Source: a virus. Taken from it: DNA of 64,000 nt. The notes beneath the pieces were generated by a model. The model was not told the origin of the DNA, did not search any database, and worked only from the letters and a program-made list of their open reading frames with translations. Of the stretch, positions 1 to 64,000 are shown in pieces. Each line of letters begins with the position of its first letter. The stretch's first letter is position 1. Both the position numbers and the translations under genes were made by a program. The DNA lies in IMG/VR virus record IMGVR_UViG_3300028831_000229, positions 1 through 64,000 of that record, one strand, 5' to 3'.

Positions 1-395
1 ACGTCGACATGAGACCGCTGTACCAGTCGAACATGTCGACGTGGTACGCCGCGAACGAGGAGATGCTCAGCGGCACGATCACTTGCCGCTTCCGACCGGA
101 CATCCGTTGCGGGAACAGGTTGCGCTTCCGCCGCAAAGGACGCGAGTACGACTTCTACATCCAGGGCGTTGCGCATGCCTTCTCGGTGGAGGCTGGCGCC
201 AGCTCGACCACGCTGACGGTTACGCGCGGCATCAACATCGCTGACAGCGGCAAGCTCGTGAACAACCTCTTCTGGAAGCCGACCGGCGCGAACATCCCGT
301 CCAAGCTCGATCCGTACGGACGCTTCACCGCAGCCGGCTTCAACCTTAATACGCAAGCTGGTGGCGTGATCATCAACCAGCAGAAGGATGTCTGA
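1..395 (+). CDS. Baseplate hub protein, C-terminal part (cut by window edge)
   Basis: The reading frame is already open at the first base, so this is probably the end of a longer gene; the ATG at 9 is unlikely to be the true start. The visible part has a compact beta-rich block: 'GNRLRF' and 'YDFYIQGVAHAFS' followed by 'TTLTVTRG'. That pattern is common at the end of gpD/gp27-like tail hub proteins, where a loop binding the tail tube ends in a T-x-L-x-V-T-R-G strand. The stop overlaps the start of the spike gene (TGATG), and hub and spike genes are normally adjacent, which supports the call. Confidence 0.6.
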   Translation, partial: VDMRPLYQSNMSTWYAANEEMLSGTITCRFRPDIRCGNRLRFRRKGREYDFYIQGVAHAFSVEAGASSTTLTVTRGINIADSGKLVNNLFWKPTGANIPSKLDPYGRFTAAGFNLNTQAGGVIINQQKDV

Positions 396-1204
396 TGAAC
401 GGCGTGGCATACGACGGGACTCCGGTGCAAGCCGGCACCGAGGACGACCATCATCAGCTCACCGGCGCGACGCCGCACTTCTCCGCTATCGGGTTGCGCG
501 AGATGGTCGTCATCGATCGCAAGTTCGTCGATGAGGACGGCAACCGTTCGCGGAGCTACGTCGAGTACACGTGCCGTGACCTCCAGACGATGACCGCTGT
601 CCCTGGTTGCCGACGCGTCAACATCATGGGAGGTCTCGAGAACGGAGACGAGTACATCCTTCGTCCAGCGACCAAGCTCCGTACCGGCGGCACGCAGCAG
701 ATCTCTAAGCAGACGCCGGCCATCAACACCGATGGTGATCGTGTGCTCGTTGGGTTCATCGAAGGCTCGCAGTCGCGACCGGTGATCCTCGGCGTGCTCA
801 CGCACACCTTCTCCAAGTACGGCGCGACGCTCGAACAGGGTGATCGCCGGTTCACCACGCACAACGGAACGAGCATCGAGATCGACAAGCTCGGCCAGTA
901 CACCATCACGCACAAGAGCGGGTCGCTCATCAAGTTCTTCGATGACGGTCACATCCAGCTCACGCCGGCTTCTGGGAAGGATCTGTTCATCGGCGCGGAC
1001 GGCGCTACCGAGAACCTGGTGCTTGGTCAGAAGCTCAAGACGTTCCTCGACAACTTGATCACGGCGTTGCTCGCTGCAACATACCCAACCGGTGTCGGAC
1101 CGAGTGGTCCGATGCTGCCGCCACAGCAGACGACGTTGCAGCAGCTGCAAAGCCAGCTCGACGATCTGCTCAGCAACATGTCGTTCACGACACAGGAGGT
1201 GTGA
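395..1204 (+). CDS. Baseplate spike protein, gp5/VgrG-like OB-fold
   Basis: A 269-residue protein that probably forms the central spike under the tail tube. Residues about 108-140 carry the OB-fold signature of gp5/gpV/VgrG spikes: 'GDRVLVGFIEGSQSRPVILG', i.e. a G-D-x-V-x-V strand, then 'RPVILG'. The region after it ('GTSIEIDKLGQYTITHKSG') resembles the start of the triple-stranded beta-prism repeats of spikes. No lysozyme domain is visible, unlike T4 gp5. It sits directly downstream of the hub fragment, sharing one base. The C-terminal 60 residues are helical and look like a separate cap or chaperone region. Confidence 0.75.
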   Translation: MNGVAYDGTPVQAGTEDDHHQLTGATPHFSAIGLREMVVIDRKFVDEDGNRSRSYVEYTCRDLQTMTAVPGCRRVNIMGGLENGDEYILRPATKLRTGGTQQISKQTPAINTDGDRVLVGFIEGSQSRPVILGVLTHTFSKYGATLEQGDRRFTTHNGTSIEIDKLGQYTITHKSGSLIKFFDDGHIQLTPASGKDLFIGADGATENLVLGQKLKTFLDNLITALLAATYPTGVGPSGPMLPPQQTTLQQLQSQLDDLLSNMSFTTQEV

Positions 1205-1206
1205 CC

Positions 1207-1683
1207 GTGGCGATGAACCCAGACACGCTGGCACTCGAGCTTCAGAACCTCTCGCCTGTCGCGACCGAGGCTGCGGCGATCGTGAACTTCGTGAACGCCT
1301 ACGGCGTGTTTGCGGCAGACGCAGAAGCCGGGCCAGCCACGATCACGCCAGCCGCGGTCACAGCAGGCAAGGCAGCCATGCAGGCAGCGCTCGTCGGCAT
1401 GAGCGCGTCAGGTGCTGGCGCTACCATCATGTTCAACGGCGTCGTCGCTTTCTGGGCAGCCGTCGCTGCGCTCTTGGCTGGCGCGTTCGCCGGCTCGACG
1501 GCAATCACACCGCCGCCGCATGCTGGGCTCGTTGTTGGCTTGACGTCCGTGTTCGCGTCGAACACGAGCAGCGCGCTCAGCAAGAATGACGCCACGCAGA
1601 ACGTGGCTGCGGTATTCTACAGCGAAGTCATCACCGCAGGCTTCGCAACGTTCCCTCCAGGCACGCTCGCACCGATCCTCTAG
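1207..1683 (+). CDS. Hypothetical small baseplate-region protein, Ala-rich and hydrophobic
   Basis: About 158 residues, rich in Ala, Gly and Val, with a long hydrophobic middle ('FWAAVAALLAGAFAG'). It sits between the spike and the gp25-fusion gene, so a structural or assembly role is likely, but I do not recognise a family. Start choice: GTG at 1201, GTG at 1207 and ATG at 1213 are all in frame. A strong Shine-Dalgarno (GGAGGT, 1195-1200) is best spaced for GTG 1207, so I chose that. Confidence 0.6.
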   Translation: MAMNPDTLALELQNLSPVATEAAAIVNFVNAYGVFAADAEAGPATITPAAVTAGKAAMQAALVGMSASGAGATIMFNGVVAFWAAVAALLAGAFAGSTAITPPPHAGLVVGLTSVFASNTSSALSKNDATQNVAAVFYSEVITAGFATFPPGTLAPIL

Positions 1684-1695
1684 GAGCACACGATC

Positions 1696-3801
1696 ATGCC
1701 CGCCTTCATCCCACCGACACAGCCCGACGCATCGTTCGCGTTGCGGTTCAACAAGTCGTACAAGTACGGCTTCTGCATGCTGTACGACGGCGAGACCGCG
1801 GCGGATCTCGACTTCAGCGGCAGCGACAACAGCTCGCCTGGCCGGTACGTCGTGCTCAACATCAACCCGCAGAACGTCAACCTCAACGAGCCGTTCGCGA
1901 CCTCGGTGCGCTTGGCGCAAGGCGGTGGCAAGGTCATCGAGCGCCGTGGTCAGGTGCTGAAGCACGGCACGATCAGCGGGCAGACCGGTTTCCTGCCAGC
2001 ACCGTACAAGCGCACGAGCACGGTCAGCACGCTGCCGACGCTTCGCGGCTCGCTGGTGCCGAACGACCCGCAGCTGGACACCAAGCTCGCGGCGATCTCC
2101 GGCTTCAAGGCGTTCCACGATCTGCGCTACCTCTTCCGGCTGTACGGCTTCGAGCTGCGCACGGGTCGCACGGACGTGAAGATGTACTACTTCGATTTCA
2201 AGAACGACGACTTCTGGCGCATCGAGCCCGACTCCTTCATCATGACGCGCTCGGCACGCAAGCCGTTCACGTTCGAGTACAACATCGCGTTCAAGTGCAT
2301 CGAGCTGGCCGACACTGCGATCACCGAGCGGCTCTCCGAACGCAGCGCGGATCCTCCGCCGCTTCCTGTTCACTGGGTGCGACCAGCGTCGGCTGCCGGC
2401 GGCTTCTTTCAGAGCATCGCGAGGCTCAAGACGATGGTCACGAGCGGCCTGACGTTCATCAAGCACACCGCGGGTGCGGTGCAGCGCGGCTTCCAGAGCG
2501 CGGTGAACGCCATCAACAATGTGGTCGGCTTCTTCGAGGACTTCCACGACACCGCCAAGACGTTGTTCGACACGGCGCTGGTGCTGCTTGCTCAAGCCGA
2601 CAACACGCTGACCGGGATGGTCGAGACCGCGAATCTCTACGCTGCGGACAACATCAAGCGTGAGCTGAACGAGTGGTACCTCGAAGCCTCGGACCTTGTG
2701 CTTCACATGGCTGATCAGATCGGCGTCCAGTCGCAGAAGAAGGGCAATGACATCCTGCTGACGAACCAGCAGTTCTCTACTGGTCGCATGAAGGCCGGCG
2801 CGACGACTGATCTGATGGCCTTCCCAGACGGAGGAACCGCGACACCAGACGCGAACCCGTTCACCGGTTCGAGCGGTCTCGGCCTGGTCACGGACATCCG
2901 CAGGATCGCAGGCACCACTGCGCTCAAGACGGTGGTGGTGCTTGACGGCGAGACGATCTACGACATCGCGCGTCGCGAGCTTGGCGACGCGAATCGCTTC
3001 ATCGACCTCGTGATCATCAACGACCTCACGCACCCGTACGTGGTCCCGGACTCCGGTGCACGTCCGTCGAACACGCTGGCGTACGGCGACTACATCCTGG
3101 TACCGGATCCGACCAAGAAGGCTCAACTTGGCGACGTCTCCGGTGAGCCGGCGCCGACGTTCAGCCACACCGTGTCGATGCTCGGGCTGACCAACCAGGT
3201 CATCGACAAGAACCTCGACCTGCCGTGGCGTGTCGATCAATGGATCGGCTACACGATCACGGTGACGCACGCGAGCGCCACCGAATCGCGCATCGTCATC
3301 AGCAACACCGAGGACACACTGACGGTGAACATCGCCTTCACGCTACCGTTCGCCGTGGGTGACACGTACACGCTCAACATGGTGACGTTCGATCCGCGCA
3401 AGCCGGTGACGCCGGACACGCGCGCCTTCGGCACCGATCTCTTGGTGAAGTTCAACAGCAAGGGCAAGTGCGACCTGGTCTTCAGCTCGCGCAACGACCT
3501 GGTGTGGGTGAGTGGGCAGGACAACTTCATGCAGCAGATGATGCTGCGCCTCACCACCGAGGTCGGTGACCACCCGTTCCACCCGTCGTACGGCGTCGAG
3601 CATCCGATCGGTCGTCCGTCGACGCTGGACGTTGCGCTCTTCTACTCCTACTTCATCCGGCGGTCGCTGCTCTCGGACCCTCGAGTGCAGGCTGTGAAGA
3701 ACGCGCAGATCGACATGGTCGGCGACCAGTACCGGTTTTCTGCTAACGTGCAGCCGATCCAGACCGTCAAGGCTCGTCCAATCACCGTCACCCTGGGGTA
3801 A
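1696..3801 (+). CDS. Multidomain baseplate wedge protein: LysM-like plus gp25-like domains
   Basis: A 701-residue baseplate protein that appears to fuse parts usually encoded separately. The first 230 residues are unknown and beta-rich. Residues about 410-480 look like a LysM-type module ('LDGETIYDIARRELGDANRF' then 'YGDYILVPDP'), as in gp53/gpX-type tail proteins. Residues about 575-701 match the gp25/gpW wedge fold: 'RNDLVWVSGQDNFMQQMMLRL', 'GDHPFHPSYGVEHPIG' and a C-terminal strand. In T4-like tails gp25 forms the wedge core that bridges to the sheath. The next gene encodes the J-like wedge partner, the usual neighbour. Confidence 0.75.
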   Translation: MPAFIPPTQPDASFALRFNKSYKYGFCMLYDGETAADLDFSGSDNSSPGRYVVLNINPQNVNLNEPFATSVRLAQGGGKVIERRGQVLKHGTISGQTGFLPAPYKRTSTVSTLPTLRGSLVPNDPQLDTKLAAISGFKAFHDLRYLFRLYGFELRTGRTDVKMYYFDFKNDDFWRIEPDSFIMTRSARKPFTFEYNIAFKCIELADTAITERLSERSADPPPLPVHWVRPASAAGGFFQSIARLKTMVTSGLTFIKHTAGAVQRGFQSAVNAINNVVGFFEDFHDTAKTLFDTALVLLAQADNTLTGMVETANLYAADNIKRELNEWYLEASDLVLHMADQIGVQSQKKGNDILLTNQQFSTGRMKAGATTDLMAFPDGGTATPDANPFTGSSGLGLVTDIRRIAGTTALKTVVVLDGETIYDIARRELGDANRFIDLVIINDLTHPYVVPDSGARPSNTLAYGDYILVPDPTKKAQLGDVSGEPAPTFSHTVSMLGLTNQVIDKNLDLPWRVDQWIGYTITVTHASATESRIVISNTEDTLTVNIAFTLPFAVGDTYTLNMVTFDPRKPVTPDTRAFGTDLLVKFNSKGKCDLVFSSRNDLVWVSGQDNFMQQMMLRLTTEVGDHPFHPSYGVEHPIGRPSTLDVALFYSYFIRRSLLSDPRVQAVKNAQIDMVGDQYRFSANVQPIQTVKARPITVTLG

Positions 3802-3804
3802 CGC

Positions 3805-5895
3805 ATGACCGCACTACGCTACAAGACGTTTCCAGAGATCCTCGCGACGATGATTGCTCGCGCTCGGCGGCGCCGCGGCTCTGATGCCGACGTGTTGCCG
3901 GGTAGCGGGCTGCGCACCGTGCTGGAGTGCTCGGCGTTCAGCGATGCCGACCAGTACGTGCAGATGTCGAAGCTGGAGCAGCTCTTCAACATCGACAACT
4001 GCAAAGGCGATGACCTCGATCGTCGTGCGCTGGACCTCGGCGCGGAGATCTTCCCAGAACTGAAGCGTCGACCGGCGAACACTTCGATCTCTTCGATCGT
4101 GGTTGGCGACGGCACGCTCTTGCTCACCGCACGCCTGACGCTCGATGCAGTCGTCGGTGACACCACGTTCACGTGTGACGACCTGTCGGTGTTCCCGACG
4201 TCAGGTACCGTGACCCTCGATCAAGGATTGAGCAACGCAGAGACCGTCATCTACACGCGCGTTGGCAACGTGATGACGTACGTGCCGGTGGGCAGCACGT
4301 CGTCGCTTCAGCGCGGGCACGCGGCTGGCGCTGTTGTTGTTCGCGTGTCGGTGCGATCGGTCGTTCAGACGAGCATCGCCATCGGCGGTACGACGGTGCT
4401 GCTGACCGTCGGCACAGGCGCAGCTTGGCAGACGTCGGGCACCGTCATCCTAGAGCGCGGTACCGTGAATGAGGAGAAGCGCTCGTTCACGCGAAGCGGC
4501 GACACGCTTACCCTCGGTCTCGGGACGACGTTCGCGCACCCTGCTGGAACAGTGGTCGTGCAAGGGACGACTGGATCCAATCGAACCATCGCTTCCGGTC
4601 TCGTGCCGTTCGTTCCTGCGACCGACTCCACCAAGGAGATCGACTTCCGCACCACCGAGGCAGGCACGCTGTTCGATGGTGACTTCGTGACCGACCTCAT
4701 CGACGTCGAGTCGCAGAACGTCGGGTTCGAGACACGAGCCGGTTCCAGTACGATCACGCGTTGGCTCGCGCCGCCATTCTCCAACGCGACGGTCACCAAT
4801 CCGGTGGCGGCCACTCGAGGTGTCGATCGTGAGAAGGACGACCCGTACCGTCAGCGGCTCAAGGACTTTATCCAGAGCCTGACGCGCGCGACGCCGCTCG
4901 CCGTGACAACGTTGGTGAGCGGTGCGACCGACCCGGCAACAGGTGCAACGGTTGCGTTCGCTCAGATCATCGAGCCGGTGTCACCTGGTGCTTGCTTGCT
5001 CTACGTCACCGACGGCACGCTCAACTTCTCGCTTGGGCAGCAACCGTTCCTTGGACGCGATGTGCTCATCACGGATGCAGAACCAGGAGATCGTCGTGGT
5101 CGGTTGAGCCAGCTTGGTCCGTACAACGTGTCAGCGACGGGCAACGTCACACCGCGACTCTTCAAGAGTCTCGATCGCGGCGTGAGCACGTTGGTCGGCG
5201 CCAACTTCTTGGAGGATTCGTCGAAGACGCTCACCGCGAATGCGTATGTCGGGTACTACCTGAAGACGGACGACAACCAGTTCTACCTCATCACGTCGAA
5301 CACCGCGATCCGGTACACGGTGAGCGCTGGCGGTGCCACGCCGTCGTCAGGCAGCTATTCGATCTTCAACTTCGGTGCGACGCCGCTGATTCCCGGCACC
5401 GACTTCACGTTCAACGAGGCGACTGGTGACGTCGAGCTGGCTGCTGCGCTTGTGGCGCATGACGGTCTCGTTGCAGCGAGCGATGGCGCTGCACCGGGGC
5501 TCGGCGCGTACCAGTACAGCACCGGCCTCGCGGCGTACGTGCAGCGACTGGTCAACGGCGACGCAACCGACTTCGTGGACTTCCCGGGGTTGCGAGCCAT
5601 GGGCACGAAATGCGTCGTCACCGTGCCGAACGTCGTCACGCGGACGTTCACCATCAAGGTCGTCGCAGCACGCGGCTTCACCGACGCACAGCTCAAAAGC
5701 CCCGTGCAGGTCGCGGTGCAGACGTACATCAACTCGCTTGGCATCGGTGACAACGTCATCCTCAGCGAGATCATCCGCCTGGTGAAGGCGCTACCAGGTG
5801 TCGACGACGTGGCGGTCATCGACCCAACCTCCAACTTCATCGTGTCGAGCGGCCAGCTCATCCGCATTAGCGACACCGATGTGGTGATCATCTAA
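3805..5895 (+). CDS. Baseplate J-like wedge protein
   Basis: A 696-residue protein of the Baseplate_J (gpJ/gp6) type, which forms the baseplate ring holding the fibres. Visible signs are the N-terminal helical segment ('GSGLRTVLECSAFSDADQY'), a central 'DPYRQRLKDFIQSLTRATPLA' stretch like the J core, and the C-terminal block 'VQTYINSLGIGDNVILSEI', typical of the end of the family. Between residues about 95 and 250 there are repeated beta-strand units, an insertion relative to short gpJ proteins. It lies 3 bp after the gp25-fusion gene and overlaps the next start by one base. Confidence 0.85.
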   Translation: MTALRYKTFPEILATMIARARRRRGSDADVLPGSGLRTVLECSAFSDADQYVQMSKLEQLFNIDNCKGDDLDRRALDLGAEIFPELKRRPANTSISSIVVGDGTLLLTARLTLDAVVGDTTFTCDDLSVFPTSGTVTLDQGLSNAETVIYTRVGNVMTYVPVGSTSSLQRGHAAGAVVVRVSVRSVVQTSIAIGGTTVLLTVGTGAAWQTSGTVILERGTVNEEKRSFTRSGDTLTLGLGTTFAHPAGTVVVQGTTGSNRTIASGLVPFVPATDSTKEIDFRTTEAGTLFDGDFVTDLIDVESQNVGFETRAGSSTITRWLAPPFSNATVTNPVAATRGVDREKDDPYRQRLKDFIQSLTRATPLAVTTLVSGATDPATGATVAFAQIIEPVSPGACLLYVTDGTLNFSLGQQPFLGRDVLITDAEPGDRRGRLSQLGPYNVSATGNVTPRLFKSLDRGVSTLVGANFLEDSSKTLTANAYVGYYLKTDDNQFYLITSNTAIRYTVSAGGATPSSGSYSIFNFGATPLIPGTDFTFNEATGDVELAAALVAHDGLVAASDGAAPGLGAYQYSTGLAAYVQRLVNGDATDFVDFPGLRAMGTKCVVTVPNVVTRTFTIKVVAARGFTDAQLKSPVQVAVQTYINSLGIGDNVILSEIIRLVKALPGVDDVAVIDPTSNFIVSSGQLIRISDTDVVII

Positions 5896-6887
5896 TGTCG
5901 ACAGAAGTCATCGGCGTCACCCTTACAAGCGTCAACCCGTCAACGCAGCTCTTGATCAGCGTGCCGGTAGACGCAGGTCAAGTTATCGCGCAAGAGGGTG
6001 ACCTGCTGCTCTTTGCGTTCATCATCATGAACGACGCGGCTAACGACGCGACCGACTTCCGTACCGCGCTCCCGCTGCCGACCGGTTGGCAACACGCTGG
6101 CTTCACGCAGACTGCGACGAACCGGGTCATCTGGGCCTTCAAGTACGTCGAGCTGGACGACCCGACGTTCTACGCGTTCACGTACCTCGCTTCCACAACC
6201 ATGGCCGGCATCATGTTCGCTGTGCGCGGTGCCGCAAGAAGCTGGGACACGTTCACGCCTGTGTTCACTCCTCCGAACTTCACACTGCCGAGCGCGTCGT
6301 TCACGAGCGGCTTCTTCGCACCAGCTGGAAGTGTTGGGGCGGTTGTGACCGGGACGAGCACATCGTTGACCACCGTGTCCGGATCCTTTCCACACACGGT
6401 GCCGGCGTCAACGCGCGTGCTGTACGTGGCGATGCAGATCGATCAGACAGGCACCACGCCGCTCTTCGATGATCCTGTGCCGCTTCCGACGCTTCGTCAG
6501 AGCGCGTTCGTCGGCACCAACGGCATCCTGCCGGCGACCCTGCCGTTCATGTTCGGCGTTGGTGACACGATGACGGTGATGGCGTTCGACGTCGACTATA
6601 CGGCTGCGAATCAGGTGCCGCCTCCTGCGATCGGCATCAACTCGAACCTTTCGCGTGCGTTCGTGGTCTCGTCGATCGCCGTGGAAGCCTTCGATGTTCT
6701 CGACGGCACCGAGGACAACTACAAGGGGAAGCTGATGCGCGGCTTGCTCAAGCATCCGTGGGACACTTCCTGGGGTTCTGGGCTAAGCGACGTCCTCACG
6801 GTCATCGGCTCGGTAGACAACGACATCGGAGGTCTGTTCGGCAGCGACGACTTCCTGCCCAACGGTGATAAGCTGTCGTCTCAGTAA
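5895..6887 (+). CDS. Hypothetical tail protein in the gpI position
   Basis: 330 residues, beta-rich and low in charge, directly after the J-like gene (stop and start share one base). In many phages this slot holds a gpI-like protein that links the baseplate to fibres. Only the last 50 residues recall that family ('GLLKHPWDTSWGSGLSDVLT'); the main body looks like a surface beta-sandwich. I infer a baseplate-to-fibre connector or an accessory surface protein, without family proof. Confidence 0.55.
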   Translation: MSTEVIGVTLTSVNPSTQLLISVPVDAGQVIAQEGDLLLFAFIIMNDAANDATDFRTALPLPTGWQHAGFTQTATNRVIWAFKYVELDDPTFYAFTYLASTTMAGIMFAVRGAARSWDTFTPVFTPPNFTLPSASFTSGFFAPAGSVGAVVTGTSTSLTTVSGSFPHTVPASTRVLYVAMQIDQTGTTPLFDDPVPLPTLRQSAFVGTNGILPATLPFMFGVGDTMTVMAFDVDYTAANQVPPPAIGINSNLSRAFVVSSIAVEAFDVLDGTEDNYKGKLMRGLLKHPWDTSWGSGLSDVLTVIGSVDNDIGGLFGSDDFLPNGDKLSSQ

Positions 6888-6903
6888 CGAAGGAGCATCG
6901 CTC

Positions 6904-8031
6904 ATGACCGACTTTCTCCGTGACAACACCGCGCTCTGGGACGACAAAGCCGACGCACCTGGTCGCAGCCCTCCGCCGATCGCGACGCAAGGGTGGGAGG
7001 CAGTGGACGCTGGTCTTGCCAAGGCCGCGCTTCTCAGCATCCAGCTGTACCTCCGAACCGGCACGCTCGACATTCCGTCGACCACGACGGTGACGAGCCT
7101 GCACATCACCAACAGTGGTAGCCCGACGGTCGGGCCGGAGACGGATCACATCGGCTTCCGTGGTCAGTGGTTCGAGGGCGTCGACGTGGCCAACGCGCCG
7201 ACTTCTCGTGACTACGTCGAGCGTGGTCAGCGCGTCAGCTTCTCCATCAGCGATGGCGCGACGACCAACGGATCGGCCACGCTGACCAGTCCCGGCGACG
7301 GTAACTTCACCAGCGTGCTCATCGGTGCCACCGTCACAGGCACCGGCATTCCGAACGGTACGACCGTGATCGCTGTCGGCGGCCTCACCACGCTCACGAT
7401 GTCGGCGAACGCCACCGCGACAGCTTCTGGGTTGCGCGTCACGCTCGCGACCACGTCGTCGTCCGACTTGCTGTACTGGAAGCATCGCGGTGCACTGTCG
7501 CCGACACTCGGTCTCGGCGTGACGCCGCCAGACGGCTCGGCGCGGTTTCAGGTCGCAGCATCGGATGCCGAGCCTGCGATGGGTACCGCGCGTTTCCGCG
7601 TCGGCCCTTCTCAGACCGGGAAGGCGCTCGTCGTTCACGACTCGACACCGATCGATCGCTGGTGGATCGACAAGGACTTCTTCATGTCCGGCGCGTCAGG
7701 CGTCGGCGTTTCGATCAAGGCTGAGTCGAGCGCCAGCGGTCATGCGTTGGCGTTGGCCGATAACACGGGCGCCACCAACGTCTACGGCTTCGACCTTCCG
7801 ACTGGCTCCGGTGGCGTGCTTCGCTTGCGCTACACGACGGGCAACCAGACGATCATGGACTTCGGTACCGACGGTAGCATTCGTCACCTGTCGACCAAGA
7901 TCGGTTTCTTCTCCGCCACCCCTGCCGTGAAGCCGACGGTTACGGGATCTCGTGGCGGCAACGCGGCGCTCGCTTCGCTGCTGACCGCGCTCGCCAATCT
8001 CGGGCTCATCACTGACAGCACCACGGCATAA
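6904..8031 (+). CDS. Tail fibre protein
   Basis: 375 residues. The start is ATG 6904 behind AAGGAG (6890-6895). The middle is beta-structured with Thr/Ser/Gly-rich repeats. The C-terminus ends in 'KIGFFSATPAVKPTVTGSRG' followed by 'GNAALASLLTALANLGLI', a terminal motif found on many phage tail-fibre and tail-spike proteins. Its position in the fibre cluster after the baseplate genes agrees. Probably trimeric and receptor-facing. Confidence 0.75.
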   Translation: MTDFLRDNTALWDDKADAPGRSPPPIATQGWEAVDAGLAKAALLSIQLYLRTGTLDIPSTTTVTSLHITNSGSPTVGPETDHIGFRGQWFEGVDVANAPTSRDYVERGQRVSFSISDGATTNGSATLTSPGDGNFTSVLIGATVTGTGIPNGTTVIAVGGLTTLTMSANATATASGLRVTLATTSSSDLLYWKHRGALSPTLGLGVTPPDGSARFQVAASDAEPAMGTARFRVGPSQTGKALVVHDSTPIDRWWIDKDFFMSGASGVGVSIKAESSASGHALALADNTGATNVYGFDLPTGSGGVLRLRYTTGNQTIMDFGTDGSIRHLSTKIGFFSATPAVKPTVTGSRGGNAALASLLTALANLGLITDSTTA

Positions 8032-8041
8032 GGAGCACATC

Positions 8042-8473
8042 ATGTCCCTCTACGCACTCGCACTTCGCACCACGCAGACCGCCGCTGCGAATCCGTCCTG
8101 GGAGGTCCGCAGCACCTCTGGCAACAAGCCGCGCATCATGGAGCTGTGGATCGCGCAGGTCACCGCGGTGGCTGGCGTCTACGGCATCGGGCGGCCGGCT
8201 GCCATCGGGGTTACGCCGACGACGCCGCAGACGTTCGTCGACGAAGGTGACGGCAACGCGCCGGCTGCGCAGACCACTGCGGCGGTGGCCTGGGGCACGG
8301 CGCCGACCATCCCGAGCAACTTCAACCGGCGGTTGCCGTGTGCCGGCTCCATCGGTGTCGGCGCGATCGCAACGTTTCCGCGCGGTCTCGGCATCCCGAC
8401 CTCGAACTCGATCATCACGTGGATCATCGCCACCGCGCCGGTCTGCGACATCTCCTGCGTGGTGGACGAGTAG
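8042..8473 (+). CDS. Conserved small virion-like protein
   Basis: 143 residues, beta-rich, with 'YGIGRPAAIGVTP' and 'TFVDEGDGNAPA'. The pattern recalls small phage structural proteins encoded next to fibres, but I cannot name a family. It has its own ribosome binding site (AAGGAGCAC, 8031-8039) and is followed 2 bp later by the next gene, so it belongs to the fibre transcription unit. Confidence 0.6.
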   Translation: MSLYALALRTTQTAAANPSWEVRSTSGNKPRIMELWIAQVTAVAGVYGIGRPAAIGVTPTTPQTFVDEGDGNAPAAQTTAAVAWGTAPTIPSNFNRRLPCAGSIGVGAIATFPRGLGIPTSNSIITWIIATAPVCDISCVVDE

Positions 8474-8475
8474 CC

Positions 8476-8784
8476 ATGGCGAACCCTGTTCGTTCAGGCA
8501 AGGACGCGTTGCCGGATCACATGTCGCCTGCTGGTGATGTCGTCGCTGCTCAGCTCGTCATCACGCTTCACGCGAGCGGTGCGCTCACCATCACGGGTCC
8601 GATCGCCGATCCACAGTGGTGCCTCGATGCGCTCGACCACGCACGCGACTTCATCAAGAACAGCATGAAGCCGAAGGATCAGATCGTCGTCGTTCCGGCG
8701 AAGGACGTCGAGTTGGCAACGCCGCTACGAGACGTGGAACTCGTGGCACCGAACGGTGGAAAGCTCACACGAAAGGCGGTGTAA
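8476..8784 (+). CDS. Hypothetical protein in fibre cluster
   Basis: 102 residues from ATG 8476. The central part ('LVITLHASGALTITGPIADP' then 'WCLDALDHARDFI') suggests a beta-hairpin followed by a helix, a pattern used by small phage proteins of unknown role. It sits between a virion-like protein and the long adhesin-like gene. Confidence 0.55.
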   Translation: MANPVRSGKDALPDHMSPAGDVVAAQLVITLHASGALTITGPIADPQWCLDALDHARDFIKNSMKPKDQIVVVPAKDVELATPLRDVELVAPNGGKLTRKAV

Positions 8785-8785
8785 C

Positions 8786-11425
8786 ATGGGTGGTCAGATC
8801 CTCCAGACCGGCGGTCTACGCAACCTGCTCGACGGTAGCGATCGTCTCGACAAGGTTAGGCGCGACGAATCCGTGCAGGAATCGTGGCGCGATGGTGCGC
8901 TCTGGCCAACCGCACGCTTCATGGGTCACAGCGCCTCGCTGTCAGCGAAGCTCGGTGGCGATGCGGCGAACAAGTCGAGCTGCTACGAGATACCGGGTCA
9001 ACCGACAGCGACTGCCGGTTTCAGCGAGGTGTCGTACCTCGTCAAGAAGACCACGCAGTTCATGTTCAACACGAACGTCGGTGGTGCTGTTGCGACCAAC
9101 ACGACGCTTTCATCGTCAACGCTCTACGTATCGGAGTCGCAGACGATCTCCGTCCCAGAGCGTGCAGAGCGCGTGTTTCACAGCGTGCGCTTGCGCGTGT
9201 GGTTTCGCAATGAGCAAGCCACCACGGCGGTCAACTTCACAGGCACCCGCATCGTCGCTCAGCTCGGAAGCGTGGCTCGTACGTACGATCAAGTCGTAAC
9301 GGTGGCGGCAACGGCATCACGCACCTGGGTGCAGAACATCGACTTCGACATCACCGATCTCTTCGAGGACGCCTTCGGGCTCAGCTCGACGCAGAACACA
9401 TTGAACCTTCAGTGTGCCGTGTCCACGTCTGCTGCATCGCAGGTCAACGGGCACGTGTTCGAGCTGTACGTGACCTACGGCTTCAACCCGAACGAAACGG
9501 TCTCGAACAACACGCGCTGCAAGACCATCCGCTTCCCGATTCACTCGCACTCGACGTTCCTCACCACGACGCAGCAGGAAATTGGAACGGATGGCATCAC
9601 GCCGGCACCGAGCAGCCAGATCCCAGCGCTCAACACCATCCTCCCGGAGTCAGGGAAGGTCTACAAGAAGATCTGGTTGTGCCTTCATGGCAACGACGCA
9701 GGTGCTGCGACGAACAGCTTCACGCCGGAGATCTCGATCGACGGCGGTGCAGCAACGCTCTGTGCGAACATCAACCAGCAGCTGCTGTGCTCGCAGGAGT
9801 GGCGTCACCAGCAGGATCTGACCGCCACCTTGAACCCGGCGACACCGCACACGTTCAGCATGCGCTGCGACGCAACGACCACGAACAAGCTCACCTGGGC
9901 CGGCGGTTTTCTTTGCGTGACGTACACGTACGATCATGCAGCGACGCTCTCCGGTAGCGGTCTGGCGATGTACGAAGCGATCGTTCCGCTCTCGATCGCT
10001 GACTTGACGAGCCCGTACACCGGCGTGCCGTACGACGCGGTGGCTGATGCCAGCGTTGTCGGTGGCACTGGATCGTCCGCGCAGCCGTTCAACTGGCAGC
10101 ACCTGATCATGCAGCTCGACATCCAGGAGCCTGGACCTGTCACGATGGTGCAATCGGGTGCTTGCTGCTACGAGTCCGTGTCGAGTTCGTCCGGTATCTC
10201 TGTCAAGCGTGCCGGCGTGCAGCCTCCACGCACTTGGTCACCCGGCGTGGCCAGCCTCGGCACGGTGCTCGTGGTTCAACGCCTCGACATCGGTTCGAGT
10301 GGCATCACCCTCAATCGCGGCATCAACAGGATCCCGTTCGACATCTACGGTGTCGGTCGTACGTTGCAGGTCGGTAGCTACGCGATCATCAACTACACCG
10401 CAGGTATCAGCGTGGACGCGGACAAGGGCAACCATCCGGTTTACTTCCACGCGCGAGGACTCGATTCAGCGCAGACCGTCAACTCGGTGGAACTCACGCG
10501 TGAAGGTGTTCTCCATCCGCCAGTCATCGCACCACCGTACAAGTTCAGCGGGGTCCTCTTCGAGGCAGTCTTCAGCACAGCTGGCAACATCGGCCTCAAC
10601 CTGGCACTTGAGCAGTTGCCTGGTGAGTTCGACAGCAACGGTTGGGGTCTGGTCGCGCAGACCGCGTCACAGCTCGTCTCGAACACGGCGCCGAACTGGA
10701 TCGGTGTGACCGGTCTGTACAACCGCACGCACTTCGGTGGTACGCGCTTCGATCCGGTTGCGAAGCGCCGCACGATCATGTCGACGCAGAGCAGCTTGAA
10801 CGCGTCGTGGGGTATTTGGTACACGTATCATCAGATCACGTTCCCGGTGGCTGGATTGTTGAACATCGCGGGCTTGCCGGCACCGGCAGGCAAGGTCATC
10901 GAGATCTACGCGCGTGACACCACCGACCCACTCAACCCGACGCAGCTCGTTACCGTGACGACGACGGACGCGACCGGGCACTTCAGCGTGAACGTCATGG
11001 ACAACACGCGCTCCTACTTCGCCAGCTACTCCGAAGGCTCAGTAGCATCGCGGTCGCCTACTGCTACGCCAGGCGCTACGTTCAACATCACCACAACCGG
11101 TGGCGGCGGTGACACCACACCTCCCGTCATCACCATCGTGACGCCGACGCCAGGTCAACCCATCACGCGGCAGACCGTCATCACGGTCGACGTCACGGAC
11201 ACCATCGCGATGCGTCGCGTGATTCTGTACGCGGTGTTCTCGAAGCCGAACGCATGGGAAGTCATCTACGACGGCGAGAGCTTCGGTCCGGCGTACAGCG
11301 GACCGAACAACACCGTGACCACCATTACTGGCGGGTGGGAGTTCCGCGTCCTTCGAGACGGCGGATGGCAGCAGACGCCAGTGCTTCGCGTCATCGCAGT
11401 TGACGCAGCGGGGAACATTGCATGA
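8786..11425 (+). CDS. Large adhesin-like virion surface protein with C-terminal Ig-like domain
   Basis: 879 residues from ATG 8786. The body is beta-rich with few charged residues and no recognised enzymatic motif. Residues about 690-780 resemble a carboxypeptidase-like or transthyretin-like repeat ('GKVIEIYARDTTDPLNPTQL', 'DATGHFSVNV'). Residues about 790-879 start with 'DTTPPVITIVTPTPGQPI', the typical opening of a bacterial Ig-like domain, and end 'VIAVDAAGNIA'. Ig-like modules on phage virions often give weak binding to cell surfaces or polysaccharide. A long tail fibre or decoration protein is my inference. It shares ATGA with the next gene. Confidence 0.6.
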   Translation: MGGQILQTGGLRNLLDGSDRLDKVRRDESVQESWRDGALWPTARFMGHSASLSAKLGGDAANKSSCYEIPGQPTATAGFSEVSYLVKKTTQFMFNTNVGGAVATNTTLSSSTLYVSESQTISVPERAERVFHSVRLRVWFRNEQATTAVNFTGTRIVAQLGSVARTYDQVVTVAATASRTWVQNIDFDITDLFEDAFGLSSTQNTLNLQCAVSTSAASQVNGHVFELYVTYGFNPNETVSNNTRCKTIRFPIHSHSTFLTTTQQEIGTDGITPAPSSQIPALNTILPESGKVYKKIWLCLHGNDAGAATNSFTPEISIDGGAATLCANINQQLLCSQEWRHQQDLTATLNPATPHTFSMRCDATTTNKLTWAGGFLCVTYTYDHAATLSGSGLAMYEAIVPLSIADLTSPYTGVPYDAVADASVVGGTGSSAQPFNWQHLIMQLDIQEPGPVTMVQSGACCYESVSSSSGISVKRAGVQPPRTWSPGVASLGTVLVVQRLDIGSSGITLNRGINRIPFDIYGVGRTLQVGSYAIINYTAGISVDADKGNHPVYFHARGLDSAQTVNSVELTREGVLHPPVIAPPYKFSGVLFEAVFSTAGNIGLNLALEQLPGEFDSNGWGLVAQTASQLVSNTAPNWIGVTGLYNRTHFGGTRFDPVAKRRTIMSTQSSLNASWGIWYTYHQITFPVAGLLNIAGLPAPAGKVIEIYARDTTDPLNPTQLVTVTTTDATGHFSVNVMDNTRSYFASYSEGSVASRSPTATPGATFNITTTGGGGDTTPPVITIVTPTPGQPITRQTVITVDVTDTIAMRRVILYAVFSKPNAWEVIYDGESFGPAYSGPNNTVTTITGGWEFRVLRDGGWQQTPVLRVIAVDAAGNIA

Positions 11426-12507
11426 CCACGCCGAGCTTCGTCTTTCCACTCGTCGACGTTCAACCGTCACCGACCGGGCTCGATACGACGCAGCCGCGTT
11501 CTGCGATCCAGACGCTCAAGCGTTCGTTCCTGCTCGACACCGCGGAAGGTGACTCGCTCACCGTCATCGGTGGCAACTACGGTGTGCCACGTCCACCCCA
11601 GACCGATGACGATGAGATCTTCCGCAAGCTCGTTCCGGTGCTCGCGTGGCAGCCGAAGACGATCAAATTCACGACGTTCATGGTGCTCACCGCGGTGTTC
11701 GGCTCGCAAGCCGACATCGAAACGGCGGGTGGACGCGCGTGGCAAGTCTACGAGCCGAACGCGAACGAGGTTGTGCTCGAGATCCCGTTCAGCCTCATCG
11801 GCGCGACCAACGCGAACGCAACGTACATGCACGGCATCAGTGGCTACGCGATGGTGCCAGCTGGGCCGTCAAACGTGTTCACTGCGACCGGTGACCTGAC
11901 GCAAGGTGCGTCGACGCCGTTGCTGAACGGGTTGAGCATCCAAATCTTCTTCGGTGGCGTATGGAACACGTTCACCGTCAACTCCGCTGTCTACAGCTCA
12001 GGAACGAACACGACGACGGTGCTCGTAACCGGAGGCACCATCCCGGCAGGCGGCGGCCTCTTCGTCATCGAAATCCCGGGTGACGGAGTCACCTCATACC
12101 AAGGCGACTACCTCTCGAACGGTGACTACAACAGCACCTTCGTCTCGTCTGCGGGGCTTCTTCCGACGAACTCGATCCTCGTTCTTGGAGATGCACGCGG
12201 CTTCCTCCGCATCGGTGACACCGTCACGTTGACGTTCGTCGACCGCGTCGAGGACTACACGCTGGTCTCGATCGGCTCCTACAACGCGACCACCAACCAG
12301 ACGCAGATCGTGCTCGACAAGTCGAACATCGCGAGCAGCTCCTCGGGCTACATCCTTCGAGCGATCGAAGAGGTGGGAGGTATCACCACCCCACAGGCTG
12401 ATTTTCGCGTATACTTCACGGGTCTTGGTCTTGTTGACATCGTGACGTTCTACATGAACCTTCTCGTCCGAGCTGCCGGCATCGTCATGCGCATCGAACT
12501 GATTTGA
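11422..12507 (+). CDS. Tail/baseplate-associated protein
   Basis: 361 residues. Residues about 35-85 ('LLDTAEGDSLTVIGGNYGVP' then 'RPPQTDDDEIFRKL') match a pattern seen in phage tail proteins of the gpI/wedge-connector kind, where an L-x-x-I-G-x-x-x-G-V-x-R segment precedes an acidic helix. The remainder is beta-rich. It overlaps the adhesin gene by 4 bp and is followed by the long fibre gene. It may be the attachment piece for that fibre; this is inference. Confidence 0.55.
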   Translation: MTTPSFVFPLVDVQPSPTGLDTTQPRSAIQTLKRSFLLDTAEGDSLTVIGGNYGVPRPPQTDDDEIFRKLVPVLAWQPKTIKFTTFMVLTAVFGSQADIETAGGRAWQVYEPNANEVVLEIPFSLIGATNANATYMHGISGYAMVPAGPSNVFTATGDLTQGASTPLLNGLSIQIFFGGVWNTFTVNSAVYSSGTNTTTVLVTGGTIPAGGGLFVIEIPGDGVTSYQGDYLSNGDYNSTFVSSAGLLPTNSILVLGDARGFLRIGDTVTLTFVDRVEDYTLVSIGSYNATTNQTQIVLDKSNIASSSSGYILRAIEEVGGITTPQADFRVYFTGLGLVDIVTFYMNLLVRAAGIVMRIELI

Positions 12508-12519
12508 AAGGAGCACCCA

Positions 12520-14196
12520 ATGGCTGGATCTATCGTTAACCCCAAGCGTCCACGCTACCAGTCCAACGAGCGCTTCGACACCAGCGACGCCGATGCGCAG
12601 AGCCGTGCTCCACGTGAGCAAGCGAAAGCGTCCATGCGTGCGGCACACAGCACACCGCGCGCGACAGCCGGTAGCCCGTCAACGATCGGCCTGATCTGTA
12701 CAGGCTTCGAGTTGACGCTGAACCCAACCGGCTCCACTGACGGCAAGGTTCGCGTCGGCACGAACGTTGGCGTTGCCGTGGACTCGGACGGCGGCTTGTT
12801 GATCAAGCCGCAGGGTGTGACGCTCGACCTCGCGATCCCCGTTGGGACCTACCAGATCTACGCGTACTACAGCGAGGTCACCACCGACAACGCACGTCGT
12901 CGCTTCCTGTCAGTGACGTCTCCGTTCGTGGAAACCAGTGGCGCGATGGACACGGCGTACCAGGGTCAGGTCTCGCTGGTTGCACTTCCAGGTGTTGCCG
13001 GCAGCGTCGTACCGGAAGCTGTCGTCAACGGCGTGACGACAGCGCTCTGCTGCATCGGCATCGCAACGAACGGTGGCACCGGCACGATCACGATGACTGG
13101 GTACAACGCTACGACGGCACCGAACGGCACCGACATCGTCAACAGGCTCACCGTTCCGGCAGCGCCGTCTGTGGCACCGACGACGCCCTTCGTGAACGGT
13201 TCCATCAAGACGTTTACCGACATGATGCAGGCGCTTGCGTACATGATCGGGCAGGCGGTCTGGAAGGGCTCGGCAATTTCACCTCCGACCTCGGCGAACA
13301 ACTTTCAAGCGTGGACGCAGCACTCCTCCAGCATCGCGCAGCTGTCCGAGTACCTGACGGCCGGTCTCTTTCACGGCGCCTCGCAGTTCGACAGCACGCT
13401 GCAAGTCGCCGGGTTGCTCACTGCGCTGGCTGGCGTGGCCGTAACCGGTTCGTTGACCGCACACGACAACGTCACGCTGGGAGACACCGGCGCGGATGGC
13501 CTCACCGTCAACGCGACTTCGGTGTTCACGGGAGGCGCGACGTTCAACAACGTTGACGTCACGAGCGGAAGCTCTCTTCACCTGAACGGCACGGCTGCTC
13601 TTGTCGCAGACGGTAACGTGACGCTCGGGAACGCTTCCGGTGACGCGTTGACTGTCAACGCAACGGCGACCTTCCTTGCGTTGCTGACGGCAAGCCTCGG
13701 CATCACGATTCCTTCGGGGCAGAACCTGACGCTGACGAACACCGCTGACTTGAAGCACGGTGCTCGTGTCATCACGTTGCATGCCTCCTCTTTTCGCCCT
13801 GGTAGCTTGTCGACAACACTCAAGATGGAAGGATCTGGTGGCATTCCAGGCACGGCTTGGAGTGGTTGGGGTGTTCAACCCAACAACACGATTGTGTCTC
13901 CTATTCCGCTGAGGGTCGGTGACCGTATCTTGTCGTACAAGTGGTTTTTCTTCAAAGCGAGTAATGCTTCTGCCATGTCGATCAGCATCAGCACCTTTGC
14001 GGGAAGCGCACCCAGAGGCGCAGCACCGGGTGGTACGGATACCGAAGCCACTGTTGGTACGGGAACCACCCAGAATCGCACGCTGTCGTCAATCAACTAC
14101 ACACTGATTGCCGGTGAGCAGATCAACATGCAGGTCACCGCACAAGTTTCTGGTCAAGAGTTCTACAGCGTGGAGATCACGTACGATCACCCGTAA
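12520..14196 (+). CDS. Tail fibre with repeated beta units and a compositionally distinct tip
   Basis: 558 residues behind AAAGGAG (12507-12513). Residues 1-270 form the shaft base. Two copies of a repeat spaced 49 codons apart ('NVTLGDTGADGLTVNATSVF' near 13468 and 'NVTLGNASGDALTVNATATF' near 13615) suggest a beta-helical or prism shaft. From about 13780 codon use shifts towards A/T-ending codons (many TTT, TCT, GGT, AAT), unlike the rest of the gene. That is expected for an exchanged receptor-binding tip. Confidence 0.7.
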   Translation: MAGSIVNPKRPRYQSNERFDTSDADAQSRAPREQAKASMRAAHSTPRATAGSPSTIGLICTGFELTLNPTGSTDGKVRVGTNVGVAVDSDGGLLIKPQGVTLDLAIPVGTYQIYAYYSEVTTDNARRRFLSVTSPFVETSGAMDTAYQGQVSLVALPGVAGSVVPEAVVNGVTTALCCIGIATNGGTGTITMTGYNATTAPNGTDIVNRLTVPAAPSVAPTTPFVNGSIKTFTDMMQALAYMIGQAVWKGSAISPPTSANNFQAWTQHSSSIAQLSEYLTAGLFHGASQFDSTLQVAGLLTALAGVAVTGSLTAHDNVTLGDTGADGLTVNATSVFTGGATFNNVDVTSGSSLHLNGTAALVADGNVTLGNASGDALTVNATATFLALLTASLGITIPSGQNLTLTNTADLKHGARVITLHASSFRPGSLSTTLKMEGSGGIPGTAWSGWGVQPNNTIVSPIPLRVGDRILSYKWFFFKASNASAMSISISTFAGSAPRGAAPGGTDTEATVGTGTTQNRTLSSINYTLIAGEQINMQVTAQVSGQEFYSVEITYDHP

Positions 14197-14219
14197 ACGC
14201 CAGCAAAGGAGGCTCTGTC

Positions 14220-14510
14220 ATGTCGCTCAACTACGGTGAAGATGTACCATTCAGCGGGACGGCTACGACGACAGTTGCGTTCGTCCGCATCAAGGATCGA
14301 CGCGGTCGTGAGTCGTTCGCGCGTCGTCTCGTCATCAACAACGAGGACGCTACCAACAACCTGCTGTACACCACCGACAACGGCGTCACGTTCTCGGTGC
14401 TCAAGCCGGGCGTGTCCGCCGAGCTGCTCGCAACGAGCGGCATCATCAGCTTCGGTGTCAAGTCCGCCGCCGCTACGGCAGCCTGGACGGCGCACGCCGC
14501 GGTAGCGTAG
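14220..14510 (+). CDS. Small virion-like hypothetical protein
   Basis: 96 residues, beta-rich ('TTTVAFVRIKDRRGRESFAR', 'NNLLYTTDNGVTFSVLKPG'). It has a strong ribosome binding site (AAAGGAGG, 14205-14212). It reads like a small head- or tail-decoration protein, but I recognise no family. Confidence 0.6.
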   Translation: MSLNYGEDVPFSGTATTTVAFVRIKDRRGRESFARRLVINNEDATNNLLYTTDNGVTFSVLKPGVSAELLATSGIISFGVKSAAATAAWTAHAAVA

Positions 14511-14517
14511 GATCCGC

Positions 14518-14964
14518 ATGATGGAGCCCGCGAAGCTCACCGTTGACGCTGTCACGAACCTGGCGGTCTATGGACCGTTGGGTACGCTGGCCGCGTTGTG
14601 CATCATCGGCATGATCGCCATGTACAAGGACACGCGCAAGGAGCGTGCTCGGCACAAGGCAGAGCTGAAGGAGAAGGAGACGGAGCACAGCAAGGAGCTG
14701 GCGGCGGAGCGGGCAGTGTTTGCAGCGGAGCGCGAGTCCTGGCGTGTGCAGTTGGCGAACGAGCGCAAGGCATGTGAGGATGAACGCAAGGAAGCCAAGA
14801 TCGAGTACCAGAAGCTCGAAGAGCGCTACATCACCAAGACGGAGAACCAGCTCGAGAAGTACAACCAGCTGACCACAGCGTTGAAGGACGTCATGGGGTC
14901 GGCCGTACGTCGGATGCGTCCGGCACGTGATTCGGATGTCGGGGGAGGACGCGATGACACGTAG
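14518..14964 (+). CDS. Membrane-anchored coiled-coil protein; candidate holin or i-spanin
   Basis: 148 residues. One transmembrane segment lies at residues about 18-36 ('YGPLGTLAALCIIGMIAMYK'). A long highly charged coiled coil (about 37-130, E/K/R heptads) follows. Two lysis-type families share this layout: Rz-like i-spanins and small BhlA/UviB-like holins. The cluster of positive residues just after the membrane segment argues for a cytoplasmic C-terminus, which is against a spanin. No outer-membrane spanin or endolysin is seen nearby, so lysis is a guess from layout and position at the end of the structural genes. Confidence 0.5.
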   Translation: MMEPAKLTVDAVTNLAVYGPLGTLAALCIIGMIAMYKDTRKERARHKAELKEKETEHSKELAAERAVFAAERESWRVQLANERKACEDERKEAKIEYQKLEERYITKTENQLEKYNQLTTALKDVMGSAVRRMRPARDSDVGGGRDDT

Positions 14965-15229
14965 TGGAGCCATGGCAGTGGTCGCCTCAAAGGCGATGCC
15001 GAACACCAATCGCCCGCGTCTTCGTTCAGACGCAGAACTACGCCTCGCCGACCTCGAGCAACGCTCGGCAGCGAGCTACAGCGAGATCGAGACCGTCACC
15101 GAGGATCTGAAACAGCTTGCTGTCGACATCGACGACGCTGTCCCGGTGATGGCTGATGCGTGGGACGACACCTCGATGGTGCACCACGTAGAGGAGGTTC
15201 AGAAGCGAGCGAAGACCGAAGACGATTAG
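14954..15229 (+). CDS. Hypothetical small helical protein
   Basis: 91 residues from ATG 14954, overlapping the membrane protein by 11 bp, with a strong GGGGGAGG ribosome binding site (14941-14948). Predicted mostly helical ('ELRLADLEQRSAASYSEIET', 'DLKQLAVDIDDAV') with an acidic end. Overlap with the coiled-coil gene suggests the two act together. Confidence 0.6.
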   Translation: MTRSGAMAVVASKAMPNTNRPRLRSDAELRLADLEQRSAASYSEIETVTEDLKQLAVDIDDAVPVMADAWDDTSMVHHVEEVQKRAKTEDD

Positions 15230-15238
15230 GAGGACTTC

Positions 15239-15625
15239 ATGTCGGACACGTTCAGCCTCAAGGGTAGCTACAGCGTCATCCACGGCGCAACGGACACCGA
15301 TCCGTCCGCCGATTTCGACATCAGCTCGACGTTCAACGAGACCATGAACGTCAAGCGCAAGTTAGCGCAGACCATCTCACTCGACGCCGACACGGCGGAG
15401 GCGGTCTCGCTCGGGGACCTCGCGCAAGCGCACGTCGTCCTTGTTCGTGCGAGCCAAGACGTCAAGGTGGCACTCACCAGCAGTCACGGCACGCTTCAAC
15501 TCATTCCGGCGGGTAAGGTGTGCTTCATCATGGCCACGGTCGCTCCGATCACGGCGATCCAGATCACCCGCCAGGCAGGCGTCTCGACCACGGTGCGTGT
15601 CGTACTGTGCGAGCTGCAACCGTAG
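15239..15625 (+). CDS. Small virion-like hypothetical protein
   Basis: 128 residues, beta-rich, behind AGGAGG (15228-15233). The pattern 'HVVLVRASQDVKVALTSSHG' followed by 'IPAGKVCFIM' resembles small beta-sandwich phage decoration proteins. It ends the structural module together with the next 50-residue protein. Confidence 0.6.
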   Translation: MSDTFSLKGSYSVIHGATDTDPSADFDISSTFNETMNVKRKLAQTISLDADTAEAVSLGDLAQAHVVLVRASQDVKVALTSSHGTLQLIPAGKVCFIMATVAPITAIQITRQAGVSTTVRVVLCELQP

Positions 15626-15647
15626 GGTCGGGCGAAGGGAGAAGACT

Positions 15648-15800
15648 ATGGCCGTTCCGAAGTTCAAGATGCGTTCGAGCTACGACATCAACGACCAGTT
15701 GACGTTCATCCAGACGGATCCGAGTTGTGCGTCGGTGGTGAACCTGTTCTGGGACCCGGGTGGTTCCGGTCAGTGGTTCCTGTTCTACTTGGAGCCGTGA
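15648..15800 (+). CDS. Hypothetical 50-residue protein
   Basis: Starts at ATG 15648 after GAAGGGA (15634-15640). The sequence is short, aromatic and beta-like ('NLFWDPGGSGQWFLFYLEP' at the C-terminus). It is the last gene before a promoter-bearing gap. No family recognised. Confidence 0.5.
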   Translation: MAVPKFKMRSSYDINDQLTFIQTDPSCASVVNLFWDPGGSGQWFLFYLEP

Positions 15801-15825
15801 ACGTCGACGGTCCACCAGCGCGGAC

Positions 15826-15855
15826 TTGACATAGGACATATATCTGAGGTATAGC
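15826..15855 (+). promoter_or_regulatory. Sigma70-like promoter, start of the replication block
   Basis: A perfect -35 (TTGACA, 15826-15831) and a -10 (TATAGC, 15850-15855) with an 18-bp spacer. Transcription would start at about 15861, only a few bases before ATG 15865, so the message would be leaderless or nearly so. It is the first promoter after the structural genes and would drive the helicase and replication genes. Confidence 0.6.
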
Positions 15856-15864
15856 TCGTAGGAT

Positions 15865-16014
15865 ATGGATGACTCGTACCTACTGAACTGCACCAAGGAG
15901 CAGCGAAAGCGCTGGGAGGCTCGTGCCAAGGAAAGTGGCATGAGCCTCGCTGCTTGGATTCGCAAGACGTTGGATGACGGTCCGATCTACATGACGAAGG
16001 TCGTGCGCCGGTGA
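15865..16014 (+). CDS. Small ribbon-helix-helix-like DNA-binding protein
   Basis: 49 residues. The sequence 'LNCTKEQRKRWEARAKESGM' followed by 'SLAAWIRKTLD' matches the strand-helix-turn-helix pattern of small RHH (CopG/Arc, MobC-like) proteins. RHH proteins usually repress their own promoters, and a good promoter lies immediately upstream, so an autoregulator of this transcription unit is plausible. The stop overlaps the helicase start (GTGA). The low-quality Shine-Dalgarno fits near-leaderless translation. Confidence 0.55.
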   Translation: MDDSYLLNCTKEQRKRWEARAKESGMSLAAWIRKTLDDGPIYMTKVVRR

Positions 16015-17444
16015 AGGTCGTCATCACCTTCATGAACTGGACGCGCTGCCAGCTCTCGTTCAAGGGCGGCACGGCCAAGGAGCAGAAGAAGGTCGTGCGC
16101 CTGGTGGACGACGCGCTCGCGGTGGAGATCCCGGGTTCGCACTTCGTGGAAGGCGTGCGCAGCGGCTTGTGGGACGGCCGGCGGCACCTCTTCTACACAG
16201 GTGGCGAGGACACCGGCGGCACGTTCCCTGCCGGCTTGAAGCCGCGCGTCAAGGCTCTGCTCAAGGAATCCGGCTACACGGTCAAGGTCGTGGACAAGCG
16301 CGAGAAGCTGCCGGCACCGGACCTGTCTCGCCTGAAGCCTGGGATGCTCTCAGGCATCACGCTGCGCGACTACCAGCTGGAGAGCGCACGGAAGGCACTC
16401 ACGCGCGGCCACGGCATCCTGTGGCTCGCCACGAACGCCGGCAAGACGGAGGTTGCCAGCGCGATGATCAAGGTGCTCGGTGAGCACCGCACGCTGTTCC
16501 TTGTCCACAAGAAGGGGCTGCTGGTGCAGGCGCGTGAGCGCATCGCGAAGCGCCTCGGCACGATCGAAGAGCACATCGGCATCATCGGCGACGGGCAGTT
16601 CAACCCGAAGCACATCACCGTAGCCACCATCCAGAGCCTCACGCGCAAGGGTCATCCCGCGAAGATGAAGCTCATCGCGCAGTACCTCAAGACGATCAAG
16701 GTGCTGTTCGTGGACGAAGGTCACCACACGAAGGCGACGACCTGGTACAAGCTCATCAACCGCATCCAGGCACAGTTCCGGTTCATCCTGTCGGGCACGC
16801 CGTTCGGCAACGAGAATGGTCTGATGGTCGAAGCTGCCGTTGGTCCGGTCGTGGCGCGTGTCAGCAACGCCAAGTTGATCGAGCTTGGCGTGAGCGCGAA
16901 GCCGACCATTAGGATGCTCGAGGTACGTGAGCCGGAGATCGATGACGGCACCTGGGACGACGTCTACAAGGCCGGCATCGTGCTCAACACCAAGCGCAAC
17001 GAGCTGATCGTCAAGCAGGCGGCGCGCTTCGCGAAGGAGAAGAAGCCGTGCTTGATCCTCGTGAAGGAGCTGTGGCACGGGGACAACCTCGTGACGATGC
17101 TGAAGTCGCTGAAGGTCTCGCACACCTTCGTGCACGGCAAGATGCCTCAGTCGATGATCTCGAAGGAGAAGGCTCACTTCGAGAAGGGCAACTACGCGGT
17201 CATCATCGCGTCGCCGATCTTCGATGAAGGCGTCGACGTGCCAGCAATCAAGGCACTCATCGTCGCGGACGGCGGGCAGAGCGTGCGGAGCGTACTTCAG
17301 AAAATCGGACGCGGTCTACGCCAGAAGGAGGGTGAGAACACGCTGGCGGTCATCGACTTCGCCGACCTGACGCACAAGTGGCTGAGCAAGCACTCGCTCG
17401 AACGGCTGGCCATCTACGAAGGCGAAGGCTTCGATGTCAAGTGA
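16011..17444 (+). CDS. SF2 DNA helicase, UvsW-like
   Basis: 477 residues. An N-terminal domain (1-110) precedes an SF2 helicase core. Motif I is 'ATNAGKT' (140-146), motif II 'DEGHH' (235-239), motif III 'LSGTPF', and motif VI 'QKIGRGLRQ' near the end; motif V is 'IASPIFDEGVDVPA'. Gene size and motif set match T4 UvsW, which remodels branched recombination and replication intermediates and helps switch replication mode. GTG start overlaps the RHH gene. It opens the replication block. Confidence 0.9.
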   Translation: MKVVITFMNWTRCQLSFKGGTAKEQKKVVRLVDDALAVEIPGSHFVEGVRSGLWDGRRHLFYTGGEDTGGTFPAGLKPRVKALLKESGYTVKVVDKREKLPAPDLSRLKPGMLSGITLRDYQLESARKALTRGHGILWLATNAGKTEVASAMIKVLGEHRTLFLVHKKGLLVQARERIAKRLGTIEEHIGIIGDGQFNPKHITVATIQSLTRKGHPAKMKLIAQYLKTIKVLFVDEGHHTKATTWYKLINRIQAQFRFILSGTPFGNENGLMVEAAVGPVVARVSNAKLIELGVSAKPTIRMLEVREPEIDDGTWDDVYKAGIVLNTKRNELIVKQAARFAKEKKPCLILVKELWHGDNLVTMLKSLKVSHTFVHGKMPQSMISKEKAHFEKGNYAVIIASPIFDEGVDVPAIKALIVADGGQSVRSVLQKIGRGLRQKEGENTLAVIDFADLTHKWLSKHSLERLAIYEGEGFDVK

Positions 17445-17501
17445 GCGGCAACGCGCGGCGTCACGACAGATCCGCACACCGAGATCTCGCTCCGGATCTG
17501 C

Positions 17502-17584
17502 GGTATGCTGGCGTTCTACGTGCGCGTCGCGACTCAAGAAATGGCAAACATGGAGTGCTGGCTTGCGAGGCATGCTGGCATTCC
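17502..17584 (+). repeat. Cluster of TGCTGGC motifs, including a 16-bp motif shared by three gaps
   Basis: Within the gap 17445-17725 a short motif recurs: 17502-17517 (GGTATGCTGGCGTTCT), a weaker form near 17553-17566 (AGTGCTGGCTTGC core), and 17569-17584 (GGCATGCTGGCATTCC). The last is nearly identical to motifs at 23047 and 58051. No convincing gene covers it. It lies just upstream of a promoter, so an operator array is likely. Confidence 0.5.
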
Positions 17585-17598
17585 TGCCACAGTCAGAA

Positions 17599-17628
17599 TT
17601 GACAGCGGCGCACGCTTCGCGGTACGAC
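17599..17628 (+). promoter_or_regulatory. Sigma70-like promoter before the DnaB-helicase operon
   Basis: TTGACA (17599-17604) and TACGAC (17623-17628) separated by 18 bp, the same spacing as the promoter at 15826. A perfect palindrome follows at 17648. It would drive the gene at 17726, the DnaB-like helicase, the reductase and the primase. Confidence 0.5.
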
Positions 17629-17647
17629 TGAAGACCTGCGCGTCAAC

Positions 17648-17667
17648 CTCACGTCATGTGACGTGAG
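17648..17667 (+). promoter_or_regulatory. 20-bp perfect palindrome, probable operator
   Basis: CTCACGTCA-TG-TGACGTGAG: nine-base arms with a two-base centre and no mismatches. It sits 20 bases downstream of the -10 element and 58 bases before the chosen start codon, the position of a repressor operator or a leader hairpin. Confidence 0.55.
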
Positions 17668-17725
17668 CATCGCTGCCGCGTGGACTGGACCGCGGATGTT
17701 CAACCGGCCATGGGGGATCTTGCCG

Positions 17726-18334
17726 ATGAAAGAGAAGACGAGCGTGCAACTACCGAAGCGTGTGAAGAACCAACGGGTGGTCTCGGCGGAGGTGGTGAAG
17801 CTAGCGCGAGAGCTGTGCTCGCTCTACTACGCGGCGTTGAAGAGGTCCCTGCAAGAACAGACACGAGGCAGCCGGGGTGGGCTGCTGGCGATGCACGACA
17901 TGACCACCTACGACTCGCTTGAAGGTAGCTCCAGGCGAGACTTCCGGCGCGCAGCTGAAGCGTGCCTCCAGGTTGGAGCCGATCCTCGCGAGTTCATCAC
18001 GGCGCAGTTTCAGCGCTGGGCAGAGATGAGCCAGCTCAAGAGCAAGATCCTGCTGCCGATGCCAGTGCATCTCGCGAGCGTCGGAGCGCAGGCACGGTTC
18101 ATCCAGTACAAGCTGCGCAAGGCAGAGCGCCAGGACCGTCAGGTGCTCCCGGAGAAGCAGCACCGCAACGAGTTCTTCACCGAGGACCGCAAGCTGAAAG
18201 GTCTCGTCCGCGTGCTCCGACAGCCGGAAGAGGAGGTGCTGACCGAGAAGCCGGAGGAGTTCAGCAAGCAGTACCTCAAGCATCGGGGTGTCTGGAAGCT
18301 GGTCGCCGAGGTCTGGAACGAGCGCCACAACTAG
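17726..18334 (+). CDS. Hypothetical protein before the DnaB-like helicase
   Basis: 202 residues from ATG 17726, chosen because GGGGGAT (17712-17718) is well placed; an upstream GTG at 17663 lies inside the palindrome and is less likely. The protein is helical and charged, with 'RRAAEACLQVGADPREFITA' and several basic segments. Its place directly before a replicative helicase suggests a loader or DNA-binding accessory, but no motif proves it. The next gene follows 12 bp later behind AGGAGG. Confidence 0.55.
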   Translation: MKEKTSVQLPKRVKNQRVVSAEVVKLARELCSLYYAALKRSLQEQTRGSRGGLLAMHDMTTYDSLEGSSRRDFRRAAEACLQVGADPREFITAQFQRWAEMSQLKSKILLPMPVHLASVGAQARFIQYKLRKAERQDRQVLPEKQHRNEFFTEDRKLKGLVRVLRQPEEEVLTEKPEEFSKQYLKHRGVWKLVAEVWNERHN

Positions 18335-18346
18335 GAGGTCGTCACC

Positions 18347-19657
18347 ATGCCAGCGACCTCGTCAATGAAGCTGAGCACGACGGGCTACGACTCGACGTTC
18401 CAGCGCAAGATGATCCGCGTCCTGTTCCAAGACCAGGACTTCGTTACCACCACCGCAGCGCATCTGAAGCACGACGTCTTCGACTCGCCCGCCCATCGCT
18501 GGTTGGCGCGCACGATGATCGGCTTCGCCGGCAAGCACGGCCACGGCATCAGCGCAGACGGCTTGAAGCTCGAACGCGATCGAGCCGTCAAGATGAAGAC
18601 GCTCAAGCTCGACCACGCGCAGAAGGTCGACTCGCTGGTCAAGAGCATCGATCGCCCGGTGCCTGACCGCTCCTTCATCAAGGAGGAGCTGTTCCGCTTC
18701 ATCAAGCACCAGGCCATCAACCAGGCGATGCGTAGCTCGCTCGATCACCTCGATCGTCTCGACTTCGAGGCCATCGACCAGGAGTGGGCGCGCGTGCTCG
18801 AGGTCAAGCAGGAGCTTGACGGCGGTCTCGGTCACAGCTTCGTCACCGGCGTAGATGAGCGCACGAAGCGCCGACGCAAGTACGAGAAGAACGGCGTCAG
18901 CAGCGGGACGCAGCTCGACGAGCACATGAAGCCTGGCGGCCTTCCGCCGAAGGCGCTCGGTGTCGTGCTCGCGCCGTCTGGCAAGGGCAAGTCGCACTGC
19001 CTCGTGCACATCGGAGCGAGCGCGATCCTGGAGAGCAACGCGAAGGTTCTCCACATCACGACCGAGCTGAGCGAGGAGATGATCAGCGACCGCTACGACG
19101 CACGGCTCGCCAACATCCCGGTGCAGCGCTTGGAAGAGAAGCGCAAGACGGTGCGCGCCAAGGTTCTCGAGTTGGGCAAGCAGTACGGCGACTTCCTCCG
19201 CATAAAAGAGTTCGCGCCAGCCACGCTCACCGCACGCTCGCTCCGCGCGTTCGTCCGGCAGTTGGAGCGGATCGCGTTCTACCCGACGCTCATCATCATC
19301 GACTCGGCTGACGACATGATCCCGCTGTACGCGTCGCGTGACCACAACGCGTACGACGACTACGGCATGGTGTACCGCGAGCTGCGTGGTCTCGCGTTCG
19401 AGTTGAACATCCCCATCTGGACGGCATCGCAGACCAACAAGGACGCGCTCAACAAGGAGTTCGTCGACTGGAACGCGGTGGCTGACAGCTCGAAGAAGGT
19501 GATGGTCGCGGATGCGGTCGTGATCCTCTTGCAGACGCTCGCGGAGAAGAAGCAGAAAGCCGCCCGGCTCTTCTTCGCGAAGAACAGATTCGGCGGTGAC
19601 AAGTTCGACGTCAAGGTCAGGCTCGACTGGAGCCGTTCAACCATCAGGAGAAGCTGA
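18347..19657 (+). CDS. Replicative DNA helicase, DnaB/gp41-like
   Basis: 436 residues. The N-terminal half is helical, as in DnaB-type proteins. The C-terminal RecA-like ATPase has Walker A 'APSGKGKS' (209-216) and Walker B-type 'LIIIDSADDM'. The segment 'WTASQTNKD' matches the H3 motif of DnaB helicases. The family forms hexamers that unwind DNA ahead of the polymerase and bind primase. A primase gene lies two genes downstream. RBS AGGAGG at 18334-18339. Confidence 0.85.
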   Translation: MPATSSMKLSTTGYDSTFQRKMIRVLFQDQDFVTTTAAHLKHDVFDSPAHRWLARTMIGFAGKHGHGISADGLKLERDRAVKMKTLKLDHAQKVDSLVKSIDRPVPDRSFIKEELFRFIKHQAINQAMRSSLDHLDRLDFEAIDQEWARVLEVKQELDGGLGHSFVTGVDERTKRRRKYEKNGVSSGTQLDEHMKPGGLPPKALGVVLAPSGKGKSHCLVHIGASAILESNAKVLHITTELSEEMISDRYDARLANIPVQRLEEKRKTVRAKVLELGKQYGDFLRIKEFAPATLTARSLRAFVRQLERIAFYPTLIIIDSADDMIPLYASRDHNAYDDYGMVYRELRGLAFELNIPIWTASQTNKDALNKEFVDWNAVADSSKKVMVADAVVILLQTLAEKKQKAARLFFAKNRFGGDKFDVKVRLDWSRSTIRRS

Positions 19658-19658
19658 G

Positions 19659-21971
19659 ATGGAAACGATCGCTGTGCCACGCACCACCACCAACGGTGAC
19701 ACCACCAAGGTCACCGAACCGAACATCAACGAGAACGCGTACAAGGTGCTCAAGGCGCGTTACTTCATCAAGAACGAGCAAGGCGAGGTCGTCGAGACGC
19801 CCAGCCAGCTCATGCACCGTGTGAGCTACGCGATCGCCGAATCGGAAGCGACCGAGCAGGACCGCGGCGTCTACGGCGCGCTCTTCAAGCAGATGCTGAG
19901 CAAGCTCGACTTCCTGCCGAACACGCCGTGCCTCGTCAACGCCGGTCGTCCGGGAGGCACCGGTCAGTACAGCGCGTGCTTCGTCATCCCGGTACCGGAC
20001 TCCATGGAAGGCATCTTCGAGGCCGTCAAGCAGATGGCGCTCGTGCACAAGACCGGTGGCGGCACCGGCTTCAGCTTCAGCCGGCTGCGTCGCAAGGGTG
20101 CGATGGTCAAGACGACGAGTGGCATCGCGAGTGGACCGATCTCGTTCATGGCGCCGTTCAACGCCACCACCGAGACGACGAAGCAAGGCGGCGTTCGGCG
20201 CGGCGCGAACATGGGCATCCTGCGCGTCGACCATCCAGACATCATGGAGTTCATCCGCCTCAAGGCGAATGACGTCAACGCGCTCCAGAACTTCAACGTC
20301 AGCGTCGCCATCACCACGCGCTTCATGGAAGCGCTGGAGCGTGACGAGACCTACGACCTCGTCGACCCGACCACGAAGGAGGTGGTCGGCCAGCTGAGCG
20401 CCAAGGAGGTCATGAACGAGATCGTGCGCTGCGCGTGGACCATCGGTGACCCGGGTCTCTTCTTCATCGACCGCGCGAACGAGCTGGATCCGCTCACCGA
20501 GGTGCTCGGTGAGATCGAGGCGACGAATCCGTGTGGCGAGGTGCCGCTGCGCGCGCACGACGCCTGCACGCTCGGCAGCATCAACCTCTCCAACTTCTTC
20601 GAGCCTGAAGTGGTCACGGGTGATGGTCATGACCACAAGCGCAAGGCCGGCATCAACTACGAGCGTCTGCGCAAGACGGTCAAGCTCGCGGTGCGCTTCC
20701 TCGACAACGTGCTCACGGCGAACAGGTATCCCGTCAAGGAGATCCACGAGGTCACCGCTGCCAGTCGGAAGATCGGTCTCGGCGTGATGGGTTGGGCCGA
20801 GCTGCTCATCAAGCTGGAGCTGCCGTACGCAAGCCAGGAAGCGTACGACCTCGCGTCCTCGCTCATGTCCTTCATCTCGAGAGAGGCGATCGCCGCGAGC
20901 GAAGAACTGGCGACGGAGCGTGGCCCGTTCCCGGCGTTCGCAAAGTCGAAGCATCGCAGCGGTAGGCCACGGCGCAACTCCACGTGCACCGTCATCGCGC
21001 CGACCGGCACCATCTCCATCATCGCTGGCTGTTCGTCCGGCATCGAGCCGCTCTACGCGCTTGGCATGACGCGGCAGCAAGCCGGCATGGAGATGGTCGA
21101 GATCAACCCGTTGCTGGAGGTCGTGGCGAAGAAGCACGGCTTCTGGTCGGACGAGCTGGCTGCGCACGTCGCCAAGACCGGCTCCGTGCAGCAAGCGCCC
21201 GGCGTCCCGGAGCGCTGGAAGCAGATTTTGATGATCGCGAACGAAATCCCTGTGGAAGCGCACATCGCTCACCAGGCCGCGTTTCAGAGGTACGTGGAAG
21301 ACGGCGTGAGCAAGACGATCAACATGCGGCGCGAGGCCACGCAAGACGACGTCCGCGCGGCATACATGCTCGCGTACAGCTCAGGCTGCAAGGGCATCAC
21401 CGTCTACCGTGACGGCTCGCGTGACGGCCAGGTGCTGACGACCGGCACGCAGCAAGCACAGCCGGTGTCTTCGATGGTCAGCGCACCGCTGCACCCGCGA
21501 CGGGTCATTCCGAAGGACGGCTACCGCACCGGCGTGACCATCACCAGGCCGACAGCCTACGGCTCGATCCACGTCACCGTGAACGAGCACCCGGATGACG
21601 GTGAGCCATTCGAGGTCTTCGTGCGGATCGGCAAGGGTGGCAGCGAGGTGAACGCCTGGACGGAAGCCTTCGGTCGCTCGGCGAGCTACCTGTTCTCGCT
21701 GCCGTCACCGACTACGCCGACCGAGCGCGTGGAGATGCTCATCGACCAGCTATCCGGCATCGGTGGCGGCGAGAGCATCGGGCTCGGACCGGATCGCATC
21801 AGCTCCGCTGCGGACGCCATCGCGAACGTGCTGCGTGCCTACCTCACGCGTCGCAACATCAACCACGTCTCAGCGGTGCGCTTCGACTTCTGCCCGCAGT
21901 GTCACCAGGCCACGCTGTCGTTCGAGCAGAAGTGCGGTCTCTGCAAGAACTGCGGCTACAGCAAGTGCTAG
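19659..21971 (+). CDS. nrdJ: Class II (adenosylcobalamin-dependent) ribonucleotide reductase
   Basis: 770 residues from ATG 19659 (RBS AGGAG 19646-19650). Reduces ribonucleotides to make DNA precursors using vitamin B12 as radical source, with no oxygen-dependent small subunit. Clear signs: 'LPNTPCLVNAGRPGGTGQYS' with a redox Cys, 'GGGTGFSFSRLR', 'ATNPCGEVPL' (active-site N-x-C-x-E), 'DGVSKTINM' and the C-terminal Cys cluster 'CPQCHQATLSFEQKCGLCKN'. The cobalamin-dependent type is favoured because no nrdB is nearby and the domain order matches NrdJ. It lies between helicase and primase genes, one base after the helicase stop. Confidence 0.93.
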   Translation: METIAVPRTTTNGDTTKVTEPNINENAYKVLKARYFIKNEQGEVVETPSQLMHRVSYAIAESEATEQDRGVYGALFKQMLSKLDFLPNTPCLVNAGRPGGTGQYSACFVIPVPDSMEGIFEAVKQMALVHKTGGGTGFSFSRLRRKGAMVKTTSGIASGPISFMAPFNATTETTKQGGVRRGANMGILRVDHPDIMEFIRLKANDVNALQNFNVSVAITTRFMEALERDETYDLVDPTTKEVVGQLSAKEVMNEIVRCAWTIGDPGLFFIDRANELDPLTEVLGEIEATNPCGEVPLRAHDACTLGSINLSNFFEPEVVTGDGHDHKRKAGINYERLRKTVKLAVRFLDNVLTANRYPVKEIHEVTAASRKIGLGVMGWAELLIKLELPYASQEAYDLASSLMSFISREAIAASEELATERGPFPAFAKSKHRSGRPRRNSTCTVIAPTGTISIIAGCSSGIEPLYALGMTRQQAGMEMVEINPLLEVVAKKHGFWSDELAAHVAKTGSVQQAPGVPERWKQILMIANEIPVEAHIAHQAAFQRYVEDGVSKTINMRREATQDDVRAAYMLAYSSGCKGITVYRDGSRDGQVLTTGTQQAQPVSSMVSAPLHPRRVIPKDGYRTGVTITRPTAYGSIHVTVNEHPDDGEPFEVFVRIGKGGSEVNAWTEAFGRSASYLFSLPSPTTPTERVEMLIDQLSGIGGGESIGLGPDRISSAADAIANVLRAYLTRRNINHVSAVRFDFCPQCHQATLSFEQKCGLCKNCGYSKC

Positions 21972-22002
21972 GAGCCGCCACGGCGGTCAAGGAGAAGAGG
22001 AG

Positions 22003-23046
22003 ATGCCGGTCAACTTCCATGCGCTGAATCGAGCCTTCGATCTCGAGGGCTACCTCAAGCAGTACGACACGGACGCGAAGCACTACGGCGCGAACATCGC
22101 CGTCCGCGATCCGGTGTGCGGCAAGGACCACAAGCTCTGGGTGCTCATCTCGGACAAGCAGGACGGCACCAAGGCCGGAGCGTGGATCTGCTACTACTGC
22201 AACGAGAGCGGCATGACGCCGCTCCAGCTTGTGCAACGCGTGGAGGACTGCAACCTCTTCCACGCGATCGAGGTGATGACCCAGCACCAGGTCGGCAATC
22301 GACCTGTAGCTGACCTGCGTGCGCTCGTCATCAACACGCTGGACGGCGTGAGCGACGTGGAAGAGTGGGACGACAAGCCAGTCACGCCGGTGCCGCTACC
22401 GCTGGAGATGGTCAAGGCCGGCATTCGGAATCTGCCACCGTACTTCAAGCAGCGCGGCATCTACCTCAAGCGGGCGCTGCGACACGATCTCGGATGGTGC
22501 GAGGACGGCTACTTCGCCAATCGGATGATCGTGCCGGTGTTCGACCACGAAGACCGCCAGGTGTTTTTCGTGGCGCGCTACATGAAGCCCAAGCCACCGA
22601 AGGGCGTCAAGAAAACGCTCTATCCGAAGGGGTGTCATCCGAACCGCGTGCTCTTCAACTACTCGCGCGCGAAGCGCGAGGATCGCATCATCATCGTGGA
22701 GGATGTCTTCTCTGCGATGGCCATCGGCAAGGAAGCGGTGGCGTCGTTCGGGACGTCGTTCTCCCAGTACCAGTTGGATCTGCTGCTGCGCACCGCAGCC
22801 AGCGAGATCGTCATCATCTGGGACCTCGATGCCGGTGCCAAGAAGGGGCAGAGCGGCTACGAGAAGGCGCAGAAGCTGGCGTTGCGGCTGTCCGAGTTCT
22901 GGACGGTGCGCGTGGTGAAGCTGCCGGACGAACGCGATCCGGACGAGATACCACGCGAAGAGCTGGAGGAGCTGATCGCTGGGAGCGAGCCGCTTGACCA
23001 GCGTGCAGCGTTCAAGAGCTACGTGCTCTCGAGGCTGGCGCCGTGA
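22003..23046 (+). CDS. DNA primase with zinc motif and TOPRIM domain
   Basis: 347 residues from ATG 22003 (RBS AAGGAGAAGAGGAG). An N-terminal zinc motif is visible ('DPVCGKDHKLW' then 'WICYYCNESGMTP'), as in phage primases that read single-stranded templates. A TOPRIM core follows: 'RIIIVEDVFSAMAIG' supplies the Glu and 'VIIWDLDAGAKKG' the D-x-D pair. Shorter than bacterial DnaG and without its helicase-binding domain, matching T4 gp61/T7-type primases. Makes RNA primers with the DnaB-like helicase encoded two genes upstream. Confidence 0.88.
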   Translation: MPVNFHALNRAFDLEGYLKQYDTDAKHYGANIAVRDPVCGKDHKLWVLISDKQDGTKAGAWICYYCNESGMTPLQLVQRVEDCNLFHAIEVMTQHQVGNRPVADLRALVINTLDGVSDVEEWDDKPVTPVPLPLEMVKAGIRNLPPYFKQRGIYLKRALRHDLGWCEDGYFANRMIVPVFDHEDRQVFFVARYMKPKPPKGVKKTLYPKGCHPNRVLFNYSRAKREDRIIIVEDVFSAMAIGKEAVASFGTSFSQYQLDLLLRTAASEIVIIWDLDAGAKKGQSGYEKAQKLALRLSEFWTVRVVKLPDERDPDEIPREELEELIAGSEPLDQRAAFKSYVLSRLAP

Positions 23047-23062
23047 GGCATGCTGGCATGCC
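23047..23062 (+). repeat. 16-bp palindromic motif after the primase gene
   Basis: GGCATGC-TG-GCATGCC: perfect seven-base inverted repeat beginning right after the primase stop codon. The same 16-bp motif, with one or two changes, occurs at 17569 and 58051. The rest of the gap (23063-23261) holds scattered related fragments (for example TTCTGGCATCC near 23135) and no convincing gene. Confidence 0.5.
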
Positions 23063-23261
23063 AGGAAGGCCAGGAAACCAGGTTTTGCAGGCATTCACAG
23101 CAGGCAGCCTTGTAAGTATGCGAAATCACACAGGTTCTGGCATCCTCGTCGAGTAAACGGCGCGCTCTGTCTAGGTGCAGGCAAAGGAGGCGGCGAGCAG
23201 CGGCGGCATGCTCGCAGCCTGAAAACGCAAAGACCGCCAGCCAAGTCGGAGGCTCACGCCC

Positions 23262-23342
23262 ATGAAGACTACGAAGACCTGGATCGTTCAGCACATCATC
23301 CATCAGATCCGCACCGCCAAGGCACAGGCGGTGCAGTCGTGA
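23262..23342 (+). CDS. Very small protein (26 residues)
   Basis: ATG 23262 follows TCGGAGG (23247-23253) with good spacing and the frame ends in TGA overlapping the GTG start of the next gene, the same coupling used throughout the window. The peptide is basic and helical (MKTTKTWIVQHI...). Translation signals are the only support; the product may simply couple translation to the next gene. Confidence 0.4.
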   Translation: MKTTKTWIVQHIIHQIRTAKAQAVQS

Positions 23343-23545
23343 CGCGCGTCGGCTTCATCCTGAAGTGGTCCGGCAGCGAGTTCTACTTCTCGCACATGCT
23401 ACGGGACGAGCTGACCATGTCGCTGGAGATGAGCCACGCGTGGTTCACGGAAGAGGAGTCCGTGGCGAAAGGCATGGCCGCTCAGCTCAAGCAAGCAACG
23501 CGCAGCGACTTTGAAGTCGTGCCCTACGTTCACGAGGTGCAGTGA
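23339..23545 (+). CDS. Hypothetical 68-residue protein
   Basis: Starts at GTG 23339, coupled to the preceding 26-residue frame. The sequence has aromatic and acidic residues ('GFILKWSGSEFYFSHMLRDE') and a helical end. No family recognised. Confidence 0.5.
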   Translation: MTRVGFILKWSGSEFYFSHMLRDELTMSLEMSHAWFTEEESVAKGMAAQLKQATRSDFEVVPYVHEVQ

Positions 23546-23739
23546 TGTCCAAGCGCATCGAGTCGTTGATCGCGATGAACCTCAAGCTGACCGCTGCGGT
23601 CAAGCAGTCGGATCTCATGCTGGCAGCTGCGCAAGCTGCCGGCTTCGACCCGACCAGCGTGCTGGCGCTCGAGTCCGCCAACGCGGCACTCCGCCAGCTC
23701 ACGCGCGAAGCCATCGCGCTCCGTGATGAGGTGCCGTGA
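23545..23739 (+). CDS. Hypothetical 64-residue helical protein
   Basis: ATG 23545 overlaps the previous stop (TGATG). Nearly all helix, with leucine and alanine spacing suggesting a coiled coil ('LESANAALRQLTREAIALRD'). Part of a run of translationally coupled small genes. Confidence 0.5.
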   Translation: MSKRIESLIAMNLKLTAAVKQSDLMLAAAQAAGFDPTSVLALESANAALRQLTREAIALRDEVP

Positions 23740-23915
23740 TGCCGAAGCCGCCACCTCTTCCAACGCTGTACCCAGACAGCGGTGACGGCGATCGCGACAT
23801 CACGGATGACGTCAACAGCCTCATCCTCAACCAGTGGATCGTCGTGTGGGCTCGCCCCACGAAGCCGATGGATCCTGACGTCTTGGAGAAACTGCTCGCA
23901 GAGTGCAGGAGATGA
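23739..23915 (+). CDS. Hypothetical 58-residue protein
   Basis: ATG 23739 overlaps the previous stop (TGATG). Proline-rich start ('MPKPPPLPTLYPDSGDGDRD') and a helical end. Codon use is like the neighbours. No family recognised. Confidence 0.5.
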   Translation: MPKPPPLPTLYPDSGDGDRDITDDVNSLILNQWIVVWARPTKPMDPDVLEKLLAECRR

Positions 23916-23917
23916 AC

Positions 23918-24271
23918 ATGTCACGCACGCAACACGCCAGGAAGCCGAAGACCGAACGCCGCGTCAACCGCCCGTCCTTGTACGAGGCGCACACCGGCAC
24001 GCTCGGCACGATCGCCAAGGAGTCGAAGACCGCATCCGAGTTCGCGCGCCGCGCTGAAGCGTGGAACGCGAGCAATGCCCGCCAGCTCAGCGATCGTGAG
24101 TTGGTCGACGCTTACATGCCGGCCTACCAGCGCGCCACCGATCTGCACCACCGTGCAGCGTTGCGCAACCTGGAGCAGCTGGTTCGTATGGCTCGCGAGA
24201 CGCGCCTCGCGTCTCGTCACAAACTGTGGAACAAGCTCGCGAACGACGTCGACAATGGGGTCGAGTCGTAA
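23918..24271 (+). CDS. Hypothetical basic helical protein
   Basis: 117 residues. ATG 23918 is seven bases after CAGGAG (23906-23911), better than the in-frame ATG 23912. Arg/Lys-rich N-terminus, then helices with 'NLEQLVRMARETRLASRHKL'. May bind nucleic acid, judging from charge only. Confidence 0.5.
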   Translation: MSRTQHARKPKTERRVNRPSLYEAHTGTLGTIAKESKTASEFARRAEAWNASNARQLSDRELVDAYMPAYQRATDLHHRAALRNLEQLVRMARETRLASRHKLWNKLANDVDNGVES

Positions 24272-24316
24272 CCGCGAGTTGTTGAACTAGCAGAGAAGAA
24301 AGACAGGAGAACCGTT

Positions 24317-25159
24317 ATGACGATTGCACTTTCCCCGTTCACGATGCCCGCCGCTCTCGCTGCCGCTGATCAGATCCTCGGCCCCAACACGGTCTGGTCC
24401 GGTAACCCGGACAACGAGGAGCAGACCGAATGGCTCAAGACGTTCCGCGACCGCGCGCGCAGCGCTCGCTTCATGCCGGAGATCAAGAGCAACGCCACGA
24501 ACGACGTGAGCCAGCATGTCAGCTGGCTCATGGAGCAGGGGTGGCACGCGCAGATCACGCAGGGTCAGCCGAACGACCTGTTCCTCGCCAGCACGCTCGA
24601 CATCGCGGCGAAGTGGCAGACGGCCGGCAAGCCGACCGTGGAGCAGGGCATCGATCGCGTCTACATGAAGAAGGGAGGACACGCCAGCACGACGCGAACG
24701 AACGCGCACCCGGTGGTGGAGGTGAAGACGCAGATCGATGGCGTCAGCTTCTTCTTCCAGCAGGTCGACGTCGCGCCGGAGACGCGCAGTGACCTGATGC
24801 ATCGTGCGATGCGCATGGTGAACGACGAGGTCTACGAGGAGGTGAACTTCGACTTCCCGATGGTCGACACGCTCGCTCGCAGCGATGCCGAGTACATGCT
24901 CGGTCTGCGCAGCGGCCAGAACGTTGTGACCCAGGCCGCCGAGCAGTATAGGCTCCAGATGAACCACATCGGCGGTCGCGCTCGCGCGGCTGCGGAGGTG
25001 GCTGTGTCCAGGGGCTTCAGCATGGACGAGACGCGGACGGTCAAGATCACCGGACCATTCGTCGTGGTGGTGAGCTACGCGACCTCGGCCACGCCGGTTG
25101 CGTTCGCGATGTACTGCGACCGCAGCACGTGGAAGAAGCCGGCCGACAACTTCATCTAG
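24317..25159 (+). CDS. Hypothetical protein, 280 residues
   Basis: Starts at ATG 24317 after ACAGGAGAACC. A globular mixed alpha/beta sequence without Cys-rich or nucleotide-binding motifs; it has 'GGRARAAAEVAVSRGFSMDE' and ends in a hydrophobic strand ('GPFVVVVSYAT'). Larger than its neighbours and with its own ribosome binding site. I do not recognise a family. Confidence 0.6.
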   Translation: MTIALSPFTMPAALAAADQILGPNTVWSGNPDNEEQTEWLKTFRDRARSARFMPEIKSNATNDVSQHVSWLMEQGWHAQITQGQPNDLFLASTLDIAAKWQTAGKPTVEQGIDRVYMKKGGHASTTRTNAHPVVEVKTQIDGVSFFFQQVDVAPETRSDLMHRAMRMVNDEVYEEVNFDFPMVDTLARSDAEYMLGLRSGQNVVTQAAEQYRLQMNHIGGRARAAAEVAVSRGFSMDETRTVKITGPFVVVVSYATSATPVAFAMYCDRSTWKKPADNFI

Positions 25160-25182
25160 TCGGCGCACGCTCGAAGACTGAA

Positions 25183-25219
25183 TAGCGCTGCAAAGGGGTA
25201 GGTTGTGTTGTAGCGCTGC
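25183..25219 (+). repeat. Direct repeat TAGCGCTGC in an intergenic gap
   Basis: TAGCGCTGC occurs at 25183-25191 and again at 25211-25219 (28 bp start to start). Each copy contains the palindrome AGCGCT. A CGGTC-AGTC-GACCG inverted repeat follows at about 25220-25233. The arrangement looks like a pair of operator sites before the 25257 gene, but no clear -35/-10 pair is seen. Confidence 0.35.
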
Positions 25220-25256
25220 TCGGTCAGTCGACCGTCAACAACAAGGAGTCGGAATC

Positions 25257-25460
25257 GTGAAGACCCAGAAGCAACCCATCAATCTGCTCAACGAGTCACA
25301 GTGGACGAGCGAGCTGGCACGGCTCCAGGAGCGCATGGAGCGCATCGTCGCTCTCAGGCGCGGCCAGGCTGAAGCCGTCGTCATCAACGTCCGCGCCTAC
25401 CGTGTGCCGGCGCGTTTCGTCCCGGCCAGCAAGCGCACCATCATCCGCTACAAGAAGTAG
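25257..25460 (+). CDS. Hypothetical basic protein, 67 residues
   Basis: GTG 25257 after AAGGAGTCGG. Helical middle ('SELARLQERMERIVALRRGQ') and a basic C-terminus. First gene after a gap with repeated palindromes, so possibly the start of a transcription unit. Confidence 0.5.
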   Translation: MKTQKQPINLLNESQWTSELARLQERMERIVALRRGQAEAVVINVRAYRVPARFVPASKRTIIRYKK

Positions 25461-25470
25461 GAGGCTCGCC

Positions 25471-25590
25471 ATGACGCCTGAAGAACTACGCCGTGAGTTC
25501 AACTACCAGCGCTCGACCTTCAACAACCCGTGGGTGGTGATCGTGCTCATCATCGCGGCTGCCATCGTGCTCGGAACGTGGGGCGTGTGA
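25471..25590 (+). CDS. Single-pass membrane peptide, 39 residues
   Basis: ATG 25471 after TAGGAGG (25458-25464). The second half is one hydrophobic segment ('WVVIVLIIAAAIVLGTWGV'). Small membrane peptides of this kind in phages act as holins, superinfection blockers or host-membrane modifiers; nothing here tells which. The stop overlaps the next start. Confidence 0.5.
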   Translation: MTPEELRREFNYQRSTFNNPWVVIVLIIAAAIVLGTWGV

Positions 25591-26219
25591 TGGCGCACCA
25601 CTCGATGTGCGATGGCAACGACTGCGACGTCTACGGCTGCAAGCGACCGCGAGCATCGAAGACGCGCTCGCGTACCTTCGACCGCATGCGCGGGCAGATC
25701 GCGAGCGCCTACCTGCACGCAGTCAAGACACACGAACCGATCACCGTCACCTTCAAGCGCTGCCTGGATGCGATCGACGAAGTCGACGTGACCGCGACGC
25801 AGCGCAAGACGTTGCAAGACGCGCTCTGGGCGACCCGTGAGTTCGTGGTGGCAGAGCACGCGCGCTGGCAGCTCTACATCAAGACACCGGATGACACGGA
25901 CGGTCTACCGATCGCACGTAACTGGGCATCGCGGCGAAATGTCACACACTACAGAGGCGTCTGCTGGACACCACTGACCAGTGACGAAATCAGCGCGCTA
26001 CGCGAAGCCGGTGACGAACACGTCTGGTCGCGTGTGCACGGTCGCATGGAGTGGCGCGACTCGCAAAAGCCGTTCTATGAGGACGAACCTCCGCAGCCGC
26101 TTTCTACCCCACAGGCCGCACCAAAGAACGGTGAGCGTCCGTGCACCAACTGCGGCGCCACTCTTGGCTACGAAACCGCAACCGATCGCTATGAGCGCTG
26201 CCGCAGCTGCGGCGCGTAG
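25590..26219 (+). CDS. Hypothetical protein with Cys motifs at both ends
   Basis: 209 residues from ATG 25590 (overlaps the previous stop). The N-terminus has 'CDGNDCDVYGCKRP' and the C-terminus a zinc-ribbon pattern, C-x2-C ... C-x2-C ('CTNCGATLG', 'CRSCGA'). The middle is helical. A nucleic-acid or protein adaptor is plausible from the ribbon. It is followed by the CheY-like gene. Confidence 0.55.
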   Translation: MAHHSMCDGNDCDVYGCKRPRASKTRSRTFDRMRGQIASAYLHAVKTHEPITVTFKRCLDAIDEVDVTATQRKTLQDALWATREFVVAEHARWQLYIKTPDDTDGLPIARNWASRRNVTHYRGVCWTPLTSDEISALREAGDEHVWSRVHGRMEWRDSQKPFYEDEPPQPLSTPQAAPKNGERPCTNCGATLGYETATDRYERCRSCGA

Positions 26220-26229
26220 GAGAACTCAC

Positions 26230-26592
26230 ATGACAACAACACCAACCCACGTCTTCCTCCACATCGAAGACGACCCGTCTGTTCAGGCAATGATGAAGCG
26301 CTTCTTCCAGCGCAAGTACCCGAACGCGATCGCCTTCACGACCGACACGGTCATGGATGCCATCGCGTTCTTCAAGAGCGTGCAGACCGATCTGGTGGTC
26401 TGCGACTTCAACCTAAAAGACGGCCACGGTGACGAGGTGCTGGCCTGGCTTCAGATTCACCAGCCCGCGCTGGTCGATCGCTTCGTCTTCTTGTCGGACG
26501 ACGAGCGCATCAAGACGCACAAGCACTGGATCGAGAAGCCGGCTGACATTCACGTCATCACAGCGAAGCTCGCGGAAGTCCTGAAGCCGTGA
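26230..26592 (+). CDS. CheY-like response-regulator receiver domain
   Basis: 120 residues from ATG 26230, a stand-alone receiver domain. The conserved pieces are present: the acidic pocket E13-D14-D15, the phospho-acceptor D59 in 'VVCDFNLKDGHG', the Ser/Thr switch S89 ('VFLSDDE') and K103 before Pro ('IEKP'). No output domain is attached. Receivers are phosphorylated by sensor kinases, so this protein could act on, or soak up phosphate from, a host two-component system. All active-site residues are intact. No kinase gene is seen in the window. Confidence 0.85.
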   Translation: MTTTPTHVFLHIEDDPSVQAMMKRFFQRKYPNAIAFTTDTVMDAIAFFKSVQTDLVVCDFNLKDGHGDEVLAWLQIHQPALVDRFVFLSDDERIKTHKHWIEKPADIHVITAKLAEVLKP

Positions 26593-27125
26593 GCACCATC
26601 TACAAGCACGCCTCCAACTGCCCCTGCACTGACTGCACCAACAACTACGAGGACAACATGACCACCACCGATACGAAGAGCGACGCTCGGATCATCAACC
26701 CGCAGAACTGGACCCAGGCCGCGGAGAAGTGCGTCCACGGACTGCCGGAGTTCGAGCAGGCAGACACGATTCGCAAGACCACGATCGCGGCGCTCAAGAA
26801 GACCGGCCAGGAGAGCACGTACCAGGTCAAGGTCCGCAAGTACCCGCTGCGGGCTAAGCCCGGCGTCAAGCAGACGTTCAGCGTGCTCGTCTTCAAGCGC
26901 CTCAAGTTCCACGAGAAGACCACCACGCCGAGCACTGACAGCTACGTGATCGACATGTCGAAGAACAACGAGCTTGTCACGCCCAAGCGCCCGCCGATCG
27001 CTGGCATCGTGGAGCCGCAGGACATCGATCCGAGCAACCTCACCGCGACGCACCACCTGAAGGACAAGAAGCGCGACCGCCGTCACCACGGCGGCAAGAA
27101 GACGAAGCGTGGGAGCGCTTCGTGA
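26589..27125 (+). CDS. Hypothetical basic protein with N-terminal Cys knuckle
   Basis: 178 residues from GTG 26589, coupled to the receiver gene (GTGA). An N-terminal 'CPCTDC' motif could bind zinc. An alternative start is ATG 26658, which would remove it. The C-terminus is very basic and His-rich ('KKRDRRHHGGKKTKRGS'), suggesting nucleic-acid binding. No family recognised. Confidence 0.5.
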   Translation: MSTIYKHASNCPCTDCTNNYEDNMTTTDTKSDARIINPQNWTQAAEKCVHGLPEFEQADTIRKTTIAALKKTGQESTYQVKVRKYPLRAKPGVKQTFSVLVFKRLKFHEKTTTPSTDSYVIDMSKNNELVTPKRPPIAGIVEPQDIDPSNLTATHHLKDKKRDRRHHGGKKTKRGSAS

Positions 27126-27436
27126 CGTACGCGCAAGCGCACCAGAAGATCATCGACTGGCTGGCGGCTCGTGGCTGGACGCTCAGTGACTCGAAGCTGA
27201 AGATTCGGCACGCTACGTCGCCTGACGGGACGGTGCGCCTCTGGTTCAAACCGCAGGCGATCCACTTCACGGTCTTCGCCGACACCAAGCACGTGTTCGG
27301 CAACGCACGCCGAGCGATGAGCATCACGTGGGACGAACGTGGCGACGTCGCCGCTAACGTTGACCGTGCTTGCGAAGCGCTATTGCTGTGGGTGATCGGC
27401 AAGCACTGGCGCGACCACACCAAGGAGTCAACGTAA
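27122..27436 (+). CDS. Hypothetical protein, 104 residues
   Basis: GTG 27122 overlaps the previous stop. Alpha/beta sequence with a helical start ('QAHQKIIDWLAARGWTLSDS') and strands ('AIHFTVFADT'). Compact and globular; the family is unknown. Confidence 0.55.
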   Translation: MTYAQAHQKIIDWLAARGWTLSDSKLKIRHATSPDGTVRLWFKPQAIHFTVFADTKHVFGNARRAMSITWDERGDVAANVDRACEALLLWVIGKHWRDHTKEST

Positions 27437-27759
27437 TGCTTCGCATACTTGTGTTCTTCATGATCCTGCTGTCAGCAGCTTGCGGCGACAACCGCATCCC
27501 GTCGTGGGAAGCGTGTGACGAGCAAGCTGATGCCTGGTGCGAGGCGGTCGGCTACGCGCACACCGGCTGCGAGATCGTCTACCGGCACTGGTGCTACCCC
27601 GGCAACAGCGCCGTGACGTTCGACTCCGGCGACCAGGCTGACTGCATGGAAGCGATCGCTGACCTCACAACGAAACCAGAGCCCGTGTTCGGCTACTCTA
27701 ATCCGACAGCGTGCACGAGGCTCTGGGCTAACCCGCCACCCGGCGTAGAAAGGAGATGA
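27436..27759 (+). CDS. Small Cys-rich lipoprotein
   Basis: 107 residues from ATG 27436. The N-terminus is a signal peptide with a probable lipobox ending at C16 ('FMILLSAAC'). The mature part contains seven further Cys, consistent with disulfides in the periplasm or at the surface. Phage lipoproteins of this kind often block superinfection or DNA entry; that role is inference. It is coupled to the previous gene by an overlapping stop. Confidence 0.6.
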   Translation: MLRILVFFMILLSAACGDNRIPSWEACDEQADAWCEAVGYAHTGCEIVYRHWCYPGNSAVTFDSGDQADCMEAIADLTTKPEPVFGYSNPTACTRLWANPPPGVERR

Positions 27760-27763
27760 AGAC

Positions 27764-28441
27764 ATGGCATACACCATTCGGATCCCGCTGGACCAAGAAG
27801 CTCTCAAGGAGCATCACTTGCCCACCACCAACGTGACGCTCGCACCAGCGGTCACGATCGACAAGCTCGGCATCGACATCTCAGGTCTGATGCACAAGCA
27901 TTACAACCTCGGCGACTGGAAGACCCACTACACGAAGGCGAAGAAGCTCGGCTCGGTCTTCGTGATCGAGATGCGCAACATCCGCCTCAAGGAAGACGCC
28001 CGCAAAGCGTACTGCGGCCAGCACGCCGGTCCGTGTGTGGCGGCACGTCCGCGCAGGCGCGATGGTTCTCCCAGGCCGCTGCCGAAGTCCTGCTACCTCG
28101 AGTCGGCGGACTGGATCAAGCTGCACAACATGATCAACGTCGTGCTCGACCTCCACCAGGTGAAGGCCGAAGTCTTCTCCACCCGCGTGGACATGTTCCA
28201 CGCGGTCGGCTGCTCCAAGAACAAGTTCCTCATCCGGTCACCTGACCTCGGCGGTCGAAAGCGCTACGACTACATCGATGGCGCTGGACCGAACGCGTTC
28301 CGTCCGCACTACCTCTTCGACCCTGGTCAGCCGTGCCAGTTCGGAGAGCACCTGTCCTACGGCGACGAAGCCGACGTGTCGGAGCTGCGCCAGGTGGCGC
28401 GCGTCGACTCGTGGAAAAACCAAGTGGTCGCCACGCATTGA
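27764..28441 (+). CDS. Hypothetical protein, 225 residues
   Basis: ATG 27764 after AAAGGAGATG (27750-27759). Mixed alpha/beta with 'DWIKLHNMINVVLDLHQVKA' and a few Cys/His residues. It ends where the next promoter begins: the -35 TTGACA overlaps its stop codon. No recognised family. Confidence 0.55.
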   Translation: MAYTIRIPLDQEALKEHHLPTTNVTLAPAVTIDKLGIDISGLMHKHYNLGDWKTHYTKAKKLGSVFVIEMRNIRLKEDARKAYCGQHAGPCVAARPRRRDGSPRPLPKSCYLESADWIKLHNMINVVLDLHQVKAEVFSTRVDMFHAVGCSKNKFLIRSPDLGGRKRYDYIDGAGPNAFRPHYLFDPGQPCQFGEHLSYGDEADVSELRQVARVDSWKNQVVATH

Positions 28442-28483
28442 CACGTCTCCGCGTAGCGTGTTACGCTACGTAGAACACGTCAA
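28438..28483 (+). promoter_or_regulatory. Promoter with embedded inverted repeats before the ATPase operon
   Basis: TTGACA (28438-28443), 18-bp spacer, TACGCT (28462-28467). The inverted repeat CGTAGCG-TGTTA-CGCTACG (28452-28470) overlaps the -10 region. TTGAC (28438-28442) and GTCAA (28479-28483) frame it as an outer pair. This is the layout of a repressor-controlled promoter and it precedes the 28507-35749 gene block. Confidence 0.55.
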
Positions 28484-28506
28484 CCAACGTGCCACGAGAA
28501 GAGAAG

Positions 28507-29706
28507 ATGGTGGAAAGACGCAGAGCCGTGCGTTTGCGCGTCGTATACCGGCGCGTCCATTGTCCGTTCGGTCGCAACCCGTACAGCGACGCGTTCCGAG
28601 AGAAGGAGCTGGTGGAGAACGGCGGCTGGCGTGAGCGTGGTGAGACGCTTGATCCTCGGTACCGCACCAGCGGACCGATTGCGAGCGCCTTGACGTGTGA
28701 AGGACCCGACCAGGCGGCGGAGGAGGTCTTCGGACCGTTCACGTTCCTCCACAACTGCTACTTGGACAGCTCGATGCCGGAGCACCCGTGCTTCGGTTGC
28801 AAGCAAGCCAAGAAGTGGCGCACGTCGCTCGGTCTTCGTACCTTCCGCGTCGTGACCGAGTTGACGCACGTCAACACGCTAGGTCAGCCGCATCAAGACC
28901 ACCCGATGCAGGTGGTCTACTTGCCGCTCAACCAGGAAGGCACCGAGTGGTACGCGATGAACGCGTTCACCGGCGAACGGAAAGAGGTGGTGCGATCCGT
29001 AGTGGAGCACCGCCGCGAAGACGGCACGCTCATCACGACGACCTACCCGCGGCGCACGCCGCTCGGTAACGACCTGGAGCAGGACGTCGACACGCTGGAC
29101 CGTGAAGCGTGCGATGCTCAGCTCAAGCGAGGCGGCATGTTCAACGTGCCGTCACATGGTCCCGTGTGGAGCGGTGTCGAGTCACGAACCAAATGGAGGT
29201 GCGCGTGTGCAACGTGCACAGGACAGGAGCAGAAGATGATCAAAGAGAAGATGAGTCCGCAGGAAGTTGAAGACGCCGTGCGCGCGCTGAACGTCAACGC
29301 GCACGGCATCCGCAAGAGCGCTCACGACTACCCGAGCGCACCGGCCACGCCGGTCACCATGAACCGGAAGCCGACGCCGGAGCCGAAGCTGGCGATCGCT
29401 GAGATGTTCAAGAAGGACAAGACGCCGGCAGTCGGCGAGGTCTGGCGCCCGGAGCCCGGCAAGAATCAGGTCCGCGTGGTGCCGCTCGACCTCTCGAAGA
29501 AGACGCCGAAGAAGCACGCGGCCGAGAAGCTCCGCAGGCAGAGCCAAGGCGACGACTACGTCACGCCGTCCCAGGCGCTGTCAGAGGGCTTTCGTACGAT
29601 GACTGACAAGCCGAAGACGCTGGCGCTGGCGTCTTCGGTCAAGAAGACCAGCGCCACGTCCGCAACGCCACCCGTGAAGACCAAGGACGGTCGGAGGAAG
29701 AAATGA
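28507..29706 (+). CDS. Hypothetical protein at head of the MoxR/VWA block
   Basis: About 399 residues from ATG 28507 (purine-rich leader GAGAAGAGAAG; an in-frame GTG at 28489 is the alternative). The N-terminal half has conserved-looking Cys/His pairs ('CPFGRNPY', 'HPCFGCKQAKKW') and 'CACATC' near residue 240. The C-terminal half is Lys/Pro-rich and probably unstructured. It overlaps the AAA+ ATPase gene by 4 bp, so it may belong to that machine. No family recognised. Confidence 0.55.
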   Translation: MVERRRAVRLRVVYRRVHCPFGRNPYSDAFREKELVENGGWRERGETLDPRYRTSGPIASALTCEGPDQAAEEVFGPFTFLHNCYLDSSMPEHPCFGCKQAKKWRTSLGLRTFRVVTELTHVNTLGQPHQDHPMQVVYLPLNQEGTEWYAMNAFTGERKEVVRSVVEHRREDGTLITTTYPRRTPLGNDLEQDVDTLDREACDAQLKRGGMFNVPSHGPVWSGVESRTKWRCACATCTGQEQKMIKEKMSPQEVEDAVRALNVNAHGIRKSAHDYPSAPATPVTMNRKPTPEPKLAIAEMFKKDKTPAVGEVWRPEPGKNQVRVVPLDLSKKTPKKHAAEKLRRQSQGDDYVTPSQALSEGFRTMTDKPKTLALASSVKKTSATSATPPVKTKDGRRKK

Positions 29707-30875
29707 CTGCCGCGAAGGCTGCGAAGGTTGCTTGCCGCATCTGCAAGCGCGAGGAGCATATCCTCGTTGACCACATCACCAAGAAGCACGACACCGATCC
29801 AGTGGCGTACCTGGACAAGTACCCGGGCGCGCCGCTCTGGAGCACGTACGGTCTCCAGAAACTCAAGGAGATCCACAACGGCAGCGCCGTGGTCACCGCA
29901 ACGCCGCGTCCTCGGCGCAAGGTCGCCATGAAGAAGCTCTTCCCCGACTTCGGCAAGAAGTCCGGCCTGGAGCTGGTCGGCGACTACGAGGTGTTCGACA
30001 CGCCTGGTCCGCTGACTCCGAAGCGTGATCCGTATTTCCTCTTCCCGGAGGAGACCACGCTCGACTTCCTGCCGATCATCGAGCTGCCGTCGCGCAACCG
30101 CGTCTACATCCAAGGACCGCCCGGCACTGGCAAGTCCACGTTCGCCTTCCAGGTCGCGGCGGTCTTGAACGCCGAGATGCTGGAGTGGAACGCGGACGCG
30201 TTCATCCAGCGCTCCACGCTGATCGGCCAGTACCTGGTCATCAACGGCGAGACTGTCTGGGTGGATGGCATCCTGCCGCGCGCGATGCGCGGTGGCTACT
30301 GGCTCGTGATCAACGAGGTCGACATGCTCGACCCGTTGACCATGAACATCCTCAAGCCTGTCTTGGAGGATCCGCCGCGCTTGACCATCCTCGAGCACGG
30401 CGGTGAGATCGTCTACGCGCATCCAGACTTCCGCATCATCGCATGCGCGAACACCTGGGGTCGTGGCGACTCGACTGGCATGTTCGTCAACGCGCAGACG
30501 CACAGCATGGCCGACACGAACCGCTGGGCGCTGAAGCTGCGCATGAACTACCTCGACAAGGACGACGAGGCGCAGCTGCTCCGCAACTACTTCCCTGGTC
30601 GCCTTGGTGACGAGGAGAAGGAGGAGTCACCGAAGGACTCGCCCGAGAAGTTCATCGCGGTGGCCACGAAGGTGCGCGAGGCGCAGCAAGCTGGCAAGAT
30701 CGACTACACTGTGAGCCCTCGCGAGCTGGTCAACTGGGTCGAGAAGTACCTCGTGCTCGGCAAAGGCGTGCACCACGCCGCGCGCCGCACTTTCCTCGAC
30801 GCCTTGGAGCCGGACGTGAGCCACGCGATCCTCGAGTACATCAACGCCGAGTTCGGACAGGAGACGACGCCATGA
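29703..30875 (+). CDS. MoxR/CobS-type AAA+ ATPase with N-terminal zinc finger
   Basis: 390 residues. A zinc finger opens the protein (C11, C14, H24, H29) with a trailing 'YLDKYPGAPL' as in Ros/MucR-like fingers. The AAA+ core has Walker A 'GPPGTGKST' (138-146) and a Walker B-type segment 'WLVINEVDMLD' (about 200-210) in which the usual Asp before Glu is Asn. 'ACANTWGRGD' fits the sensor 1 region of CobS/MoxR proteins. MoxR ATPases work with VWA-domain partners to insert metals or remodel complexes. A CobT-like VWA gene lies two genes downstream, so this is a matched pair. Confidence 0.85.
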   Translation: MTAAKAAKVACRICKREEHILVDHITKKHDTDPVAYLDKYPGAPLWSTYGLQKLKEIHNGSAVVTATPRPRRKVAMKKLFPDFGKKSGLELVGDYEVFDTPGPLTPKRDPYFLFPEETTLDFLPIIELPSRNRVYIQGPPGTGKSTFAFQVAAVLNAEMLEWNADAFIQRSTLIGQYLVINGETVWVDGILPRAMRGGYWLVINEVDMLDPLTMNILKPVLEDPPRLTILEHGGEIVYAHPDFRIIACANTWGRGDSTGMFVNAQTHSMADTNRWALKLRMNYLDKDDEAQLLRNYFPGRLGDEEKEESPKDSPEKFIAVATKVREAQQAGKIDYTVSPRELVNWVEKYLVLGKGVHHAARRTFLDALEPDVSHAILEYINAEFGQETTP

Positions 30876-31075
30876 GCAAGATCAACATCAGCGGTCGCAG
30901 CGATCGCATGCAGCCCCGTACGCAGAACATCCCACTTCGCACCGACCTCGGCTCGAAGCTCCGCGCCGCGTTGATCGCGCAGCCGGCGGCTCGTGTGCTG
31001 GCGAAGGCCGACTACGCCGGCCTGGAGACAGCCATGCTCGCCAAGATGAAGGAGGAGGCCCGTGGCGGCAGGTAG
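30872..31075 (+). CDS. Orphan fragment resembling motif A of family A DNA polymerase
   Basis: 67 residues with its own ATG (ATGA overlap with the ATPase gene). The sequence follows the PolA palm pattern: 'GRSDRMQPRTQNIPLRTDLG' corresponds to the T-G-R...Q-N-I-P-x-R-T segment, and 'AKADYAGLETAMLA' to motif A (D47-Y-x-x-x-E52). Nothing else of a polymerase is present and the gene ends 14 residues later. It differs strongly from the same region of the full polymerase at 36098, so it is not a recent copy. It could be a relic or a small protein that mimics the palm. Confidence 0.65.
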   Translation: MSKINISGRSDRMQPRTQNIPLRTDLGSKLRAALIAQPAARVLAKADYAGLETAMLAKMKEEARGGR

Positions 31076-31637
31076 CAGCCAACCGATGCACGCGTACCTC
31101 GTGAACGAGGATGAGAACAAGCAGTTCTTCATCGCCGTCCTCATGAACGAGCGCGACAACGATCAGTGGACGGTCTACACCGCCTGGGGGTTCACTGACT
31201 CGCACACGGTGCGTGGCGAGAAGGAGTACAACGGCGGCAAGGGCGGCGACAAGTTCTCCGGTCAGCGCAACGCAGAGGCGTACGCTGGCGCCATCTTGAA
31301 GACGAAGCAAGGCGACGGATTCAAGGTGCGTCCGAACGACGACGTCGAAGGCGAGCGTCCGATGTGGTGGGAGCAATGCGTCGAGCGCGGTGGTGAGCGC
31401 TACGGCGGCAAGGCGCCGGTGACCAAGCCGGTCGGTCTCAGCAAGACGAAGAGCCCGCCTCCGGTCTCGACCAGAGACATCACCACGCTCAAGGAGCGCA
31501 TGGCAGCCAAGGTGAAGATCGAGGCAGGCAAGGCCAAGATCGCCATCAAGCAGGACGGCAGCCAGGACTCAGAACCCGAACAACCGAAGCGCGTCATCCA
31601 GCCGCGGTTCGGCTTCGCACCGAGGAAGCAGCCATGA
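31062..31637 (+). CDS. WGR-like domain protein in the MoxR/VWA block
   Basis: 191 residues from GTG 31062, overlapping both neighbours. Residues about 8-90 recall the WGR fold: a 'QWTVYTAWGFTDS' core, then 'NAEAYAGAILKTKQGDGFKV', the A-x-x-x-F-x-x-x-x-x-x-K-x-x-x-G-Y-like ending. WGR domains occur in PARPs and in bacterial proteins encoded with MoxR ATPases and VWA proteins (MolR/YehI-type neighbourhoods). The C-terminal half is Lys/Pro-rich. The domain call is from pattern only and needs a profile search. Confidence 0.55.
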   Translation: MAAGSSQPMHAYLVNEDENKQFFIAVLMNERDNDQWTVYTAWGFTDSHTVRGEKEYNGGKGGDKFSGQRNAEAYAGAILKTKQGDGFKVRPNDDVEGERPMWWEQCVERGGERYGGKAPVTKPVGLSKTKSPPPVSTRDITTLKERMAAKVKIEAGKAKIAIKQDGSQDSEPEQPKRVIQPRFGFAPRKQP

Positions 31638-34015
31638 CCGCAGCACCGGCTGTCTCGTCACGCAAGCGCGAGGCGTTGAACATCTCCATCGAGGACTTCA
31701 AGTCCGGGATGGAGAAGTTCGCCATGATGTTCACCGGCAACTACGGCGTGCAGCTCGTGTTCCGCGGCACGTCCGCGTACACGAACGGCAAGATCATCGT
31801 GGTGCCGGAGTTGAGCCTGCTCTCGCGCCCGAACATGACCGATGCCGAGATCGATGAAGCGCTCGAGTTCCTGATGTGCACGCGTGGCTTCGTCTACCAC
31901 GAAGGCGCGCACATCATCTTCAGTGGTGACATCACGTCGATCGTCCGATCGGCGATGCGCGTCAGCCCGAAGTTCAAGCATCTGTGGAACGTCATCGAAG
32001 ACCTGCGTGTCGAGAACAGCATCGCCAATCTGTACCCGGGTGCTCGCGAAGCGCTGGTCTTCATGAACGACTGGTTGCAGACCAGCATCGCCAAGAAGCT
32101 GGAAGCCGCTGGTGGTACGCTCTCACCGTTCGCGGCCACCTGTTACGCGATCGGGCTCATCGGCACGCTGTCAGGTCGCGGTGAAGACCACCAGCTGTGG
32201 TCGATGCTGAACGAGCAGACTCGCGAGTACGTGACCAGCATCCGCAAGCTGGTGATGCGTGCACGCAACGCGCAGAGCCCCAAGGTGGCGTACAAGATCG
32301 CGCTGGAGATCTGGAACCACCTGAAGGACGAAGAGGAGCGACGGAAGCAGGAGAAGAAGCGCCAGCGGGACGAAGAGAAGGCCAAGGCCGGCAAGAAGAC
32401 CAAGAAGGAGAAAAGCGATGGCAAGAGCAAGCGCAAGCCCAAGAAGCCCAAAGCTTCGTCCAAAGACGACGAAGGCGAGGACGACGACGCGTCCGGTGGC
32501 GCTCCTCTGGACGAAGACGACACCGACCAGGACGACGCTTCAGACGGCGGTGACGACGACGATGCCGGAGATGATTCTTCTGGAGATGAGGAGGGCGCTG
32601 AAGGAGACGGTGACGACGATGAATCTGCCGATGACGAAGGCGACGACGACGGTGACGGTGACGATCACGGTGACGGAGGACGAGGAGATGACGACGGAGA
32701 CGATGCCGCTACCGAAGAAGCGCCGGAGCCGGACCCTGCGCTAGATGCCGACGAGCAACTCGTTGGTGATGAAGCCGACGAGTCCGACAAGGCCGAGGAG
32801 AAGGAAGAGACCATCCGCGAGCGGATGAAGAACGAGGTCAAGCAGACGCTCGCGGTCGGCGAGCGGCGGTACCGTGTCTACACCACGGAGCACGATGTGA
32901 TCGGACCACCGCCCAAGCCGCCCAGCGATGACGACCTGCAACGCTACCGGCAGTTCGTCAACCGGCTCGATGAGGAGACCCGCTTCGCATACGGACCGGT
33001 GAAGCGCCAGCTCGAGAACCTCCTCAAGGCGCAGACGCACTCGTTCTACATCCACGGCCTCGACGCCGGAGAGCTGGACCCGGCAGCCCTCCACAGGCTA
33101 GCATCGGCGGCCAATGGTGGTCCGCAGATGAAGGCTCAGGCGCAGTACGTCTTCCGTGAGAAGGTGCGCGCGAAGAGCCTCAAGAGCACCGATGTCGAGA
33201 TCGTGATCGATGTCAGTGGCAGCATGGGGTGTGCAGGCAAGGACGTCTCGCTCTGGCACTGCCAGCAGTGCGACACCGAAGCCGAGCACCTGGTGGTGCC
33301 GCCGTCCATCGACTACTATCACTTCAGCGCTGCTCACCGGCTGGAGCTACCGAAGACGCACACGCACGAGTGCCCGTCGTGTGGGGTGATGACGCTCCAC
33401 AAGCTGGTGAAGGCCCCGGAGTGGGAAGCGAAGATCTCGCTCGCACGGAAGTGCGCGCTGGTCTTCGCTCACTCGCTGGAGTCCGTGCATGTGCCGTTCG
33501 ACATGTACACCTACACGACCGAAGATCCCGGGATGTCGGAGCGCGTGCTGGAGGAGATCCGCGACCGCTCCGTGGACGAGTACAACGAGGTGCGCCAGCT
33601 CTACTCGCGGTTCGGCGGTCTTCACATCATGGACATCAAGCGCTTCGATGAGCGCTGGGCGAACGTGATGTGGAGGCTTGCGCACGTCAACGCCGCGATG
33701 TGCAACTACGACGGCGAGTCGCTGCGGATCGGCGCGCAGCGGCTGATGGCGCGACGCAGCCAACGCAAGGTGATGTTCGTCCTGTGCGACGGCATCCCTG
33801 GTCCGTGCGCAAGCGAGTCGACGGAAGCGCACCGGCTGTACCTGCACGACGTGGTCAAGGAGATCCGCAGCGCCACGCCGATCGAGATCGTGTGCATCGG
33901 AATCGGTGCGCCGGAGGCTGCGGAGTTCTACAACCCGGGGTATGTCAACGTGATGAACGCCAAACAGCTCCCGGCGATCTGCATCCAGCAACTCAAACGC
34001 GTGTTGCTTCAGTAA
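31634..34015 (+). CDS. CobT-like protein: metallopeptidase-like and VWA domains
   Basis: 793 residues. The N-terminal domain contains an H-E-x-x-H zinc motif (HEGAH, 89-93) and a downstream 'NVIEDLRVE' (119-127) that may supply the third ligand, as in CobT-type and related peptidase-like domains. Residues about 230-400 are a Lys-rich then very acidic linker. The C-terminal VWA domain has an intact MIDAS (DVSGSM, 526-531), but a zinc-ribbon-like insert follows it (C543-x2-C546 ... C580-x2-C583). Partner of the MoxR ATPase; the complex would couple ATP hydrolysis to remodelling or metal insertion. The target is unknown. Confidence 0.8.
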   Translation: MTAAPAVSSRKREALNISIEDFKSGMEKFAMMFTGNYGVQLVFRGTSAYTNGKIIVVPELSLLSRPNMTDAEIDEALEFLMCTRGFVYHEGAHIIFSGDITSIVRSAMRVSPKFKHLWNVIEDLRVENSIANLYPGAREALVFMNDWLQTSIAKKLEAAGGTLSPFAATCYAIGLIGTLSGRGEDHQLWSMLNEQTREYVTSIRKLVMRARNAQSPKVAYKIALEIWNHLKDEEERRKQEKKRQRDEEKAKAGKKTKKEKSDGKSKRKPKKPKASSKDDEGEDDDASGGAPLDEDDTDQDDASDGGDDDDAGDDSSGDEEGAEGDGDDDESADDEGDDDGDGDDHGDGGRGDDDGDDAATEEAPEPDPALDADEQLVGDEADESDKAEEKEETIRERMKNEVKQTLAVGERRYRVYTTEHDVIGPPPKPPSDDDLQRYRQFVNRLDEETRFAYGPVKRQLENLLKAQTHSFYIHGLDAGELDPAALHRLASAANGGPQMKAQAQYVFREKVRAKSLKSTDVEIVIDVSGSMGCAGKDVSLWHCQQCDTEAEHLVVPPSIDYYHFSAAHRLELPKTHTHECPSCGVMTLHKLVKAPEWEAKISLARKCALVFAHSLESVHVPFDMYTYTTEDPGMSERVLEEIRDRSVDEYNEVRQLYSRFGGLHIMDIKRFDERWANVMWRLAHVNAAMCNYDGESLRIGAQRLMARRSQRKVMFVLCDGIPGPCASESTEAHRLYLHDVVKEIRSATPIEIVCIGIGAPEAAEFYNPGYVNVMNAKQLPAICIQQLKRVLLQ

Positions 34016-34027
34016 GGAGACGAGGTC

Positions 34028-35131
34028 ATGAGCTACAAGAGTGACGCAGAAGCCTACTACTCGGAGCACTACAAGGGCCGTGGCCTGGCTCCGAAGCACG
34101 TGATCGGCTTGAAGGACGCCATCGCCAAGGCGCTGAAGAAGGGCGAGAAGCCCGCCAGCGCGGCCAAGGCGTTCTTCAAGGAGAAGGAGATCACACTCAC
34201 CGACAAGCCGGCCGACAAGCCGGCGAAGGAGGACAAGAAGAAGGAGAAGACGAGCAAGGAGCAGACGAGCAAGAAGAATGGCAAGGCGCCGGTCGACGCC
34301 GATGCTCAGGAGGAGACGAGCGACCAGGAAGAGGAGGCTCCGAAGAAGCGGAGCAAGGACACCAAGATGACGGTGGTGCCGTTGCCCGCCGTGGAGGTCA
34401 CCAAGATGGATAGGAAGTCGCTGAAGGCGACCATCGCGCAGCTCAAGGAAGCTGGCGTCAACATCGAGTACGACAAGAAGGACGAGGACGACGTGCTCCG
34501 GCGGCGTATCAACGACGCCATGCAGGCGCTGCCCTCGCCCAAGATGCTCTCCATGCTGGAGAACATCGAGCCGAGCAAGCTCAAGGAGGTGCTGGATCGC
34601 GACTGCTTCGGCATCTTCATCGACATCCGTTCGGCCAGCTGCATGGCGTGCCCGGATGTCGAGACGTGCACCAAGGAGTACCTGAAGAACCTCAAGGGGG
34701 ACTTCAAGGTGTTCCGCCCCGCAATGCAGGAGATCAAGGCAGAGGAGTCGGCTGCCTTGGTCACGGAGGATCAAGTGAAGAAGGCAACGAAGAAGGCGAA
34801 GGAACAGAAGAACGAGAAGCCCTCGGACGAGCCGAAGGCGAAGAAGGTCAAGTGGGATCCGGACCGCTTCATCGCGGTCATCGACGTCGACATCAAGACG
34901 CTCGACAAGGACCACGAGACCTACCAGACGCTCAAGGCGGTCTTCAAGGAGGTGCCCGGCACGTTCGCCGAGCTGCGTGAGATCGTCGAGCGCGAGTACG
35001 ACCTGGCCGGCGACGAGTCGTTCGTCAAGGACTGGGTGCTCGGTCTGCGCAAGCTCGGCTACATCAAGCTCGAAGCCGACCTCGATGACGACGAGCGCAA
35101 GGCGTACGTGGAGGCCGGCCTCCTGAAGTAG
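34028..35131 (+). CDS. Hypothetical Lys/Glu-rich protein with C-terminal winged-helix-like region
   Basis: 367 residues. ATG 34028 after AAGGAGACGAGG. Residues 40-120 are a charged disordered tract. Residues about 200-215 hold Cys spacing 'SCMACPDVETC', possibly metal-binding. The C-terminal 80 residues ('ETYQTLKAVFKEVPGTFAEL', 'FVKDWVLGLRKLGYIKLEAD') look like a small helical or winged-helix domain. It follows the VWA gene by 12 bp and is probably part of the same block. Confidence 0.55.
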   Translation: MSYKSDAEAYYSEHYKGRGLAPKHVIGLKDAIAKALKKGEKPASAAKAFFKEKEITLTDKPADKPAKEDKKKEKTSKEQTSKKNGKAPVDADAQEETSDQEEEAPKKRSKDTKMTVVPLPAVEVTKMDRKSLKATIAQLKEAGVNIEYDKKDEDDVLRRRINDAMQALPSPKMLSMLENIEPSKLKEVLDRDCFGIFIDIRSASCMACPDVETCTKEYLKNLKGDFKVFRPAMQEIKAEESAALVTEDQVKKATKKAKEQKNEKPSDEPKAKKVKWDPDRFIAVIDVDIKTLDKDHETYQTLKAVFKEVPGTFAELREIVEREYDLAGDESFVKDWVLGLRKLGYIKLEADLDDDERKAYVEAGLLK

Positions 35132-35135
35132 ACAC

Positions 35136-35153
35136 GGCGCGAGCGATCGCGCC
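35136..35153 (+). promoter_or_regulatory. GC-rich hairpin between genes
   Basis: GGCGCG-AGCGAT-CGCGCC: six-base arms with a six-base loop, 4 bases after the stop of the 34028 gene. No U-tract follows, so it is not a standard intrinsic terminator. It could protect the 3' end of the message or weaken read-through. Confidence 0.35.
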
Positions 35154-35203
35154 ATCACATCCAACAGTTTCGCAAGCAATCTCAACCGTACGGAGACAAG
35201 ACC

Positions 35204-35749
35204 ATGGCCAAGAACGACAAGACCGAGAAGAAGAGCAAGACCCCGTTCGTCGTCACCTTCCCGATGCAGGGCACCCTGCTCGTGCAGGCGACCAGCAAGG
35301 AGACGGCGCTCGACGCCGCCAAGGAGCGGCTGCCGGAGATCCTCAAGAGCGTCGGCGGTTTGCTGGTGAACATCAGCGGCGACCCCACGCTCCTGGTCAC
35401 CGCAGGCGACACCGCGTCTCCGAAGAAGGAGAAGGCCAAGGCCGAGAAGGAGTCCGACTCGGACGACGATGATGATGACGACGAGGACGACGAGGACGAG
35501 GACGAGGAGGGCGAGGACGACGACTCGGATGATGACGACGAGGACGACGACTCCGATGACGACGAGGAGGAGTCCGACGACGATGACGACGACTCGGACG
35601 ATGACGACGAGGACGAGGATGGCGAGGACGACGATGACGACGATGACGAGGAGGAGAAGCCCGCCAAGTCGTCCAAGAAGAGCGACAAGAAGCCGGCCGC
35701 TGGCAAGCCGAAGGTGAAGATCAAGCTGCCCGGCAAGGCCAAGAAGTAG
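35204..35749 (+). CDS. Protein with very long acidic Asp/Glu tract
   Basis: 181 residues. A short globular start (residues about 13-70, 'TPFVVTFPMQGTLLVQATSK', alpha/beta) is followed by about 70 residues of almost only Asp and Glu, then a basic Lys-rich tail. The tract is encoded by GAC/GAT/GAG repeats and is prone to slippage. Acidic tracts of this type mimic DNA or bind basic proteins. Its place after the MoxR/VWA genes suggests a partner or substrate; the function is unknown. Confidence 0.65.
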   Translation: MAKNDKTEKKSKTPFVVTFPMQGTLLVQATSKETALDAAKERLPEILKSVGGLLVNISGDPTLLVTAGDTASPKKEKAKAEKESDSDDDDDDDEDDEDEDEEGEDDDSDDDDEDDDSDDDEEESDDDDDDSDDDDEDEDGEDDDDDDDEEEKPAKSSKKSDKKPAAGKPKVKIKLPGKAKK

Positions 35750-35781
35750 CTCGCACGGCGACACCAACGTGAAGGAGATGC

Positions 35782-35871
35782 ATGCCGCGACAACGAGCGC
35801 CTCCGCAGGTGAGCGGCTTCGGCCGCGTGTGTCACACGAAAACAATGAGGGATACATGGCTGCATGATTGA
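35782..35871 (+). CDS. Possible 29-residue peptide
   Basis: ATG 35782 is preceded by GAAGGAG (35771-35777). The frame runs 29 codons through the UUCG hairpin. The peptide (MPRQRAPPQVSGF...) is basic and unlike its neighbours. The only support is the ribosome binding site; it may be a leader peptide or chance. Confidence 0.25.
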   Translation: MPRQRAPPQVSGFGRVCHTKTMRDTWLHD

Positions 35872-35885
35872 AGGCACAGAACATG

Positions 35886-35991
35886 GTCGACCGAGTGCGA
35901 AGGTGCTGCCGCTCAAAGGCCACGAGCGGATCCGCCTACGCTCTGGGAGCAACAGGCGCGGAGGTTCAACTCCTCCGAGCACGAGGTCGAC
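35886..35991 (+). ncRNA. tRNA-like cloverleaf RNA candidate
   Basis: By hand folding: an outer stem GTCGACC/GGTCGAC (35886-35892 with 35985-35991); an acceptor-like stem GTGCT/AGCAC (35903-35907 with 35978-35982); a D-like arm GCTC-AAAGGCCAC-GAGC (35911-35927); a middle hairpin CGCCT...AGGCG (35933-35958) enclosing GCTC-TGG-GAGC; and a T-like arm GGAGG-TTCAACT-CCTCC (35960-35976) whose loop fits the tRNA consensus TTCRANY. The middle arm lacks a normal 7-base anticodon loop and two acceptor pairs mismatch, so this is not an ordinary tRNA gene. It may be a decayed tRNA, a tRNA mimic or another structured RNA. Confidence 0.4.
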
Positions 35992-36007
35992 GCATGCGTG
36001 ACTGACC

Positions 36008-36053
36008 GCGCCGTCCAGCCTTTCCTATGCAGGGCGATGAAGCTGGACGGCGC
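36008..36053 (+). promoter_or_regulatory. Long hairpin (12-bp arms) upstream of polymerase
   Basis: GCGCCGTCCAGC (36008-36019) is perfectly complementary to 36042-36053, with a 22-base loop. It ends 44 bases before the polymerase start codon. No T-run follows, so a simple intrinsic terminator is unlikely; a leader structure, attenuator or operator is more likely. Confidence 0.45.
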
Positions 36054-36097
36054 CACTGAGCCACGCAAGCGATGAAGACGAGCAAGCGAGGAGCACG

Positions 36098-38425
36098 ATG
36101 TCCAGATCACCAGTCGAGTTCGCCGATACCAAGAAGAAAGCCCGTCGCTTCATGGACGAGCTGTACAAGGAGGCGTACCTCAACCGCCTCGACACGGCGA
36201 TGGACACCGAGTTCGACTTCAAGACGAACCAGATCGCCTTGATGTCGTACTCCTGGGGTCCAGGCATCCGCCGCGTCGTGCAAGGCGACCTCGTGTTGCC
36301 TCACTTCGGCGACTGGCTCGTGGACGACCAGTCGAAGATCGTCTACCAGAACCTCAAGGCCGACAAGGAGGTTATGGAAGAGGCCGGCATCGATGTCGTA
36401 CCCAGCTTCTACGCTGACATCATGATCACCGGCTGGCTTCATGACGAGACGCTCATGAAGCACGACCTCAAGACGCAGAGCGAGCACTGGTTGAAGGACC
36501 CGGATGCTCCAGCGAAGCCGTGGAGGCGAAAGCCGTACCAGCACCTCTTCGCCTACGTGCCGGAAGGCAAGAAGACGCCGATCGTAATGACGCCGTTCCA
36601 GGTGCTCTACGATCTGCCGCCCGATGCGCTGCGTAACGCCTTGAAAACACCAGGCGTGAAGTCCAAGAAGATCCCACCGACCACGGAGCCGCGCACGCGC
36701 GAGCAGTGGTTGCAGCTGATGCTCGACTACTCGGGTGACGACGCCGAGAGCACGGTGCTCAACCACCACGTACACAAGAAGTACCTCAAGCGCATCGGCT
36801 ACTGGAAGAACTACCTCGCGATCGACAGACCGTACACGCTCACGCTCCTCGCTCAGTCCGACCGCGGCGTGCTACTCGACATCCCGCGACTCAAGGTCAT
36901 CCTCCGCAAGATGGACGTGAAGATCATGCGCGCGGAGCGTGTGTTCCGAGCGTTAGCCGGCAACCCGAAGCTCAACCTGCGCAGCGGACCGCAGATGCAG
37001 GAGCTGCTCATCAACGAGTGGGGTTGGCCGGTGCGTGACGACTTCAAGACGGCGACCGGCGCAGCGAAGCTCAACAAGGAGGCGATGTACTGGTGGAGCG
37101 AAGAAGGCTACGAGATGGCCGACGTCAAGCTGGAGTTCAACAACGCTGCCACGATGAAGGGCACGTTCCTCCAAGGCTTGATCAACGGTGTCAGTGACGA
37201 CGGTCGCCTGCGTTCGGACTTCAACCAGATCGGCGCACGCACCGGTCGCATTTCTTCGCGGAAGGGCGTTGAGGAGGTCGAGGAGGAGTACACGCTGAAG
37301 AACGGCGTCACCAAGACGCGCACCAAGAAGGTGAAGGTCGGCGCGAACCTCCAGAACATCCCGAGCCGGAAGGAGAAGGATCCGGACGGCATCCGTGGTG
37401 CCTTCATCGCACCGAAGGCTGGACAGATCACAGCGTGGGGCGACGTGGCGGACGAAGACCACGTGCTCATCGTCTGCGACTTCAGCGGCTTCGAGCTGTG
37501 CATGGCGATTCACTGGGCGTCCAGCCTGGTGAAGGACTCGCCGATGCTCAAGGTGATGCACAAGTACGGTTCGCCGAGCGCGTGCCACGCGTTCACCGCG
37601 ATCAACCTCTACGCCGAGCACGTTCACCGCTGCGACTCCAGCTGCTACGAGGTTGACAAGAAGACCAAGCTCGTGGTGATGGGCGCAGACGGCAAGCCGG
37701 TCTTCAAGAAGTTCCACGCCGACGGTCAGAAGATCAAGCTCGGCAAGATCAAGATGGACGACTGGAAGATGGTGAAGGCGCTCTTCCCTGACCAGTACCT
37801 CATCTCGAAGAACAACAACTTCAACCTGCTGTACGGCGGCTCGCCCAAGATGATGGCGCGGCTTCGCGGTCTCGACTTCCGAGACGAGGCGGTGCTGGAC
37901 GAGTGTCGCGAGCAGGCGCAGGCATGGAACGACCTCTACCAGGAGATCCCGATCTACCAGCGCTTCATGGTGGACCACGGTTACGAAGAAGGCTGGGTCC
38001 CAGTGCTCGGCGGCTGGCACGCGAACGTCGCGAACGGTCTCGCAGGCAAGGACAGCAACGGCAAATTCGTCTCGGACGAGGACAAGCGCAAGCGTCTCAT
38101 CGCTCACTGGGAACGCGTGTGCATGAACACGCCGTGCCAAGGCAGCGCGAGCTGGATCGTGAAGATGGCGCAGATCCTGTGCGAACGTGATCAGCGTCTT
38201 CGCGAGATGCGTTGCGCGCAGCTGTTCCCGGTGCACGATGAGCTGGTCTTCGAGGTGCCGAAGCGCTTCGCGCAGGAGTGCCTGCCGATCGTGATCGGCA
38301 ACATGAAGAAACCGTTCGCTCCTGGTTCGAGCGGCAAGAAGCATCCCAAGCCTCACGAGGAACTCGCCTTCCTGATGGACGTGGAAGGCATGATCGGTGA
38401 GAACTGGTTGCAAGCGAAGGGCTAA
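36098..38425 (+). CDS. Family A DNA polymerase with 3'-5' exonuclease-like region
   Basis: 775 residues; the phage replicative polymerase. The N-terminal part has 'AMDTEFDF', the D-x-E of exonuclease motif I, with diverged later exo motifs. The polymerase core has motif A D461-F-S-G-F-E466, motif B K571-x7-Y579-G ('KNNNFNLLYGG') and motif C 'VHDEL' (712-716), all the catalytic residues expected. An insert of about 50 residues with Cys/His ('HVHRCDSSCYEV') lies between motifs A and B. No 5'-nuclease domain. SSB, RecA and primase genes are nearby. Confidence 0.92.
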   Translation: MSRSPVEFADTKKKARRFMDELYKEAYLNRLDTAMDTEFDFKTNQIALMSYSWGPGIRRVVQGDLVLPHFGDWLVDDQSKIVYQNLKADKEVMEEAGIDVVPSFYADIMITGWLHDETLMKHDLKTQSEHWLKDPDAPAKPWRRKPYQHLFAYVPEGKKTPIVMTPFQVLYDLPPDALRNALKTPGVKSKKIPPTTEPRTREQWLQLMLDYSGDDAESTVLNHHVHKKYLKRIGYWKNYLAIDRPYTLTLLAQSDRGVLLDIPRLKVILRKMDVKIMRAERVFRALAGNPKLNLRSGPQMQELLINEWGWPVRDDFKTATGAAKLNKEAMYWWSEEGYEMADVKLEFNNAATMKGTFLQGLINGVSDDGRLRSDFNQIGARTGRISSRKGVEEVEEEYTLKNGVTKTRTKKVKVGANLQNIPSRKEKDPDGIRGAFIAPKAGQITAWGDVADEDHVLIVCDFSGFELCMAIHWASSLVKDSPMLKVMHKYGSPSACHAFTAINLYAEHVHRCDSSCYEVDKKTKLVVMGADGKPVFKKFHADGQKIKLGKIKMDDWKMVKALFPDQYLISKNNNFNLLYGGSPKMMARLRGLDFRDEAVLDECREQAQAWNDLYQEIPIYQRFMVDHGYEEGWVPVLGGWHANVANGLAGKDSNGKFVSDEDKRKRLIAHWERVCMNTPCQGSASWIVKMAQILCERDQRLREMRCAQLFPVHDELVFEVPKRFAQECLPIVIGNMKKPFAPGSSGKKHPKPHEELAFLMDVEGMIGENWLQAKG

Positions 38426-38446
38426 GGCCCGGAAGGAGAAGAGGAG

Positions 38447-38791
38447 ATGCACACCAAGGTCGGCATGATTTCCACTAGACTCACAGAAGCCGAGCGCAAG
38501 AAGATGTATGACCTCGCGCAGCGAGGCGTCAAGTTGTGCAAGGTGGTCCCGTCACGCGGCGGCATGTTACTCACGTACCTGTTTGACTACCTCTCCCGTG
38601 CGATGGTTGCGCTCGCTGCCAGCGAGCTGCGTGTCAACCACGCCGAGCGCGAGCTTCGCGAGCTGCGTACCGAGAACGCCCAGCTCAGCGAGCAGCTGCG
38701 TCTCGCGAAGGCCGACATGCCGCCGGAGCGGTTCGAGGAAGACACACGCACCGGCACAGCGAACCCGTTCGCCGAAGGCAGCCGGCCGTGA
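38447..38791 (+). CDS. Hypothetical protein with C-terminal coiled coil
   Basis: 114 residues, ATG 38447 after AAGGAGAAGAGGAG. The N-terminus 'STRLTEAERKKMYDLAQRG' looks like the start of a small helical DNA-binding fold and residues about 60-90 are a coiled coil ('HAERELRELRTENAQLSEQL'). Possibly a dimeric regulator next to the polymerase; not proven. Overlaps the next gene by 4 bp. Confidence 0.5.
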   Translation: MHTKVGMISTRLTEAERKKMYDLAQRGVKLCKVVPSRGGMLLTYLFDYLSRAMVALAASELRVNHAERELRELRTENAQLSEQLRLAKADMPPERFEEDTRTGTANPFAEGSRP

Positions 38792-39270
38792 CGCCGAAGC
38801 GGATGATGGCGCATCGCTTCTGGCAGAAGCGCGAGGTCGGTCGCGTGAAGGCGCTGCATCCGCAGACCAAGGCGGAGATCTACGTCAACCCGCAGCGTGA
38901 TGCGCTCATCTCTTCCGACCTCGACATGGAGCTGCGTCGCTTGCCAGGCACGTTGTCCTGGTACCTGGCGCTCAAGACTGCGGCGAAGACCGCTCTCGAT
39001 GAAGCGAAGCACAACGAGCACAACGTCAGTGAAGACCTGTACGCTCAGAAGCGTGCAGAGAGAGGAGCCGCGAAGACCACAGAGACAGAGCTGAAGATGC
39101 TGGTGAAGGTCGACCCCAAGATGCGCCGAGCGTTCCGCAAGCGCATGGAGGCGGAAGAGATGCTGCGCAACATGGAGGACGCAGTCGAGCAGATCCAGAG
39201 CAAGAAGTGGACGCTTCGTGATCTCGTCCAGCTCATGCTCGCCGAACGCGGAACGAAAGATCACATCTAA
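38788..39270 (+). CDS. Hypothetical helical protein between polymerase and SSB
   Basis: 160 residues from GTG 38788. Almost all helix, with many charged residues ('RAFRKRMEAEEMLRNMEDAV') suggesting a coiled coil. Its place between the polymerase and SSB genes argues for a replication or recombination accessory, but there is no diagnostic motif. Confidence 0.55.
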   Translation: MTPKRMMAHRFWQKREVGRVKALHPQTKAEIYVNPQRDALISSDLDMELRRLPGTLSWYLALKTAAKTALDEAKHNEHNVSEDLYAQKRAERGAAKTTETELKMLVKVDPKMRRAFRKRMEAEEMLRNMEDAVEQIQSKKWTLRDLVQLMLAERGTKDHI

Positions 39271-39317
39271 CGACCGTAATGCCCTTTGAGGCCGGATGGT
39301 CCATCAGGAGAATGAAC

Positions 39318-40271
39318 GTGAAGAAGGACAAGTCGAAGAAGAAGTCGAAGAGCGGTGGTGACGATGACCTGCGCAAGATGCGCGAGCGCCACCAGCGCCT
39401 CAAGGAGCGCTCGGAGAACCCCGGTGGCGGAGGCGGAGAGAAGCGCTTCGATGAACTGAAGGTCGGCAAGAACCTGCGTCGTGTGCTGCCGCGGCTCGTG
39501 GACGGCAAGATCAACCCGCAGTTCTACACAGAATCGTTGATGCACTTCAAGGTCGGTCCGAATCAGTGGACCGTCCGGTGCATCGGCGACAAGTTCATCG
39601 ACAAGAAGTCAGGACGTCCGACGCCCGGCACGCCGTGTCCGATCTGCAAGAAGTTCCTGAAGGAGCAGGATCGGGTCAACAGCGAGTACGGCAAGGGCGA
39701 CGAGGAAGGCAAGCACGAGTGGAAGAAGGCGAAGGAAGCCTACTGCCCACGCGTCCGCTACTACTTCAACGTCATCGACGGCGAAGGCGAGGTCAAGCTC
39801 CACAGCTGCGGCGACCAGATCATGGAGCAGCTTCTCGGCTATTTCTTCGAGGACGACTCCGACGTCGGTGACTTCACCGCGGTCGACGGCGGCTCGTGGA
39901 TGAACTTCAAGCGCATCGGGGACGGCCGGAACACGAAGTACAAGGTCTTTCCCGGTGACCCGGCTCCGATCGAAGACCAGTGGGACACCGTCAAGGACAT
40001 GCTCCACGATCTCGAGGCTGCCAAAGGCGAGGTGCGCACCGCCGAACAGATCGTCAACATCATGAAGGGCGTCAAGGAGGAGGACGACGAGTCCGACGAC
40101 TCCAGCGATGACGAAGAGGAGGAGGAGGACGAAGACGAGGAGCAGGAAGACGACGAGAGCGAGGAGGAAGCGGAGGACGATGACGAGGACGACGAAGACG
40201 AGCGCCCCATCAAGTCCTCCAAGCTGAGCAAGAAGATGAAGTCGAAGCTCAAGAAGAAAAGCAGGAGGTAA
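39318..40271 (+). CDS. ssDNA-binding protein, gp32-like, with acidic tail
   Basis: About 317 residues. AGGAG (39306-39310) is best spaced for GTG 39318; ATG 39312 and ATG 39279 are in-frame alternatives. A basic N-terminus leads into a core with 'GKNLRRVLPRLVDG' and a zinc-binding-like segment ('GTPCPICKKFLKEQD' with Cys/His further on), as in T4 gp32. Residues about 255-300 are Asp/Glu-rich, the region that recruits partners in SSB proteins. A basic tip follows the acidic stretch, which is unusual. Coats single-stranded DNA in replication and recombination. Confidence 0.75.
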   Translation: MKKDKSKKKSKSGGDDDLRKMRERHQRLKERSENPGGGGGEKRFDELKVGKNLRRVLPRLVDGKINPQFYTESLMHFKVGPNQWTVRCIGDKFIDKKSGRPTPGTPCPICKKFLKEQDRVNSEYGKGDEEGKHEWKKAKEAYCPRVRYYFNVIDGEGEVKLHSCGDQIMEQLLGYFFEDDSDVGDFTAVDGGSWMNFKRIGDGRNTKYKVFPGDPAPIEDQWDTVKDMLHDLEAAKGEVRTAEQIVNIMKGVKEEDDESDDSSDDEEEEEDEDEEQEDDESEEEAEDDDEDDEDERPIKSSKLSKKMKSKLKKKSRR

Positions 40272-40273
40272 CC

Positions 40274-40510
40274 ATGCCCGTCGTCACTTACAAGCTCGGA
40301 GACATCGTGCGGTGCAAGCGCTGCAAGCGCCTGTACGAGATGAACGTGTGCGGCTCGTGCAGCGAGCAGCACCCGATCGCTGTCGACATGCCGTTCCACA
40401 CGGTGGTCGACCACGTGGAGGAGTTCTGCGTCGAGTGCATCACGCCGGAAGAGCTGGCACTCATCGCCTACCATGCGCGTGAGCGCGTCCACGGAGCGCA
40501 AGCCAACTAG
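40274..40510 (+). CDS. Small zinc-finger protein
   Basis: 78 residues. Four Cys in two pairs at the start ('CKRCKRLYEMNVCGSC') and a third pair further on ('FCVEC') suggest a zinc-binding fold. It lies 2 bp after the SSB gene and before recA, so it may help recombination or regulate the block. Confidence 0.55.
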   Translation: MPVVTYKLGDIVRCKRCKRLYEMNVCGSCSEQHPIAVDMPFHTVVDHVEEFCVECITPEELALIAYHARERVHGAQAN

Positions 40511-40522
40511 CGAGACCGCGGC

Positions 40523-40543
40523 AAGCCGCCTGTACAGCGGCTT
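40523..40543 (+). terminator. Hairpin before recA, possible weak terminator
   Basis: AAGCCGC-CTGTACA-GCGGCTT: seven-base arms. An outer match (GCGAG near 40510 with CTCGC near 40544) could lengthen it. It is followed by a pyrimidine-rich run (CTCGCCCTCTC) rather than a U-tract. It separates the SSB unit from recA. Confidence 0.4.
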
Positions 40544-40566
40544 CTCGCCCTCTCATCGGAGGACGC

Positions 40567-41538
40567 ATGGCGAAGACGAAAGAGAAGCGGATCGACATCT
40601 TCAAGGAGATGGAGCGGCGGCGCAAGGAGCACGTCCGTGCTGCCGTCAAGCTCAAGGCCGCTCGCGACGCGGCGATGCTGAAGATCCGCGAGAAGTACGG
40701 CATCGCCCCACTCGCGGGATCTCGTGCGAAGAACATCCTGACGATTCCGTCAGGCCACCAGCGGCTGGATGACCTGCTCACCGGCACGACCGACAAGACG
40801 CACGAGACGGTCGAAGGCAGCGGCGGCGGCTGGCCGCGCGGTCGCATCATCGAGATCTACGGCCCGGAGTCGTGCGGCAAGACGACCATGACGCTGGAGA
40901 TCATCAAGGCTGCGCAGACCGCCGGTCTTCGCTGTGCGTTCATCGACGCCGAGCACGCGCTTCATGCCGGGTACGCCGCGAAGATCGGCGTCGACCTTGA
41001 TGCGCTGGAGTTCGAGCAACCCAGCAGCGCGGAGGAGGCGTTCGACCTCGGCATTGATCTGGCGAAGGCGCAAGCCGTTGACGTCATCGTCATCGACTCG
41101 GTGTCAGCGTTGGAGCCCGAGGCCGAAGACGAGGAGGATATGAAGAAGAGCAGCGTCGCCCTCCAAGCCCGGCTGATGTCGAAGGGCTTGCGCAAGCTCG
41201 TCAAGCACGTCTCAGACGCCGGCATCCTCATGGTGTTCGTGAACCAGACGCGCAAGAAGATCGGCGTGCGGTTCGGCAATCCGAACACCACGAGCGGCGG
41301 CAACGCGCTCCGCTTCTACGCGAGCATCCGGCTCGACATGGTGCGCGTGAAGACGCTCAAGAAGGGCGACAAGAAGTTCGGCATCCGCACCAAGGTGCAG
41401 ACCGTGAAGAACAAGGTTGCGCCGCCGTTCCGCGAGGTCCACATCGACATCCACAACAAGGTCGGCATCGCGGAAGTGCACGGCGATTTCATCCCAGGCG
41501 GGAAGGGAAGCTCAGGAGGTGATGACGATGACGAGTAG
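40567..41538 (+). CDS. recA: RecA/UvsX-like recombinase
   Basis: 323 residues. Walker A is 'GPESCGKTT' after '[13 protein letters not shown]', exactly the RecA arrangement; '[15 protein letters not shown]' and '[15 protein letters not shown]' give the next core motifs and '[20 protein letters not shown]' the L2-region segment. The C-terminus is shorter than bacterial RecA and ends in Asp/Glu (DDDDE). Catalyses strand exchange for recombination-dependent replication and repair with the SSB, UvsW and SbcCD homologues of this phage. Confidence 0.93.
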
Positions 41539-41767
41539 GTGGCGAAGGTTTGCCCAGTGGTTGAATCTGAAGCTGATGCCGAACAGGCCGTGCAGCTTCT
41601 GGCGCCGCAACAAGACACGCTACGAGGCGAGTCGTCGTTTGTACAAAGGCGATCCGGCGATGCGCCTCTTGGTCGACGTGCTCGCACACCCCACGCCGGC
41701 AGAGCGTGCGGAAGACGAAGCAGATCCGAAGTGCGGCAAGTGCAAGACCTGCACCGCGCCGCCGTGA
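41528..41767 (+). CDS. Small protein overlapping recA, Cys-rich end
   Basis: 79 residues. ATG 41528 is eight bases from AGGAGG (41514-41519); ATG 41522 is too close. It overlaps the last 11 bases of recA. Basic, Trp/Arg-rich N-terminus and a C-terminal 'CGKCKTC' cluster. No family recognised. Confidence 0.5.
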   Translation: MTSRWRRFAQWLNLKLMPNRPCSFWRRNKTRYEASRRLYKGDPAMRLLVDVLAHPTPAERAEDEADPKCGKCKTCTAPP

Positions 41768-41789
41768 CCGCTCACCCAAGGAGACTACG

Positions 41790-42089
41790 ATGATGAAGAA
41801 GAGCGTGAAGACGAAGAAGCAACCGCGCCCCGTGTCCGACAAGGTCAAGGAGGCGCACCACGGTGTCATCGCAGCCACGGCGATCGAAGAGATCGCTGGT
41901 GCTGCGCTGCTCAACGGTGAGATCGGCAAAGCGGTCGAGATGCGCGATTACCGCAGGGTGGTCGAGCTGACCAGGCAGGCTGCCGCGCACTACAACCGCA
42001 TCGACCGTGCCACCACTTCGGCGATGGTCCAGCTCAACTACGACGGCATGGACAGCTCTCAGTACGAAGACGATGACGACGATCTGTGA
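41790..42089 (+). CDS. Small helical protein with acidic end
   Basis: 99 residues, ATG 41790 after AAGGAG (41778-41783). Basic start, helical middle ('AATAIEEIAGAALLNGEIGK'), and a C-terminus of five Asp ending in Leu. Acidic ends of this type are seen on proteins that contact replication enzymes. Function unknown. Confidence 0.55.
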   Translation: MMKKSVKTKKQPRPVSDKVKEAHHGVIAATAIEEIAGAALLNGEIGKAVEMRDYRRVVELTRQAAAHYNRIDRATTSAMVQLNYDGMDSSQYEDDDDDL

Positions 42090-42159
42090 AGGCTGTGACT
42101 GCCCGATTGACGGCAAGTACCTTCACGATTTTTGCAACACGCAACAAGGAGAAGAGCAG

Positions 42160-44469
42160 ATGAAGAACGTCAACAGCTACAAGGTCTCGAACAACCTCTA
42201 CATCAACAGCCTGCGCGTCGGTAGCGCGCCCAAGAAGAGCGCGCCCACCAGCATCAACCACATCGTGGTAGTCGACTGCTCCGGCTCGATGTACGGCCAG
42301 CTCGACAAGCTGCGTGCGCACGTCAAGGCGAAGGTGCCGACGCTCGTGCGCGAAGGCGACACGCTGAGCCTGGTTTGGTTCAGTGGGCGCGGCGAGTTCG
42401 GTCCGATCCTCGAAGGCGCGTCGGTGGCAACGCTGCGCGACCTCACGAAGATCAACACGGCGATCGACCGCTGGCTCCAGCCGCACGGCTTGACCGGCTT
42501 CAAGGAGCCGCTCGAGGAGGTCACCCGGATGATCGGACGCATCCAGAAGACCAACAACAATCAGTTCTCGCTGTTCTTCATGAGCGACGGCATGGACAAC
42601 CAGTGGAACCGTGCCGACGTCCTCAAGACGGTCGAGACCGCGGCGAAGGGGCTCGTGTCGAGCACGTTCGTCGAGTACGGCTACTACGCCGACCGACAGA
42701 TGCTCAGCGCGATGGCTGCGAAGGCGGGCGGTCAGCTGATCCACTGCGACTCGTTCCAGGACTTCGAGCCGGCGTTGGAGCAGGCGATCACCAAACAGGT
42801 CAACGCCGGCTTGCGTGCCGAGGTCGGTGTCCCGAGCCACGCAGTTGGTGGCATCGTCTTCGAGATGACGGATGGCAACGAGCTGGTCACCTACGATGCC
42901 ACGAGCGGCACCGCGCTGGTGGACACCAACACGCAGCACCTGTGGTTCCTGAGCACGAAGCCCGAAGGTCAGGAGCCGCCGCTCACCGACACCGCCTGGG
43001 CGGCGCAGTACGCCGCGCTGTCGCTCTTCGCGGTGCGGATGAAGCCGGACATCATCTTCCCGCTGCTCAAGAGCACCGGCGACGTCCGCTTCATCAAGGC
43101 GTTCGCGAACTGCTTCGGCAAGCAGGCGTACAACACGTTCATGGATGCCGCCAAGGCAGCGGCGTTCGACTCCGCGCTCCGCTACCAGGAAGGCCACAAC
43201 CCGGCACTCGTGCCGGCCGAGGACGCGTTCACCGTCTTCGATCTGCTCAAGCTGCTGGAGCAGGACGACCACACCAAGCTGCTGCTGGACGACCCGGCGT
43301 TCGACTACAGCAAGATCTCCAGGGCGATGCTCAACGCGGACGAGAACCTGTCCGCGGCCGAGCAGGACCAGGTCGCCAAGCTGATCGCAGCGATGGCGAA
43401 GGAGAAGAACGCCGCGAAGCTGAAGACGTTGCAGGAGCAGCTCACGGCGATCACCAGCAAGAAGCGCGAGGCGTTGAAGTTCACGGCGGACCCGCAGCCG
43501 GACGGCTACGACATCTCGTCGCTCACCTACAACGAGGAGAGCCCGAACATCTCGGTCCTAGTCAAGAAGACCGGCACGGTGGACATCGCGCCGCGGCGTG
43601 CGGAGCTGGACAAGCTCGGCGTGTTGTCGAACGACAATGTGGTGCCGCCTAGCAACTTCCCGACGTTCATCTACCGCAACTACGCCATCGTCGCGCACGG
43701 CATCGTCAACGTGAAGCAGCTACCCGTGATGGTGAGCGACGCCGTCTGGAAGAAGCTCATCGAGAACAACGTGCGCTTCACCGGCGTGCTCAGCAGCGGC
43801 GAGACCACCAGCAAGGCGGTCATCGACCTGACGTCGCTCCCCATCATCAACCGCCAGATGGTCAAGTCCGTGACGCTGGCCGACACCGCGCAGCTGGCGT
43901 TCCATCTCGAGGCGGCGCGCGCCTCGCAGAAGGTCTTCAAGGACTACGTCAAGACCCGCTATCCGGGCGAGAAGCTCGTGGCATTCAACGCGAAGTATGG
44001 CACGACCGCCGCGCAGTGGCTCAAGGACAACGGCATCACCGAGTACAGCGGCTTCAACCCGCCGAAGGTGCAAGCCGAGTCCACCGACTTCATCATGGGC
44101 AAGGAGTTGAGCATCAAGCTCAAGGGCTATTCGTCCCTGCCGCCGGTCGAGAAAGTCCGCGAGAAGATGGCGAAGCAGGGAGCCAAGCTCAACGGACCGG
44201 AGACGCTGATGGTCTCTGCGATCCACGAGGTCGAGGAGTTCCTGGCCAAGAACCCGGAGAAGCTCCACAAGAACTGGCTCACCGGCAAGGAGAAGATGAA
44301 CCAGGCGTACGTTCGCTCGCTCTCGCACCAGCTGTCGCAGATCGCGTTCAGCATTATCGTCGGCCAGACGTGGTTCAGCGACTGCCCCACGCTGGACGAC
44401 AAGACCGTCACGCTCGCCAACGGCGTGATCGCGACGGCGGAGCTGAAGGAAGTCGAGATCAAGCTGTGA
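42160..44469 (+). CDS. Second VWA-domain protein
   Basis: 769 residues from ATG 42160 (RBS AAGGAG 42146-42151). Residues about 32-225 are a VWA domain with an intact MIDAS ('VVVDCSGSM', D39-x-S41-x-S43) and 'LFFMSDGMDNQW' as the later metal loop. The remaining 540 residues are unknown, mostly helical. An in-frame ATG at 42073 would add a Cys/His segment ('CEGCDCPIDGKYLHDFC'). The MoxR ATPase at 29703 may serve this protein as well as the CobT-like one. Confidence 0.75.
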   Translation: MKNVNSYKVSNNLYINSLRVGSAPKKSAPTSINHIVVVDCSGSMYGQLDKLRAHVKAKVPTLVREGDTLSLVWFSGRGEFGPILEGASVATLRDLTKINTAIDRWLQPHGLTGFKEPLEEVTRMIGRIQKTNNNQFSLFFMSDGMDNQWNRADVLKTVETAAKGLVSSTFVEYGYYADRQMLSAMAAKAGGQLIHCDSFQDFEPALEQAITKQVNAGLRAEVGVPSHAVGGIVFEMTDGNELVTYDATSGTALVDTNTQHLWFLSTKPEGQEPPLTDTAWAAQYAALSLFAVRMKPDIIFPLLKSTGDVRFIKAFANCFGKQAYNTFMDAAKAAAFDSALRYQEGHNPALVPAEDAFTVFDLLKLLEQDDHTKLLLDDPAFDYSKISRAMLNADENLSAAEQDQVAKLIAAMAKEKNAAKLKTLQEQLTAITSKKREALKFTADPQPDGYDISSLTYNEESPNISVLVKKTGTVDIAPRRAELDKLGVLSNDNVVPPSNFPTFIYRNYAIVAHGIVNVKQLPVMVSDAVWKKLIENNVRFTGVLSSGETTSKAVIDLTSLPIINRQMVKSVTLADTAQLAFHLEAARASQKVFKDYVKTRYPGEKLVAFNAKYGTTAAQWLKDNGITEYSGFNPPKVQAESTDFIMGKELSIKLKGYSSLPPVEKVREKMAKQGAKLNGPETLMVSAIHEVEEFLAKNPEKLHKNWLTGKEKMNQAYVRSLSHQLSQIAFSIIVGQTWFSDCPTLDDKTVTLANGVIATAELKEVEIKL

Positions 44470-44810
44470 GCCGTCGCTGCCGCACCGTTCCAGTAGCGCA
44501 GCTGGAGTTCCACGAAGGTGGAAATACCCTCTGGGTCCATGGCCCGGACGGTGGCACAGTCCTGCGCATCAAGACCATGGGGCGGATCGTGGTCGACAAC
44601 AACTGCGCGTCACCGACGCCGCACGGTGACATCATCGTCAACAGCGACATCCATCTGTGCATCAATGCGCCGAAGCGTCGCGCGAAGAAGCCGGTCGTCA
44701 CGGCGCGTCCTGACGGGACGATCGACGGCGTGTTTGATGCCGGTCACGTGGCGGCAGCGTTCGGCGCTACGCTTCGACGCACGCGTCGAGGCAAGGAGAA
44801 GCGCAAGTGA
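44466..44810 (+). CDS. Hypothetical protein, 114 residues
   Basis: GTG 44466 overlaps the VWA stop (GTGA). A beta-rich start ('LEFHEGGNTLWVHGPDGGTV') and a basic end. Translational coupling suggests a role with the VWA protein. No family recognised. Confidence 0.55.
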   Translation: MSRRCRTVPVAQLEFHEGGNTLWVHGPDGGTVLRIKTMGRIVVDNNCASPTPHGDIIVNSDIHLCINAPKRRAKKPVVTARPDGTIDGVFDAGHVAAAFGATLRRTRRGKEKRK

Positions 44811-44980
44811 ATAACCGACTCAAGCGCATGGACGAGCTGATCGACATGATCGCCAGCAACGATACGAAAGGCTGCCCCGATCCGGTCGGTGGTGGTTGCA
44901 TGGGGCGCTACTGCACTACGTGCGCCGTGCGTGAGCTGCGATCGCACATGCGAGACCTCCACAAGGAGACACCGCGATGA
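44807..44980 (+). CDS. Small Cys-rich protein, 57 residues
   Basis: GTG 44807 overlaps the previous stop (GTGA) and its own stop overlaps the next start. Four Cys in the pattern C-x7-C-x4-C-x2-C suggest a zinc knuckle. Confidence 0.55.
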   Translation: MNNRLKRMDELIDMIASNDTKGCPDPVGGGCMGRYCTTCAVRELRSHMRDLHKETPR

Positions 44981-45375
44981 AGCGCTTGCTCACCGTACAC
45001 GGCAGCAGCAACGTGAAGATGATCGGCTACGACCAGGCGACGCGCGAGCTGGACGTCGTCTACCACGCTACGCCCGACATCGTGTACCGCTTCCAGGACA
45101 TCACGGCGCAGGCGTTCTGTGGCGTGATCGCAGCTGACTCGGTCGGCACCGCGTTGGCCGTTGCGGTTAAGCTCAAGGCGCATCGCAAGCACGGTCTGCC
45201 CGAGAGCGGCGACCACGACACGCCGGCCAGCGTCAAAAGCGGGCCGGTCGAGGTCACGGTGCCGCGTCACATCGCACAGACGACGCGCGGTCCGCTTCCT
45301 CAGAAGCCGCAACCGCCGCCGATGACCGACCAAGAAGCGTTCGACGCCGTCACCAACCGCCCGAAGAAGCTGTAG
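44977..45375 (+). CDS. KTSC-domain protein
   Basis: 132 residues. The first 70 residues match the KTSC pattern: 'SSNVKMIGYDQATRELDVVY' followed by 'YRFQDITAQAFCGVI'. KTSC domains occur alone or fused to lysyl-tRNA synthetase-like or other enzymes, with poorly known function. The C-terminal half is Pro-rich. It is coupled to the preceding Cys-rich gene. Confidence 0.7.
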   Translation: MKRLLTVHGSSNVKMIGYDQATRELDVVYHATPDIVYRFQDITAQAFCGVIAADSVGTALAVAVKLKAHRKHGLPESGDHDTPASVKSGPVEVTVPRHIAQTTRGPLPQKPQPPPMTDQEAFDAVTNRPKKL

Positions 45376-45400
45376 ACTCTGATCTCAGAAAGGATCAACG

Positions 45401-45925
45401 ATGCCTCTCATCTATGGACTGCTCATCGCTCTCGCTGTCGCAGGCGCCGGTGTCTGCGTCGGCGTGCTCATCACACGGTCGCGTCGCAAGCGCGCCGAAC
45501 CGGACGACGAGATGACCAAGGTCGTGCCGTTCTACACCGACCCGTACCGTACGTCGGTCAAGCCGCCGGCGCCTCGGCGCAACGCCAGGCAGATGACCGC
45601 GGTCGCGGACGACGACATGGTGCTCGACCCCAATGTGCCTGCGCTGATCAAGCGCCACGTACCGGACGAAGAGACCAGCGTCATGACGACGCCGCACCTC
45701 GAGCAGATGCGCACCATGCTCATGACCCACACGGACGACGCGCCTCGACACGTTCATCCGCACACGGTGCCTCATCACGACCACGGCAGCAGCAACGTGT
45801 GCGCCGAGGCGCCGGTGCACTCGCCGTCTCACGCCGGTCACGACGTCAACAGCCCGTTCGATCACGGTCACTGCTCCACCGACTTCGGCGGCGGTGGCTT
45901 CGACGGCGGCGGTCACCACCACTGA
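45401..45925 (+). CDS. Membrane protein with His-rich C-terminal tail
   Basis: 174 residues. One membrane segment near residues 4-25 ('IYGLLIALAVAGAGVCVGVL') followed by 'RSRRKR', so the tail is cytoplasmic. Residues 125-174 are His-rich and end in 'DFGGGGFDGGGHHH'. His clusters of this density bind divalent metals. RBS AAAGGATC. Function unknown. Confidence 0.55.
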   Translation: MPLIYGLLIALAVAGAGVCVGVLITRSRRKRAEPDDEMTKVVPFYTDPYRTSVKPPAPRRNARQMTAVADDDMVLDPNVPALIKRHVPDEETSVMTTPHLEQMRTMLMTHTDDAPRHVHPHTVPHHDHGSSNVCAEAPVHSPSHAGHDVNSPFDHGHCSTDFGGGGFDGGGHHH

Positions 45926-45949
45926 CACCCAGTACAAGGAGAGAAGAAG

Positions 45950-46312
45950 ATGCCCAGGATGTTCGTCGCGTTCCGAACCGACAGCGAGGAAGAGCCGCAG
46001 CGCCTCGCTGACGGTAGCAACGCCAACATGAAGAAGCGCTTGCGCGCCTACCTCGACACGTCGTGGTGCGTGGCCTTCTACGTCATCAAGCCCGACGTCA
46101 AGACCATCGCGCAGATCATCGAAGACCTGTCCGAGGTCGAAGCGACCGAGGCGCAGCACTACCGCGTCAACGCGCACGGCCAGGTGCGGAAGATCGACGC
46201 GCCGGAAGGCTCCGCGAACGTCACCGCCCCGGATGACGAGGACGAGGAGGAAGAGGAGAAGCCGCGCAAGAAGGCCAAGAAGAAGTCCAAGAAGTCGAAG
46301 TCGAAGAAGTAG
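45950..46312 (+). CDS. Small protein with acidic then basic tail
   Basis: 120 residues, ATG 45950 after AAGGAGAGAAGAAG. Alpha/beta start ('WCVAFYVIKPDVKTIAQIIE') then an Asp/Glu tract and a Lys-rich end, the same tail layout as the 35204 protein. Function unknown. Confidence 0.55.
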   Translation: MPRMFVAFRTDSEEEPQRLADGSNANMKKRLRAYLDTSWCVAFYVIKPDVKTIAQIIEDLSEVEATEAQHYRVNAHGQVRKIDAPEGSANVTAPDDEDEEEEEKPRKKAKKKSKKSKSKK

Positions 46313-46354
46313 CTCCGTCGTCACGACGACACCACGAGAAGAGGAGAGAGCGGC

Positions 46355-47449
46355 ATGCGCATCGCGCTGGTCAGCGACATTCACATCCACGACTGGTCAG
46401 AGTTTCGCGTCATCGAGGATGGCGTGCCCTCTCGCCTCTCTCACGGCGTCGGCGTGTTGGCCGACGTGCGAGCCTACTGCAACGAGCACGACATCGACGT
46501 CATCGCCATCATCGGCGACGTCTTCCACAAGCGGAACGTGATCTACACGCGCCCGTACCGGATGGTGGTGGAGGAGCTGCAAGCGATGAAGCGCGACGGG
46601 AAGATCGTGCTCGCGGTGACAGGCAACCACGACCAGGCCGACAAGGAAGGCACGGTCTCGACCATCGACACGTTCGCTGCTGCTGAGCTGGTGACGCACG
46701 CAGTGCCACCAGAGCATGGTTGGGCGACGTGGGAGTTCGACGACCTGACCATCCATGGCTTCAACTACTGCGACAACCGAGAGCTGCTCTTGCGTCGTGT
46801 GGACGAGGCGCTCAGCAACGCAGCGCCCGCGGCGGTTCAGATCGGTCTCTTCCATCACGGCTTCAAAGGCGCACGCGTTGGCAGCGCGCTGGAGTACATC
46901 GTGAAGGAAGACGTCGATCCAGGTCCGCTGGGCAACGCGTTCGACTTCATCTTCAGCGGTCACTACCATGGCAGGCAGTCGATCGGTGAGCTGGAGAACG
47001 CGCTGTATCTCGGCTCACCGATGCAGCACACACGTGGTGAAGGCCGAGAGCCGAAGGGTTTCACGGTCTACGACTCGAAGACCAACACCGCGACGCTCGT
47101 GCCGATCGACCGCCCACGTTTCGTCCGTGTGACGCAGGAGCTGCTCGCAGCCAAGCCTGACAAGGCGAAGCGCCGCATCCGCGGCAACTTCGTCGACTTC
47201 CACTACGAGGTGTGGGACCCACATCTGCACGCTGACCTCATCAAGCTCGGCGCCGCTGGCGTCAAGCTCGTGCCGTTGCGCCGCTCCAAGATCACACCTG
47301 ACGAGCGTCGGCTGGAGGTAGACCCGACGCTCAGCGTGAAGACCGTCCTCAAGCGGTACATCAAGTACCGCAAGGACGACGTGAAGCACCTGGACCAGAC
47401 CGAGTTGCTCCGCATCGGGCTGGACCTCTACAACAGCGGAGAGGAGTGA
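46355..47449 (+). CDS. SbcD/gp47-like nuclease (metallophosphoesterase)
   Basis: 364 residues, GAGAAGAGGAGAG leader before ATG 46355. The metallophosphoesterase motifs are all visible: 'SDIHIH' (D-x-H), 'IIGDVFHKR' (G-D), 'VTGNHDQA' (G-N-H-D), 'LFHHGF' and 'SGHYHG'. With the SbcC-like gene 1.5 kb downstream it forms the Mre11-Rad50-type complex that processes DNA ends and hairpins in recombination. Eight small genes separate the two, an unusual spacing. Confidence 0.88.
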   Translation: MRIALVSDIHIHDWSEFRVIEDGVPSRLSHGVGVLADVRAYCNEHDIDVIAIIGDVFHKRNVIYTRPYRMVVEELQAMKRDGKIVLAVTGNHDQADKEGTVSTIDTFAAAELVTHAVPPEHGWATWEFDDLTIHGFNYCDNRELLLRRVDEALSNAAPAAVQIGLFHHGFKGARVGSALEYIVKEDVDPGPLGNAFDFIFSGHYHGRQSIGELENALYLGSPMQHTRGEGREPKGFTVYDSKTNTATLVPIDRPRFVRVTQELLAAKPDKAKRRIRGNFVDFHYEVWDPHLHADLIKLGAAGVKLVPLRRSKITPDERRLEVDPTLSVKTVLKRYIKYRKDDVKHLDQTELLRIGLDLYNSGEE

Positions 47450-47461
47450 GGAACAGCAACG

Positions 47462-47683
47462 ATGAGCATCAAGCTCGGAGCCGTGACCGGAGTCGTGCAC
47501 CACGCCCGTGGTGTGCTCGCGGCTCTGCGCATCGGCAAGACAGTGACGGTGAGCGAAGAGACTCTGGAGGTGGTCAGGCGCGATCCGTTGCGCCTGCGCG
47601 ACCTTCATCACCACGCACAAGCGCTCGAGGACTACGTTCGTGAGCTGGAAGCCCAAGTCCTAGCCACGAGCGACAAGAAGTAG
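47462..47683 (+). CDS. Hypothetical 73-residue protein
   Basis: ATG 47462 follows the SbcD stop by 12 bp. Helical end with many charged residues ('HHAQALEDYVRELEAQVLAT'). It lies between the SbcD and SbcC genes. No family recognised. Confidence 0.5.
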   Translation: MSIKLGAVTGVVHHARGVLAALRIGKTVTVSEETLEVVRRDPLRLRDLHHHAQALEDYVRELEAQVLATSDKK

Positions 47684-47711
47684 ACAACCAACGAGAAGAG
47701 GAGAAGAGAAG

Positions 47712-47918
47712 ATGCGCCATGCTCAACTGAAGGATCTCTTGCCGCCGGAGGCGCTGCGCGAGGTCGAAGCGCTCATGAAGGCGGGCAAGTGCGACGCCGA
47801 CAACCTCAAGCCGATCACGCGGCGCTACACGGCCGATCTGCTGGCGAAAGGTGTGGACGCCGACTACCTGGCGTACTCCATCGAGAACGCGATGAACCAC
47901 GTGCGCGGGAGGCGGTGA
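47712..47918 (+). CDS. Hypothetical 68-residue helical protein
   Basis: ATG 47712 after the leader GAGAAGAGGAGAAGAGAAG. Helical, charged ('LPPEALREVEALMKAGKCDA'). Stop overlaps the next start. Function unknown. Confidence 0.5.
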   Translation: MRHAQLKDLLPPEALREVEALMKAGKCDADNLKPITRRYTADLLAKGVDADYLAYSIENAMNHVRGRR

Positions 47919-48112
47919 TGGATCCGACCGCTCTGCTCAAGCAAGCGTTGATGATCGCGGACCGCATCGTCCGACACGCGGACGACCCACAGCCGTACAG
48001 CACGCTCCGCGATGACGCCACGGCGCTTGCCGAACGCGTGAACCAGTTGAACGACTGGCTCTCGCGTGGCAACGCGTTGCCCGCACAGTGGCGCCATCGA
48101 GGTGAATCGTGA
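47918..48112 (+). CDS. Hypothetical 64-residue helical protein
   Basis: ATG 47918 overlaps the previous stop (TGATG). Two helices ('TALLKQALMIADRIVRHADD', 'DATALAERVNQLNDWLSRGN'). Coupled at both ends. Function unknown. Confidence 0.5.
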   Translation: MDPTALLKQALMIADRIVRHADDPQPYSTLRDDATALAERVNQLNDWLSRGNALPAQWRHRGES

Positions 48113-48267
48113 GCAAGACACTGCCACCACATCCGTTGCCGACGTGCGCGTGCCCACCACCGCCGGTGTACACCGGATTCTGGACGGACCTGTCTTGGCG
48201 CAAGTGGATCGCGATGCACTGCAACTGCTACGGCCACCTGATGTGGCGTGCACTGGACAAGCCATGA
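48109..48267 (+). CDS. Small Cys/Trp-rich protein, 52 residues
   Basis: GTG 48109 overlaps the previous stop. Pro-rich start with 'CACPPPP', then 'MHCNCYGHLM'. Four Cys suggest metal binding. Coupled to the next gene by ATGA. Confidence 0.45.
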   Translation: MSKTLPPHPLPTCACPPPPVYTGFWTDLSWRKWIAMHCNCYGHLMWRALDKP

Positions 48268-48479
48268 AGAAATTCTACCTTTACCACGCGCCTCCCTTCG
48301 GGCGGCGGAAGTACATCGCCACGGTGAAGGCGGAGAACGACAAGGAGCTGCGCAAGCTGGTGAAGCGCGAGCACCCGAAGTTGACCGAGTGGGAGGCGCT
48401 GCGGACGAAGTACGTGAAGGACAAGATGACCGGCGAGATCTCGCTGCCACCGCGCGGCACTGAAGACAAGGAGGACTGA
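48264..48479 (+). CDS. Hypothetical basic protein, 71 residues
   Basis: ATG 48264. Basic with an N-terminal strand pattern ('KKFYLYHAPPFGRRKYIATV') and 'DKELRKLVKREHPKL', a layout seen in small nucleic-acid binders. Function unknown. Confidence 0.5.
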   Translation: MKKFYLYHAPPFGRRKYIATVKAENDKELRKLVKREHPKLTEWEALRTKYVKDKMTGEISLPPRGTEDKED

Positions 48480-48480
48480 C

Positions 48481-48798
48481 GTGAGCTACGTGTTCAAGGT
48501 TGTGCACAGCAAGGACGGCGTGGAGGACGTGTACCTGGTGACCGGGTCGTCACGGCGGGACGCTGAGACGAAGGTGCTCGACATGCTGTACGAGCGCCGT
48601 CATCGTGCACGGCCGGACCTCACGTCAGAGGAACGCGAACGCGACGTGTTCGGGTTGCAGTCGGCGTCCGTGTTCCAGGACTACACCAACAGCGCGCTGT
48701 GCAGGATCAACAACTGCTCGGTGAACGCGACGGTCTTCAACCCGGACCCGCCGTACAAGCTCTACTCGTTCAACCGCAAGACCGGAGGAGTTGAATGA
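48481..48798 (+). CDS. Hypothetical protein, 105 residues
   Basis: GTG 48481. Opens with a beta-strand segment ('SYVFKVVHSKDGVEDVYLVT') and contains two Cys. It overlaps the next gene by 4 bp. No family recognised. Confidence 0.5.
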   Translation: MSYVFKVVHSKDGVEDVYLVTGSSRRDAETKVLDMLYERRHRARPDLTSEERERDVFGLQSASVFQDYTNSALCRINNCSVNATVFNPDPPYKLYSFNRKTGGVE

Positions 48799-48962
48799 CG
48801 GACGAAGAACATCGACTGGAGGTCAAGCGCGGCTTTGTCGCCGGCTACCTCCACGGACGTAGCTCTCTCGGCGACTACGAGGCTGCCGGGAAAGAAGCTG
48901 ACGCGGCGTTCGAGCGCTGGTGGCACTGGCGGCACATCTCGTCCAAGGACACGCAGCCGTGA
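48795..48962 (+). CDS. Hypothetical 55-residue protein
   Basis: ATG 48795 overlaps the previous stop; its own stop overlaps the SbcC GTG. Helical with Trp at 'ERWWHWRHIS'. Possibly a small partner of SbcC. Confidence 0.5.
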   Translation: MTDEEHRLEVKRGFVAGYLHGRSSLGDYEAAGKEADAAFERWWHWRHISSKDTQP

Positions 48963-50797
48963 GGGCGCTCAGTCTCGACATCCGCAACTTCCTGTCGTTC
49001 GGTCGCGCGAAGATCCAGCTCGCGCGACGCGGTCTCGTGCTGATCGAAGGAGAGAACAAGGACGACCCGACAGCGCGAAGCAACGGCGCTGCGAAGAGCG
49101 CCATCGTGGAGGCGTTCGTATGGTGCGTCCAAGGCACCACGCTGCGCGGCTACGTCGGCGACGACGTCATCAACCGCAAGGTCGGCAAGAACTGCCGGGT
49201 GACGACCGTGTGGAAGGACCGCGGCTCGAAGTGGAAGATCGTGCGGACTCGTCAAGACGACAAGCTCAAGACGAGCCTGAACCTTTACCACGATGGTCGT
49301 CGCGTCACAGGGTCCACGGTCGCTGACACGCAGGAGCTTATCGACCGTATGCTCGGCATGACGGCGAAGACGTTCCTCTCCTCCGTGGTGTTCGGGCAGA
49401 GCAACGCGTACCGCTTCAGCTCGCTGACCGACACCGAGCAGAAGGCCATCCTCGATGAGGCGCTCGGCATTGAGGCGTACGCGGAAGCTGGCGTGGCGGC
49501 ACGTGACAAGGTCAGCGTCCACAGCGTGAACGTCGACACCCTCAAGCAGACGTTCGACGACACGGCAGCAGAGATCGAGAAGGCCGAGCAGGAGCGTGAC
49601 CGTGCTGGTGATCGCGAGCGCACCTTCAAGGCTGACCAGGAAGCGAAGCTCAAGGAGGTGCAGGGTGAGCTTGACGAGGTCAACGAACGCCTGACTTCAC
49701 TCGTCAAGTCGGACGTCAAGACGCTGCGTGACCAGCTGAAGACGATGCGGGACGTGCTTCGCAACCGGGAGCGTGACGTCGAGAGCCTGAAAGAGAACGC
49801 CGCGAAGATGCAGGCTGAGCACGGAACGCTTCACCGCGAGGTCGGCCGGCTGGAGCGTGAGATCTCACGCCACGAGGAGCTGAAGGGCGACTGCCCGACG
49901 TGTGGTCAGGAGATCGATGCGGACGACCAGGCCGAGGTGCTCTACGACATGCGCAAGCAGCTAAAGAACGCCCAGGCTTCCGCACGCGAAGCGCAAGAGG
50001 CTGCTGACAACGCCGACCGCAAGGCGCGCGCAGAGGCTTCGCGACTCCACAAGGAGCGCGAGGGTGTGTCCGAGGTGGAAGACGCGATCGAGCGCGCCGA
50101 GAAGCTCAACACGAAGCGCGCCGGCCTGGTGGAACGCGCGAAGGCTCTCCAGCGCCGGCTGGACGAGATCAAGGAGGAGAAGAACCCGTACCGCCGGCTG
50201 GTGAAGGAGGCCGAGCAGAAGGTCACCAAGCTGATCGAAGAGCGCGAGCGTGTGCGCGCCGACCTCGCCAAGGAAGAGGCCGAGTTGGAGTTGTACGAGT
50301 TCTGGCAAGGCGCGTTCGGCGCCAAGGGACTGCGGTCGCTGCTCATCGACACCGCGCTCCCGATTCTGAACGAGCGTGTAGATCACTACGCTCGCGCCAT
50401 CACCGGCGGCAGCATCCACATCGAGTTCAAGACCGAGAGCCTGTTGAAGAGTGGCAAGACGGTCGACAAGTTCGAGGTGGCGGTGACCAACGAGCACGGC
50501 GCAGGCAACTACAAGGGCAACAGCGCTGGTGAGAAGGCGAAGGTCGACCTCTGCGTCGGCCTGGCGTTGCAAGCTCTGGTGGCATCGCGCGCGCAGTCCG
50601 GGATCAACGTGGCGTTCTTCGATGAGCCGTTCGAGTCGCTGGACGACGCCGCGATCGAGCGTGTCGCAACGCTGCTGACCGAAGAGCTGACCGACCGCGA
50701 GTCGGTCTTCGTCATCACCCACAACGAGGCGCTCAAGGCGTTCTTCCCGAACGTCCTGACCGTCGTCAAGGAAGGAGGCATGTCCCATGTCGAGTAG
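48959..50797 (+). CDS. SbcC/gp46-like ATPase (Rad50 family)
   Basis: 612 residues from GTG 48959. The N-terminal half-ATPase has a Walker A-like segment S41-NGAAKS47, in which the usual Gly before Lys is Ala. A coiled coil of about 370 residues carries the zinc hook 'DCPTCGQEID'. The C-terminal half has the signature 'SAGEKAKVDLCVGLALQALV', Walker B 'INVAFFDEPFESLD' and the switch His in 'VITHNEA'. With SbcD it trims DNA ends. About 60% of the usual SbcC length because the coil is short, as in phages. Confidence 0.88.
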   Translation: MRALSLDIRNFLSFGRAKIQLARRGLVLIEGENKDDPTARSNGAAKSAIVEAFVWCVQGTTLRGYVGDDVINRKVGKNCRVTTVWKDRGSKWKIVRTRQDDKLKTSLNLYHDGRRVTGSTVADTQELIDRMLGMTAKTFLSSVVFGQSNAYRFSSLTDTEQKAILDEALGIEAYAEAGVAARDKVSVHSVNVDTLKQTFDDTAAEIEKAEQERDRAGDRERTFKADQEAKLKEVQGELDEVNERLTSLVKSDVKTLRDQLKTMRDVLRNRERDVESLKENAAKMQAEHGTLHREVGRLEREISRHEELKGDCPTCGQEIDADDQAEVLYDMRKQLKNAQASAREAQEAADNADRKARAEASRLHKEREGVSEVEDAIERAEKLNTKRAGLVERAKALQRRLDEIKEEKNPYRRLVKEAEQKVTKLIEERERVRADLAKEEAELELYEFWQGAFGAKGLRSLLIDTALPILNERVDHYARAITGGSIHIEFKTESLLKSGKTVDKFEVAVTNEHGAGNYKGNSAGEKAKVDLCVGLALQALVASRAQSGINVAFFDEPFESLDDAAIERVATLLTEELTDRESVFVITHNEALKAFFPNVLTVVKEGGMSHVE

Positions 50798-51188
50798 TAG
50801 AAGAGGCAAGGGGTACGGCAGTGGCAGTCACACCGTGCCGGTGCCGAACCAGTCGATGGCGGAGATCCAGCGTGGCGGCAAGCCACCGTCAGTCCGTGAA
50901 GGCGCGCCGCAGAAACGGAAAGGCAAGCGTCCGTGGGCTTGGAAGGACGAACACACGCATGGTGAGGTTGGTGACTCTGAGCTTCACATCGGACCGTTGC
51001 GTCTGACGGTTCACCGCTACCACGGCTTGAATCCCAAGCAGTGGTTCGGCACGTGCTACGAACTGAGGATGGAGTGTCGACCGCTCGGCAATCCGGGCAT
51101 CCCGCTCAGCGAAGCGAAGACCATCTGGCTCGCGCTGGTCACCGAGCACGTGGACGAGCTGCACGAGCTGCTTCACGGACACGACTAA
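50787..51188 (+). CDS. Hypothetical protein, 133 residues
   Basis: ATG 50787 overlaps the SbcC end by 11 bp. A basic Gly/Ser-rich start and a Trp/His-rich domain ('LTVHRYHGLNPKQWFGTCYE') with a helical end ('TEHVDELHELLHGHD'). Last gene before the palindromic promoter. Function unknown. Confidence 0.5.
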   Translation: MSSSRRGKGYGSGSHTVPVPNQSMAEIQRGGKPPSVREGAPQKRKGKRPWAWKDEHTHGEVGDSELHIGPLRLTVHRYHGLNPKQWFGTCYELRMECRPLGNPGIPLSEAKTIWLALVTEHVDELHELLHGHD

Positions 51189-51190
51189 CG

Positions 51191-51226
51191 GTTGACCGCC
51201 TACGCGATGCGACGTAGGATGTCAAC
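51191..51226 (+). promoter_or_regulatory. Promoter within a 36-bp interrupted palindrome
   Basis: GTTGAC-cg-CCTACG-cgatgcga-CGTAGG-at-GTCAAC: two perfect six-base arms on each side. It contains a -35 (TTGACC, 51192-51197) and a -10 (TAGGAT, 51215-51220) 17 bp apart. A protein binding the palindrome would cover both elements, so this should be repressor-controlled. The half-site CGTAG also occurs in the repeat at 28452-28473. It would drive the 51247 gene and those after it. Confidence 0.6.
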
Positions 51227-51246
51227 ATCGATCACCAGGATCGACC

Positions 51247-52485
51247 ATGAGCAGAGGAGAAGATGATGAGGCACTCGACTCGACGCCGTTCCACGGCATC
51301 AGGATGGACTGGAGTGGGTTCCCGACGTTGTCGCGTGATCTGCTCAAGCCGTCCTCCAAGAACTACCGGACGGCGTGCGGCGACAACTGGCCGGCGTACG
51401 TCGTCTACCACCTCAACAAGTTGGCAGTCGACGGGCTGTTCGACAAAGACGTCATGCAGCTGAAGAACAAGCAGCAGAAGCGCGAGGCTCGAGAGATCGA
51501 CCGTGAGCGCATGCGTGCCGAGCATGTGCTCAAGGCGATGAAGGCCAAGGGCATCGCGCAAGAGATCAAGGATGCGTTCATCAAGGCGCGCTTCGGCGGC
51601 GACCTCGAGATCGCGAAGAGCGCGCGCACCGAGACCAAGCGGCAGGTCAAGTTCCAGCGTGGCGCGAAGGCCAAGGCGACGCATCCCGGAGTTCACAGGC
51701 ACGCCGCGCAAGAGCGACAGCGCATGGTGGCCTACGCACCGCGCTCGATCGCGGAGCAAGCGCTGAAGGAGGGCAACCCGTTCATCCGCCGCACGGCGAA
51801 GTACCGTGCGAACTGCAAGCACAAGTGGAAGAAGATCACCAGCGAGTGGAGCCAGTGTAAGCTCTGCGCGTGGTGCAAGCCACGCATCCCGGAAGACGAG
51901 ATGCTGCGCTTGCCGCCGATCCTTGAAGGTCGTGAGCTGCCACCGCTCAGCGAAGACCAGCAGTGGATCAACATGCGCAGCGTGAACACGCTGGCAGGGG
52001 TGGTGCTCAGCAAGATCTGCCGCGCCAAGCAGGTGCAGTACAGCTTCCAGCACGACCCGTACATCCTTCGCTACGGCATCGAGGTGAAGTTCAAGAACGG
52101 CTGGAAGGCAGCCGGCATCTTCTTCGAGACGGCGTGGTACCGCATCCTTCCCGTGCTCCAGGCGAACGGCGACAAGCCGAAGCGTCTGTGGCGCGCGATC
52201 CAGAAAGAACTCGGTCTCGACTGGTGGCCGCCGTGGCAGGTGCATCCTCGTCTGATTCCGCTGGGTGAACGCATGGCGCTATACCGCTGTGCCGACTGCT
52301 CGTTCACCCGGCGTCCTGGTTGGTGCAGTCGGCACATGTCGAACAACGAACGCTACAAAGAGGAGAAGAGACGTGAAGAAGAGAGGGACGAAGCCAGTGA
52401 AAAAGCCAAGCGCAAAGCGCTCCGCCGCCAAGCCAAAGCGCGCCGCGCGCGCGAAACCGAAGGCAAAAGCAAAGGCCGCACGTAA
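51247..52485 (+). CDS. Hypothetical protein with two Cys clusters
   Basis: 412 residues from ATG 51247. Two metal-binding patterns are visible: 'CKHKWKKITSEWSQCKLCAW' near residue 195 and 'CADCSFTRRPGWCSRHM' near 350. Between them is a mixed domain with many Trp. N- and C-terminal parts are Lys/Arg-rich. The gene overlaps the methyltransferase start by 113 bp. It is the first gene after a regulated promoter. No family recognised. Confidence 0.55.
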   Translation: MSRGEDDEALDSTPFHGIRMDWSGFPTLSRDLLKPSSKNYRTACGDNWPAYVVYHLNKLAVDGLFDKDVMQLKNKQQKREAREIDRERMRAEHVLKAMKAKGIAQEIKDAFIKARFGGDLEIAKSARTETKRQVKFQRGAKAKATHPGVHRHAAQERQRMVAYAPRSIAEQALKEGNPFIRRTAKYRANCKHKWKKITSEWSQCKLCAWCKPRIPEDEMLRLPPILEGRELPPLSEDQQWINMRSVNTLAGVVLSKICRAKQVQYSFQHDPYILRYGIEVKFKNGWKAAGIFFETAWYRILPVLQANGDKPKRLWRAIQKELGLDWWPPWQVHPRLIPLGERMALYRCADCSFTRRPGWCSRHMSNNERYKEEKRREEERDEASEKAKRKALRRQAKARRARETEGKSKGRT

Positions 52486-53101
52486 GCCGGTCGCCAAGCG
52501 TGTCGTGAAGAAGGTGACGCCGAAGAAGGGCGGCGGCTTCAAGACGCACGCCATGCGCGTGACCACCAGCTCGAAGAAGCACAAGTGGCGTACCGATCCG
52601 CGCCTCATCAAGCTCATCGAGCGGTTCGCGAAGGGTAAGATCGGTCTCGACCCGTGCGCGGCGAAGGCTGAGAAACACCAGTTCGCGAAGGTCAACTACT
52701 CGCTGCACAACGGCAAGGACGGTCTCAAGGAAAAGTGGACCGGGTTTGGTGTGGTGTACGCGAACCCGGAGTACGCGCGTAGCACGCTGCTCAAGTTCAT
52801 CAACAAAGGCGTCAACGAGTTCGCTGAGAGTCGCGACATCGAGGCGTCTGGTCTCAAGGTCAACAAGACCGATCACCTCTTCCTGCTCGTGCCGGCGCGT
52901 CCTGACACGCGGTGGTTCCACGACGTGCTGCTCAAGCACATGACCGGGATGTGCTTCTGGAAGGGACGGCTGAAGTTCAGCGACAGCGATCCGGCGCCGT
53001 TCCCGTCGCTCATCATCTACTTCGGCCACAAGCCGAACCGCTTCCGCAAGCTGTTCGTGAAGCACGGCTGGGTCATCATCAACGGAAGGAAGCAGTCGTG
53101 A
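52373..53101 (+). CDS. Dam-type N6-adenine methyltransferase with histone-like N-terminal tail
   Basis: 242 residues from GTG 52373 (RBS AAAGAGGAGAAG). Residues 1-50 are a Lys/Ala/Pro-rich tail like histone H1. The rest matches phage DNA N6-adenine methyltransferases: 'GLDPCAAKAEKHQFAK' for the SAM pocket, motif IV N131-P-E-Y134 (usual form D/N-P-P-Y), 'RPDTRWFHDVLLKHM' and 'KGRLKFSDSDPAPFPS'. Probably methylates adenine in phage DNA for protection or timing. A Glu in place of the second Pro is unusual. The start overlaps the previous gene by 113 bp in another frame, so the tail may be a later extension. Confidence 0.75.
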   Translation: MKKRGTKPVKKPSAKRSAAKPKRAARAKPKAKAKAARKPVAKRVVKKVTPKKGGGFKTHAMRVTTSSKKHKWRTDPRLIKLIERFAKGKIGLDPCAAKAEKHQFAKVNYSLHNGKDGLKEKWTGFGVVYANPEYARSTLLKFINKGVNEFAESRDIEASGLKVNKTDHLFLLVPARPDTRWFHDVLLKHMTGMCFWKGRLKFSDSDPAPFPSLIIYFGHKPNRFRKLFVKHGWVIINGRKQS

Positions 53102-53358
53102 TCAAGTACAAGGCAACGCTCGAGGTCGAGATCCACGTGCCGGACGCGTATCCCGAGGAGCAGATCCCGACGGCGGAGCAGTTGCGCGAGGCGTTGCTGT
53201 GCACCGCTCCGTCGAATCGTGGCAACGGCTACGCAGTGTGCGCCAAGGCTGACACGTCGAAGGTGACGGCCGGGCTCCACGTCACCAAGGTCACCTTCGA
53301 CTCGAAGCCGTGCGTCGCGTGCGGACACCTCGAACCCATCGTGGAGAAGATCAAGTGA
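53098..53358 (+). CDS. Hypothetical protein, 86 residues
   Basis: GTG 53098 overlaps the methyltransferase stop. Beta-rich start ('YKATLEVEIHVPDAYPEEQI') and a C-terminal 'CVACGH' pair. Function unknown. Confidence 0.5.
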   Translation: MIKYKATLEVEIHVPDAYPEEQIPTAEQLREALLCTAPSNRGNGYAVCAKADTSKVTAGLHVTKVTFDSKPCVACGHLEPIVEKIK

Positions 53359-53738
53359 CGAGAACGTACGCCATCCTCGAAGTCCACAAGACCACGTTCG
53401 ATGACATCGCCAAAAAGCTTCGCGCCGCGGACTACGATCACGCGTTCCACGACGACGTGATCGACATGCACGGCATCGCGCTCAAGGCGTTGCCCAAGCG
53501 CACCGAGCAGTCCGACGGCCACGGCGGCGGCATGTCCGGTCACGATGACGACATCGAGCCGCTGAGCGACCAGGAACTGACCGACCTCGATATCGCGGCC
53601 AGCGTGGGAGACTTCGGCACGTGCGGCGACGAGATCCATCGGGCAACCGATGAGATCCGGTGGCTTCGTGCCAAGCTCCGTACGCGCGAGGTCGAGCTAG
53701 CGCTCGCAACTGAGAAGCGAGACGGGCACGAATCGTAG
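53355..53738 (+). CDS. Hypothetical protein, 127 residues
   Basis: GTG 53355 overlaps the previous stop. The N-terminal half is 'TYAILEVHKTTFDDIAKKLR', the rest acidic, with a C-terminal helix rich in Arg/Glu. Function unknown. It ends this transcription unit; a hairpin follows. Confidence 0.5.
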   Translation: MTRTYAILEVHKTTFDDIAKKLRAADYDHAFHDDVIDMHGIALKALPKRTEQSDGHGGGMSGHDDDIEPLSDQELTDLDIAASVGDFGTCGDEIHRATDEIRWLRAKLRTREVELALATEKRDGHES

Positions 53739-53744
53739 TATCAT

Positions 53745-53766
53745 CCTTGGGTACCCGTTCCCAAGG
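53745..53766 (+). promoter_or_regulatory. Hairpin hiding the ribosome binding site of the beta-helix gene
   Basis: CCTTGGG-TACCCGTT-CCCAAGG: seven-base arms (53745-53751 and 53760-53766). The right arm contains the AAGG of the Shine-Dalgarno AAGGAG (53763-53768) for ATG 53775. When folded it would lower translation, so expression may respond to an RNA-binding factor or temperature. Confidence 0.5.
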
Positions 53767-53774
53767 AGACCACG

Positions 53775-54983
53775 ATGATGCGCATGTTCCTTCTCGTCTG
53801 CTTGACCGCCTGCTCTGCAAGCGTGTCGCTCGAACCGACGGCTTCCGTCTTGGAGGCTGTGTCTGACGACCCGTTGTGCGCCGTGACGACCGATGACACG
53901 GCGCTGGTGACGTCCGCGATGCAGAGCGCGACGTGCTTGCCCGACGGTACGTACCACATCGCGATGGCACCGCTCGGTCCGACTGGCCGTCGTCGCGATG
54001 CGATGCTGGCCGGCGGTACGCTGTGCGGCGTGCGGTCGAGCACCACGATCATGTTCCACGGTGACGCGAGCGGCATGTTCTGGGCAGGTGTGCTCGACGC
54101 CAGCGTGAACAACGTCAAGCTCGACACGCACTGCGTGTTCAACACACCGGAGCAGGCGCACCTCATCCGGCTGACCACCAACGGTCACGTCATCCGAGAC
54201 GTGGAGCTGGTGCACCCGAAGCGTAGTCCGTCGGCTGGTGACGACATCAACATCGTCGGCTCGCTCACCACACCCATCCAGGGCTTGGTGATCGACAACG
54301 TCAAGTTCACGTCGTGCGCCAGGTTCGGTGTGCAGATCTCGCGCGGCGTGACCAACGGCGTGATCAGCAACAGCGACTTCGGAGACGGCTGCGCCTTCGG
54401 CAGCGAAGGCGCGGGAGGGATCGATGGCTTGCGCATCGAGCATAGCAGGTTCGTGTCCACGACGCCGGGCCTGGCGCTCAACATCCAGCGCCAGACCAAC
54501 ACGGTCGTGTCGCACGTCGAGCTGCACGGCAGGACCATCCTCTTGTACTTCTGCGATGGATGCAGGGTCGAGCACAGCACGGTGTCCGACCTCATCCAAG
54601 TCACGCCTGGTGACTACGTCGGCGCGGTGACCATCGCGAACAGCGCCCACAACGTGACGCTGACCGACCTCACGCTGACGCAGTCTTCGCCTCTCGCTGC
54701 ATCGCTGGTGCGCATCACGCCGTTGCGCACCAACATGCAGGCCGACTTGGCGAACATCCTCATCACCGACAGCACGCTGACCCAGAGCACGCAAGCACCG
54801 CTGGTGGTGGCGCGAGGCGTGACCGGCGTGACGATCCAGAACAGCAACCTCACCTACAACGGCGTGACGACCTACGTCCCGGTCGTGCTCGATGCCGCGG
54901 CTTCCGTGGCAACGACACCGGCCGTGAGCGTTCCGACAACCGGCATCGTGTTGAGTAACAACACGACCGTCGGCATCCCGTAG
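53775..54983 (+). CDS. Secreted lipoprotein with right-handed beta-helix
   Basis: 402 residues. Signal peptide with lipobox L10-T-A-C13 ('FLLVCLTACSAS'), so the mature protein is lipid-anchored. From residue about 115 on there are regular short strands separated by turns of Asn/Asp/Gly, with runs such as 'IQGLVIDNVKFTSCARFGVQ' and 'GVTGVTIQNSNLTYNG', the pattern of parallel beta-helix proteins (pectate-lyase or tail-spike type). No catalytic residues can be assigned. A membrane-tethered beta-helix made by a phage could change or mask the host surface. It is far from the tail genes and has its own controlled ribosome binding site. Confidence 0.7.
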   Translation: MMRMFLLVCLTACSASVSLEPTASVLEAVSDDPLCAVTTDDTALVTSAMQSATCLPDGTYHIAMAPLGPTGRRRDAMLAGGTLCGVRSSTTIMFHGDASGMFWAGVLDASVNNVKLDTHCVFNTPEQAHLIRLTTNGHVIRDVELVHPKRSPSAGDDINIVGSLTTPIQGLVIDNVKFTSCARFGVQISRGVTNGVISNSDFGDGCAFGSEGAGGIDGLRIEHSRFVSTTPGLALNIQRQTNTVVSHVELHGRTILLYFCDGCRVEHSTVSDLIQVTPGDYVGAVTIANSAHNVTLTDLTLTQSSPLAASLVRITPLRTNMQADLANILITDSTLTQSTQAPLVVARGVTGVTIQNSNLTYNGVTTYVPVVLDAAASVATTPAVSVPTTGIVLSNNTTVGIP

Positions 54984-55014
54984 CTACCAACCACGAGAAG
55001 AGGAGAAGACGACC

Positions 55015-55437
55015 ATGAGTGAAGACGAGGTGACGACGCCGGAGAGGCTCGTCATGCTGACCAAGCGCAGCTTCGCTGTGATGCTGCTCAAGCGGCTCAG
55101 CGGCGGGCTCGCTGGCGTGCTCGTTGACGAAGACGAGCACCGCTTCGTCGTGCACTTCCCGGTGCTCGGCGGCAACGTGAAGATGACGATCGACCTGGAC
55201 GAGACGCGCCCCGGCGGCATCCCGATCCAGGAGGTCGACGGCTTCACCAACCTCAAGCAGCAGCGCGAGCTGCTGATGGTGCTCGCAGGTCACACTGCCT
55301 GGGAGCAACAGGAAGGCACGATGCGCAATCGCATCCTCGGCATCGCCAAGGAGATGGAGGAGGCGGGCTACGAGAGTCTGCCTCGGTCTCTCCGTGACCA
55401 CGTCGACTGGCTGGACCAGGAAGGCAGGACCGAATGA
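55015..55437 (+). CDS. Hypothetical protein, 140 residues
   Basis: ATG 55015 after the leader ACGAGAAGAGGAGAAG. Alpha/beta with 'RFVVHFPVLGGNVKMTIDLD' and a helical end. Its stop overlaps the next start. No family recognised. Confidence 0.55.
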   Translation: MSEDEVTTPERLVMLTKRSFAVMLLKRLSGGLAGVLVDEDEHRFVVHFPVLGGNVKMTIDLDETRPGGIPIQEVDGFTNLKQQRELLMVLAGHTAWEQQEGTMRNRILGIAKEMEEAGYESLPRSLRDHVDWLDQEGRTE

Positions 55438-55700
55438 AGTGCGGCAACTGCAACACTGAAGACGGCCACGCCGAGTGGTGCATCGTGCCCAAGCAGGCGG
55501 CGCGCGACCGCCAGTTCCGTGAGCACTACGCGCGCGAGATCTACTCGGCCATGCGCGACGAGATCCGCAACGCGATCGAGAAGGCACGCGCCGACATGGC
55601 ACATTACCAGCGTACCGGCGAGGGTCACCTGTCCCTCATCCGCGACTACACCATCTCGATGGACAAGCTACTCGACCACATCAACAGGATGAGCCCATGA
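55434..55700 (+). CDS. Hypothetical protein with N-terminal Cys motif
   Basis: 88 residues. 'CGNCNTEDGHAEWC' at the start could bind zinc; the rest is a long helix ('AMRDEIRNAIEKARADMAHY'). It overlaps both neighbours by 4 bp. First of a series of Cys-rich small genes. Confidence 0.55.
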   Translation: MKCGNCNTEDGHAEWCIVPKQAARDRQFREHYAREIYSAMRDEIRNAIEKARADMAHYQRTGEGHLSLIRDYTISMDKLLDHINRMSP

Positions 55701-56020
55701 GCGACCGAGCCTTGTGCGAAGTGAAGTGCGACCGTTGCGGCAACACGTCCATTGTGGCGGCTGACTTGGTGGACGATCGCATCGTGCCTGCCGTCTACCC
55801 GGAGAACTGGAGCGGCGTCCACCAGCACAAGTGGAAAGTGCACGGACCGAACAAGTTCGACCTCTGCCGCGCGTGTGCGCTCGACTTCGAGAACTGGATG
55901 AAACTGCGCGACCCCATCGGACGTCCACTTCCGTGCAGGCATGCTGGTTGTACGCATACCGCCAACGTCGACACGAAGACCCCGTACTGCATGAACCACA
56001 TCAACGACGACAACGAGTAG
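55697..56020 (+). CDS. Zinc-finger protein, 107 residues
   Basis: Contains Cys/His groups C-x2-C ('CDRCGN'), 'DLCRAC', and 'CRHAGCTH' with a final 'YCMNH', enough for two zinc sites. The fold is unknown. It may bind host RNA polymerase or nucleic acid, as small phage ribbons often do. Confidence 0.55.
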   Translation: MSDRALCEVKCDRCGNTSIVAADLVDDRIVPAVYPENWSGVHQHKWKVHGPNKFDLCRACALDFENWMKLRDPIGRPLPCRHAGCTHTANVDTKTPYCMNHINDDNE

Positions 56021-56031
56021 AGGAGAAGACC

Positions 56032-56490
56032 ATGACGACCCCAATCAGTGACGAGCGCGCGCAGAAGATGACCGAGGAATACCAGCAGCTGATGGCGATT
56101 GCCGTCAAGCAGCTGGACGAGCACAAGGTGTGGTTGAAGGACCGCATCGCGGCGCTCACCAGCATGACGAGTTTCGACCGGGCGACGCTCGCGTACCAGG
56201 TCGACCGCATCGAGCTGGAGACCGTCTACGCCGAGCCCAACGTGACGCAGCTCCTATACGAGGACGGCGTGCTCGTGCCGAAGAAGACGATGTCGCTCGT
56301 CTGGCAGTACCCGGACGAGCTGATCGCGTTCCTCACGAGCGACCTCGCAACCGAGGAGCTGCGCAACACGCTGGACGGCGCCAACTTCCACAGCGAAGAA
56401 GACCAGCCGGCGTTCCACCTCAAGAAGGCCACGGACGCCGAAGTCCAGGCGGAAGCCGAGAAGGCGCGGGCTCAACGAGACACACCGTGA
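56032..56490 (+). CDS. Hypothetical protein, 152 residues
   Basis: ATG 56032 after GAGGAGAAG. Helical with 'DRATLAYQVDRIELETVYAE' and an acidic end. Overlaps the nuclease gene by 4 bp. Function unknown. Confidence 0.55.
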   Translation: MTTPISDERAQKMTEEYQQLMAIAVKQLDEHKVWLKDRIAALTSMTSFDRATLAYQVDRIELETVYAEPNVTQLLYEDGVLVPKKTMSLVWQYPDELIAFLTSDLATEELRNTLDGANFHSEEDQPAFHLKKATDAEVQAEAEKARAQRDTP

Positions 56491-57119
56491 GTGACCTCGA
56501 TGACATGCGGCGTGAGATGGCCGCGCTCAGTGGCAAGAGCGGGAAGAAGCGCTTGCCGAGCGAGCGCGTGCCTGACACGTCGCTCGCCAAGATGAACCGT
56601 CGCCAAGCACGTCGGCGCTCCAAGGCCAAGGGCAGCAGCAACGAGCGTGTCGTGGCCAAGATGTTCGAGGCGTGGTGCGGCTGGAAGGTGAAGCGCACCC
56701 CGCAGAGCGGTGGCTGGTCGACCGCGGCGTTCGGCGTGACCGGCGACCTGGTCTGCGAGGACAAGCGCTTCCCGTTCCACGTCGAGTGCAAGAAGCGCGA
56801 GGACTGGCAGCTGGACGACCTGGTCACCGGCGTGCGCGTGAAGGACGAGCGATCCATCCTCGAGTGGTGGAAGCAGACGATCCGCACGTGCCCGAAGAAC
56901 AAGGAGCCGCTCCTCGTCTTCACGCGGAACAACAAGGCGCAGCTGGTGATGGTGCGCTCGTTCTGGTTCTCGGATTTCCGCGATCCGGACGCCAACGAGG
57001 TCCCCAAGTTCGTCATCACCTTGCAAGACCTGCCAGTTCCCGATACCGTGAGCATCATGCGGCTGGACCTGTTCCTTGCTGCACTACCGCCGCCGAAGCG
57101 GAAGGAGAAGAGGAAGTGA
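56487..57119 (+). CDS. PD-(D/E)XK nuclease, possibly a Holliday-junction resolvase
   Basis: 210 residues from GTG 56487. A basic N-terminus, then 'GSSNERVVAKMFEAW' (helix with Glu), 'TPQSGGWSTAAFGVTGDLVC' (the G-D of the motif) and 'FHVECKKREDW' (E-x-K). This order fits the Hjc/Hjr-type resolvases and related phage nucleases. Would cut branched DNA before packaging or degrade host DNA. The packaging genes start 1.3 kb downstream. Confidence 0.7.
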   Translation: MSDLDDMRREMAALSGKSGKKRLPSERVPDTSLAKMNRRQARRRSKAKGSSNERVVAKMFEAWCGWKVKRTPQSGGWSTAAFGVTGDLVCEDKRFPFHVECKKREDWQLDDLVTGVRVKDERSILEWWKQTIRTCPKNKEPLLVFTRNNKAQLVMVRSFWFSDFRDPDANEVPKFVITLQDLPVPDTVSIMRLDLFLAALPPPKRKEKRK

Positions 57120-57469
57120 AGAGACCACGCAACATCGACTTCGTCTGCCCGGACTGCGACCACCGCGAGACGCGACTCGTCGAGACCAACGACGATGGGA
57201 CCGTCATCGAGGAGCAGCACTGCGAGCAAGCGATCACCAACACGGACGACGTCTGCGAGCTGCCGTGCGGCGCCACCTGTGGCGGTGTCATGGTGGCTCA
57301 GGAGTACGGCGTCGGAGGCTACTCGCAGACCATCAACAAGAACAACGCCGACTTCGCCGAGAGGCAGCGCGAGCGCCTCGAGAAGCGCTCATGGGAGCAC
57401 TGGCAGAAGAAGGGCAGAGACGAGGCCGTCGATCGGCAGCGCGCTCTGGAGAAGAAATACGGAGCCTGA
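57116..57469 (+). CDS. Zinc-ribbon protein
   Basis: 117 residues from GTG 57116, overlapping the nuclease stop. Cys positions 'FVCPDCDHRET' then 'CEQA', 'CELPCGATC' suggest a ribbon or FmdB-like fold. The C-terminus is Arg/Lys-rich and helical. Function unknown. Confidence 0.55.
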   Translation: MKRPRNIDFVCPDCDHRETRLVETNDDGTVIEEQHCEQAITNTDDVCELPCGATCGGVMVAQEYGVGGYSQTINKNNADFAERQRERLEKRSWEHWQKKGRDEAVDRQRALEKKYGA

Positions 57470-57518
57470 CGTGCCTGCAACCCCAATCCGTCTGAAGTTC
57501 AACGACGAGGAGAAGACG

Positions 57519-57803
57519 ATGCCCCGTCTCAAGCGAGAAGAGCAGATCGAGCTGCTCAGGAACCTGGCCACCACGATGGTGAAGTCCGTGGCCGAGAAGC
57601 CCGAGGAGGTGGTCGTCCGCATGGTCGACACGCAGCACAACCTCGTGTTCGAGATCTGCGTCGCGTCCAGTGACATGGGCCTCGTGCTCGGCCGTGACGG
57701 CTGCACCGCGGAGTCGATGCGCGACGTCATGTACGTCGCGTGCAAGAAGACCGACTTCAAGATCACGCTGGACATCGTGACCAAGGACAAGCGCGGTGGC
57801 TAG
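57519..57803 (+). CDS. KhpA-like KH-domain RNA-binding protein
   Basis: 94 residues from ATG 57519 (RBS GACGAGGAGAAG; GTG 57471 is a weaker upstream start). It follows the bacterial KhpA pattern along its length: 'LLRNLATTMVKSVAEKPEEV', then 'FEICVASSDMGLVLGRDGCT' with the RNA-binding G58-R-D-G61 loop, and a final strand 'FKITLDIV'. KhpA proteins bind many RNAs and influence expression and division. A phage copy could bind phage RNAs or compete with the host protein. Confidence 0.8.
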   Translation: MPRLKREEQIELLRNLATTMVKSVAEKPEEVVVRMVDTQHNLVFEICVASSDMGLVLGRDGCTAESMRDVMYVACKKTDFKITLDIVTKDKRGG

Positions 57804-57975
57804 CCTGTGTCCCGGCTGCCTCCGGGACGACTGCGACGGATGCACTGCCTTGCAGGACGTGCGTACCAAATGCGATCACCCCGAGCACCGGCGCGGCACG
57901 CGCGGTGGTCTTGGTGCGAACCAGGAGGTCTGCATGAACTGCGGGGAGACCGTGCTCAAGCGACGCTCGAAGTGA
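57796..57975 (+). CDS. Small zinc-ribbon-like protein, 59 residues
   Basis: GTG 57796 overlaps the KH gene. Cys pattern 'CPGCLRDDCDGC' plus 'CDHPEH' and 'CMNCGET' gives two possible zinc sites. Last gene before the hairpin-rich gap. Confidence 0.55.
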   Translation: MASLCPGCLRDDCDGCTALQDVRTKCDHPEHRRGTRGGLGANQEVCMNCGETVLKRRSK

Positions 57976-58025
57976 GCACGACGCGCTGAGGCCGCTCGTG
58001 CACAACGAGTGAGCACAGCGCGGTA

Positions 58026-58037
58026 TGTGCATGCACA
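58026..58037 (+). promoter_or_regulatory. 12-bp perfect palindrome TGTGCATGCACA
   Basis: A perfect palindrome in the gap between the zinc-ribbon gene and the packaging genes, 11 bases before the large hairpin. Likely a protein-binding site. Confidence 0.4.
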
Positions 58038-58047
58038 GCGGGTCGAG

Positions 58048-58086
58048 GCTGGCGTGCTGGCATTCCGTCGACGCCAGCACGCCAGC
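58048..58086 (+). promoter_or_regulatory. 13-bp perfect inverted repeat containing the shared 16-bp motif
   Basis: GCTGGCGTGCTGG (58048-58060), a 13-base spacer, and the exact complement CCAGCACGCCAGC (58074-58086). The left arm and spacer contain GGCGTGCTGGCATTCC, the third copy of the motif found at 17569 and 23047. As RNA it would be a very stable hairpin; as DNA it would be a strong operator or a packaging-related site just ahead of the terminase genes. Confidence 0.6.
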
Positions 58087-58095
58087 TTGCAGTGG

Positions 58096-58124
58096 TTGCC
58101 TTGTGCACCGCGGCGCGTTACAGT
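58096..58124 (+). promoter_or_regulatory. Candidate promoter before the packaging genes
   Basis: TTGCCT (58096-58101), 17-bp spacer, TACAGT (58119-58124); four of six matches to consensus in each box. The start point would fall at or next to ATG 58131, giving a leaderless message, as inferred for the promoter at 15826. Confidence 0.35.
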
Positions 58125-58130
58125 GCGCAC

Positions 58131-58382
58131 ATGCCGGGCATCAGGCGGCGCACAGTCAGAAAACCAGCTGCCATGGCCAGGGCACGCTGGTATGCCGCGC
58201 GGGGTTACCCGCACAGTTTCATCGCGGCCAAGGTCGGCGTCACACGCAACACGGTGCGGAAGTGGTGCGTCAAGTACGAGGCCAGGCGCTCACTTGACAG
58301 GCTGGTTGCACGCATCATGGGCTTGTCGGAGACGCAGCGGCGTGCGTTGATGGATCGCATCACCACGAGGACCGCGTCATGA
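58131..58382 (+). CDS. Small HTH protein related to the small terminase HTH
   Basis: 83 residues from ATG 58131. A helix-turn-helix is clear ('FIAAKVGVTRNTVRKWCVKY'), preceded by basic residues. The same segment in the next gene is 'QIADKLGVHRNTVNNWC', so the two are related, probably by duplication. No linker or oligomerisation domain follows. It could be a regulator acting on the adjacent palindromes, or a short small-terminase variant. Overlaps the next gene by 4 bp. Confidence 0.65.
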   Translation: MPGIRRRTVRKPAAMARARWYAARGYPHSFIAAKVGVTRNTVRKWCVKYEARRSLDRLVARIMGLSETQRRALMDRITTRTAS

Positions 58383-59173
58383 ACAAGAAGCCCGTCGACC
58401 TCATCAAGGCAGACGCCAAGCTGCGCGAGATCAAGAAGCGCAAGCCCAAGGTCGCCGCTGCCAAGGAGACACCACCGCCGCTCGCGTTGCCGGCCGCCGC
58501 GACACCAGCCGTGGCATCGCCAGCAGCCGAAGAGACCGCGGCTCAGGAAGATGAAGCTTGGGCCTGGACACCGGAGCGCGAGAAGGCAGTGCAACAGGTG
58601 GTTGCTGGCATTCCCAAGACGCAGATCGCGGACAAGCTCGGCGTCCACCGCAACACGGTCAACAACTGGTGCAAGCACCCAGAGTTCGTGGCACGCGTGC
58701 GAGAGCTGACCGATGACCGCGTCAACACCACGCGCCAGCGCCGACACGTGGAGACGCAGCTCTTCACGGACAAGATCGCCAAGGCCGCGCACACGATGCT
58801 CGATGTCGCGATCAAGAACCCGAAGGACGGCACCGCTGTCCGCGCTGCGCGCGAGTGGCTCGGTGAGTACCGCTCCTTCCGTGCGGAAGAGCGCATCGAC
58901 ACGGGTGACAACGTCGCGCACGTGAAGCACGAGCACGAAGGCTCGGTCAACCACAGCCACACGCTCAGCACGAAGTCCTTCAAGGGGTTCATGCAGGAGG
59001 CGCTCGGCAGCAACATCATCGACGCCGAGTGCATCGAGGCGAACGACGTGCACGGCATCATCCTCCAGGCGACGCAGCAAGCGCTCGTGGAGGGGACGCT
59101 GCTGGACGACCTCGCGGAGGAAGAGCGCCACCTCAAGCTGGACGCGCACACGCAGGTGGAGAAGAAGCCGTGA
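58379..59173 (+). CDS. terS: Probable small terminase subunit (HTH)
   Basis: 264 residues. A Lys/Ala/Pro-rich start, an HTH at about residues 75-100 ('GIPKTQIADKLGVHRNTVNN'), a helical middle ('TKIAKAAHTMLDVAIKN'-like region, then 'AAREWLGEYRSF') and an acidic C-terminus. Small terminases recognise the packaging start site with an N-terminal HTH and form rings. The gene lies directly before the large terminase (GTGA overlap), the standard order. Confidence 0.75.
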   Translation: MNKKPVDLIKADAKLREIKKRKPKVAAAKETPPPLALPAAATPAVASPAAEETAAQEDEAWAWTPEREKAVQQVVAGIPKTQIADKLGVHRNTVNNWCKHPEFVARVRELTDDRVNTTRQRRHVETQLFTDKIAKAAHTMLDVAIKNPKDGTAVRAAREWLGEYRSFRAEERIDTGDNVAHVKHEHEGSVNHSHTLSTKSFKGFMQEALGSNIIDAECIEANDVHGIILQATQQALVEGTLLDDLAEEERHLKLDAHTQVEKKP

Positions 59174-60933
59174 TTACGCGCGCACAACTCGAGGAGACCA
59201 TCCGGCGCATGCCCGATGCGCCGGTCGGCGTGGTGCTCGAAGAGCTGAGCCGCCAGGACCCGGTGCTGTGGTGCATGTTCTACCGCCGGCTGCGTGGCCA
59301 TCCGCTGACGTTCGACAACAGCAGGCAGCTCACGGAGGCCGCGCTTGAGCAGACCAAGCGCGAGATCCGCGACCCGGAGAAGTACAAGCGCGAGGTGCAG
59401 TCGCGTTTGCTGCGCCATCGACCGTTCATCATGCAGCCGATGAGCGACACGCACCCGTGGAAGGTCTACGAAAAGGCGCGGCAGATCGGCATCAGCGAGA
59501 CCTCCATCAGCGAGGTCATCCACTTCCTGTGGACCAACCCGACCACGAAGTGGATCTACACGTTCCCTCGCGACACGCAGCTCCGCGACTTCAGCACCAC
59601 GCGCATCGCCGAGGCGTTCGCCGAGACGCCGCGCATGCGCTCGCTGCTCGGCACGCCGAACCAGATCTACACCAAGAAAATCGGCGAGGCGTACCTCATC
59701 CTGCGCTCAGCCTGGGAGAGCAACCTCGGTGAGGGCATCGACGCCGACGGTGTGACCCTGGACGAGAAGGACCGCATGAAGGAAGGCGTCGAGGTCGCCT
59801 TCCGCGAGTCGATGAAGTCCTCCAAGTTCGGCTTCCTGCGCGAGGTCAGCACGCCGACGCTCCCTGGTCGTGGCGTGGACGCGAGCTTCAAGGAGAGCGA
59901 CCAGCAGTGCTGGCTCGTGCGCTGCGTGAAGTGCAGGCTGGAGCAGGAGATCGCCTGGCCGGACAACATCCACCAGGAGCTGGACTACCCGCTCGGCACC
60001 AAGGAGCTGCCGGATGGTGCGTACGAGTACCGCTGCCGGCGCTCGAAGTGCCAAGGCTTGCTCGACCGCGTGCACGGTCGCTGGGTACCGCGGTTCCCCG
60101 ACAAGAAGAACATCCGCGGCTACCACATGCCGCAGACGATCGCGCCGTGGATCACCGCGACGCGCCTGATGCAGAACAAGATCGACTACAAGTTCATCCA
60201 GCTCTGGACGAACTACTGCCTGGGGCTGCCGGCGATCAGCAACGACGTGCTACTCAGCGATGCCGACTACGACGCAGCGTGCGCGGGTCACCAGCTCGTC
60301 CTGCGCCGCACGCGCGACTGGCACAACATCTCGGTCGGCATCGACTGGGGCCACCTCAACTGGGTGGTCGTCATCGCGCAGAGCACGCATAACAACCTCT
60401 TCTACCTGCTCAACCTCGGTGTGTTCGAGGACAACTACTCGCAGGAGCTGGAGAGCGTCAAGGACATCGAGAAGTTCATCGCGCCCTACGAGCCTGACCG
60501 CATCATCGCGGATGCCGGCTTCGGCAAGGACCGCAACGCGTACCTGATGCGGAAGTTCTCGCCGCGTGGTCTCGGCCGGTTCTACAGCTGCCAGTACAAC
60601 CCGTCGACCAAGCACAGCCGCACCTTCCAGCCGGTGTGGTCGGCGCCTGACCAGGGACGTCTGCTGGTCGACCGCACCATGAGCATCAAGACGGTGTGCC
60701 GCGCAGTGAAGGAGCGCGAGTTCGGCATCCCTGACCTTGGCTTGGAGAAGACGCAGCTCTGGAAGCGTCACTTCAAGAACCTCGCGCCGCTGCGTGTGGA
60801 AGAAGAGGGAGAGATCGTCGAGGACATCAGCCACACCGGCGATGACCACCTGGTGCACGCCACGGTCTACGCGTGGCTCGGCATCGAGCACATCACGAAA
60901 GGCGGACGGTTCTCGTTCGACTTCCTGGGATGA
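59170..60933 (+). CDS. terL: Terminase large subunit, gpA-like with zinc ribbon
   Basis: 587 residues from GTG 59170. The ATPase domain has a P-loop-like 'KARQIGISETS' and a Walker B-type 'DGVTLDEKDRM'. A zinc-ribbon insertion lies at about residues 255-300 ('VRCVKCRLEQEI' and 'YRCRRSKCQGL'), as in lambda gpA-type terminases. The nuclease domain has 'VGIDWGHLNW', 'RIIADAGFG' and a final acidic 'HTGDDHLVHA'. It pumps DNA into the prohead and cuts it. The P-loop lacks the usual Lys and is of the R-Q-x-G class common in terminases. Confidence 0.88.
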   Translation: MITRAQLEETIRRMPDAPVGVVLEELSRQDPVLWCMFYRRLRGHPLTFDNSRQLTEAALEQTKREIRDPEKYKREVQSRLLRHRPFIMQPMSDTHPWKVYEKARQIGISETSISEVIHFLWTNPTTKWIYTFPRDTQLRDFSTTRIAEAFAETPRMRSLLGTPNQIYTKKIGEAYLILRSAWESNLGEGIDADGVTLDEKDRMKEGVEVAFRESMKSSKFGFLREVSTPTLPGRGVDASFKESDQQCWLVRCVKCRLEQEIAWPDNIHQELDYPLGTKELPDGAYEYRCRRSKCQGLLDRVHGRWVPRFPDKKNIRGYHMPQTIAPWITATRLMQNKIDYKFIQLWTNYCLGLPAISNDVLLSDADYDAACAGHQLVLRRTRDWHNISVGIDWGHLNWVVVIAQSTHNNLFYLLNLGVFEDNYSQELESVKDIEKFIAPYEPDRIIADAGFGKDRNAYLMRKFSPRGLGRFYSCQYNPSTKHSRTFQPVWSAPDQGRLLVDRTMSIKTVCRAVKEREFGIPDLGLEKTQLWKRHFKNLAPLRVEEEGEIVEDISHTGDDHLVHATVYAWLGIEHITKGGRFSFDFLG

Positions 60934-60958
60934 GCAGCACACAGAAAGAACAGGCGTC

Positions 60959-61183
60959 ATGGCACTTGTTGTCGAGCTTGGCAGGCAGAGGCAGCGCAGG
61001 ACCACGAGCGATCAGATGCTCGCGGAGTGCGCGACGGTGGCGTGCAGGGACTGCCGAGCGGTCCTGGTCGAGATGCAAGACGCCGTGCACCACGGGATCG
61101 ACACGGACGGTTGGTGGCGTGCGCAATTCAAGCTGGCTCGCGAGAGCGTGAGCGCAGGACACCATGTCCACCTCCAACCTTGA
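60959..61183 (+). CDS. Hypothetical protein, 74 residues
   Basis: ATG 60959, 25 bp after terL. Two Cys pairs ('ECATVACRDC') and a helical end with Trp/His. No family recognised. It overlaps the next gene by 20 bp. Confidence 0.5.
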   Translation: MALVVELGRQRQRRTTSDQMLAECATVACRDCRAVLVEMQDAVHHGIDTDGWWRAQFKLARESVSAGHHVHLQP

Positions 61184-61487
61184 CTGCACCAAGTGCGGTG
61201 CCTGCTGCTGGGTGAAGCACTGGTCGCACGGCTACACGCCGCTGACCGACTTCGACCTCACCAACGTCCCTGGCACGTTGGTCGTGGAGCGCCAGTATGG
61301 ACGCGTAAAGCTCCGCGTGCTCCAAGACAAGCCGCGACACGGTGGCTTCGCGTGCATCGCGCTCGCCGGTCGCATCGGCCAGCGTGTCAGCTGCTCCATC
61401 TACGAGCAGCGCCCTCAGTTCTGTCGAGAGTTCAAGCCGGGCTCGCCTGCCTGCCTCAAGGCCAGGCGCAGAGCCGGCGTAAGCTGA
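61164..61487 (+). CDS. YkgJ-like Cys-cluster protein
   Basis: 107 residues. The Cys pattern matches the zinc/iron-chelating YkgJ/CxxCxxCC family: 'CTKCGACCW' at the start, then 'CIALAGRIGQRVSCSIYEQR' with 'PQFCREFKPGS' at the end. These proteins bind metal through the clustered Cys; their roles are poorly known. A copy beside phage packaging genes is unusual. Confidence 0.75.
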   Translation: MSTSNLDCTKCGACCWVKHWSHGYTPLTDFDLTNVPGTLVVERQYGRVKLRVLQDKPRHGGFACIALAGRIGQRVSCSIYEQRPQFCREFKPGSPACLKARRRAGVS

Positions 61488-61509
61488 CCACCAGCAAGGA
61501 GAAGAGAAG

Positions 61510-62010
61510 ATGAGCGTATGCAGGATGGATGACTCGCCGTGGTGCACGCCGGGCACGTGCAAGGACTGCGATGCGGCACGAGGTGAGCCCACCAAAGAGG
61601 TGACGAGGATGAGCGTCACGCACGTGGCAGTCACGCCGCGTGGTCTGGAGCTTGGCGGCTACGTCAAGAGCGAGCGCTTGGTGCCTCGCATGCACAACCA
61701 ACAGGGAGACAAGCAGATGGCGACCTTCGGTGAAGTGGAACCAGTGATCAAGACCGAGCACGACATCGAGAAGGCGATCGAGATGGTCACGGCGCTCACG
61801 CGCAACCTGCTCTCGCTGCCCGCCGACATCGAGGTCGGCGTGCACATCCGACCGCACTACCGGCAGTACATCGCGACCGTGGAGGTCGCCGGGTTCGTGC
61901 TGGTGCAGAAGCACGCACGCATGAGCCTGGCGATCGAGGCGCTGCTCAGCGACCTCAGCGACCGCGTGCACAAGCGCATCGCGGAAGCTCAGGCCCTGCT
62001 CAGCAAGTAG
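61510..62010 (+). CDS. Hypothetical protein, 166 residues
   Basis: ATG 61510 after AAGGAGAAGAGAAG. N-terminal Cys cluster ('WCTPGTCKDCDAA') and a helical/beta domain from residue about 70. An internal ATG at 61717 (RBS GGAGAC) is a possible shorter product starting 'MATFGEVEPVIKTEHDIEKA'. Function unknown. Confidence 0.5.
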   Translation: MSVCRMDDSPWCTPGTCKDCDAARGEPTKEVTRMSVTHVAVTPRGLELGGYVKSERLVPRMHNQQGDKQMATFGEVEPVIKTEHDIEKAIEMVTALTRNLLSLPADIEVGVHIRPHYRQYIATVEVAGFVLVQKHARMSLAIEALLSDLSDRVHKRIAEAQALLSK

Positions 62011-62021
62011 CCACGGCTACA

Positions 62022-62045
62022 ACGAGAAGACGAGAAGACGAGAAG
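62022..62045 (+). repeat. Three tandem copies of ACGAGAAG forming a ribosome-binding leader
   Basis: ACGAGAAG occurs three times head to tail, then AGG and ATG 62049. It is an expanded form of the purine-rich leader seen before many genes here (for example 47695, 55000). Repetition may raise initiation or reflect slippage. Confidence 0.5.
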
Positions 62046-62048
62046 AGG

Positions 62049-62447
62049 ATGAAGAGGAAGCCGCCCTGCACGCCGCACAGCGTGCACAAGAGCCGGCGCC
62101 TGGAGCGTGTCGTCCAAGAGCTGAGCAAGCCACAGTCGCTTGAGCCGCTTGACGAAGCCGTGCGCCAACGCATCGCCGCTCTGGCTCCGAGAGCATGGAC
62201 ACGTCCCTGGTTCGAGCAGGTGATCGAGGCGTGCATCGGTCGCAACAAGCTGCTCGCGTGGGACGTGGACACGGTGATCGACAGGAAGGCTGTGAGCACG
62301 GTGACCGTGCATCTGACCTTCTGGCCAGACGTGGTCAACACGATGTACGCCGATCACCTGGCTCACGTGTTCGAGCTGGAGTGCTGGCCCTACAAACCAG
62401 CTGGCACGCTCTTCCGCGTGCGAGTCCACAAGGCCCCAACATCATGA
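62049..62447 (+). CDS. Hypothetical protein, 132 residues
   Basis: ATG 62049 after the tandem leader. Basic N-terminus, then an alpha/beta domain with Trp ('RPWFEQVIEACIGRNKLLAW', 'STVTVHLTFWPDVV'). It overlaps the next gene by 4 bp. Function unknown. Confidence 0.55.
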   Translation: MKRKPPCTPHSVHKSRRLERVVQELSKPQSLEPLDEAVRQRIAALAPRAWTRPWFEQVIEACIGRNKLLAWDVDTVIDRKAVSTVTVHLTFWPDVVNTMYADHLAHVFELECWPYKPAGTLFRVRVHKAPTS

Positions 62448-62839
62448 GCAAGCAACTCGAACTGAGAGGTAGCACGCACCGCGAGACGGCTCGTGCGTGG
62501 TGGCGCGTGATGCACCAACGCGACTACCCGACGATCTGCGAGGTCTGTCAGGATCCGATCGGTGACGCGCTCTACCAGCGCACGCGGTTCGGCGCGTACA
62601 TCTTCCCTGTGGAGGAGCCAGGCGTGCTCTTGGAGTACGTCTGCAAGCGCTGCTACGACTGCAACTACGGCTGGCTCTACGAGGTGCGCTGCAAGGAGTG
62701 CGGGTCCGTGCACACGCGCAACCAGAAGTGCGACGGGCCGTACACGTGCTCGCACCACTGCGACACGTGCAAGCGCAACACGCTGCACGAGCGGACCGAC
62801 GTGCACATGGCTGACACAACCAAGGATGACCGTCCATGA
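62444..62839 (+). CDS. Cys-rich zinc-binding protein, 131 residues
   Basis: Contains at least ten Cys in pairs: 'CEVCQDPIGD', 'VCKRCYDCNY', 'CKECGSVH', 'CSHHCDTCKRN'. This fits two or three zinc sites. The fold is not recognised. Coupled to both neighbours. Confidence 0.6.
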   Translation: MSKQLELRGSTHRETARAWWRVMHQRDYPTICEVCQDPIGDALYQRTRFGAYIFPVEEPGVLLEYVCKRCYDCNYGWLYEVRCKECGSVHTRNQKCDGPYTCSHHCDTCKRNTLHERTDVHMADTTKDDRP

Positions 62840-63387
62840 AGTACCTCAACTTGGAGCACAGCAAGAAAAGAAAGACAGCGCTTGGTTTGGATGACCCGTC
62901 AATCGTCCGTGCAGCAGCCGAAGCCAGGGTTGCTGGTCGACGAGCGCGTGCCAAGACGCGTGGTGAACATTGCGAATGCGGCTACGTGAGTAGCGGCTCG
63001 TTCCTGCGGTGTCGTTGGTGCACTGAGAGTGGCATGCGCTATCTGCCCCGCTATGTGCCAGGTGCGTTGCAATGCTGGAGCCTCCACAAGAAAGGTGACA
63101 AGTGGTACCGATGTGAGCGTGCCGACGGTCACGAGGCGCAGCACAGCTGGGGGTCTGTGCTCAGTTGGAGCGTCGGCGATCAGCGCGTGCGGGTAGTCTG
63201 CGGCGTGTGCAAGACCGACGTGATCACCGTACGCAACGGTGACGACGATCCGCCGTGGTACGTCCGCTGTCCGATCTGCAACGAGGGACGGCAGACCGGA
63301 CCTGTGGCCAGCCGATGCACGATGCAGCTGATGCCACCGCCTGATGACCTGCAACCGTTCGCCAGCGGCCCGAAGGAGGCCACATGA
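62836..63387 (+). CDS. Cys-rich protein, 183 residues, shares N-terminal motif with next gene
   Basis: Starts 'MKYLNLEHSKKRK' and has zinc patterns 'CECGYVSSGSFLRCRWC', 'CGVCK' and 'CPICNEG'. The next gene starts 'MRRRNLELQHSKKRQ', so the two share an L-x-HSKKR tag. The rest is unrelated. Function unknown. Confidence 0.55.
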   Translation: MKYLNLEHSKKRKTALGLDDPSIVRAAAEARVAGRRARAKTRGEHCECGYVSSGSFLRCRWCTESGMRYLPRYVPGALQCWSLHKKGDKWYRCERADGHEAQHSWGSVLSWSVGDQRVRVVCGVCKTDVITVRNGDDDPPWYVRCPICNEGRQTGPVASRCTMQLMPPPDDLQPFASGPKEAT

Positions 63388-63893
63388 GACGTCGCAACCT
63401 GGAACTCCAGCACAGCAAGAAGCGCCAGCCGCCACGCGAGCCCTCAGAGTTCGACGGCATCGATCGCTCGGTTGCCCCGGCTGGTCAGTGGCTCACAGGA
63501 CCACTCGGCGTGAGTGCTGACGAGGAGACGACCTCCAACTGGACGCACAAGGACGAGGCGTTCTTCATCAACCCCAAGCAGCTCGAGAAGCTGATCAAGA
63601 TGATGGAGGACGAGAAGCCCAAGAGCCGTGTCCTGGCGCCAGGCGCGCTCACCTTCATCGCCAAGCCGCGCGCCGCGCCGAGCCGCTTCAACCTGCGCTG
63701 GGACAACCTGCTGCTCAAGCCGCTGGTGCCGATGCCGAGCATCCTCACGCTCGAGGTCAGCGAGAAGGAGACGCTCGACCGGATGCAGCGCTACCTGAAC
63801 TTCCCCGCCAACGACCACGTGGACGCGCTCAAGCACGCCATGGAGAGCGTCCGCCGCGGGGCTTTGCTTGACCTCATCAAGGAGAAGCTCTGA
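63384..63893 (+). CDS. Hypothetical protein in packaging region
   Basis: 169 residues. After the HSKKR N-terminus the sequence is mixed, with 'QLEKLIKMMEDEKPKSRVLA' and a helical end ('DRMQRYLNFPANDHVDALKH'). Shortly after the terminase one expects portal or head genes, but no such motif is visible here. Confidence 0.5.
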   Translation: MRRRNLELQHSKKRQPPREPSEFDGIDRSVAPAGQWLTGPLGVSADEETTSNWTHKDEAFFINPKQLEKLIKMMEDEKPKSRVLAPGALTFIAKPRAAPSRFNLRWDNLLLKPLVPMPSILTLEVSEKETLDRMQRYLNFPANDHVDALKHAMESVRRGALLDLIKEKL

Positions 63894-64000
63894 TGTCGAA
63901 GAAGCCTCCACTGCTCACCGGCAGCAAGCACAAGCGTCCGCTCACGGTGACGCAGCCCAACGCGCTGCTTAGCGAGTTCGCCGACAAGCTCAACGACCTG
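63893..64000 (+). CDS. Gene start cut by window edge
   Basis: ATG 63893 overlaps the previous stop (TGATG). The first 36 residues are visible ('MSKKPPLLTGSKHKRPLTVT...'). It again has a basic Lys/His stretch near the start. Too short to identify. Confidence 0.45.
   Translation, partial: MSKKPPLLTGSKHKRPLTVTQPNALLSEFADKLNDL

Follow-up and report, generated by a model that had tools for sequence, protein, structure and literature searches.

A CobS-like ATPase, a probable WGR protein and a CobT-like protein in the replication region of a tailed phage

Gene content and layout of the locus

The window considered here, a stretch of 64,000 nucleotides, corresponds to positions 1-64,000 of a 117,941-base IMG/VR virus record and comes from a tailed phage. 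The features of the block studied in it are the following.

28452-28470, no strand assigned: palindrome CGTAGCGTGTTACGCTACG, a candidate operator only, standing before gene 28507
28507-29706, plus strand: upstream gene of the same operon, its stop overlapping the cobS start by 4 bp
29703-30875, plus strand: CobS-type (MoxR/chelatase clade) AAA+ ATPase, 390 aa (phrog_249, E 2e-47; AAA_5, E 1.7e-22)
29733-29789, plus strand: N-terminal zinc-finger residues C11, C14, H19, H24 and H29 (motif reading)
30114-30137, plus strand: Walker A GPPGTGKS, residues 138-145 (motif reading)
30872-31075, plus strand: stand-alone fragment of a family A DNA polymerase, motif A region, 67 aa (DNA_pol_A, E 6.5e-9; phrog_12116)
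31062-31637, plus strand: probable diverged WGR-domain protein, 191 aa, with a GTG start behind AAGGAGGAGG; domain at about residues 10-92
31634-34015, plus strand: CobT-type co-chaperone, 793 aa, with a zincin-like N-terminus, an acidic linker and a VWA-MIDAS (phrog_1576, E 1e-69)
31898-31912, plus strand: HEGAH zincin motif, residues 89-93 (motif reading)
31988-32002, plus strand: NVIED, residues 119-123, 3' of HEGAH (motif reading)
32450-32833, plus strand: acidic linker, residues 273-400, 48% D/E (composition)
33209-33226, plus strand: MIDAS DVSGSM, residues 526-531 (motif reading)
33227-33424, plus strand: zinc-ribbon-like insert directly after the MIDAS loop, with CxxC at 543-546 and at 580-583

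Profile searches place this block in a run of plus-strand genes that includes a DNA helicase (16011), the class II (B12-dependent) ribonucleotide reductase NrdJ (19596-21971) and a primase (about 22000) on one side and PolA (36098), a UvsY-like protein (38788), SSB (39279) and RecA (40567) on the other, with SbcD (46355) and SbcC (48920) farther on. The zinc-finger CobS, the CobT and the WGR candidate all lie on one strand and, as the first-pass annotation had stated, within this replication region. The gene at 28507-29706 had no convincing family match in the profile searches. PADLOC found no defence system, giving only weak IetA-type AAA matches.

The genes follow one another in the order cobS-like, polymerase fragment, WGR candidate, cobT-like, with successive overlaps of 4 bp (cobS/fragment), 14 bp (fragment/WGR gene) and 4 bp (WGR gene/cobT). 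Overlaps of 4-14 bp had been claimed for a block of three genes; the values hold, but the fourth open reading frame, 30872-31075, had been omitted, and they depend on it. This 67-aa frame aligns to positions 117-173 of 381 of the DNA_pol_A profile, its motif A piece reading GR...QNIPLRT...KADYAGLE. As read from the sequence, the gene starts are preceded by purine-rich stretches resembling ribosome-binding sites; in front of the GTG at 31062 this stretch is AAGGAGGAGG.

The block had also been said to be driven by its own palindromic promoter, a proposal that we have dropped. The palindrome at 28452-28470 stands 1.2 kb ahead of the block, before the gene at 28507 rather than before cobS, and a scan of 28300-35300 for sigma-70-like promoters found none. 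Its sequence is unique at 0 mismatches, but the window contains 41 perfect 8-bp inverted repeats with loops of 0-8, this one among them.

The three proteins

By its profile match and its Walker A and Walker B motifs, the ATPase belongs to PHROG 249 (phage 'porphyrin biosynthesis', CobS-type AAA+). Its Walker B reads LVINEVD (residues 201-207), with INE where DE is usual. Against the NCBIfam CobS model TIGR01650 it scores 130.7 bits, far under the equivalog cut-off of 558.6 bits; PDB matches of the phage CobS family profile are Midasin, CobS, CbbQ and NorQ. The zinc-finger AAA+ ATPase described at first reading is indeed there, with GPPGTGKS in place and an N-terminal C11-x2-C14...H19...H24...H29. 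The fusion to a zinc finger had been taken as a special feature and turns out not to be peculiar to the window, being found throughout this phage CobS subfamily: the same N-terminus is common to the 'ADEYDFA'-type CobS proteins of Rhizobium phages, SSU5, BUCTxx99 and many IMG/VR contigs. In some related phage CobS proteins the finger is degenerate and its cysteines are lost, and the cyanophage-type CobS ('LLLDEVD') is without an N-terminal zinc finger. Over its full length the window CobS shares at most about 28% identity with related phage CobS proteins, and it forms a branch of the CobS tree so long that its position there is unreliable. Searches of IMG/VR with the single CobS, WGR, CobT and PolA proteins of the window returned no relatives, so that this isolated phage offers no close comparison; against genome contigs, the window CobS gave one weak match only.

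The 793-residue protein carries both HEGAH and a VWA MIDAS, as first noticed. It is a CobT-type VWA protein by its MIDAS and a CobT_C match above the cut-off (E 4.7e-17), and matches TIGR01651 partially (74.4 bits, the equivalog cut-off being 759). Downstream of HEGAH, the NxxED sequence would supply the further zincin ligand; both HEGAH and NVIED are kept in relatives. HExxH is present in 63 of the 66 phage CobT reading frames examined, all of at least 550 aa, and lost in the CobT of BUCTxx99. In cellular CobT (9uka), the corresponding stretch aligns weakly and shows no HExxH. Among the phage CobT proteins inspected, only that of the window has the approximately 66 extra VWA residues with two CxxC pairs.

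The assignment of the 191-aa protein required more care. Searches with hmmscan against Pfam, PHROGs and NCBIfam gave no WGR match, the Pfam search giving nothing at E up to 1. When the whole 118-kb record was searched with PF05406, a single match was found, at exactly this gene, and it spans the full domain (profile positions 4-76 of 79, that is 73 of 79) with a score, 9.2 bits (E 0.17), that does not reach the curated cut-off of 22 bits. In a single BLASTP comparison with the annotated WGR protein of Rhizobium phage RHph_N1_10, the E value was 0.001. With an HMM of the phage WGR domain the protein tops the 457 open reading frames of the window, and 8 of about 2000 shuffles outscored it; with a full-length family HMM of phage WGR proteins it went undetected over its full length, and hhalign against the phage WGR family was weak (E 0.045, probability 1.2). 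An AlphaFold2 model, whose input alignment included phage WGR relatives, has the strands, helix and strand order expected of a WGR, with block-mean pLDDT of 73-85 in the better parts. The top PDB match of this model, built on WGR relatives, is in Foldseek the WGR of PARP3 (2EOC; E 0.013, probability 1.00). A homologue-free model made from the single sequence is of low confidence (pLDDT 44), yet has the same order of elements; here the PARP3 WGR comes in third place and has, among the matches listed, the highest probability (0.21). The phage WGR family itself matches the WGR domains of PARP1/2/3.

One might hold that the protein is not a WGR, that its position is due to chance and that only the known CobS/CobT-like pair matters. 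The silence of hmmscan, the poor hhalign result and the shuffles that scored higher speak for this reading, which we nevertheless consider improbable: it leaves aside a full-domain PF05406 match falling on precisely this gene, the top score among the window's reading frames, the appearance of the PARP3 WGR as top fold match and as the most probable listed match in the homologue-free control, and the presence of WGR proteins in related phages. When the models and scores are taken together with the gene context, the protein is very probably a WGR. The earlier claim of a WGR-like protein is borne out less firmly than those of the ATPase and the VWA protein: the record has a single, full-domain match, but the scores are weak.

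Recurrence of the trio in other phages

Of the Rhizobium phage records with a CobT match, 10/10 carry a WGR protein in the same region; these ten represent only a few lineages. Among IMG/VR records with a CobS relative, a WGR match (E 1.5e-4 or better) was found in 13 of 39, eleven of the 13 exceeding the PF05406 cut-off, and in the CobS tree the WGR-positive records fall on several distinct branches. Both alignments, of CobT and of WGR, showed too much diversity to support a pattern scan.

When four WGR queries, three of them from IMG/VR, were run against 50,697 phage records, the matches were ten Rhizobium phages only, all of them cobT-positive; in none of these 50,697 records was the phage WGR family found without cobT. 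A scan of IMG/VR starting from WGR gave eight loci; cobT is present in every one and cobS in seven, the remaining locus ending too early. This result is biased because five of the eight loci are seed records and three are not. The search of the 50,697-record collection is the less biased evidence of co-occurrence.

The association is not universal. The cyanophage-type CobS records searched contained no WGR, and several phages with a zinc-finger CobS (SSU5, BUCTxx99, G016, G018, G020 and G039) have no detectable WGR; as such phages are many, WGR is not obligatory. The first-pass annotation had staked its three-part idea on a WGR match and on WGR not being missing from related CobS/CobT pairs. 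The outcome is mostly favourable, although in many relatives no WGR was detectable. The trio recurs, but not in the gene order of the window. In nearly all loci holding both genes cobT precedes cobS, and in other phages with a zinc-finger CobS the WGR gene usually stands 5-6.5 kb upstream of cobT; in RHph_N1_10, for example, the WGR protein (60 bits) adjoins the primase, with a DNA ligase nearby, and precedes cobT-cobS by about 5 kb. In the window cobS comes first and the WGR gene stands between it and cobT, an extreme, rearranged case of a recurring trio. That the genes are found close together, with 4-bp overlaps, despite the altered order and on a very long branch, argues for a function in common.

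Possible roles of the trio

Pairs of a MoxR/CobS ATPase and a peptidase-VWA protein are already known. In group 2.2 jumbo phages, a MoxR ATPase adjoins a VWA protein whose N-terminal part is a metallopeptidase domain, and a role in virion assembly was proposed (PMC7824862). These are tailed phages too, and the window differs from them in the zinc finger on the ATPase, the WGR between the genes, the zinc-ribbon insert in the VWA and a genome of about 118 kb. Applied to the window, this proposal would make the ATPase and the peptidase-VWA protein a chaperone/protease that assembles or processes structural proteins, with the WGR as an unrelated neighbour. The retention of HExxH in 63/66 CobT proteins would suit it, and a similar role has been put forward in an archaeal virus, there for the tail. 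We regard it as unlikely, since the neighbours of these genes, both in the window and in those relatives that were read, are replication or recombination genes, not structural ones, and WGR goes with the pair across distant phages.

In the jumbo-phage survey, phage WGR appears solely as a transcription factor, termed MolR-like (PMC7824862). A transcription or host-takeover module, in which a MolR-like WGR regulator would work with an AAA+/VWA pair that remodels RNA polymerase or host regulators, would agree with the sigma-70-like genes that adjoin cobS in Rhizobium and Stenotrophomonas phages. There is little likelihood of it here: no sigma factor was found in the window operon, and the similar yehF/yehL/yehP mix of E. 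coli has no established target. The E. coli cluster yehF/yehI/yehL/yehM/yehP/yehQ does bring together a WGR, a MoxR-family ATPase and a VWA protein (and SWIM). It is cellular, its ATPase and VWA protein are by annotation of other subfamilies, and its gene content includes extra SWIM and DUF4132 proteins.

Phage cobS/cobT pairs are widely reported and routinely read as B12 synthesis genes. The phage cobST loci of RHph_X66, RHph_N1_10, Salmonella phage SSU5, Stenotrophomonas phage BUCTxx99 and cyanophages hold the same protein families as the window, the zinc-finger CobS being found in the Rhizobium, SSU5 and BUCTxx99 group and WGR also in the Rhizobium phages; in them cobT comes before cobS and a WGR gene, if there is one, lies 5-6.5 kb upstream, against cobS-polymerase fragment-WGR-cobT in the window. 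It was proposed that viral cobST assists the host CobN as a chelatase helper (PMC8651126). In this way the window proteins could form an auxiliary cobaltochelatase with host CobN, providing B12 for the phage's own B12-dependent NrdJ, which scores over its cut-off. The aerobic cobaltochelatase CobNST likewise combines a CobS-like ATPase with a CobT-like VWA subunit.

Several observations make such a function very doubtful. CobN (PF02514) is absent from the 118-kb record and from 25 others (26 records), and no cobalamin riboswitch was found. The window CobS and CobT miss the equivalog cut-offs by far, and the HExxH of the window CobT is lacking in cellular CobT, in the stretch aligned. Among the 26 records, only the window has an NrdJ over the cut-off; RHph_X66, BUCTxx99 and SSU5 encode the alpha and beta subunits of a class I, B12-independent ribonucleotide reductase. 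In addition, relatives of cobT are carried by more than a thousand plasmids, many of them from E. coli and Klebsiella. To our knowledge, E. coli does not synthesize B12 de novo. Finally, chelation leaves the WGR unexplained. Cobalt chelation by the window CobS and CobT is thus unlikely. The recurrent WGR partner, the retained zincin motif and the lack of CobN argue that the zinc-finger branch, at least, does something else, and this other job probably lies on DNA.

We propose, with about equal confidence for and against, that the operon codes for a machine of three parts, targeted to DNA and working in the manner of MoxR and Midasin rather than in cobalt chelation. MoxR-VWA pairs are remodelling chaperones (PMC7159879). 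By analogy with CobS and MoxR, the CobS-like protein would form an AAA+ ring, and its zinc finger would contact DNA or a partner. The CobT-like protein would dock on the ring through its VWA-MIDAS and acidic linker and present the substrate, as CobS/CobT and MoxR work suggests, and its zincin domain, to judge from HExxH, may cleave that substrate. The WGR protein might recruit the complex to nicked DNA or to DNA ends, as in PARPs: such binding is known for PARP WGR domains, and that of PARP2 bridges 5'-phosphorylated DNA ends (PMC8190142). What the machine removes or rebuilds could be the protein complexes that sit on replication or recombination intermediates of the phage. We infer that the trio acts as one machine because distant phages have these three families too, and phage DNA is the presumed site of action because the genes sit among replication and recombination genes. 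Counting against the machine are the weak WGR scores of the window protein, the WGR relatives in the AlphaFold2 alignment, the many zinc-finger CobS phages with no detectable WGR, the loss of HExxH in the relative BUCTxx99 and the NrdJ of the window genome, which would suit chelation.

Two known systems resemble this proposed machine in part. In Midasin/Rea1, an AAA ring is likewise coupled to an acidic linker and a MIDAS domain. MoxR-vWA ternary systems join a MoxR-clade ATPase and a VWA protein to a third component, which is VMAP, iSTAND, FtsH or a beta-propeller; WGR is absent from the text of that paper (PMC7159879). No paper linking CobS, CobT and WGR was found in the open-access literature searched, where the link of WGR to the pair appears undescribed.

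A bolder version, which we offer as a speculation with the balance clearly against it, is that of a phage unfoldase-metalloprotease, sent by its WGR to nicked or broken DNA to strip or degrade stuck proteins. It would be a viral analogue, in its working, of the p97/SPRTN-type systems that clear proteins bound to DNA, and would be encoded in many tailed phages and phage-plasmids by genes now annotated as B12 genes. The Rhizobium phages are cultured, which makes the trio directly testable.

The CobT-like protein and its relatives

When the plasmids collection was searched with a phage CobT protein, more than 1000 plasmids, mostly from Klebsiella and Escherichia, were matched, and several of those among the matches listed are annotated with cobalamin or porphyrin biosynthesis. 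The VWA domain of the window protein carries, immediately after the MIDAS loop, an insert resembling a zinc ribbon (33227-33424), which was seen in none of the other phage CobT proteins inspected. In several relatives (loci L017, L018, L028 and L087), cobT is made up of two adjacent ORFs, and the relative in Stenotrophomonas phage BUCTxx99 (L007:6012-7997) has lost the HExxH motif.

Genes around the block

The coding gene located upstream of cobS (28507-29706) has no convincing family match; it overlaps cobS by 4 bp, so the two genes are probably translationally coupled. A stand-alone ORF for 67 residues (30872-31075) corresponds to the part of a family A DNA polymerase running from GR to motif A, of which both the D and the E are retained. 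Its product is either a remnant or a small protein with a role of its own; the full PolA of the window is encoded by a separate gene (36098-38425). The window also encodes NrdJ, a class II (B12-dependent) ribonucleotide reductase (19596-21971), whereas the CobS/CobT-bearing relatives checked have class I enzymes.

C-terminal ends and acidic stretches

The phage WGR proteins (loci L092-L104) end with a conserved [FYW]-G-x-[FW] motif, possibly a docking tail, and the probable WGR protein of the window carries PRFGF close to its C-terminal end (31602-31616). Runs of D/E are found in a very acidic protein of 181 residues (35204-35749) and in the very acidic C-terminal tail of the SSB encoded at 39279-40271.
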